Assembly: GCA_002792115.1 (NCBI GenBank)
Contig: PFNQ01000042.1
Coordinates: 36,322-75,486 of the forward strand
Direction: 5' to 3'
Length of the DNA stretch: 39,165 nucleotides
DNA from: Candidatus Woesearchaeota archaeon CG_4_10_14_0_2_um_filter_33_13
GTDB lineage: Archaea; Nanobdellota; Nanobdellia; Woesearchaeales; GW2011-AR9
Position numbers and translations under genes: made by a program. Every line of letters begins with the position of its first letter. The first letter of the stretch is position 1. Below, in pieces: positions 1 through 39,165 of the stretch. The notes under the pieces were generated by a model. It did no database searches. It had not been told where the DNA came from and saw only the letters and a program-made list of their open reading frames with translations.

Positions 1-97
1 TAGCAAAAAGTACTATCAAAATAGCTAGAATCACTATAAAAACTAAAAAAGCATTACCTTTTTTACTTAACCATAAAGATTTGAGTGTATCTATCAT
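1..97 (-). CDS. N-terminal fragment of a small membrane protein, truncated by the window edge
   Basis: Reverse-strand ATG at 97 reads MIDTLKSLWLSKKGNAFLVFIVILAILIVLFA: basic N-terminus followed by a TM helix, open to the window edge. Confidence 0.5.
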   Translation of the reverse strand, partial: MIDTLKSLWLSKKGNAFLVFIVILAILIVLFA

Positions 98-212
98 CCT
101 CAAACAAATTATAAGTAACTATTTTAACTTTTCGTTGCACTCTTATAATTGCATTAAAGAAAATCTTTTTATACTCTTAAATATTAATGTCCTAAAAAGA
201 GGTTAATTAAAC

Positions 213-794
213 GTGAGATCAAATTATATCTTATTGTCGTTGTTATTGCTTTCAGCTATGCTTCTATCCGCGTGTGATTTAATCCCACAAGACCAAGATA
301 ATACTACTCTTATTTTGGAACCAACATCAACTTCCAAAATAATGAATGAAACTCCAATTATGGAAGTTACTCCAGTAAAAGAACCAACGGTTTGTACTAA
401 TAATAACGATTGTGAAGACGGTAAATTATGTATCAATAATCAGTGTGGGACTATCGCAGATATCTATATTACTGAAGGTTGTGATACCAAGTGTAACTTT
501 AACTCTGTTGTTATCGAAACAAGTGATAAACAGACCTTTACTTTAAATCGTGGACAAGGAGATTATACTGCTGCTGGTGCTTTAGAATGGACTTTGATGA
601 ATGGTCCTGATTATTGTCCTGGTAATGATGTTATTGTCCCGGTTAGAATTAAAGCCAAGAATTATGGTAAAATCTTGAGTGAAGAATACGTGACCGTAAA
701 TGTTGGAGAATCAAGTAGAGAAATTACACACCCACAGATTAAGGCTCTTAAATTTACATTTAAAGTTAATTCTGTTAATGAAGTGTGCAAGTGA
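213..794 (+). CDS. Secreted lipoprotein, hypothetical
   Basis: 193-aa ORF with signal peptide and lipobox (LLSAMLLSAC), then a Cys-rich CTNNNDCEDGKLCINNQC segment. Confidence 0.75.
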   Translation: MRSNYILLSLLLLSAMLLSACDLIPQDQDNTTLILEPTSTSKIMNETPIMEVTPVKEPTVCTNNNDCEDGKLCINNQCGTIADIYITEGCDTKCNFNSVVIETSDKQTFTLNRGQGDYTAAGALEWTLMNGPDYCPGNDVIVPVRIKAKNYGKILSEEYVTVNVGESSREITHPQIKALKFTFKVNSVNEVCK

Positions 795-853
795 TAACAG
801 AATAAGACAGAATAAAAAAGAATAAAAAAGAAAAAGAAAGAATGGGGTAAGAG

Positions 854-2098
854 ATGGATTATAGCTTATTACAAAACTTTGCTTTGGCTCTGGGGTTGGG
901 AGCTTTAATTGGTTTGGAAAGGGAATATGCTCGATTTCAAAAACGCGGCCATGATTATGCCGGAATTAGAACCTTCCCCTTAATCGCTGTTTTTGGTGCC
1001 TTGTCAGCATATCTTGGAGAGTTAATTTCACCGTGGATTTTAATAACTGGTATCATTTTAACTGGACTTTTAATTGTTATTGCTTACTTTACTATTACCG
1101 ATAAAAGTAGAAAATATGTTGGTGCAACTTCTGAAATGGCTGGTTTTTTAACATTTTTTATCGGTGTACTTTGTTATCATGGTCAAACTACCTTTGCAGT
1201 AATCTTAGCAGTTGTTATTACATTAATACTTTATGCTAGATCATTCTTACATCACTTTGCCGAAAAGATGAATAAAGAAGAGATGGCTGATACCCTTAAG
1301 TTTGCAGTTATTGCTTTGGTCATACTTCCACTTCTTCCTAACAAAGCTTATGGTCCTTATGAAATTTTTAATCCTTTTGTCATCTGGCTGATGGTTGTCT
1401 TTATTTCTGGAATTAGTTTTGCAGGTTATATTTTTATTAAATGGTTTGGAGAAAGAGGTATAACTTTAGCGGGAATCTTTGGTGGTTTAGTTAGTAGTAC
1501 AGCTGTGACAACTAGCTTTGCGCAAAGAAGTAAAAAAGAAACTACTATTTTTAAAGCATTAGCATTAGGAGTAATCTTAGCCAATACTGTTATGTTTGTT
1601 AGAATTCTAATTGAAGTCTTTGTTATCAATCCAAAATTGTTTGTAATGATGTTGGTTCCTTTTTCAGTCTTAATTTTGATCTCTGTTATCTTTTCATACA
1701 TCCTTTGGATTAAAGCTAAGAATGTTAAAGGAAAAGTTGAATTGTCATCACCTTTTACTTTGGGACCAGCATTAAAGTTTGGTCTGTTTTTTGCATTTAT
1801 TCTTGCCGTAGTCAAGTTGGCAGATGTTTATCTTTCTTCAAAAGGGGTCTATTTAGTAAGCTTTATTTCTGGGTTTGCAGATGTCGATGCCATTACAGTT
1901 TCTTTGTCACAATTAGCAAAAACCACATTGGATATGAACACGGCTAGAAATGGTATTGTTATTGCTGCTTTGACTAATATTGCTGTTAAGGGGGGAATTG
2001 TTTATTGGTTTGGTGATAGAAAGAAGTTTGCTAAGATTATCTTAAGTTTATATCTGGCTTTAATTGTGTTAGGGGTCACTTTAATCTTTTTATTTTAA
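854..2098 (+). CDS. MgtC/SapB and DUF4010 family membrane protein
   Basis: N-terminus LGLGALIGLEREYARF...AGIRTFPLIAVFGALSAYLG is typical of MgtC; C-terminal multi-TM DUF4010-like region. Confidence 0.85.
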   Translation: MDYSLLQNFALALGLGALIGLEREYARFQKRGHDYAGIRTFPLIAVFGALSAYLGELISPWILITGIILTGLLIVIAYFTITDKSRKYVGATSEMAGFLTFFIGVLCYHGQTTFAVILAVVITLILYARSFLHHFAEKMNKEEMADTLKFAVIALVILPLLPNKAYGPYEIFNPFVIWLMVVFISGISFAGYIFIKWFGERGITLAGIFGGLVSSTAVTTSFAQRSKKETTIFKALALGVILANTVMFVRILIEVFVINPKLFVMMLVPFSVLILISVIFSYILWIKAKNVKGKVELSSPFTLGPALKFGLFFAFILAVVKLADVYLSSKGVYLVSFISGFADVDAITVSLSQLAKTTLDMNTARNGIVIAALTNIAVKGGIVYWFGDRKKFAKIILSLYLALIVLGVTLIFLF

Positions 2099-2141
2099 TT
2101 AATAAAGATTTTAGAAATCATAAAAATTTTAAAAAGTAAAC

Positions 2142-2450
2142 TTAAAAAAACTGAATCCTTGGTTTTAATTCCTTTTTATCTTCTTGTTTGTTAGCCAAGT
2201 TAAGAAAACTGCTAAAGTCTGGAGGGGTGTCAGGAACTTTATTTTTTTCTGTTACTGTAGTGTCCAAATTATCACCAAACATACTCATAAACCCAGTGTT
2301 ATTAGTTTCAGCATCTGGTTTAGAAACTTCTTGGACGTTTGTTCTAATCTCATTATTTAATCCTGTTTTGTTAGTAAAATGAGATAAGATTTCCATTACT
2401 TTCTGGATATCCTCATGAGAATCTTCCTTTGTATCAATTGTTATTTTCAT
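2142..2450 (-). CDS. Hypothetical protein
   Basis: 102-aa ORF filling the gap between genes; the antisense ORF 2188-2382 is weaker. Confidence 0.55.
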   Translation of the reverse strand: MKITIDTKEDSHEDIQKVMEILSHFTNKTGLNNEIRTNVQEVSKPDAETNNTGFMSMFGDNLDTTVTEKNKVPDTPPDFSSFLNLANKQEDKKELKPRIQFF

Positions 2451-2516
2451 GGCCTATCACCTATCTTGCAAGAATTTCAAGGAATATTTAATCTTTACGA
2501 AAATGATAAGAAAATG

Positions 2517-2680
2517 TGCGCCAGCCGGGACTTTCGTAATCCCCAGGTCTTATGAGCGGGAACGCGAGTGACCGCGAATCCCCCTACCAGATCTGGGAGA
2601 TCTGATTCGAACCCGAATCAACGGCTCTCCTCTTTGGAAAAAATGGAAGGCCGCTATCCTAGCCATTAGACTACTGGCGC
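2517..2680 (-). tRNA. tRNA-Gly(TCC) with two introns: 2627-2643 (17 nt, position 37/38) and 2531-2605 (75 nt, T-loop position 59/60)
   Basis: Manual cloverleaf: acceptor GCGCCAG/CTGGCGC+A73; D-arm GTC/GAT; anticodon arm GCGGC-CTTCCA-[17 nt]-A-GCCGT; variable TGAT; T-arm TCGGG-TTCGAA-[75 nt]-T-CCCGG. Mature length 72 nt. The T-loop intron has a BHB: outer GGG/CCC, central TTCG/CGAA, bulges AA|T and AG|T. Confidence 0.88.
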
Positions 2681-2699
2681 GTATATAGCAAAACAAGGG

Positions 2700-2716
2700 T
2701 TTTATTTATAAAACTT
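2700..2716 (-). promoter_or_regulatory. TATA-type promoter for tRNA-Gly
   Basis: Reverse strand reads AGTTTTATAAATAAAAC, about 27 nt upstream of G1. Confidence 0.5.
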
Positions 2717-2764
2717 ACTCTTGAACAAAAAGATAAATAAAGCAATATCGCTTTTCTAGGAGAT

Positions 2765-3433
2765 ATGAATCAAAAAGTTAAGAAAACAGAATTAGAAACT
2801 ATTTTTGTCTTTGGCGCCCATACTGACGATTTTGTTATTGGGGCCGGTGGAACTTTAGCAAAATACGTCCAGGAAGGCAAAAAGGTCATTTCAATTGTCT
2901 TTTCTTTAGGAGAATTATCCCATCCTTGGATTAAAGACCATGTTATTAAGAGTATTCGTTCTAAAGAAACTCTAGATGCCGGTGAGATAATGGGCTGTGA
3001 AACCTTTTTCTTAAACTTAAGGGATCAAAAGATTAGTGAGGATTATCTTAAAAACAATACGGAAGATAAACTATTAGCTTTGTTAATAAAACATCAACCT
3101 ACAAAGATCTTTACTCATAGTATTGAAGATCCTCATCCGGATCATAAAACGGTGCACAAAATTACTTTAGAGCTTTACGATAAGCTAAACTTTGAACCAA
3201 AACCAGAAGTCTATGTTTATTCTGTTTGGAATCCGGTTTCTTTCAAGACCGGTTGGCCATCTTTATATGTTAATATAACAAATACATTCTCCATTAAATT
3301 ACAAGCACTCAAGACGTTTAGGAGTCAGAAGATTCATGTTGCTTATCCATTTATCTTACTATTGTTTCGAGCATTTTTACAAGGGATTAAAATCAGAACT
3401 TGGTTTGGGGAAAGATTCTATCGAGTAAAATGA
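2765..3433 (+). CDS. PIG-L/LmbE family deacetylase
   Basis: FGAHTDDFVIGAGGTLAKY and DPHPDHKTVH motifs. Confidence 0.9.
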   Translation: MNQKVKKTELETIFVFGAHTDDFVIGAGGTLAKYVQEGKKVISIVFSLGELSHPWIKDHVIKSIRSKETLDAGEIMGCETFFLNLRDQKISEDYLKNNTEDKLLALLIKHQPTKIFTHSIEDPHPDHKTVHKITLELYDKLNFEPKPEVYVYSVWNPVSFKTGWPSLYVNITNTFSIKLQALKTFRSQKIHVAYPFILLLFRAFLQGIKIRTWFGERFYRVK

Positions 3434-4566
3434 GTGAAAAAATAAAATTATTGGTAGTGGCTGACACCTATTATCCTATGGTAGATGGAACTCTTAAGTT
3501 TGTTGAGGAGTTTGTAAAAAGAGCAGGGAAAGACTTTGATTATCACCTTTTAGTCCCTAATTTTAAGGATCAAAAGGATACCCCTCGAGTTACATTTGTA
3601 AAAGTTTCTCGATTTATTAAACTGTCAGGGTATCATTCTATAAAGATCTTTTCTTTGAGCAATTTTCGTAAAATTTCAAAGGCTGTTAAAGAAAATGACA
3701 TCATCTTTGTTCAAGGTCCAGTATTCCTTAGTGCTTTATCAATCTTAATCGGCAAATTAAAGAAGAAAAAAGTAGTTTTTTACATGCATGTTGACCTGTG
3801 GAACTTTTTTAAGAATGTTTTGGTAACCCCTATTTTAAAAGTGTTATACTTTTTTATGAAACCTTTTGTTAAGATCTTAGGCAATAATTGTTCTTTAGTT
3901 TTAGTTCCTTATCGCGATCTTATTGACACATTGAAAGCTAAAAAAGTTAATGTTCCTGTTAAGGTTGTTCATTTAGGAGTTGATATTAATAAATTCTTTC
4001 CAGTTAAGGACAAGAACAATATCAGAAAAAAATTATCTCTTCCACAAGAAAAGATGATCATTGGTTATGTGGGGAGGGTTTCTAATGAAAAGAACACCCA
4101 TACTTTACTAGAAGCTTTTAAGAAATTACCTCAACAAAATAATCTTCATCTTTTAATTGTCGGGGATGGGTCTGTCAATTTGGTTAAAGAATTAAAATCA
4201 ATTTCTAATTGTACCGTTACTGGCTTCGTCAGGAATGTAGAAGATTATTATCAGGCTATGGATATTTTTGTTATGCCTAGTCTAACAGAAACAACTTCGC
4301 TAGCGACTTTAGAAGCAATGTCTACTGGTTTGCCTGTAATTGCTACAAAAGTTGGTTTTATTAAAGAATATCTTTCTAAAGAACATAATGGTTTGTTCTT
4401 TCCAAGGAATAGTTCTGGCATGTTAGCTGTTAAGTTAGAACAATTATTAAATAGTCCCGCACTTAGAGAAAAATTGGGTCATAATGCTCGTAAAACTGTA
4501 GCCTATTCTTTCTCCTGGGAAAGATCAATTAATAAAATTAAAAGAATTTTTCTTGAACAATTATAA
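3430..4566 (+). CDS. Glycosyltransferase family 4
   Basis: VVADTYYPMVDGTLKFVEEF, GYVGRVSNEKNTHTLLEAF, MPSLTETTSLATLEAMSTGLPVIAT. Start chosen at 3430, an ATGA overlap with the PIG-L stop, rather than 3400. Confidence 0.9.
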   Translation: MSEKIKLLVVADTYYPMVDGTLKFVEEFVKRAGKDFDYHLLVPNFKDQKDTPRVTFVKVSRFIKLSGYHSIKIFSLSNFRKISKAVKENDIIFVQGPVFLSALSILIGKLKKKKVVFYMHVDLWNFFKNVLVTPILKVLYFFMKPFVKILGNNCSLVLVPYRDLIDTLKAKKVNVPVKVVHLGVDINKFFPVKDKNNIRKKLSLPQEKMIIGYVGRVSNEKNTHTLLEAFKKLPQQNNLHLLIVGDGSVNLVKELKSISNCTVTGFVRNVEDYYQAMDIFVMPSLTETTSLATLEAMSTGLPVIATKVGFIKEYLSKEHNGLFFPRNSSGMLAVKLEQLLNSPALREKLGHNARKTVAYSFSWERSINKIKRIFLEQL

Positions 4567-4690
4567 TTAAAATAGGCTCCAGCTTTACCCAAAATTTACT
4601 TAAAATCTACTCAAAATTCTTCTTATAATAGATATGCATATGTGTTATAAGCGTAAAGTTTAAAAACCAGACTTAAATCAAAAATTTAAC

Positions 4691-4924
4691 ATGGAAGAAC
4701 ACAATTATGAGGAAGAGAAACAGGAAAAAGTTACTGAAGAAGACGAATTTGGGACTGATTTCATGGATGGTTATGATGATGATGAAGAAGTGGAAGAATG
4801 TTCTGAATGCGGTTCAGCAGTACATGAAGAACGCAAGGTTATTCGAACCATTGGTGGCGAAAAATTCACGTTCTGTTCTAAAGAGTGCGCTGATGAATTT
4901 GAAGAGACAATGGGTGAAAACTAG
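4691..4924 (+). CDS. Small acidic TRASH/MYM-like zinc-binding protein
   Basis: CSECGSAV...FTFCSKECADEFEE (C-x2-C...C-x3-C). Confidence 0.7.
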   Translation: MEEHNYEEEKQEKVTEEDEFGTDFMDGYDDDEEVEECSECGSAVHEERKVIRTIGGEKFTFCSKECADEFEETMGEN

Positions 4925-5883
4925 TTCTTTTTTTCTTCAATTTCTCTTTTTTCTGGCGGTAAATACTTTAATCCCAAGATTTTAAATATTTCTCTTTCAT
5001 TTCTGCCTGCAACTTTTGTCTTAGTTTTGAGATCATAAAGTCCATATTCATTAAGAGTATATCCCTTGCTAAGAGCAATCTTACGTATATTTATATTAAA
5101 CTCTTTGCTGCCGATAAAGTAAAGCATCGCTGCTCCAAATTCCTCTTCTTTAAAGACTCTTAAATCTACTTGCAGATCGTTCTTTAAACGGATAGAACTT
5201 CTAGTTTTACCATGGCTCAAAATCGCGTTTTTTTCTGGAAAAGACAAAAAATGATTCATCACCTTTTCAGCATTTTTTGAAATAACTAAGAAATCTAAGT
5301 CTCCAATCGTTGCTTTTTTTCTTCTGAATGAACCTACAACTTCAATTCTCTTTACAAAAGTGGATTTTTTAAAATGTTTAAGTATCCTTTCAACAACTGG
5401 CTGTGCTTCTTTCCAAGGCCAGCGTTGCGGTTTTCTCTTCAACAGATCAAAACCCTGCTTAAGAATTTCCTCGCTCTTTTCCCCAAATCCTGGAAGTTCT
5501 CTGATGGTTTTATTTTTGATAGCTTTTTCTAAGTCTCTTAAAGTTTTAACTTTTAATTTTTGGTAGAGAACTTTAATTTTCTTTGGGCCTAGTCCAGGAA
5601 TCTGGTTCAGGCCTTCAATATCAATCTGTGTCTCTTTTTTTAGTTGTTCATAATATTTCAACCTTCCTGTAAAAATAATCTCTTCAATCTTCTTAGCAAT
5701 ATGTTCTCCAACTCCGGGAATCTCTTCCAATTTTCCATGTTTATAGACTAAAGCAATGTCTTCAGAAAGGTTTTCTATTCCTCGGGCAGCGTTTCTGTAT
5801 GCCTGAGGTTTAAATTTAATATCTTGTAACTCTAAAATATCAGCAATATTGTACAATATTTCAGCTATCTTTTGATTTAACAT
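4921..5883 (-). CDS. polX: Family X (Pol beta-like) DNA polymerase, PolX without PHP domain
   Basis: HhH region EIPGVGEHIAKKIEEI / IPGLGPKKIKVLYQKL; nucleotidyltransferase region VEVVGSFRRKKATIGDLDFLV; terminal YGLYDLKTKTKVAGRNEREIFKILGLKYLPPEKRE. Confidence 0.88.
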   Translation of the reverse strand: MLNQKIAEILYNIADILELQDIKFKPQAYRNAARGIENLSEDIALVYKHGKLEEIPGVGEHIAKKIEEIIFTGRLKYYEQLKKETQIDIEGLNQIPGLGPKKIKVLYQKLKVKTLRDLEKAIKNKTIRELPGFGEKSEEILKQGFDLLKRKPQRWPWKEAQPVVERILKHFKKSTFVKRIEVVGSFRRKKATIGDLDFLVISKNAEKVMNHFLSFPEKNAILSHGKTRSSIRLKNDLQVDLRVFKEEEFGAAMLYFIGSKEFNINIRKIALSKGYTLNEYGLYDLKTKTKVAGRNEREIFKILGLKYLPPEKREIEEKKN

Positions 5884-5949
5884 CTATCTCCATTCAATTA
5901 AAATAAGTAAGAAAAAGAAGTTTATAAAATTTATTAATTGAATTCCTAA

Positions 5950-6765
5950 TTAATCTTTTTTCTTCTCTTTGGGAGCAGAATAAGTATAACCTGATTTTTG
6001 AAGAGCATCTCCTTGATTACCACTTAATAAGGCACTATAATGTTGGCTCATTTCTTTTGTGTCTCTCCAAACGTGCGGTTTATCATGTTTCCAACCAGCC
6101 TTCTCAAATTTAGGAGTTAAGTACTCAGCCAAATCTACTCTGTCGTCTTCATCACTAAAGATTCCACCAATTGCTTCATTAACTAAATTAGCTGTATAAA
6201 ATTTCTTGGTAGTTTCTCCAATTGATCTTAATCTGTCAATAACATCAAGCTTTGTACTACCTTTTAAACTTTTAATGTAACCACTGCTTAAGATGTTAGT
6301 TGGGTTTCTACCATCAGCAGAATAATACTTAGACATAAATTGGCCTTTAAACTCTCGCAAATCTTTCTTGTCCATTTTAATTTTTTTAGCATGGGCAACA
6401 AACTTCTCAAACCTTTTTCCCATAGCTTTTTGTAAGAAAGTATCAACATATGATTCTAAAATCTCCGCTAACTTATCCTCATCTTGTAACTTAAATTCGT
6501 CAGCAGCAGCATGTTTGTCCAATGTTTTGTGAGCAACATTGTATGCTCCAGGAAAACCTTTTGGATCAGAAGGATGACCAAAAATGGCATAATGAGCGTG
6601 GTGAGCAAATTGTTGACCAAAAATAGCTTCAGGATCATTAAATCTTTCGAAGGCAGCAACCCTGTCCTTGAATGCTTTTCCCTTTTCATGATGAAAACCT
6701 CTAAACTCAGCAACAATATCATCTACAGTTTTAGGTTTTCTTTTATCGGCCATAGCTTTAACCAA
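5950..6765 (-). CDS. Hypothetical protein
   Basis: 271-aa ORF, hydrophilic and mostly helical in appearance; no family recognised. Confidence 0.7.
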   Translation of the reverse strand: MVKAMADKRKPKTVDDIVAEFRGFHHEKGKAFKDRVAAFERFNDPEAIFGQQFAHHAHYAIFGHPSDPKGFPGAYNVAHKTLDKHAAADEFKLQDEDKLAEILESYVDTFLQKAMGKRFEKFVAHAKKIKMDKKDLREFKGQFMSKYYSADGRNPTNILSSGYIKSLKGSTKLDVIDRLRSIGETTKKFYTANLVNEAIGGIFSDEDDRVDLAEYLTPKFEKAGWKHDKPHVWRDTKEMSQHYSALLSGNQGDALQKSGYTYSAPKEKKKD

Positions 6766-6836
6766 TGTTCCTGACTTTTTAAATATTTCTTTTCTTCAAT
6801 AGTCTACTAATTAAGCAAATTATCTTGTTATTGACC

Positions 6837-6912
6837 AAAATGTCACACCTCTTTTGAGAATAGTTATAACCATACAAAACATATTATATTGTTACATACA
6901 AAAATGTCACAC
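6837..6912. repeat. Direct repeat AAAATGTCACAC (6837-6848 and 6901-6912) bracketing a promoter
   Basis: Two exact 12-nt copies 64 bp apart, on either side of AT-rich TATA-like CATATTATATTG (~6880-6890). Confidence 0.6.
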
Positions 6913-6933
6913 TCAAACGGAGGAGATTAAATA

Positions 6934-8838
6934 ATGGCTAAGAAACCCACTAACAAAACAATTAAGGCTAAACAAATTAAGACAATAACTCAGGCTGATG
7001 ATAAAACAGCAACTATGCAACCTTCTGCTCCTAAATTGCCACCAGAATTACAAAAAAAGTTAGATGCACTGAAATCTAAATTAGATGAATTTAAAGATAA
7101 AGTTTTAGAAAAGTTTGGAGATTATATTGTTGGGATAACTTTGTTGCCACCAGAAAAACAACCTGCTTCTCATGACAATCAAATAGAAAATAAAGGTAAG
7201 GAAGCTACTAAAGAACCAAATAAAGATCAAATTAATTTGATGGTTGTAGTTGATGATACTACTTCTACTAAGATGACTAAGGACGAATTACATCAAAAGT
7301 TTAGTAGTATTATTTCAAAGTTTGCTGAGGAGACCGATAAAAACATCCTTGTTCAAAGTGTTTTACTTACTGACATTTGGCAAAGTTGTTACGACGCAAA
7401 ATATGATCTTAACAGATTAATTTCTTTAGGTGCCCCCATTCATGATACCGGGATGTTAGCAGCGATTAAAATTTCTGAAATCCATAAAAGTATGGTTATT
7501 AAGAAATTTGATAAATACATCTTAAGCTACGTTCTTGCCGGTTCTTTAACTCAAGGAAAAGCAACCCACTCTTCTGATATTGATGTTTGGATTGTTATTG
7601 ATGATACTGATGTTAAGAAGATGACTCGGGCAGAGTTAAAAGACAAACTTCGGGCAATCATTATTGGTATGGGTGTAGAGGCAGGTGAGATGACCGGTAT
7701 TAAAAATAAGTTAAACATTCAGGTTTATATCTTAACAGACTTCTGGGAATCATTAAAAGATGCTAACCCCATAATCTTTACTTTATTACGAGATGGAGTT
7801 CCTTTCTATGACCGAGGAATATTCATGCCTTGGAAACAGTTGTTGAGAATGGGAAGAATCAAGCCAAGTAGAGAAGCCATTGACTTGTTTATGAGTACTG
7901 GTGAACAAAGTCTTAATCGAGTTAAATTAAGATTAAAAGAGATGGGTATGGAAGATACTTACTATGCTATCTTAACACCAAGTCAGGCAGCATTAATGTT
8001 ATATGGCGTGCCACCACCAACCCCCAGAGAAACACCTGATGTCATTGAAGAAATTTTTGTTAAGAAAGAGAAACTTCTTGAAAAAGAATATATCACTATT
8101 TTACGAAACAATGTTAATATTAGAAAACAGATTGAGCATGGGGATAAGAAAGAATTAACTGGAACAGAACTAGATCTGCTTCTTAACAATGCTGAAAAGT
8201 ACCTTAAAAGAATTGAACTATTGTTTAAGCAGATAGAGGAAATGCACAACCAAAAAAGTATCTTAATACTTTATGATGAGATTATTACTATCATCAGGGA
8301 TGTGTTAAAATTGGAAGGTATTGAGAAATCTCAAGATGCTGAGATAGTTAAGTTGTTTGAGGATGAGTTAATTTCTACTGGAAAGGTTCCAGCTCGCTAC
8401 TTGCGTGACTTAAACGAGATTGTAGAAGCTAAGAATAAGCATGATGTCAAAAAGTTAACTAAAGCGGATATTGAAGCCGCTCGCAAAGGCAGTAGCGGTT
8501 TAATTCGTTTCTTAGTTGAGTATATGCAACGTAAGAGAGGAAGAGAATTGGAAAGAGCTAAGATCCGTATTAAATATGGTGAAAAATATGGAGAAATTGT
8601 TCTTTTAGATAAATATGCTTTTGTTATCTTTGATATCGATGCTAAAGATAAAAAATATGAAAAAGCTCGTATTAATCCAGATGGAAGTTTAGGAACGATG
8701 GAAAGTTCATCTGCTGAGGAATATGAACATGCTTTGGCTTCTGCACTCTTACCTAAGAAAGCTTTTATCAAAGAACCAATCTTTGAAGATATTAAAAGAG
8801 TCTTTGGCAGAGATGTAGAAATCTTAGTTAATTATTAA
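6934..8838 (+). CDS. Tandem nucleotidyltransferase-fold protein
   Basis: Second module YVLAGSLTQGKATHSSDIDVWIVIDDTD is a GS-x(n)-DxD NTase signature; the first module INLMVVVDDTTSTKMTKDELHQKF aligns with it but lacks GS/DxD. RBS GGAGGAG upstream. Confidence 0.85.
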   Translation: MAKKPTNKTIKAKQIKTITQADDKTATMQPSAPKLPPELQKKLDALKSKLDEFKDKVLEKFGDYIVGITLLPPEKQPASHDNQIENKGKEATKEPNKDQINLMVVVDDTTSTKMTKDELHQKFSSIISKFAEETDKNILVQSVLLTDIWQSCYDAKYDLNRLISLGAPIHDTGMLAAIKISEIHKSMVIKKFDKYILSYVLAGSLTQGKATHSSDIDVWIVIDDTDVKKMTRAELKDKLRAIIIGMGVEAGEMTGIKNKLNIQVYILTDFWESLKDANPIIFTLLRDGVPFYDRGIFMPWKQLLRMGRIKPSREAIDLFMSTGEQSLNRVKLRLKEMGMEDTYYAILTPSQAALMLYGVPPPTPRETPDVIEEIFVKKEKLLEKEYITILRNNVNIRKQIEHGDKKELTGTELDLLLNNAEKYLKRIELLFKQIEEMHNQKSILILYDEIITIIRDVLKLEGIEKSQDAEIVKLFEDELISTGKVPARYLRDLNEIVEAKNKHDVKKLTKADIEAARKGSSGLIRFLVEYMQRKRGRELERAKIRIKYGEKYGEIVLLDKYAFVIFDIDAKDKKYEKARINPDGSLGTMESSSAEEYEHALASALLPKKAFIKEPIFEDIKRVFGRDVEILVNY

Positions 8839-8867
8839 CTTTTATTTTTTTAATTTTATTTAACCTT

Positions 8868-9830
8868 TTAGCTGATTTGTTTTAATCCAGCCCTTCCAAT
8901 ATTTAAAAAGTACTCATTTTCTTTGGAGTTATTGTTTTTAACATTTTTTTCATACGTTGCAGATAATACATGCATAGCATGAGCTATCTTAATGTAAGCT
9001 GGTAAAGATTTTAATTCTAAAGGTGTTAATTTTATTTTTTTTTGGTATTCTTTTAATACTGCTTTAAAATCTTGTTCACTTTTTTCTTTGTTATCTTTAT
9101 CAAATAATATGTCACAGGCTAAAACAGCTAATTCTTGAATGCGCGGGTAATAATTAGAGACTGAGAAATCTACAATCCAAATTTGATTATTTTTATCTTT
9201 GATTACATTAGTTCTGATTAGGTCCCCATGAACAAAACAATGTGGCAAAGTTTTAATTTTAAGATTTTTAAATTCTTTAACTAGGGGTTGAATTAAAGCA
9301 AAATCTTCGTTATTTAGATATTTTCCTTTACTTTCAAATTCTAACAGAAAATTAGTTATCGCCCAAGAATCATAAATTTTTGCTGGTTTTATCTTTACAG
9401 AATTGATTAAAGATGTCTGGTAAGCTAAAGAAAGGGTATCCTCTTTTGTAATTAATGCGTTGGAGGTAAAAAAGTCTTTACCCTCAATAAAATCCATTAC
9501 GCAAATTCTTAATGTTAGTTGATCAATCTTTAACAAATGTAGGAATCCTTGTTTCGATTGGTATAATTTTGGAACAGAAACACCATTTCTTAATGCTTCT
9601 ATAATCACCCCAACATTTCTTTTGCACTCATCTATAGTCCTTTCATTTGAGAATATTTTTATAAAAAACCGGCCACTGTCTGTTTCTAAAAAGAAATTGA
9701 AGTCTTCGTAACCAATGAAAATTATCCTACTATCTAAGAACTCTCCCAGATTAAAATTTACGCACACCAATCTAGCGATTTTTGCCAAATCTCCATTATA
9801 ACCAATTCTTTGTTTAAAGATTGATTCCAT
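8868..9830 (-). CDS. APH/choline-kinase family phosphotransferase
   Basis: HCFVHGDLIRTNVIKDKNNQIWIVDFSVS (HGDxxxxN...xxD). Confidence 0.85.
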   Translation of the reverse strand: MESIFKQRIGYNGDLAKIARLVCVNFNLGEFLDSRIIFIGYEDFNFFLETDSGRFFIKIFSNERTIDECKRNVGVIIEALRNGVSVPKLYQSKQGFLHLLKIDQLTLRICVMDFIEGKDFFTSNALITKEDTLSLAYQTSLINSVKIKPAKIYDSWAITNFLLEFESKGKYLNNEDFALIQPLVKEFKNLKIKTLPHCFVHGDLIRTNVIKDKNNQIWIVDFSVSNYYPRIQELAVLACDILFDKDNKEKSEQDFKAVLKEYQKKIKLTPLELKSLPAYIKIAHAMHVLSATYEKNVKNNNSKENEYFLNIGRAGLKQIS

Positions 9831-9890
9831 TCTTGATTACAACTGTTTTATATTTTTATAACTTTCTGAAAGTTAGTAATCTTGTAGGAT

Positions 9891-10649
9891 TTATTCCCAT
9901 AATCTTAGAAGGTCTTCTTCCATAAAATGCATCTTGCCTGGAATGATTAAACAGTGGGGAGGTTTACCAAAATCAAACATTTTAATCTCTTTTAGCGGTC
10001 CAGATTTTACTAAAAAGTCGTCAGAACCAAGTCTGGCACATCCAACTACTAACAAATCATCTTTGATTAATTTTTCTCCTTTACGTTTTTCAATATTTTC
10101 AAGAATTTCTAACGCCCTGTTAATGGTCATAAACTTATTCAGGTCTGGCCTTAAATCTAATAAAAAAAGAGTGTGCATTCCTAAATAAGTGTTTTCTCTA
10201 TAAAGGTTGTATGGTGCCTCTAATTGAGGGATCTCTTCCAAGAATGGGATTGATGCTGTTCTACCAAATTTGTATAATTGTAGTCCTGTGATGCCAATGC
10301 TAGTTAATACCGATGCATTGTTAATAATCTTAACTTTAACATTCTTTTCTCTAGCAGATTTGAACAATTCAACGTGGGTAGTTGCGGAGAATGGATCACC
10401 AATGACTAAGAAAGCAACTTCTTTACTCTTTGCTTCTTCGATAATCTTGTCTTCTCCTTGTTCAGTAATTTCTCTGTTTGCTAGAATTAGTTTCTTTCCA
10501 TAAAGTTTCTTTAAGTCTTCAAGTGTACATTGTAATAAAGAAGTATAATTTTCTAAATAAACTAGATCACATTTCTGAATTGTTTCTAATCCTTTAATGG
10601 TGATATCTTTTTCAGTACTTAATCCTAGACCAATTAAATATAATGTCAT
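9891..10649 (-). CDS. dphB: Diphthine synthase
   Basis: MTLYLIGLGLSTEKDITIKGLETIQKCDLVYLENYTSLL and VIGDPFSATTHVEL, typical archaeal DphB. Confidence 0.93.
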   Translation of the reverse strand: MTLYLIGLGLSTEKDITIKGLETIQKCDLVYLENYTSLLQCTLEDLKKLYGKKLILANREITEQGEDKIIEEAKSKEVAFLVIGDPFSATTHVELFKSAREKNVKVKIINNASVLTSIGITGLQLYKFGRTASIPFLEEIPQLEAPYNLYRENTYLGMHTLFLLDLRPDLNKFMTINRALEILENIEKRKGEKLIKDDLLVVGCARLGSDDFLVKSGPLKEIKMFDFGKPPHCLIIPGKMHFMEEDLLRLWE

Positions 10650-10716
10650 AATTATCTAATTTTGTGGTTATTATTTAAATCTTGCTGGATTTATCTTATC
10701 TCGGTGGTAAGAAAAC

Positions 10717-10726
10717 CTTATATATC
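10717..10726 (+). promoter_or_regulatory. TATA box for downstream ncRNA
   Basis: CTTATATATC centred about 26 nt upstream of the inferred RNA 5' end (~10748). Confidence 0.55.
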
Positions 10727-10747
10727 TGTTATAACTTCGAAACAATC

Positions 10748-10850
10748 ACTAAGCATGGTGCGTAAACGCCGGAAGTTAGGCTCGTGAAATCCATATGGTT
10801 AGTCCTTCGGGGACAGTAAAACTTCCATTGTTCGCAAGACTATGTTTAGT
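10748..10850 (+). ncRNA. Structured ncRNA of uncertain family (5S-like motif inside)
   Basis: 12-bp closing helix ACTAAGCATGGT (10748-10759)/ACTATGTTTAGT (10839-10850, 2 G-U); GGAAGTT/AACTTCC (10771-10777/10820-10826); GTCC-TTCGG-GGAC hairpin (10802-10814); TATA upstream, T-rich tract downstream. CCGGAAGTTAGGCTCG resembles the archaeal 5S CCGGAAGTTAAGCTCG. Confidence 0.6.
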
Positions 10851-10964
10851 AAATTTCTTTTATTTCTATTTTGATTATTAAAACTGGTTTAAACCTTTAA
10901 TCACTTACTTAACTAAGAAGTAATTAAGAAATAAAAACTATTAGAAATAAATAACCTAAAGAAC

Positions 10965-11492
10965 TTAATTTTCCTTTAAGTATAATGCATGAGAATTGTG
11001 CTTAGCTTGCATATCAAAATATTTCTTAATTATTGCATTTAAACCTAAAGCTCTGTATTGAATTGTATCCCAATATTCAGATAGCTCTGGATCTTTTGCT
11101 TTAGCATAAAACTTGCCCATCCATTCTTTAAATCTGCTTCCTTTAAACCGCTTCTGCCAATCATAAGTCATCTTTCCATCCATCCAGATATAAATCCGAC
11201 CTTTAGTCAAAGTTTTTTTCTTACCATCAATTTCAACTTCAACTTCTTGCATATCCCACATATGCACCTTAATTTTATAATTGTAACTTACAAAATCGTT
11301 AACATTTTTGTCCATTAACCAGACCCACTCTTGTTCTGCTCCTTCTGGTGAAGGAACCTTGTGTTTATAGTCCATTTCATGCCATTTAAATCCTTGATTT
11401 TTACACCAATCTATTACAGCAGTATAAAGTCCATCAAAATCAAAAAGGCCACTATAACGTATGATTGACCTTGGTATTGGCATATCTCCCAT
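10965..11492 (-). CDS. Conserved-looking hypothetical protein
   Basis: 175-aa ORF rich in W/Y (KVHMWDMQEVEVEIDGKKKTLTKGRIYIWMDGKMTYDWQKRF). Confidence 0.7.
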   Translation of the reverse strand: MGDMPIPRSIIRYSGLFDFDGLYTAVIDWCKNQGFKWHEMDYKHKVPSPEGAEQEWVWLMDKNVNDFVSYNYKIKVHMWDMQEVEVEIDGKKKTLTKGRIYIWMDGKMTYDWQKRFKGSRFKEWMGKFYAKAKDPELSEYWDTIQYRALGLNAIIKKYFDMQAKHNSHALYLKEN

Positions 11493-11559
11493 AAAGCTAA
11501 CTAAAATTCTCGCTTATTTAAATATTTCTAACTCAAAACTTCTTCAGGATAATCAGTAA

Positions 11560-13503
11560 TTAAATTATCCACAAACCTTCGAGAACTCTTTCAATTATCC
11601 CTTGACAATTATTTAGTTTAGTAATTACTTCTGATCTAACTGTGGCTTTTTTAATCTGTCCTACTCTATCTAATATTTGAGCATAAACTCTGATTAAATC
11701 TCCTTCTAGTAAATTAGTTAGCAATAAAATATCAAAAAAGCTTTTGTTATCATAAACGGGGCGAATTAAAGTTGTAACCATTTCTAAAGATTCGAATTTT
11801 TTCTCTTTTCTTAACCATTCTGACTTCCCCAATAGTTTCCAAACCTTGATCATTCTATCATCTTTAAACTTCTGCTTAAATTCATGATTTTCTCTTTCTT
11901 CATAAACCAAAGCGCCAAGTAACAATAATATTTGATAATCATCCAGTTTATCAACAAAATCAGTGGCAAAGATTTCTCCTAAGGTAATTTCATCAGCGTA
12001 AACTTTGGAAGAGAAATAACCTTTATCTGTTAAAGTTAATTTGTTCTCTTTTCCAATAATATACCCGTATTTTTGTAATCTTCTTACAATGCTATTATAT
12101 CTTGCTAATAGTACTTTTGTAGGAACTTTAGCAAAATCTTTACCAAATTTTTGGTATGAGAAAAAGCTTAATCTTAGGATATACTCTATTTGTGACGGTG
12201 TGTGTTGATCAATCAAATTTAATACACTATTGGTGGACAATCTAAATTGTGATTCTATTGGATCGATATCTCGATCGGTTATTGCCTTTATTTCATTATA
12301 ATTAAAACTAGGTCTATATGTTGCTACTACTACATATCCTACTGTGTCAATACCTCTCCTCCCTGCCCTTCCGGCAATCTGAAAAAACTCTTTACTGTTT
12401 AAGTTTCTGAAGTTTCTACCATCAAACTTTCTTAAACTATCAAAGCAGACGGTCTTAGCTGGCATATTTATTCCAACCGCAAAAGTTTCTGTAACGTAAA
12501 GAACTTTTATTTTTCCTAAAGAAAATAACTCTTCAACTAATTCTTTAAGTATTGGTAAGATTCCAGCATGATGAAAACCAATTCCCTTCTGCAAAGTTTG
12601 CTTAAGTATCTGTGTTGATTTTAATTTGTTGATGTCAGAAGGTGCATCTTTTAGTTTTTTATTAACATAAGTAACAATTTCTAAATCCTTCTTGAACATC
12701 TCTGTTTGCGATAAGGCCAAAGCATTTTGTTGACAGGCATGACGTGAAAAATGAAAATACAAGCAGGGTGTTTTTTCAACTCCTAACTCTTTAAGCACAT
12801 CTAAATGGTTTGGTGGAGGTACACGATTAAATCTTCCTTTTTTCCTATCTCGATATTGTGGAATTTGCTTAGCTAAACGAATCTTTTCTAACGTGGTTAT
12901 TCCTAATTCATCATCATAAAAAGATACTTCTAAAGGCACGTTTCTTTTTGTTTCAATAACAGTTACAACTTTATGTTTTTTTATTGCTTGAATCCAGTCT
13001 GAAAATTCTTTTGCATTAGGAATTGTGGCGGATAAACATAAAAAACGTATCTTTTCCGAGCTATAAATTATTGATTCTTCCCAAACATATCCTCGTTCTA
13101 TATCATTGATAAAATGAATTTCATCAAAAATTACATAGGCAATGTTAGTGATCTCTTCGTCTTTACTAACTGCCATGTTTCTATAGATCTCAGTGGTCAT
13201 GATTAAGATCTTGGCATGTGGATTTATTACAATGTCACCTGTCATTAATCCTACTTTTTCTGCTCCGTACAATTTTGAGAAATCTCTGTACTTTTGGTTA
13301 GAAAGTGCTTTTATTGGAGCAGTATAAATTATTCGTTTATCATCATTCTTATGCTTATCAATAATAAATTCAGCTATCAAAGTTTTACCGCTACCGGTTG
13401 GTGCTGAAACAACTACTGAATAATTATTTTCAATTGCTTCAATTGATTGTTCTTGAAACGGATCTAAAGTAAAAGTTTTAAATTTCATGATTACATTCTC
13501 CAA
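11560..13503 (-). CDS. Ski2/Mtr4-like DEAD/H-box helicase
   Basis: SAPTGSGKTLIAEF, VIFDEIHFIND, LSATIPNAKEF, FQIAGRAGRRGIDTVGYVV. Start may be the internal Met of MKFKTFTL (13488). Confidence 0.9.
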   Translation of the reverse strand: MENVIMKFKTFTLDPFQEQSIEAIENNYSVVVSAPTGSGKTLIAEFIIDKHKNDDKRIIYTAPIKALSNQKYRDFSKLYGAEKVGLMTGDIVINPHAKILIMTTEIYRNMAVSKDEEITNIAYVIFDEIHFINDIERGYVWEESIIYSSEKIRFLCLSATIPNAKEFSDWIQAIKKHKVVTVIETKRNVPLEVSFYDDELGITTLEKIRLAKQIPQYRDRKKGRFNRVPPPNHLDVLKELGVEKTPCLYFHFSRHACQQNALALSQTEMFKKDLEIVTYVNKKLKDAPSDINKLKSTQILKQTLQKGIGFHHAGILPILKELVEELFSLGKIKVLYVTETFAVGINMPAKTVCFDSLRKFDGRNFRNLNSKEFFQIAGRAGRRGIDTVGYVVVATYRPSFNYNEIKAITDRDIDPIESQFRLSTNSVLNLIDQHTPSQIEYILRLSFFSYQKFGKDFAKVPTKVLLARYNSIVRRLQKYGYIIGKENKLTLTDKGYFSSKVYADEITLGEIFATDFVDKLDDYQILLLLGALVYEERENHEFKQKFKDDRMIKVWKLLGKSEWLRKEKKFESLEMVTTLIRPVYDNKSFFDILLLTNLLEGDLIRVYAQILDRVGQIKKATVRSEVITKLNNCQGIIERVLEGLWII

Positions 13504-14474
13504 AATACAAATATAATATAAATGACATACATCATTAATAAAGAGGTCCCTTCTGTCCAGTTGATATTGGTATCTTTAGTTGCAAACACTAAGAATACCA
13601 GTGATATAAATATCATTACAATTGCGTCAACACTTAATATTATTGAATCAATAGTTATTGGTCTTATCATGCTAGTTATACCTAAAACAAATAATATATT
13701 AAAGATATTACTTCCCACAATATTTCCTAAAGCAATATCTCCTTGTTTTTTCCACAGTGCAGTTATTGTGGCCGCTAATTCTGGCAAGGAAGTTCCTAAC
13801 GCAGCAATTGTTAAACCAATAAATGATCCACTTAATCCAGCTAAATCTGCTAATTGCCCTGCATACAACGTGAATATTCTTCCTCCTGCAATTAAAGCAG
13901 CTAGGCCACCAACGACAAAAAGAATATTTTTCCACAATGGGTTCTTATTTTTAAATTCAATGGAAAATTCTTTTGTGACTGTTTTTCGCTGTTCTTTAAT
14001 TGAGCTAAAGATATAACTCATAAAAATTACAAAAACTAACAATAATACCATTCCATCAAAACGACTTAAAGTAAGCGTATCTTTTCCAAAAATAAAAAAG
14101 TCATCCGCGAGGATAAGCAATAAAAAACTCGAAACAACCAGGAAGGGCATTTCATACATTAGTGATGTTGATCTTACTTTTATGTTCTTAGCTACAATTG
14201 CTCCAATACCAACAATCAAAGCAAGATTAGCAATGTTACTTCCAACAATGTTTCCTATAGCGATATCACTCTGACCGTTTAAAGCTGAAAAAAAACTGAT
14301 AATAAATTCTGGTAAGGATGTTCCAAACGCCATTATAGTTAATCCAACAACAATGGGGGATACTCTTAGAAATCTTGCTAAGTCTGCAGAACCATCAACT
14401 AAATAGTCTGCTCCTTTTAGTAAAACAAATAGGGCTATTAAAATCATTAAACATACAAAAATGATTGCTAACAC
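13491..14474 (-). CDS. Calcium/sodium antiporter (CaCA family)
   Basis: Two inverted alpha repeats: GLTIMAFGTSLPEFIISF...GNIVGSNIANLALIVG and GLTIAALGTSLPELAATI...GNIVGSNIFNILFVLG. Confidence 0.93.
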   Translation of the reverse strand: MLAIIFVCLMILIALFVLLKGADYLVDGSADLARFLRVSPIVVGLTIMAFGTSLPEFIISFFSALNGQSDIAIGNIVGSNIANLALIVGIGAIVAKNIKVRSTSLMYEMPFLVVSSFLLLILADDFFIFGKDTLTLSRFDGMVLLLVFVIFMSYIFSSIKEQRKTVTKEFSIEFKNKNPLWKNILFVVGGLAALIAGGRIFTLYAGQLADLAGLSGSFIGLTIAALGTSLPELAATITALWKKQGDIALGNIVGSNIFNILFVLGITSMIRPITIDSIILSVDAIVMIFISLVFLVFATKDTNINWTEGTSLLMMYVIYIIFVFWRM

Positions 14475-14555
14475 CTTTTACCTCGTTTCATCGCTCTTTT
14501 AGTGGTTATCTCAATATAATATCCATTAGAACAATCTCTTAAATTATTTAAAGCT

Positions 14556-16412
14556 TTACTTTCTCTTAAACTTCTTTTCAAGTTCATCCATTGTAACTTT
14601 GATTAATACTGCTCTTCCATGCGGGCAAGTATATGGCAGTTTAGTTTTAGATAATTCTTCTAATAATCTTTGAATCTCTGGTATAGAGATTACATCTCCA
14701 GCCTTCACTGAGGCACGGCAAGCCATCCTGGTAATAATTTCTTCTTGTATTTGTTCAAACTTATTTTTACCTTCTCTAAGTTGGCCAAGAATGTCAAATA
14801 ACAACTCCTTGGCTTGTAATCTTCCAAAAACAGAGGGGACTGTTTTTATCAAAAAGGTATTCTCTCCAAATTCTTCTAACAAAAAACCGATTTGCTGCAA
14901 ATAATTTTTATTCTCCTGCAAAAATATTCTTTCTGCAGCAGAAAATTCCAAAATTTCTGATTTTAATAATCTTTGCACTGCAACTTCTTTATTAATAAAT
15001 TGCCGCATAAATCGTTCATACAACACTCTTTCTTCGACGACATGTTGGTCTATCAACAACATTCCTCCTTGAGTTTCAGCAATAAAGAATGTTTTATGAA
15101 TCTGTCCCAAAATCTTCATTGGTGGAAGTTTAATATTTCCTTCCACGAAATGTTCTTTTCTTTGTTCAGACACACAAACTTCTTCCTCGGGAGTAACGTA
15201 AGACTCTTCATCAAAATTGTTTAAATCATTTTGTAAACTCTTTTGTAGACCCCTTTCTGTGTTATCTTGAATGTTTCTATTATGTTGTAAGATTGTTTGA
15301 TCACTTTTTTCAAAAAGATATTTTGTTTCTTTACTTTGATTTATTATTTTTTCAAATTCTTTTGTTTTAGGTTTTCCAAAGGTTAATTGTTCTTCTTGAT
15401 CAATTGACATTATTGGGATTAAATTATTCTTTTCTAGTACTTCTTTAACTGCTTTTGTTATTGTTTCTTGTACCAACTCTTTTTGTTCAATTTTAATCTC
15501 AGTTTTGGCGGGATGTACATTAACATCAATCTTATTTGGACTTAATTCTAAGTTTAGTATGAACACTGGATGTTTACCAACAAATAATAAGGAATGATAA
15601 CCTTCATAAATAGCTTTACTAATCTCTTCACTTTTAACCCATCTTCCATTTACAAAAACTGATTGTTGATTTTTATCATTTCTTGCTTCGTTTGGTTTAG
15701 CAATAAATCCATTAATTTTTATGATTTCATCTTGATAATTTATTTCTAAAAGATTTTTTGCTAGTGATATTCCATAGATAGAAGCAATTTTATCTCTATA
15801 ATTCTTTACAGCAGGAGAGTTGATTAGATTATGGCCGTCATGATCTAATTTAAATGTTGTTTGACAGTTAAATAAAGCATAACGCAAGACCACTTCAACG
15901 ATATGTCTTAATTCTACTGCATCTGTTTTAAGAAATTTTTTTCTTGCTGGAGTATTAAAAAATAAATCTTGAACTTCAATTGTTGTTCCTTTATTTGCAC
16001 CAATCGGACCGGAACTTATTTCTTTCCCACCTTCTAATACTAAATTAAACCCTTCTAAAGTTTCAGCTTTTTTTGTTGTGATCCCTAATTTAGACACAGC
16101 AGCTATACTCGCTAAAGCTTCTCCTCTAAATCCTAACGTTTGAATTGCAAATAAATCGTCTGCAGAATTAATCTTACTTGTGGCGTGCCTTAAAACACAT
16201 TTTTTGGCATCTTCTTCCTCCATGCCTTCACCATTATCTTTAACTTTGATCAGTTTTTTCCCAGAATCTCTAATCTCAATATTGATGATTGTGGCTCCAG
16301 AATCTAAAGAGTTTTCCATCAACTCTTTAACTACAGAAGATGGCCTTTCAATTACTTCTCCAGCCGCAATTTTATTGATTAGATCTTCATCCAGAAGCTT
16401 AATTTTAGTCAT
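14556..16412 (-). CDS. mutL: DNA mismatch repair protein MutL
   Basis: N-terminal IAAGEVIERPSSVVKELMENSLDSGAT, GFRGEALASIAAVS; C-terminal endonuclease motifs DQHVVEERVLYE and CPHGR. Confidence 0.96.
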   Translation of the reverse strand: MTKIKLLDEDLINKIAAGEVIERPSSVVKELMENSLDSGATIINIEIRDSGKKLIKVKDNGEGMEEEDAKKCVLRHATSKINSADDLFAIQTLGFRGEALASIAAVSKLGITTKKAETLEGFNLVLEGGKEISSGPIGANKGTTIEVQDLFFNTPARKKFLKTDAVELRHIVEVVLRYALFNCQTTFKLDHDGHNLINSPAVKNYRDKIASIYGISLAKNLLEINYQDEIIKINGFIAKPNEARNDKNQQSVFVNGRWVKSEEISKAIYEGYHSLLFVGKHPVFILNLELSPNKIDVNVHPAKTEIKIEQKELVQETITKAVKEVLEKNNLIPIMSIDQEEQLTFGKPKTKEFEKIINQSKETKYLFEKSDQTILQHNRNIQDNTERGLQKSLQNDLNNFDEESYVTPEEEVCVSEQRKEHFVEGNIKLPPMKILGQIHKTFFIAETQGGMLLIDQHVVEERVLYERFMRQFINKEVAVQRLLKSEILEFSAAERIFLQENKNYLQQIGFLLEEFGENTFLIKTVPSVFGRLQAKELLFDILGQLREGKNKFEQIQEEIITRMACRASVKAGDVISIPEIQRLLEELSKTKLPYTCPHGRAVLIKVTMDELEKKFKRK

Positions 16413-16602
16413 CTGTTTTTTGCGCTTGATAAATTTATAAAGTCTTTGGTGTTCTAGTGAATAATAACTTTTGTTTGACAGTATATTTTTCTTGTTGATG
16501 AATTACTTGTTAAGACGAGATGGTGAAGTGTAATAATCACTTATCGGATTACACAACTCAAAATGTTTTAAAAACAATGGTCTGGAATTTATAACATAAA
16601 CG

Positions 16603-16974
16603 ATGATAGAAGAAAATACGGAATCAAACAACAAAGCAAGGATACTTCTTTTTACTAGTCCAACCTGTCCTGCCTGTCCAAGTGCCAAAAGATTGATGCA
16701 AGAGTTCATAAAAGAGCGACAGGATATCATCTACGAAGACATTCCATTAATCTCAGCCCTTGCCCAAGAAAAGGCACAAAAATACGATGTGATGAGTGTT
16801 CCCACATTTATCATTCAAGGGGCGGGTTATGAGGGAAGTATTGGTTTATCTGGAAACCAAACTAAAGCAGTTTTGCATAAGTATGTTGATTTAGCTTTAG
16901 GTATTGGTAAACCTGAAGAATCTGTTAAAAAGAAAAGAAGCTTTAATCTTTTTGGGTTAAAGATTAAGTTGTAA
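16603..16974 (+). CDS. Thioredoxin/glutaredoxin-like protein
   Basis: ILLFTSPTCPACPSAKRLMQEF (CPAC), YDVMSVPTFIIQG cis-Pro region. Confidence 0.8.
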   Translation: MIEENTESNNKARILLFTSPTCPACPSAKRLMQEFIKERQDIIYEDIPLISALAQEKAQKYDVMSVPTFIIQGAGYEGSIGLSGNQTKAVLHKYVDLALGIGKPEESVKKKRSFNLFGLKIKL

Positions 16975-17062
16975 CCTGTGAGATTGGTTCATTATTTCTT
17001 TGATTACATAATTATTTCAAGCAAACAAAATCTTTTTAAACTGGTTTCTCTTTTCCAAACAA

Positions 17063-17575
17063 ATGGCAGAACTAAAAGGTCAGAAATGTTCATTTTGTAA
17101 CGAAAACAAGTTAGTACTTAGGGAAGATGAGGTAGAGATACCTCACTTTGGTCGTGTTTTTGTTTTATCAATGGAATGTGAAGCATGTGGTTATCGTAAA
17201 GCAGACTTAGAGCCTGCTGAGGAGAAAGATCCTTGTAAGTATACTTTTGAAGTTAAATCTGAAGATGATCTTAATGTGAAGGTGGTTAAGTCTTCTGACG
17301 CAACAGTTAAGATTCCTCATGTTATGACAATCGAGTCTGGTCCTGCTTCTGATGGTTACATTACTAATGTTGAAGGTTTATTGAATAGGGTTAAGCAGAT
17401 GATTGAGTCTTCTGTTGATGGTGAGGACGATGAAACGCTTAAGAAGAAAGGTAAGAATCTTGTCAAGAAGCTTAACAAAGTTCTTGTTGGCAGAGAGCCT
17501 TTGAAGATTATTCTAGAAGATCCAACTGGACATTCTGCAATTATCTCTGATAAGGCCCAAAAAAGTAAACTTTAA
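17063..17575 (+). CDS. ZPR1-type zinc finger protein
   Basis: CSFCNENKLVLREDEVEIPHFGRVFVLSMECEACGYRKADLEP; later GFLTNVEGLLNRV-like region. Confidence 0.87.
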   Translation: MAELKGQKCSFCNENKLVLREDEVEIPHFGRVFVLSMECEACGYRKADLEPAEEKDPCKYTFEVKSEDDLNVKVVKSSDATVKIPHVMTIESGPASDGYITNVEGLLNRVKQMIESSVDGEDDETLKKKGKNLVKKLNKVLVGREPLKIILEDPTGHSAIISDKAQKSKL

Positions 17576-17579
17576 AAGA

Positions 17580-18554
17580 ATGGAAAAACTACATCTATAC
17601 TTAACTTTATACCAAAAGCCTTTATCTTTCTGGGAATTGTTAAAAGTTACAGACGCCTATGGGTCGGATTTAATTAATCTTCTGAATCAAGAACTTAATA
17701 GTAAGCGGGTTCTTTACAAGAACTATAAGTTTTATCTATCTGAAAAGACTAGAAAAGAGACTAAACCATTTTATCATCCGGATTTAAAGTCTGAATATGA
17801 TTTGTATCTTAAGTGTGTAAAGCAAAGACCAGAGGTTAATGAATTGTTTTGGCAAGATTATCTTTCTCCTGAATCTGTCTTAACCAGGGTAAAGTTCTTA
17901 ATTTCTCATGCAGACATTCAAAACAAAAGAGTTTTGATTCTTGGTGATGATGATTTATTGAGTATTTTCTTAGCTGCTACAGGTCTGCCAAAAGAAGTTG
18001 TTGTTATTGAGATTGATGAAGCAGTACTAGATTATATTGATAGTGTTGCTACTAAACATAAATTAAAGATTAAAACAATCTCCTATAATGCTGCAGAACC
18101 TTTGCCGAGTAATCTTATTGGGAAAGTTGACACATTTATTACAGAACCAGTAGAAACTATTTTTGGTTTAAAGGCTTGTTTATCCCGTGGGGCGCAATCT
18201 TTAGTCCCTAACGGAAGTCTTTATTTTGGTCTGTCTAGAATTGATTCCACACTAAAAAAGTGGTATGAAATTCAGAAAATGTTAAATCAAATGAATCTTT
18301 GTATTACTGACTTGGTTAAGGGTATTGGTAAATATAAAGATCCAAAAGCTGAGCCAGAGTATTATCAACATTTGTTTTTATCAAAGAAAATTAATTTTCC
18401 TTTAACGACGCCTACATTAGATTTTTATGATAGTGCATTTATTAGGTGCAAGGCTGTGGGCAAGGCTAAACCGTTAATCAAAGGTAGTGTCAAATTTAAC
18501 AAATCTTTTTACCAGGACAATTCTGTGATGACTATGTATTTGGATAAAGAATAA
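17580..18554 (+). CDS. bpsA: N4-bis(aminopropyl)spermidine synthase family (BpsA)
   Basis: VLILGDDDLLSIFLAATGLPKEVVVIEIDEAVLDYI; DTFITEPVETIFGLKACLSRG; N-terminal winged-helix-like region. Starts 4 nt after the ZPR1 stop. Confidence 0.85.
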   Translation: MEKLHLYLTLYQKPLSFWELLKVTDAYGSDLINLLNQELNSKRVLYKNYKFYLSEKTRKETKPFYHPDLKSEYDLYLKCVKQRPEVNELFWQDYLSPESVLTRVKFLISHADIQNKRVLILGDDDLLSIFLAATGLPKEVVVIEIDEAVLDYIDSVATKHKLKIKTISYNAAEPLPSNLIGKVDTFITEPVETIFGLKACLSRGAQSLVPNGSLYFGLSRIDSTLKKWYEIQKMLNQMNLCITDLVKGIGKYKDPKAEPEYYQHLFLSKKINFPLTTPTLDFYDSAFIRCKAVGKAKPLIKGSVKFNKSFYQDNSVMTMYLDKE

Positions 18555-18633
18555 CTCTTCTTTTTCTTTAATAATACCAAAAACTTTTTAAAAAAAACCT
18601 CAATTTAACAAAAGATGAACTCAAACGAGGACG

Positions 18634-18975
18634 ATGAAAGTGGCAGTCGGTACTCATGTGCTTGGGAACCTTTACGGCTGTCCAAAACAACTGCTTAAAA
18701 AAGTTAATGTAGTCAAAGCTATCCTCGAGAAGACAGTAACGGAAGCAAAATTTAATTCTGTGGGAAATGTATTTCATCAGTTTACTCCCTTTGGAGTCAC
18801 TGGAGTATTTATTTTAACTGAATCCCACCTTAGTATTCATACTTGGCCAGAAAAGAATTTTGCAACTGTTGATGTCTTTACTTGTGGTAAAGAAGGAAAT
18901 GCTGAGATTGGGTTTGAGATTCTTTGTAAATATTTTAAACCCAACAAAGTAGAAAAGCAGGTTGTTCACCGATAA
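18634..18975 (+). CDS. speH: S-adenosylmethionine decarboxylase proenzyme
   Basis: TESHLSIHTWPEKNFATVDVFTCG pyruvoyl-cleavage (ES) motif, 113 aa. Confidence 0.93.
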   Translation: MKVAVGTHVLGNLYGCPKQLLKKVNVVKAILEKTVTEAKFNSVGNVFHQFTPFGVTGVFILTESHLSIHTWPEKNFATVDVFTCGKEGNAEIGFEILCKYFKPNKVEKQVVHR

Positions 18976-19004
18976 TTTTTTATTTTTTTGTTATCATTAA
19001 TACT

Positions 19005-19400
19005 TTACTTTCTAGAATTATTTTGATCTTTACCCTCTTTAAAAACTTGAGCAAGATCAATGATATACTTTCCTTCCTCTAACTTTATAACTAAAGGATC
19101 TTTCTTAAAGAGATGTACTAAATCTAGTTCATACTTTCCTGGGCGAAGAACACGAATAGCTTCTAATTCTAAGATGACTGGTTTGTTTGGGTCTTCAGTT
19201 TTAACATTCAACATGTTAGTAACATCTTTCTCAATTTGTACCTTATCCTCACTAGAAAGGTTACTAACTAACTTTTGTCCTTCTTCAACATCCTTTTTTT
19301 TGATGTAAAAAAATAATCTAGCGCCACAGCTGCACCCTTTAAGAATTTCTTGTGCCCCATCTGGATAGAGGGTATTACATCTTACGCATTGGTGTGGCAT
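19005..19400 (-). CDS. arvC: OapC/ArvC family zinc-ribbon protein
   Basis: MPHQCVRCNTLYPDGAQEILKGCSCGARLFFY, in order with ArvB- and ArvA-like genes. Confidence 0.8.
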   Translation of the reverse strand: MPHQCVRCNTLYPDGAQEILKGCSCGARLFFYIKKKDVEEGQKLVSNLSSEDKVQIEKDVTNMLNVKTEDPNKPVILELEAIRVLRPGKYELDLVHLFKKDPLVIKLEEGKYIIDLAQVFKEGKDQNNSRK

Positions 19401-19441
19401 TATGACAATAAAGTAACCTTACTTTTTAACCTTTTTGCAAC

Positions 19442-19849
19442 TTATTTCCTATTTCTTGTTCTAGTCTTACCGTTACCATTACCATTTTCTTTGGTAAATA
19501 GCTCGATTTTGTCTGGATTTTGTTCAATTTTTTTAACAACCGAAGCTGGTCCAATAATAGTCATTCCTTGTCTATCACCTAAAAGTACACTAGCAAAAAC
19601 ACCTTTCATTTTTTGACTGAGATTTTGTTTATTTCTGTCTGGATAAACAACACTGATCTCAATTCCTTTAAATTTTGGAGAAATCTCTTCCATAGTAATT
19701 TCAATTAAGTCGGCTTCTTCTTCTCTTCTTAACCGACCTTCCATTATTACAATTTTATTTTCCTTTACAATATTAATCAGCTTAGTAATCCTTTTAGCTG
19801 AACTGAGTGTTTCTATATCTGAATAAGGAACAAATTGAAATGTAACCAT
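19442..19849 (-). CDS. arvB: OapB/ArvB family (DUF2073-like) protein
   Basis: FVPYSDIETLSSAKRITKLINIVKENKIVIMEGRLRREEEADLIEITMEEI, between arvC- and arvA-like genes. Confidence 0.8.
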   Translation of the reverse strand: MVTFQFVPYSDIETLSSAKRITKLINIVKENKIVIMEGRLRREEEADLIEITMEEISPKFKGIEISVVYPDRNKQNLSQKMKGVFASVLLGDRQGMTIIGPASVVKKIEQNPDKIELFTKENGNGNGKTRTRNRK

Positions 19850-19943
19850 TTTTGCGCTAACCTCTTTACTGCCTCTTTTTTTAATAGTAATAATTTGGGG
19901 TATTTAAAGTTTGTTTTTTATTATATGCTTCTGATTATAGAGC

Positions 19944-20582
19944 TTACTTAACAACCTTAAACAATGTTTCGTAAAAATCTTCTATGTTCTTGCCATACTT
20001 TGCTGAAATCCCCACAACTTCGTATTGTGGAAACGCTGCTTTTATCACGTCAATACTTGATTTTTTTAAGTCGACTTTATTTGCAGCAATCAGAACTGGA
20101 ATATTCCTTGCTTGTAAATTACCCATAATTGTAATGTTAACTTGTGAATAGGGATCTCTAGTAGCATCAAGAACAACAACTACAGAATCCATGTTGTCTA
20201 ACCATTTAATAGAGTCAATCACTCCTTTAGTTGCTTCTTTGGCTCTGTCTTTAGCTTCTTTTTTGTTCATCCCTTTACGCAAGAAATCTTCATAATCGAT
20301 TTTTGTAGCAATTCCGGGTGTATCAACCAATGAGAAAGTTAACTCTCTACCTTTTTTGTTTTTTATACTAACTTGCTCTTTAATCTTGATTTCTCTTGTC
20401 TCGTGAGCAATATGTGAAACAGAAGACATCTCTTCTCCTAACCAGTCTAAACAGATACGGTTAGCTAAAGTAGACTTTCCTCCATTAGGCGGTCCATATA
20501 ACCCTAATTTGACGTGATTTTTTTTAGCGAACGGATTAAACTTTAATTTACTGAAAAGATTCTTGAAAAAATTCTTTACCAT
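19944..20582 (-). CDS. arvA: Era-like small GTPase OapA/ArvA
   Basis: Walker A GPPNGGKSTLANRI, DTPGIATKIDY, AANKVDL, GISAKYGKN. Confidence 0.88.
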   Translation of the reverse strand: MVKNFFKNLFSKLKFNPFAKKNHVKLGLYGPPNGGKSTLANRICLDWLGEEMSSVSHIAHETREIKIKEQVSIKNKKGRELTFSLVDTPGIATKIDYEDFLRKGMNKKEAKDRAKEATKGVIDSIKWLDNMDSVVVVLDATRDPYSQVNITIMGNLQARNIPVLIAANKVDLKKSSIDVIKAAFPQYEVVGISAKYGKNIEDFYETLFKVVK

Positions 20583-20688
20583 TGACTTTCAACCCCTCTT
20601 TGTACTAGTAAAAGATTTCTTGGCCATTATTAAAGTTTTTGGTGATGGAGTAGTAATAATGTAGCCTTAACTTTCTGTTATTCTTGTT

Positions 20689-21993
20689 TTAATCACTTCT
20701 GACATCATCTTTCCGATCTTGGAAATAACTATTGACCAAGTCTCGATTTATTCCAGCTTGGATGCTTAGCTCTTTTTTAAGCCGAGGCAAAGCTTTTTCT
20801 TCAATTTGTCTGACTCTTTCTCTAGTTAGGTTAAAGATTAAACCACATTCTTCTAAAGTCATTCCTCCTGTTTCAACTGCATCCAACATACAACTATGTT
20901 CTACCTCTAGAAAGTTCCAGCCGGGATAATAAATTGTTAATTCTCCTCTTGTACCTTCGGTAGTTAAACACATTCCCATGTTGTATGGGCAAGTAAAATA
21001 GGGACATGGGCGAGGAACGTGATAGCAGTCTATCCTTGCTTGTGGTCTTAATCTTTCTAATTCTGCTAAATCCTTAGTAGTAACTTCTTCATCATTTAAC
21101 TTTTCAAAAAAAGGTAACCCCTCAAAATAATCTCCATCAATCGATGATGATCTAGAAACTTTTTTGACTAAGGTTTCTCCTCTTCCCGCGCTTCTACTTG
21201 TAAATCGTTTGTTACGATCAGCTCTAATGACCTTTGCTTCTTTATCTGAGGGAAAAGAGCTTGGTTGATATAATAATGATAACTCTTCTTCTCGGAGCTC
21301 TATTTTTATTACTCTATCTTTTTCAAGTCCTAACTTTATTAGGCGTGCAACTAATTCTTCTTCGACTACATCCATTCTTCTTGCTAAATCTTTCAAATCA
21401 GAATCAGAAATAGAATAGGGGTATCTTCTGTTTGCGAACATTAAGGAACCTTTTGCATCATGTAAGATGTAGCGATCGATATCTCCGTCTACATCTTTTT
21501 TATCTAGAATTCTTAAAGCAAGCTGATCATCTCTGTTTCTAACTAAGTAAACTAAGTCTCTTTCTCTGCCTGGCCAACGATAAGGAATACTTCTAACAAT
21601 AGCAATTCGTCTTATTGTTGATTCTGGTTCGGTATTGTGAGCAGAGATTCGGCTTAGTCTTACTTCGTAGGGAACAAATGTTGCTGGGTCGGTTTCAAGA
21701 AAAACAGTCTTGAGCAATTCTTGTCTGGCCTCTAGGAATCTGGTTCTAGCAGCAACTCTACCGGTTATACTACTTTGCAAAGCTTCTAGTTCCGTTCTTC
21801 TTCTGGCTCTTTCTCTCTCTTTCTCTTTTTCAGAGTATTCTCTTTGCAATTGTTCTAATAACGGTGATGTTGTAGGTCGAGGAGAAACGATTTTTCTTTT
21901 TGAAGGTCTTGAAACTATCTTTTCTTCCGATGCCGGTTCAGTTATTTTTTTTTTCTGGTAGAGCTTCGTAAGCAACTGTTGCTCCACTTTCAA
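20689..21993 (-). CDS. Protein with C-terminal Cys cluster and sigma-70 region 4-like HTH
   Basis: RPCPYFTCPYNMGMCL...HSCMLDAVETGGMTLEECGLIFNLTRERVRQIEEKALPRLKKEL. The 5' end probably extends through a frameshift to 22081. Confidence 0.82.
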   Translation of the reverse strand: MKVEQQLLTKLYQKKKITEPASEEKIVSRPSKRKIVSPRPTTSPLLEQLQREYSEKEKERERARRRTELEALQSSITGRVAARTRFLEARQELLKTVFLETDPATFVPYEVRLSRISAHNTEPESTIRRIAIVRSIPYRWPGRERDLVYLVRNRDDQLALRILDKKDVDGDIDRYILHDAKGSLMFANRRYPYSISDSDLKDLARRMDVVEEELVARLIKLGLEKDRVIKIELREEELSLLYQPSSFPSDKEAKVIRADRNKRFTSRSAGRGETLVKKVSRSSSIDGDYFEGLPFFEKLNDEEVTTKDLAELERLRPQARIDCYHVPRPCPYFTCPYNMGMCLTTEGTRGELTIYYPGWNFLEVEHSCMLDAVETGGMTLEECGLIFNLTRERVRQIEEKALPRLKKELSIQAGINRDLVNSYFQDRKDDVRSD

Positions 21994-22081
21994 TAAGACG
22001 CAATTGTGTTAGTAATATATCTAATTCTGGCAAATTACTTGGAAGAGGAAACTCAGTAATAATTTCAGCTAATGCTAACAT
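21938..22081 (-). other. Frame-shifted N-terminal extension of the sigma-4-like gene
   Basis: ATG at 22081 overlaps the upstream stop (ATGTTAGCATTAGCTGA) and reads MLALAEIITEFPLPSNLPELDILLTQLRLIESGATVAYEALPEKKNN*, stopping just after an A10 run that also lies in the 20689-21993 ORF. Confidence 0.55.
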
Positions 22082-23420
22082 CTTTTACCCCATAAAGAAG
22101 TTTAAGTTCATCATCTCGATCTTTAATTTGAATTTCAGTTCCAAATGGTCTAACAATCATTGGTAAACCAATCCTTCTACTTGTAGCAATTACTTCATCA
22201 GGAGTTTGATTTAATAATTCGGCAACTATCTTTGATCCAGTAGCGTAAGGGAAAGACGTTGATTTTGTTGTAAATAATGGGGTGTATGGGTTTTGTGGGA
22301 TAACTTGGGTATCATCTCCACTCCTAAATCCATTTGGCACTCTTAACTTTTCTTCTTGGGTCGGATTTTGAATAAGAATTAGGGTTATTACTGATTCTCC
22401 AGAAGTTATTCTTCTTGAGTGTAAATCTCTAAATTTAATTCTCCCTTCAATTGTTTTTTGATCTTCTCCCGTAACTCTACAAATGCTTGTGACACTCGCC
22501 TCATAAGGGTATCCTACTTGATATGAAGATTCTTCTGGAAGTGGGGAAAGTCTTGTTTTGTCCCATTTTGCGTCATAAAAAACGGTCATTTCTACTTCTC
22601 TATCTGGAACATTTAAGGCATTACCTTCTTTAATTGCTAACTGATTTGCTAATCTTCCCACCCCTCGAGGATCTTTACTTGCTAATTCTTGAAGTTGAGC
22701 ATAAGTTCTTAATACTGGATAGGTCGTTGCTTTCTCGCCAGGAACAATAACCGTTTGTTTTAAATCACTTGGAAAAACTAAACAAGAATCACTTAATGGA
22801 TCTTCCTCTGGATTTGGTTTTCTTAATCCCGTTGCCTTTTGGTCTTTTTCTGACCTTACTAAATAAAACACTTTTCCTTCAGAATTAACTCTAGTTACTA
22901 AACTTTCTACAACTTTTATATGCCTCAAATTTGTAACAACATCAAAAGCATATTGTTGTGAAACTTCAAATGGAAAATCTGCTATTGTTGTTTTATCTAA
23001 CTGATCTTGGTGGTTTAATTCTTTTTCATTTACTAAATCTTCTAATCTACCCTCTCCTAGAACTTCTTCTTGGGGGTCAACAATTGGTAAATTAACTGGT
23101 GCGAACTCTCTAACTGCAAGACCCGCATAATTTTGTAACAAGAAACTAACAACACCTCTAGCAGCAGCGATTGCCACACCACTAGAATGTAATTCGGCGT
23201 GAGTTTTCTCTAAAGCGCTCAAGTAAAGAGCATTTGTCTTTTCTAATAATTCTCTTTGTGGTTCTAATGCTGCAGTGGATAATGAGGAAATAACTTCAAA
23301 CTCTTGACCACATTGTGCTAAAATTAATAATTTCGCGTTAACATCTGTTTCTGTTTCCAGCCTAGCGACGAATTGTTGATAAACACCAATGCGTGAATCT
23401 AAATTCAGGCCACCTGTCAT
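22065..23420 (-). CDS. Large protein sharing a repeated module with the neighbouring sigma-4-like protein
   Basis: SFPYATGSKIVAELLNQTPDEVIATSRRIGLPMIVRPFGTEIQIKDRDDELKLLYGV resembles RYPYSISDSDLKDLARRMDVVEEELVARLIKLGLEKDRVIKIELREEELSLLYQP in the next gene. Confidence 0.7.
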   Translation of the reverse strand: MTGGLNLDSRIGVYQQFVARLETETDVNAKLLILAQCGQEFEVISSLSTAALEPQRELLEKTNALYLSALEKTHAELHSSGVAIAAARGVVSFLLQNYAGLAVREFAPVNLPIVDPQEEVLGEGRLEDLVNEKELNHQDQLDKTTIADFPFEVSQQYAFDVVTNLRHIKVVESLVTRVNSEGKVFYLVRSEKDQKATGLRKPNPEEDPLSDSCLVFPSDLKQTVIVPGEKATTYPVLRTYAQLQELASKDPRGVGRLANQLAIKEGNALNVPDREVEMTVFYDAKWDKTRLSPLPEESSYQVGYPYEASVTSICRVTGEDQKTIEGRIKFRDLHSRRITSGESVITLILIQNPTQEEKLRVPNGFRSGDDTQVIPQNPYTPLFTTKSTSFPYATGSKIVAELLNQTPDEVIATSRRIGLPMIVRPFGTEIQIKDRDDELKLLYGVKDVSIS

Positions 23421-23495
23421 TAATCATGTGGGTTAAAATTAATGTTTAAAATGATTATGAGTTTTAGAAATATATCTTGTACAACCCAAATAACT

Positions 23496-24164
23496 TCATC
23501 TTACTTCAATTCCTAACTTTTTTATCTTTCTATGTAGAGTCTCTGGCCGAATCTTTATCTTTTTAGCAGTTTCACTTACCTTTCCTTCAGTCTCCTTTAA
23601 TGCTTGAACAAAAAATTGTCTTTCAAATTCCTTTTCTACATCTTTCCAAGACCAGTCTTGATGAGGTATAATCTTAGCGATATTTCTAGAAAGTGTGTGG
23701 ACTTCTTCATACATTTTCTCCATTTTTTGAGGTTGAATAATTTCTTTATAATTATCTAACGTAGTTCTGAGGGCATTATCGATGAACTCTTCTTGATATT
23801 CTGTTTTATCTTTGTCATCTTGATGGGACCTAATCTCCTCTAATTTTATCCCTAACTCCTTAATGGTTCGATGCACACTTCTTCGATCAATACCCAATTG
23901 TTTAGCTAAATGAGAAATGTTTCCTTGATGTAATCTTAACTCTCGCTTTAAAAATTCTGCTTTGAATGATTTTTTTGCTGATTCAAATGAAGAGTTTGGA
24001 GCAATATAAACATTAAAAGAAGGGTTCTTTAATTTATTAGTTAAATCATCTTCAATCTTCGGAATTGAAATTCCCCACAATTTTTCCATGGTTTTTTCTA
24101 ATAAAGGATTTATCTTTTCTTTAATCGTTGCTTCTAAATCTTTTTGAGTCTCTTTTTCTTCCAT
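23496..24164 (-). CDS. Tandem Fis/NtrC-type (HTH_8) DNA-binding protein
   Basis: Two Fis-like HTHs: REKRLHQ-type LRLHQGNISHLAKQLGIDRRSVHRTIKELGI and ALKETEGKVSETAKKIKIRPETLHRKIKKLGI. Confidence 0.82.
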   Translation of the reverse strand: MEEKETQKDLEATIKEKINPLLEKTMEKLWGISIPKIEDDLTNKLKNPSFNVYIAPNSSFESAKKSFKAEFLKRELRLHQGNISHLAKQLGIDRRSVHRTIKELGIKLEEIRSHQDDKDKTEYQEEFIDNALRTTLDNYKEIIQPQKMEKMYEEVHTLSRNIAKIIPHQDWSWKDVEKEFERQFFVQALKETEGKVSETAKKIKIRPETLHRKIKKLGIEVR

Positions 24165-24172
24165 TGGTAAGA

Positions 24173-24574
24173 TTAATCCTTGTTTAAGATCTTCTTAAAC
24201 AATGTTCCACTAACTAATCCATAGACAAATAAAATTGATACAAATATTAATTTGTATTCTTCATTAATGTAGAAATAAGGAAAAATAATTACTGCATAAT
24301 TCAATAATTCTATGCTTCTATATTTAATCTTAAAACTTAAAAAAAACATAACCAATGCAAAAATAGAAAATACTACCATTAACGGAACTAGTTCAGACTG
24401 GTAAAGAGCAAAATTAATAAAAATAAGTAGAGCTATTGCTAACAATAATTTAGCTAACTGAAAATACTTTTTTCCTGCTCTCAATTCCTCTGGTGCTATA
24501 AATGCTAGAATCAAACCTAAAAACAAGCCGATAGTCCCTACCACTAAAATTAATATTGAAGATAAAAAAGTCAT
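24173..24574 (-). CDS. Small multi-TM membrane protein
   Basis: 133 aa with about 4 hydrophobic segments. Confidence 0.65.
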   Translation of the reverse strand: MTFLSSILILVVGTIGLFLGLILAFIAPEELRAGKKYFQLAKLLLAIALLIFINFALYQSELVPLMVVFSIFALVMFFLSFKIKYRSIELLNYAVIIFPYFYINEEYKLIFVSILFVYGLVSGTLFKKILNKD

Positions 24575-25599
24575 TTGATCTCCTCTTTAAGGTTTTTCAA
24601 GAATTGATCCCAACTTTCTTCCTTGATAACCGTACCACAGGCATTTTCATGCCCTCCTCCATAACCTTGGATTCCGACAAGTGCTTTTTCTAATGCTGTG
24701 CGAACATTATTTTTAGAACGAAGACTACATTTCATCTCGTCGCCTTTCTTTCTAGCGATTAAAATAACTTTGTTAGGATAAACATTAACTAATTCATTAG
24801 CAAGATCTGCAGTGAAGGACCATTTATTCTCTAAATAATAGAACAGTAACAATTTACTTCTTGTTGCTCTTTTTTTTGCTTGTCCTAGAAGTTCTTCGTA
24901 CTTCTCATTAATCTTTTCAAATCTTTTATACAAAAATTTCCCTTGTGATGTACTCTGTTGCAAGATTTCTTGCGGTTCCTTGATTCTACTTAAAACTTTA
25001 ATTGAGTTCTTAACTTCATGAGTTGGACCTTTCAATAAGAATGAAATAATTCGAACCAATTTTCCGACTGGTTGTTTATATACCGCCTCTTCTAAATCAG
25101 CTCTATGGGGTAATAAATCAGGATATTTCTCAATAAACTCATCTATAAAGTCTGGCATGTACCAATCATATAAACACCCAATCGCCGCTAACCACAAGTC
25201 ATTTTTATTTCCACTTACCTGATAGGCCATTCTACTTGTTGGGATGTAAGCACTAGGATCAGTTAACCGAGGATTGAAATATTTCACTCTTTCAAGAGCA
25301 TAAGGGCCATGGTGGTCTATCCAGAAAATTGGCCGTTTTGCACCATCAATAAAGTCTTGTTCAATCATTGGAACGTCTAAAACAAAAATCTTATCGGGAT
25401 TGTATTCCTCTACTTTATGCAAGAATCTAGCGTCCAACTTTGGAGCTGATTTAACTATAACTCCCTTGCCTTCTCGTTTCATCCTATATAATAATAGGAA
25501 CGAACAGACTCCATCCCCGTCATCATCATAAAAGAATAGGGGATTTTTAGCCGTTTCTAACTCTTCTCTTAGTACTGCAATTTCTTTCTCGTTAAGCAT
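24571..25599 (-). CDS. DHH/DHHA1 family phosphoesterase (RecJ-like)
   Basis: FFYDDDGDGVCSFLLLYRM, VLDVPMIEQDF, IDHH, GYGGGHENACG. ORF is open to 25677, but MLNEKEIAVL (25599) is the likelier start because the longer ORF runs into the rRNA promoter. Confidence 0.87.
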   Translation of the reverse strand: MLNEKEIAVLREELETAKNPLFFYDDDGDGVCSFLLLYRMKREGKGVIVKSAPKLDARFLHKVEEYNPDKIFVLDVPMIEQDFIDGAKRPIFWIDHHGPYALERVKYFNPRLTDPSAYIPTSRMAYQVSGNKNDLWLAAIGCLYDWYMPDFIDEFIEKYPDLLPHRADLEEAVYKQPVGKLVRIISFLLKGPTHEVKNSIKVLSRIKEPQEILQQSTSQGKFLYKRFEKINEKYEELLGQAKKRATRSKLLLFYYLENKWSFTADLANELVNVYPNKVILIARKKGDEMKCSLRSKNNVRTALEKALVGIQGYGGGHENACGTVIKEESWDQFLKNLKEEIK

Positions 25600-25664
25600 T
25601 TTATTTAAATAAGTAGTTCTTTTGGTGTTTTTAAATGTTCTTAAAACTTCACCGTTACAGAGGA

Positions 25665-25692
25665 GTGGGCGAAACATTTATAAACAACCCAC
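25665..25692 (+). promoter_or_regulatory. Candidate rRNA operon promoter
   Basis: CGAAACATTTATAAACA (BRE/TATA-like) about 200 nt upstream of 16S. Confidence 0.5.
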
Positions 25693-25878
25693 ATTCTTGA
25701 ATGGAAATCTTAAAGAAAATATGTGTGCTCAAATAATATTGAGTATGAATGAGGTGATCCCTAAACAATTTTCTTGTGAAAGTTCAAATTCTAATTGCGA
25801 CTTTACTCAATAAATGAAATGATTTTTTTTGATCCTGTATTCTTAAATGAATAACAGAATCACGGAATTCAACTTTGA

Positions 25879-27448
<1,570 letters not shown>

Positions 27449-27530
27449 TTTTTTTTATTAATTATTGTTATCAATAAATTTTAAAAAAGAAAGACATATT
27501 GAAGAGTATTATTGGTCAGATTAAATGTCT

Positions 27531-27624
27531 GGGCCCGTAGCTCAGCGGTAGAGCGCCTGCCTTGCATGTTTTAATCTTAAACAGAGAAAGCAGGAGGCCT
27601 CGGGTTCAAATCCCGACGGGTCCA
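27531..27624 (+). tRNA. tRNA-Ala(TGC) with 22-nt intron at 37/38 (27567-27588)
   Basis: GGGCCCG...CGGGTCC+A acceptor with G3-U70, CCTGC-CTTGCA-[22 nt]-A-GCAGG anticodon arm, TCGGGTTCAAATCCCGA T-arm region; between 16S and 23S. Confidence 0.95.
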
Positions 27625-27771
27625 TTTTCCGTAAGGAAGAGATGTTCCCGAAAAACTTACTGAGTTTAAGGGTACTTTAAGAATAAAGAAAAAGGCCATC
27701 ATCAATTAGAGTTTTTGATGGTTAATTGGTTAATGATATGATGGAGCAATCGTATGATCTCCAATCTCATC

Positions 27772-27838
27772 GCACTTTGCGTAATATCAACTTAATGTTG
27801 GTGTTATCTTTGGTGTTATTAAGTTAACAACAAAGTGC
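27772..27838 (+). repeat. ITS hairpin: GCACTTTG...CAAAGTGC with inner AACTTAAT/ATTAAGTT
   Basis: Two nested perfect 8-bp inverted repeats between tRNA-Ala and 23S. Confidence 0.65.
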
Positions 27839-27864
27839 AATTGCGTCACTACATCATATTGATG

Positions 27865-27887
27865 AGCCATATGCTAGTATTGTAAAT
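27865..27887 (+). repeat. Left arm of 23S processing stem
   Basis: AGCCATATGCTAGTATTGTAAAT, perfect reverse complement of 30820-30842. Confidence 0.9.
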
Positions 27888-27888
27888 C

Positions 27889-30815
<2,927 letters not shown>

Positions 30816-30819
30816 TAAT

Positions 30820-30842
30820 ATTTACAATACTAGCATATGGCT
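30820..30842 (+). repeat. Right arm of 23S processing stem
   Basis: ATTTACAATACTAGCATATGGCT, perfect 23-bp complement of 27865-27887. Confidence 0.9.
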
Positions 30843-30970
30843 TTTCATTTTTTCTTTATTTTTAATTTTCTTTTAAATTTTTAATAGTATAGCTTTAGCT
30901 ATATTCTTTATTGTTTTCTATAATAGTCTGTTTAATAACATTTAAATCTCTTCTTAATTTGTTCTATGTT

Positions 30971-31345
30971 ATGAGTTGGGAAAATGCGTTTAAGACAGGA
31001 ACTGAATTAGTTTTAGCTACCTCTTCTAAAAAGGGAGACCCTAATGCTAACATTGTGATTTCACTAGGTTTTGTTGATAATAAATTGTTAGTTGCAGATT
31101 GTCAAATGAATATTACCATTAAAAACTTACAATCTAACAATAAAATATGTGTCATCCCCAAAAATTATTCTGAAGGGTATTATCGTGTTAAAGGAAGTGT
31201 AGAAATACTTAATTCTGGAAAGTATTTTGATATTTGTACAAAGGGGAATAAACAATTTCCTGTTAAAAATGCTATCTTGATTGATATTAAAGAAGTGTTT
31301 GATTTAGATAAATTAAAAGTTATACAGATAAGAAAAATAAAATAA
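30971..31345 (+). CDS. Pyridoxamine 5'-phosphate oxidase-like FMN-binding protein
   Basis: MSWENAFKTGTELVLATSSKKGDPNANIVISLGFVDNKLLVADCQMNITIKNL; start at the internal Met preferred over 30911. Confidence 0.75.
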   Translation: MSWENAFKTGTELVLATSSKKGDPNANIVISLGFVDNKLLVADCQMNITIKNLQSNNKICVIPKNYSEGYYRVKGSVEILNSGKYFDICTKGNKQFPVKNAILIDIKEVFDLDKLKVIQIRKIK

Positions 31346-31351
31346 AAAGAA

Positions 31352-31741
31352 TTAATCTTCTTCTTCAGCTTCAAGTTCTTTTTTACGGCGGAACTTTCTT
31401 GCATTTTGTTCGTTAACAAAACGATATAATCTTCCATCAATTTCCGCTTCAACAACGTTGTTTATATCCATTAAAGGTTCGCCAGTTAAAGCATCTTTTC
31501 CCAGTTGTCCAGCATCAGAAGCACCTTCCATGAATCCTTCTTCCCATGGTTCAATCTCAGAATCTTCTTCTAATTTTTCTCTTCCTTCTTCGGTGTACAC
31601 ATCTTCATCTTTCTCACCAAGATTCATATCTAATCCTTGTTCTTCATCAGTTTCTTCTGGAAGGATTCCTTGTTCTTCAGAAGCATAGTCCCTTTCATCT
31701 TCTGGAATTTTCTTTTTTAATTTATTATTATCTTCAGACAT
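31352..31741 (-). CDS. Acidic hypothetical protein
   Basis: 129 aa, strongly Glu/Asp-rich, basic C-terminal YRFVNEQNARKFRRKKE motif. Confidence 0.65.
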   Translation of the reverse strand: MSEDNNKLKKKIPEDERDYASEEQGILPEETDEEQGLDMNLGEKDEDVYTEEGREKLEEDSEIEPWEEGFMEGASDAGQLGKDALTGEPLMDINNVVEAEIDGRLYRFVNEQNARKFRRKKELEAEEED

Positions 31742-31806
31742 TTTAGTAATACCTCTTTTACTTTTATTTGAGTGTTATGATTACTGCGTTTAAAAGAATT
31801 TTGGTT

Positions 31807-32415
31807 CTATAAATATAATCTCATTAAATACATTACTGTTCCAGCAACAAGTGGAACAATAATGTTATCATTAAGCGTTTTATCATTGAAATCTATTTTG
31901 ACAACCTCAAACATCATGGCGGCAAAACTTCCAATAACCGCTTCGGGTATTGGTACAAATAAAACTGCAGCTAAGGCTCCTGCCATTGTACCAGCTAAAG
32001 TTCCTTCTAATAACTTTTTTCCATCGCCATTCAAAATATTTTTGATTTTGCCAAATCTTGCCCCATACAAGTGGCTAACTGAATCACCTAAAGCTAGGAT
32101 CAATATTGAGGCAATGGCTATGTCTTTATCAAATAATTCAATCGCTAAAAGGACTCCAACAAAATAATAAATTAATCCCTTTCCCGGAAAGTTTTTCCTA
32201 TCTTCTTGTCTTTCATAATTCTTTAAGAACCAACTAAAAATGGGAAGATTTTCTGTTCTTTTACTAATAAAACTAATTAATATTCCAATTATTACTCCTA
32301 AAAACACTGCTAGTGCTGATAAAATGTCATAATAATATAATCCTGCCAGTAGAATACCAACTAAAGCATGAATTACTTGTCTGCCAACTTCTTTTCTGGT
32401 GAGCATTCTATTCAA
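31807..32415 (-). CDS. Dolichol/polyprenol kinase-phosphatidate cytidylyltransferase-like membrane protein
   Basis: EVGRQVIHALVGI, ALGDSVSHLYGARFGK, LLEGTLAGTMAG, EVVKIDFNDKTLNDNIIVPL. Confidence 0.8.
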   Translation of the reverse strand: MNRMLTRKEVGRQVIHALVGILLAGLYYYDILSALAVFLGVIIGILISFISKRTENLPIFSWFLKNYERQEDRKNFPGKGLIYYFVGVLLAIELFDKDIAIASILILALGDSVSHLYGARFGKIKNILNGDGKKLLEGTLAGTMAGALAAVLFVPIPEAVIGSFAAMMFEVVKIDFNDKTLNDNIIVPLVAGTVMYLMRLYL

Positions 32416-32466
32416 AACATAGCGGTGTTTTAAAAGGATTATGTAACTTTATTAGGCTAAATATCA

Positions 32467-32715
32467 TTATGCCCTATAAATAGAATATCTGCCAGCAAAA
32501 GTAAACTGTTCAAAAAGATATTCTTCTGGTGACATTTTTCCACGCCTAGAATCAATTTCTCTTTGTAGATCTTTTGGAAGGAAGTCTGTTCTAACTACTG
32601 CAGCTTGGAAGAACGCTTTTTTTCCATGTTCTCCAGGAGCTACTGTTTCATCAGTTAAGTGTCTATCATAAACATCAATTACTCTTTCTACTAAGTCTTT
32701 TGGTAGAGTTGTCAT
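32467..32715 (-). CDS. Small hypothetical protein
   Basis: 82-aa ORF with no recognised family. Confidence 0.5.
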   Translation of the reverse strand: MTTLPKDLVERVIDVYDRHLTDETVAPGEHGKKAFFQAAVVRTDFLPKDLQREIDSRRGKMSPEEYLFEQFTFAGRYSIYRA

Positions 32716-32839
32716 TGTAATTGTTTATTTCTTATGCTTATTTATAAATTCTTGTGCATTAAACATCAAGTTAATATTCCTTGCTTAATTCTCTTTAATT
32801 TAAGAAAAATTTATATAACCACTATTTAAATATGATTTT

Positions 32840-34321
32840 ATGGAAAAAGAAATCAAATTAGGACCTCCTTCACAAATAAAACAACTTAATGATTACACCT
32901 GGGAACTTCCCATTACTTACAAGAAAGGAATGTTGGTTCCTGCTAGAATTTACGCTTCTAAAGAATTAATGGATTCCATGGATGCTGGTGTTTTTGAACA
33001 AATAACTAATGTTGCTTCCTTACCTGGGATTCAAAAACATGCTTTATGTATGCCAGATGGACATTGGGGTTATGGTTTTCCTATCGGTGGAGTAGCTGCT
33101 TTTGATCCTAAAGAGGGTGGAATAATTTCTCCCGGCGGAATTGGTTTTGATATAAATTGTGGAATGCGTTTAATGACTACAAATCTTACGATTGATGAAG
33201 TTAGACCAAAAATCAAGGAATTAGTTGATGCACTATATTCTAAAGTTCCTGCCGGTGTTGGCTGTAAAGGTTTTGTTAAGGTAACTAAAGAACAATTTAA
33301 AGATGTAATGGTGAAGGGTGCTAAATGGTGTTTAGAAAATGATTATGCTTGGGCAGAAGATCTTGAGCATATTGAAGATCATGGCTGTATCCTAGGGGCT
33401 GATCCTGCTGCTGTTTCTGATCGAGCTATTAAAAGAGGATTTGATCAGTTAGGAACACTAGGTAGTGGAAATCATTATTTAGAGATTCAAGAAGTTAGAG
33501 AAGAAAATATTTTTGATAAAGAAGCTGCTAAAGCCTTAGGTATTACAAAACCAGGTCAGATTGTTATTATGGTTCATTGCGGTAGCCGTGGTTTTGGACA
33601 TCAAATCGGTAGTGACTATCTGCGTGAGTTTTTAGAAGCAATGCCAAAATATGGAATTGAGATTGTGGATAGAGAATTAGCCTGTGCTCCTTTTAATTCT
33701 CCTGAAGGTCAAAATTATTACAAAGCAATGGCCTGTGCAGCTAACATGGCTTTTGTTAATAGACAAGTTATTACTCATCGAATTAGAGAAGTTTTTTCAA
33801 GGGTTTTTGAGAAAAGTGCTAAGGAGCTAGAGATTAATCTTGTTTATGATGTTGCTCATAATATTGCTAAATTAGAAAAGCATCTCGTCAACGGAGTAGA
33901 GAAAGAATTGCTAGTGCATCGTAAAGGTGCTACCCGAGCTTTTGGTCCTCATCGTGCTAAAGACTTACCAAAAGAGTTTGCCGATTTCGGACAACCAGTT
34001 ATAATTGGTGGGTCGATGGAAACTGGTTCATGGTTGTTAGTGGGAACTGACAAAACTGATGAAGAGACTTTTTCTTCAACCGCTCACGGAGCCGGCAGAA
34101 TAATGAGTAGATTTGCTGCTATCAAAAAGTTTGATGGTGAGAATCTTGTTAAAGACATGCAAGAGAAAGGCATCTATGTTCATCCAGTTACAATGAAAGG
34201 TTTAGCGGAAGAAGCAGGCGGAGCATACAAAGATGTTGATGAAGTTATTGAAACTTTAGTATCTGCTGGTATCGCTAAGAAAGTCGTTTCTTTGAAACCA
34301 ATCGGAAATGTTAAAGGGTAA
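32840..34321 (+). CDS. rtcB: tRNA-splicing ligase RtcB
   Basis: MPDGHWGYGFPIGGVAAFDP, GGIGFDINCGMRL, LGTLGSGNHYLEIQ, HCGSRGFGHQIG, VYDVAHNIAK, HRKGATRAFGP. Confidence 0.97.
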   Translation: MEKEIKLGPPSQIKQLNDYTWELPITYKKGMLVPARIYASKELMDSMDAGVFEQITNVASLPGIQKHALCMPDGHWGYGFPIGGVAAFDPKEGGIISPGGIGFDINCGMRLMTTNLTIDEVRPKIKELVDALYSKVPAGVGCKGFVKVTKEQFKDVMVKGAKWCLENDYAWAEDLEHIEDHGCILGADPAAVSDRAIKRGFDQLGTLGSGNHYLEIQEVREENIFDKEAAKALGITKPGQIVIMVHCGSRGFGHQIGSDYLREFLEAMPKYGIEIVDRELACAPFNSPEGQNYYKAMACAANMAFVNRQVITHRIREVFSRVFEKSAKELEINLVYDVAHNIAKLEKHLVNGVEKELLVHRKGATRAFGPHRAKDLPKEFADFGQPVIIGGSMETGSWLLVGTDKTDEETFSSTAHGAGRIMSRFAAIKKFDGENLVKDMQEKGIYVHPVTMKGLAEEAGGAYKDVDEVIETLVSAGIAKKVVSLKPIGNVKG

Positions 34322-34362
34322 AACATTTTATAACTTTATTTTTACTTTTAACTTTTAATTTC

Positions 34363-35433
34363 TTACAACCATCCTCTTTTTCTGAAAAAATAAACCATTG
34401 TTCCTGCAGAACCAAGCATGATTATCCATAAAATCGGGTAAGACCATTTCCAATCTAATTCTGGCATGAAATGAAAATTCATCCCATAAACTCCAACTAA
34501 GAATGTAAGTGGGATAAATATTGAAGCGAAGATTGTTAAGACTTTCATTACTTCATTCATTTTATTGCTAACACTAGATAAATAAATGTCAATCATTCCA
34601 GTAACCATATCTCTAAACGTTTCTATAGAATCAATAATTTGAATGGTATGATCATAAACATCTCTTAAGAAGATTTGGGTAGATTCCTGAATTAATTTTG
34701 ATTCGCTTCTTTGTAAACTGCTGATAACATCTCTTAATGGCCAAACTGATTTACGAAGATAAATCAAATCACCTTTTAGTCTATGAATTTTATTTAATGT
34801 TTCATGAGTAGGATTTGTTAGAAGTTCTTCCTCAAGTACTTCAATGTATTCTCCAATCTTTTCTAAAACCATGTAATAATTGTCTACTATTGCATCAATA
34901 AGTGAATAGGCTAAGTAATCACTTTGAAATTTTCTTATTTTTCCCTTACCTGAAATTATTCGTTGTCTTATTGGTTCAAATACGTCCCCTGGTCTTTCTT
35001 GAAATGACGTAACAAAATTGTTTCCTAATAATATACTAACTTGTTCTAAATCTAGGTTTTTAGCGGCATCTTTAAAGGTAATCATCCTTAGAACAATGTA
35101 GATGTATCCTTCAAACTCTTCAAATTTTGGTCGTTGATTAGTGTTAACTATATCCTCTTGAATTAAAGGATGGATATCAAAATGTTTACCAAATCTTTCT
35201 ATTAACTTTAAATCGTGTACTCCATCAATATTAACCCAAGTAACTGTTTTTTTATTTTTATGAGAAATGATATCTTCTATTCTTTTAAGTTCTTTATCCG
35301 TTAATGTTTTTTCATTATAATCCAGAATCTGAACCTTAATGGCACTATTTTTTTCACTACCAACATAAACTAGTGTGCCGGGAGGTAATCCTTTCTTCTT
35401 AGTAATCTTTCTTGCTTTTTCTATCGGCACCAT
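34363..35433 (-). CDS. corA: CorA family magnesium/cobalt transporter
   Basis: Long helical domain then LTFLVGVYGMNFHFMPELDWKWSYPILW (GMN motif). Confidence 0.95.
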   Translation of the reverse strand: MVPIEKARKITKKKGLPPGTLVYVGSEKNSAIKVQILDYNEKTLTDKELKRIEDIISHKNKKTVTWVNIDGVHDLKLIERFGKHFDIHPLIQEDIVNTNQRPKFEEFEGYIYIVLRMITFKDAAKNLDLEQVSILLGNNFVTSFQERPGDVFEPIRQRIISGKGKIRKFQSDYLAYSLIDAIVDNYYMVLEKIGEYIEVLEEELLTNPTHETLNKIHRLKGDLIYLRKSVWPLRDVISSLQRSESKLIQESTQIFLRDVYDHTIQIIDSIETFRDMVTGMIDIYLSSVSNKMNEVMKVLTIFASIFIPLTFLVGVYGMNFHFMPELDWKWSYPILWIIMLGSAGTMVYFFRKRGWL

Positions 35434-35642
35434 CTTTTTTAAAACTAAAATCCCTTTTTATTCTAATTTTTAAATGTTCCAATTTCTAGAATGCTTAAAA
35501 AGTATATAAAGCTTTTGAGACCGTGTTTTTGTTAATCTTATTCAAAATTGGTAACTCTATTATCTTTTCAACAATATTTGGAGATTTAACATAAAATCTC
35601 TACGGAAAGCATAAATATGATTTAAAGTTTAATTAGGCAATC

Positions 35643-36760
35643 ATGTTAAAGAATTATTTTAGTCGTTTTAAAAGTGGATATAGTCTGTTACTCTTCCAGT
35701 CTTTAATCGGCGCTTTTTCCTTTTCATTTGTTTTCATCTTCTTTTTAAAAAAAGGATACTCATTATATTCTTTAATTTTAATGTACTTGATTATTTCAAT
35801 ATTGGCAGTAATCCTGTTATCTTTTTTTAAGTATTATAACCCAAAAAAGCTTCTTGCCTTAAGCTTCTTAACTTTTTTCTAACAAATGTCCTTTTAGCTT
35901 TTGGACCAGACAGATGGCACTTTACTTTTATTACTTACACGATTTTACTCAGTTTATCTTATATTCTCTTTTGGGTGCCATTAAATTATGTTTTTTTTAA
36001 TAACTCCTCTAAACAAACTAATGCTGTTGATTCTTCTATTTACATGACCACTTCTGCATTGATTGGTATCTTTATGCCACCACTTGGGGCAGCAGTAATT
36101 CTTCATTGGGGTTATAGTTGGTTATTCTCTTTAGCTTCCATTTTGTGCATTATCCCCTTATTCTTAATTTATCGGGAGCTTCCAAATTCTAACTTAAATT
36201 TTAACCTTAAAGAATCACTTCTTTCATTCAATAAATTAAAAACACTTACTTTGTTAGAAGGTTCATTACATTACTTTACTGGAGTTATTATCCCCGTTTA
36301 TAGTTTAATTTTCTTTAGTAAAGCTTCTGAGATCGGTTATTTTTATAGCTATTTGGGAATTATTAGTTTTATTATTGCTCTTTACTTTTCTCATCGATCC
36401 GATAGGAGTGGAAAAAGAATAACTTATCTTTTTATTGTTTGTATTTTGATGGCAGTAGTAATTGTTTCTATGGGTTTAGTTAAAAGTATGTTAGGATGGA
36501 TAATTGTTGCTGGAGCTTTCTCTGTTGTTAATTATGTCTCGTTTCCATTTCGTTTAGCAGTGTCTATGGATGATAAAACAATGGATCTTGGGTTTTGGGT
36601 AGTCAGAGAATTAATCTTGAATGTTGGAAGAGTAATCACTCTTACCTTAGCTTTAGTACTATTTTATTATGAATTATATCTTTTTGTTTTTTTAATCTAT
36701 GCACTTGTTGCTATAACCTATCCTTTTATCACTAAATTTAAATTGAAGAATTTAATTTAA
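35643..36760 (+). pseudogene. MFS-type transporter split by a -1 frame change at ~35872-35880
   Basis: ORF 35643-35882 ends ...LTFF*; the -1 frame continues FLTNVLLAFGPDRWHFTFITYTILLSLSYILFWVPLNYVFF into ORF 35975-36760. Could also be a sequencing error or recoding. Confidence 0.65.
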
Positions 36761-36791
36761 TTAAAATAATCTGAAATAATTCAGAACAAGA

Positions 36792-37118
36792 CTACTTCAC
36801 CTTGCCCTCTAATTGTTCAACATGCTTACACTTTCCGCATTTCATTCTGTAGATGTTATCTTCATCAGAATAATTAGCGCTAATTTCAATTAATTCTGCT
36901 TTATCAAACCCACATCTTGGACATTTATGCTCATGTACTGCTAGGGGGTTTTTTCCATCTGAAACCTCTACTCTTTTTTCTTGGTTGAGATTCTGAAATT
37001 TTAATGATTGACTTTCTTTTTGTATTTCTGGTTGAGTGTGTCCATTCGGACAAGCCATCCACTTGCCATATGGTGTACTTTTTGGTTGCAATAATGTGCC
37101 ACAAGTTTTACAGAACAT
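36792..37118 (-). CDS. Two-zinc-ribbon TFS/RpoM-like protein
   Basis: MFCKTCGTLLQPK...HKCPRCGFDKAELIEISANYSDEDNIYRMKCGKCKHVEQ. Confidence 0.65.
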   Translation of the reverse strand: MFCKTCGTLLQPKSTPYGKWMACPNGHTQPEIQKESQSLKFQNLNQEKRVEVSDGKNPLAVHEHKCPRCGFDKAELIEISANYSDEDNIYRMKCGKCKHVEQLEGKVK

Positions 37119-37213
37119 CTGCTTCCCGAAAGGGCTATTTTTTATAAGCTTTTTCTATTGAATAATGAAAACAAACAATTTTAAAAGGAACCATCCTCAT
37201 CCTTAATGCAAAT

Positions 37214-38377
37214 ATGAACAATTCCATGAAAATATTTAAAATATTTGGTATAGATATCAAACTGCATTTTACTTGGTGGTTTGTTTTTGCTTTAATTGCT
37301 TGGAGCTTATCAAGTACTTTTTTCCCGCAGTTCTTTCCTAATCTTTCTAATCAAATGTATTGGATCATGGGAATTACCGCTTCACTATTATTGTTCGTTT
37401 CCGTTTTATTACATGAACTTTCTCATTCTTTAGTTGCTAAGGCTAAACACATTAAAGTTGAATCAATAACCTTATTCTTTTTTGGTGGTGTTGCTGGAAT
37501 AACTAAAGAGGATATGAAACCCAGTTCAGAATTACAAATGGCTTTGGCAGGTCCAATCTTTTCACTGATGTTAGCAGGAATCTTTTATCTTATCTACATA
37601 TTTAACGGCAACATTTTTTGGACAGCAATAACTTATTATTTGTGGCAGTTAAACTTAATTTTAGCTATCTTTAACTTAATTCCAGGATATCCTCTTGATG
37701 GAGGACGTGCCTTTAGAGCTTTATTGTATATGTATTACAAAGATTTGAGAAAGGCAACTAAAATTGCCGTTTCTTTTGGTAGATTCTTTGCAGGGGTTTT
37801 GATCTTTTTTGGAATCTTTGGATTAATCTCGGGAGTTGGCTCAGGACTATGGTTTATTTTCTTGGGTGGATTCTTGTATTTTATAGGTGGGGTTAGTTAT
37901 GAACAAGTAATTATTAAAGAAGTTCTAGGGAAGATTAAAGTTAGCGAACTAATTGATAAGAAGTTTGTTAAACTTAGTTCTAAGATGCTTTTCTCAGATT
38001 TTGTTAAGAAATATGAAAATTCCGTTAATGATATCTTTATAGTTAAGGATACAGATTTTTTTGGCATTATTAACTTAAATGAAATTAGGAAAATGCCGTT
38101 TAAAATGCAACAAAACATTAACCTAAAACAAATATCTTTACCAATGCATCAATTACGTACCCTTAATGTTGATGATAGTGCTTATGATGCTTTCAAAAGT
38201 TTTGCTGAACAGGGGTTAGATCTCTTACCAGTAATTGCCAAAGGGAAATTATTAGGTGTTATTACTAAGAAGAAAGTTTTGCATCGATTGGTTTGGGATT
38301 TGAAGTTTGGAATAAATAAAAAATTTGTCTTTAAAGTAAAGAAAAACCTTAAGTCCATGCCGAAAATAAAGAAATAG
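37214..38377 (+). CDS. Site-2 protease family (M50) metalloprotease with CBS domains
   Basis: LLHELSHSLVAK and NLIPGYPLDGGRAFRALL zinc motifs; C-terminal CBS-like VDDSAYDAFKSFAEQGLDLLPVIAKGKLLGVITKKKVL. Confidence 0.93.
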   Translation: MNNSMKIFKIFGIDIKLHFTWWFVFALIAWSLSSTFFPQFFPNLSNQMYWIMGITASLLLFVSVLLHELSHSLVAKAKHIKVESITLFFFGGVAGITKEDMKPSSELQMALAGPIFSLMLAGIFYLIYIFNGNIFWTAITYYLWQLNLILAIFNLIPGYPLDGGRAFRALLYMYYKDLRKATKIAVSFGRFFAGVLIFFGIFGLISGVGSGLWFIFLGGFLYFIGGVSYEQVIIKEVLGKIKVSELIDKKFVKLSSKMLFSDFVKKYENSVNDIFIVKDTDFFGIINLNEIRKMPFKMQQNINLKQISLPMHQLRTLNVDDSAYDAFKSFAEQGLDLLPVIAKGKLLGVITKKKVLHRLVWDLKFGINKKFVFKVKKNLKSMPKIKK

Positions 38378-38430
38378 TTATAAACTCTAAATGTTTTCTT
38401 ATCGTATATCCTTAAAAGAGGTATTACAAG

Positions 38431-38811
38431 ATGTTAAATAAAATAATCCTTCCGATTTTAATATTAATTAGTTTGCTTTTAGTTGGGTGTGGCAACACTT
38501 TACCAAAAGATGAAGTTTTTGATCAAAGTAAACCTGTCTTTGGCTTGGCTTCTGGTCAGGTATTGATTATACCAGTTGAACAATGCAGTAAGACTTTTGA
38601 AAATGACCTTTTTGTTCAAGGAACTTTAAAGTTTGAAAAGGCTTTTCCAAGATTTAATCTGCATTATGAGTACACTGATAAGTGTTTGACTGGCAGAGAT
38701 CCGGTAAGTGTTATTGAGTATCATTGTGATACTGCCGATGAAAATTATTATATCTCTCGGAGCCTTGAAGAATGTCCTAACGGCTGTTCATTCGGTGCTT
38801 GCTTAGAATAA
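38431..38811 (+). CDS. Secreted lipoprotein, hypothetical
   Basis: Signal peptide with lipobox LLLVGC; Cys-rich C-terminus. Confidence 0.7.
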   Translation: MLNKIILPILILISLLLVGCGNTLPKDEVFDQSKPVFGLASGQVLIIPVEQCSKTFENDLFVQGTLKFEKAFPRFNLHYEYTDKCLTGRDPVSVIEYHCDTADENYYISRSLEECPNGCSFGACLE

Positions 38812-38905
38812 ATATATTTCTTTTTTTCTTATCTTTTTCTTTTTTTTATAATTTCTCAACCATAAGTTTATATACTTAAATCAGCCACAAAGATTGTGAT
38901 AGATA

Positions 38906-39165
38906 ATGATTAGCCAAACTTTTTTAGATCAGCTGGAAGTGGGACTTCAGAAGTCCTTTAATAGAGCAGGACGCCCAACTCAAACTCCGGTTGGAATGCC
39001 GCAAAGTGCAATTTCTATTCCTATGCGAGAGGTTCAAAATAGGAGTAATTTTATGAAAAAGTTTATGGAGTCTTTCCGTGAGCATAACTCTATTTTACAG
39101 AAAGAAATCCAGAACGGCGGCCACAGCAATCATGAACAAATTCTTACTCAGTTAAATCGGCAAGT
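38906..39165 (+). CDS. Hypothetical protein, 3' truncated by the window
   Basis: ATG at 38906: MISQTFLDQLEVGLQKSFNRAGRPTQTPVGMPQSAISIPMREVQNRSNFMKKFMESFREHNSILQKEIQ..., open to the window end. Confidence 0.6.
   Translation, partial: MISQTFLDQLEVGLQKSFNRAGRPTQTPVGMPQSAISIPMREVQNRSNFMKKFMESFREHNSILQKEIQNGGHSNHEQILTQLNRQ

What the first reader, a model, noticed from the sequence alone, without database searches (positions are those of the whole stretch)
2517..2680. tRNA-Gly(TCC) with two introns, one inside the T-loop
The cloverleaf is complete only if two segments are removed: 17 nt at 37/38 and 75 nt between T-loop positions 59 and 60. The second junction forms a BHB with outer helix GGG/CCC, central helix TTCG/CGAA and bulges AA|T / AG|T, giving TTCGAATCCCGG after splicing. 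Multi-intron tRNAs with T-loop introns are best known from Thermoproteales; here they imply a broad-specificity splicing endonuclease in a putative DPANN archaeon. Standard tRNA finders are likely to miss or misannotate it.
Basis: partly seen in the sequence, partly recalled or inferred. Interest (0 to 1): 0.82.

Follow-up and report, generated by a model that had tools for sequence, protein, structure and literature searches.

The report
Repeated intron inside tRNA T-loops
A tRNA gene of an uncultured woesearchaeon is interrupted in its T-loop by a 75-base intron that also sits, at the same spot, in at least nine other kinds of tRNA in related archaea, so it looks like a small piece of DNA that spreads through tRNA genes and is cut out at the RNA level.

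Summary
On the minus strand, 2680-2517 holds the only tRNA-Gly(UCC) found in this woesearchaeal assembly. A 72-nt cloverleaf forms only after removing 17 nt at 37/38 and 75 nt at 59/60. The second junction is a near-perfect bulge-helix-bulge (BHB). Orthologues with an empty T-loop show the predicted joined sequence, and the central helix covaries across 28 T-loop introns. New: the 75-nt intron belongs to a repeated family (F1) with 16 T-loop copies in 7 genomes, in tRNAs for Gly, Ser (four anticodons), Leu, Asn, Gln, Arg, Lys and probably Ile. Two F1-like copies sit at the start of gatE. A second T-loop intron type (F3, own tRNA-Ala and tRNA-Arg) has relatives outside tRNA genes. Ten of 14 copies outside T-loops have long flanking direct repeats; none of 12 tRNA-hosted copies does. 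Best reading: BHB introns spread among tRNA T-loops, as in Thermoproteales, now in DPANN, with hints that an insertion element is the source. The inferred broad-specificity endonuclease is not supported: EndA is a single alpha-type subunit without the extra loop, and the BHB is canonical. Splicing itself was not observed.

The parts
2644..2680 (-). tRNA-Gly(UCC) exon 1 (positions 1-37; anticodon UCC)
   Evidence: spliced product called tRNA-Gly(tcc) by ARAGORN
2627..2643 (-). intron 1, 17 nt, canonical position 37/38
   Evidence: ARAGORN places a 17-nt intron at 37-38 once intron 2 is removed
2606..2626 (-). exon 2 (38-59): T-stem 5' strand TCGGG (2616-2612) and T-loop TTCGAA (2611-2606; TTCG is the 5' strand of the BHB central helix)
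2531..2605 (-). intron 2, 75 nt, between T-loop positions 59 and 60; member of repeated intron family F1; ends CGAA-AG (CGAA at 2536-2533 is the 3' strand of the central helix)
2517..2530 (-). exon 3 (60-73): T60, T-stem CCCGG, acceptor CTGGCGC, discriminator A
2703..2713 (-). TATA-like box TTTTATAAATA about 23-33 nt upstream of the tRNA 5' end
   Evidence: read directly from the sequence; resemblance only, not a test of function
32840..34321 (+). RtcB, the archaeal tRNA-splicing ligase that would join the exons
   Evidence: PF01139, E = 4.5e-173

Best explanation
This is a working, essential tRNA-Gly(UCC) gene with two BHB introns. The precursor folds so that the T-stem GGG/CCC, a 4-bp helix TTCG/CGAA and two 3-nt bulges frame the 75-nt insert. 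EndA cuts inside both bulges and RtcB joins the exons (inferred from known archaeal chemistry; both genes are present). The 75-nt insert is one copy of a conserved ~57-nt unit plus an adapted tail (family F1) that has been inserted at 59/60 of many different tRNAs in this woesearchaeal family. It works like the transposed tRNA introns of Thermoproteales. Shown: the sequence family, its sites, its fold, empty and filled orthologues. Inferred: splicing, and that the spread involved movement of the unit rather than only vertical descent and gene conversion.
For: Cloverleaf and single-copy necessity. BHB at or close to the minimum free energy in 16 introns, and covariation of the central helix. 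The inner helix also compensates in L031 and L074 (GATTTCC with GGAATC/GGAAACT versus GATCTCC with GGAGACT). Family F1: 18 matches in 8 of 353 genomes of the order, E 1e-29 to 2e-4, 16 of them in tRNA T-loops. Removing the T-loop intron turns 16 of 19 tested genes from invisible to ARAGORN-recognisable (0 of 19 unspliced); four of the 16 get an implausible isotype because they hold further introns. One site, different states: the tRNA-Gly(UCC) T-loop carries F1 (G000, G015), F2 (G025, G026, G032, G041, G044), another insert (G007) or none (G016, G017, G034, G037, G048). Core identity is 0.92 both within and between genomes, the 3' tail 0.58. Copies in gatE with flanking repeats.
Against: No RNA data. 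Most F1 copies come from metagenome-assembled genomes; one (L011, G015) joins a Gly 5' half to a Gln-like 3' half and is probably an assembly chimera. tRNA-hosted copies show no target-site duplication (0 of 12), so their insertion mechanism is not shown. No transposase or integrase was linked to the unit, and it is absent from 2.9 million viral contigs at pattern level.
Confidence: 0.83

Rival explanations
1. F1 spread only by gene conversion between tRNA genes (shared T-arm and flanking exon sequence) plus vertical descent; there is no mobile unit.
For: The Ser(UGA), Ser(CGA) and Ser(GGA) copies of G034 share an identical tail, and Ser(UGA) and Ser(GGA) also share a long exon stretch before the intron; no target duplications at tRNA sites.
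Against: Copies within a genome are no more alike than copies between genera (0.918 vs 0.919); tRNAs as different as Gly, Asn, Leu and Lys are filled; F1-like copies also sit in gatE between direct repeats.
Confidence: 0.3
2. The conserved core is kept because the excised intron is itself a useful RNA (for example a stable circle), and the T-loop is a processing platform. This does not exclude the best explanation.
For: Core 92% identical across genera against 58% for the tail; a hairpin in the core varies as CGCG/CGCG and CACG/CGTG. The unrelated F2 T-loop intron also exists as stand-alone genes framed by a T-arm-like hairpin with BHB-like borders (L110, L111, L121, L124, L125) and as paralogues, several of them beside tRNA-Gly.
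Against: F1 is missing from most related genomes (8 of 353), no target or guide motif was recognised, and no Rfam family matches.
Confidence: 0.3
3. The gene is a dead tRNA disrupted by an insertion.
For: The unspliced gene scores as no tRNA.
Against: It is the only tRNA-Gly(UCC) found and GGA is the commonest Gly codon; stems and BHB are intact.
Confidence: 0.03
4. A self-splicing (group I or II) intron.
For: None beyond being an intron in a tRNA.
Against: 75 nt is far too short, and no Rfam intron family matches even at E <= 10.
Confidence: 0.01

Closest known systems
Transposed BHB tRNA introns of Thermoproteales (Fujishima et al. 2010, as described in PMC4090602 and PMC4033280; the original was not read)
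   Same: Near-identical introns in different tRNA species, non-canonical positions including 59/60, multi-intron genes
   Different: Found in Woesearchaeota (DPANN); F1 seen only at 59/60 within tRNAs; a homologous unit also occurs outside tRNA genes, some copies between long direct repeats; EndA is single alpha-type, not (alpha-beta)2
Caldiarchaeum tRNA-Thr(GGU) intron gain (PMC3293823)
   Same: Intron gain in a tRNA tied to an insertion flanked by duplicated target sequence
   Different: That model uses an integrase-bearing 1.8-kb element; here the unit is ~57 nt and no enzyme was identified
Non-canonical introns of Nanoarchaeum and ARMAN-2 (PMC4090602, PMC12397907)
   Same: DPANN-type archaea with introns outside 37/38
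   Different: Those enzymes carry a second subunit or a specific loop; neither was found here
Eukaryotic introners (own knowledge)
   Same: Small units that insert widely and are removed as introns
   Different: Different splicing machinery; no transposase, and no target duplication at the tRNA sites

Membership tests
Archaeal BHB tRNA intron | Removal restores a complete cloverleaf | tested here: met
Archaeal BHB tRNA intron | 4-bp central helix between two 3-nt bulges at the exon-intron borders | tested here: met
   in this copy the 5' inner helix starts after a short mismatch
Archaeal BHB tRNA intron | Splicing endonuclease EndA and ligase RtcB in the genome | tested here: met
Archaeal BHB tRNA intron | Spliced RNA observed | not testable with these tools
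   no RNA data
Transposed tRNA introns (Thermoproteales kind) | Near-identical introns in different tRNA species | tested here: met
Transposed tRNA introns (Thermoproteales kind) | Presence/absence at the same site in related genomes | tested here: met
Transposed tRNA introns (Thermoproteales kind) | Host belongs to Thermoproteales | tested here: not met
   Woesearchaeota; it works like that kind but is another lineage
Insertion element (MITE- or introner-like) | Copies outside tRNA genes | tested here: met
   F1-like in gatE of G017 and G018; F3-like units outside tRNA T-loops in many genomes
Insertion element (MITE- or introner-like) | Target-site duplications | tested here: inconclusive
   10 of 14 copies outside tRNA T-loops clearly, 2 borderline; 0 of 12 tRNA-hosted copies
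Insertion element (MITE- or introner-like) | Mobilising enzyme | tested here: inconclusive
   reverse transcriptase in 16 of 48 genomes, not found in G000, G011, G034; transposases not searched
Broad-specificity EndA ((alpha-beta)2 or epsilon2) | Second subunit or lineage-specific loop | tested here: not met
Group I/II self-splicing intron | Match to intron covariance models | tested here: not met

The most novel reading that the evidence does not exclude
F1 and F3 are archaeal 'introners': tiny two-hairpin mobile elements that insert at many places with long target duplications but survive best in tRNA T-loops, where the T-loop sequence pairs with the element's end to make a BHB. Some of them (as F2 suggests) are kept because the excised circle is a functional RNA.
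Probability: 0.25. Interest if true: 0.85.

Novelty: new variant of a known kind. Interest (0 to 1): 0.62.

Why it matters
How archaeal tRNA introns spread is described as unknown (PMC4090602). This family offers filled and empty sites within one archaeal family, plus related copies outside tRNAs with flanking repeats, which makes the question testable. It also means that automatic annotation of DPANN genomes can miss essential tRNAs with T-loop introns, so apparent tRNA losses there may be false. And it suggests that a plain alpha-type EndA can serve introns far from the anticodon if the BHB is canonical.

Tried and rejected
Self-splicing intron or known RNA family: no Rfam match. Viral carriage: no match of F1, F2 or F3 patterns in viral contigs. 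Reverse transcriptase as the mover: its distribution does not follow F1. Idea that duplication of the palindromic TTCGAA makes the BHB by itself: fails for TTCAAA T-loops, and no duplication is seen at tRNA sites. gatE copy as an mRNA intron: no BHB recognised by eye, and the upstream gatE copy of L079 is broken by a further insertion. Second EndA subunit: none by family model or by similarity to the alpha subunit.

Full report
What is there. On the minus strand at 2680-2517 lies a tRNA-Gly(UCC) gene. Its parts are exon 1 (2680-2644), a 17-nt intron (2643-2627), exon 2 (2626-2606), a 75-nt intron (2605-2531) and exon 3 (2530-2517). The joined exons give 72 nt with a perfect 7-bp acceptor stem. 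ARAGORN recognises the tRNA only when the 75-nt insert is removed. It sees nothing in the window itself, and Rfam's tRNA model gives 14.5 bits against a cut-off of 29.

Is it a real intron. Four lines agree. First, it is needed: I rebuilt 1,329,358 of the 1,329,798 assembled bases from fetched pieces and found no other tRNA-Gly(UCC), while GGA is 44% of Gly codons in 446 long ORFs. Second, orthologues with an empty T-loop in the same family read straight through GGTTCGAATCCCGG, the predicted junction. Third, the BHB (outer helix T-stem, central helix TTCG/CGAA, bulges AA|T and AG|T) lies within 0.5 kcal/mol of the unconstrained minimum, and 16 T-loop introns of three families lie within 0-2.4 kcal/mol. 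Fourth, across 28 T-loop introns the last base of TTCR and its partner in the intron covary (13 G:C, 12 A:T, 3 other; Fisher p = 7.5e-7; the sequences are related, so p is only a guide). In that script the border for L028 is off by one and L131 was probably read in a neighbouring tRNA, which does not change the picture.

The new finding: a repeated intron family. A search with the pre-tRNA against 49 genomes of the family hit the second intron many times, mostly 79-91% identical, at up to six places in one genome. Reading these places shows the same intron at 59/60 of other tRNAs. A covariance model built from 14 copies found 18 matches in 8 of 353 genomes of the order. Sixteen are in tRNA T-loops: Gly(UCC) in G000 and G015; Ser(UGA), Ser(CGA), Ser(GCU), Ser(GGA), Leu and probably Ile in G034; Ser(GCU), Ser(CGA), Asn and Lys in G041; Ser(GCU) and Arg(CCU) in G011; Gln(UUG) in G018; Leu(UAG) in G040. 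Isotypes come from ARAGORN after removing the intron, from hand-joined exons for G034 Leu and Ile, and by eye for Ser(CGA) and G034 Ser(GCU). Of 19 test genes (16 F1 hosts, two F3 hosts, one F2 host) ARAGORN sees none unspliced and 16 after removal of the T-loop intron; four of those 16 get an implausible isotype because of further introns. A pattern scan of 85,462 species genomes found the core only in archaeal bins already in this set, most named Woesearchaeota. A degenerate pattern search of the order gave the same 8 genomes and no hits of the reversed control pattern.

How the copies relate. The first ~56 nt (core) are on average 92% identical between any two copies, equally within a genome (0.918) and between genomes (0.919), while the 3' tail is 58% identical. 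The tail pairs with the start of the core to make the inner helix and matches the T-loop. Three Ser copies in G034 share an identical tail, which suggests gene conversion among Ser genes. One copy (L011, G015) joins a Gly 5' half to a 3' half like the Gln gene of G018; after intron removal no tRNA results, so it is probably an assembly chimera between two F1 copies.

Outside tRNA T-loops. In G017 and G018 an F1-like unit lies just inside a duplicated start of gatE; the flanking repeat is 71 nt in G017 and a 20-nt stretch was aligned in G018, where the upstream copy is interrupted. A second T-loop intron type, F3, sits in tRNA-Ala(GGC) and in a tRNA-Arg(GCG) with three introns in the window's own genome. 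F3-like units also lie outside T-loops in many Woesearchaeales. Of 14 copies outside T-loops, 10 have flanking direct repeats well above shuffles and mismatched pairs, two are borderline and two have none; in most, the upstream repeat ends at the first bases of the unit. Two of the 14 are a look-alike unit at the 5' ends of two tRNA-Thr genes. None of 12 tRNA-hosted copies has such repeats. So the units behave like insertions elsewhere, but how they entered the T-loops is not shown.

Machinery. The genome has one EndA gene (212 aa; PF02778 and PF01974), best matched in the PDB by Nanoarchaeum NEQ205 and then by an archaeal tRNA endonuclease of the one-gene type, 1a79 (its type is from own knowledge). 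It lacks the NEQ205 insertion and has the conserved catalytic residues; no second gene was found. RtcB is in the window at 32840-34321.

Comparison with the known. Position 59/60 and intron transposition among tRNAs are known from Thermoproteales and other archaea (PMC4090602, PMC4033280), and intron gain by an integrating element was proposed for Caldiarchaeum (PMC3293823). In the searched library I found no report of such a family in DPANN archaea; that library misses most subscription papers. I rate this a new variant of a known kind.

What remains open. No RNA was seen. The mover is unknown: reverse transcriptases are scattered and do not follow F1, and viral contigs contain none of the patterns. 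Whether the core is conserved for movement or for a function of the excised RNA is undecided; the F2 family, with its stand-alone copies, makes the second option worth testing.

Noticed in passing
L104, L106, L109, L117, L119 (T-loop introns of tRNA-Gly(UCC)); L110, L111, L121, L124, L125 (stand-alone); L109 509-557, L119 499-533, L120, L123 (paralogues): F2: a conserved ~67-nt RNA (GGTTTAGCTTAGAAAATCCA..TGGTTA..TGTAAAACC) occurs as a T-loop intron and as stand-alone genes framed by a T-arm-like hairpin with BHB-like borders. An 8-nt stretch in it is palindromic in all copies examined (CCAATTGG, CCAGCTGG or CCACGTGG). No Rfam match.
   Followed up: partly
G000 contig C20, about 9180-8990, minus strand: tRNA-Arg(GCG) with three introns (D-loop, anticodon loop, T-loop F3) in the window's own genome; the hand-joined product is a complete cloverleaf.
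   Followed up: partly
L103 (G000:C20:45030-45107), L105, L107: tRNA-Ala(GGC) T-loop intron F3, at the same site in three genera, homologous to a dispersed unit outside tRNA genes.
   Followed up: partly
L113, L114, L118, L124, L126, L129, L132: F3-like units of about 50-80 nt between direct repeats of 25-61 nt, the upstream repeat usually ending at the unit's first bases; in L126 the repeat holds the 3' end of a tRNA.
   Followed up: partly
G000 C28:37540-37650 and C11:12200-12310: Upstream of two tRNA-Thr genes: a look-alike unit between two copies of the first ~20 bp of the tRNA gene.
   Followed up: no
L075, L079: Start of gatE duplicated around an F1-like unit in two species of one genus; in L079 a further hairpin-rich insertion splits the upstream copy.
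   Followed up: partly
L011 (G015:C45): Gly 5' exon joined through F1 to a Gln-like 3' exon; assembly chimera or real recombination.
   Followed up: no
window 27531-27624: tRNA in the 16S-23S spacer with an intron in the anticodon loop, read by eye as Ala(UGC); ARAGORN labels it Ser.
   Followed up: no
L062 (G000:C39:10433): tRNA-Gln(UUG) with an insert of roughly 45 nt near the acceptor/D-arm junction.
   Followed up: no
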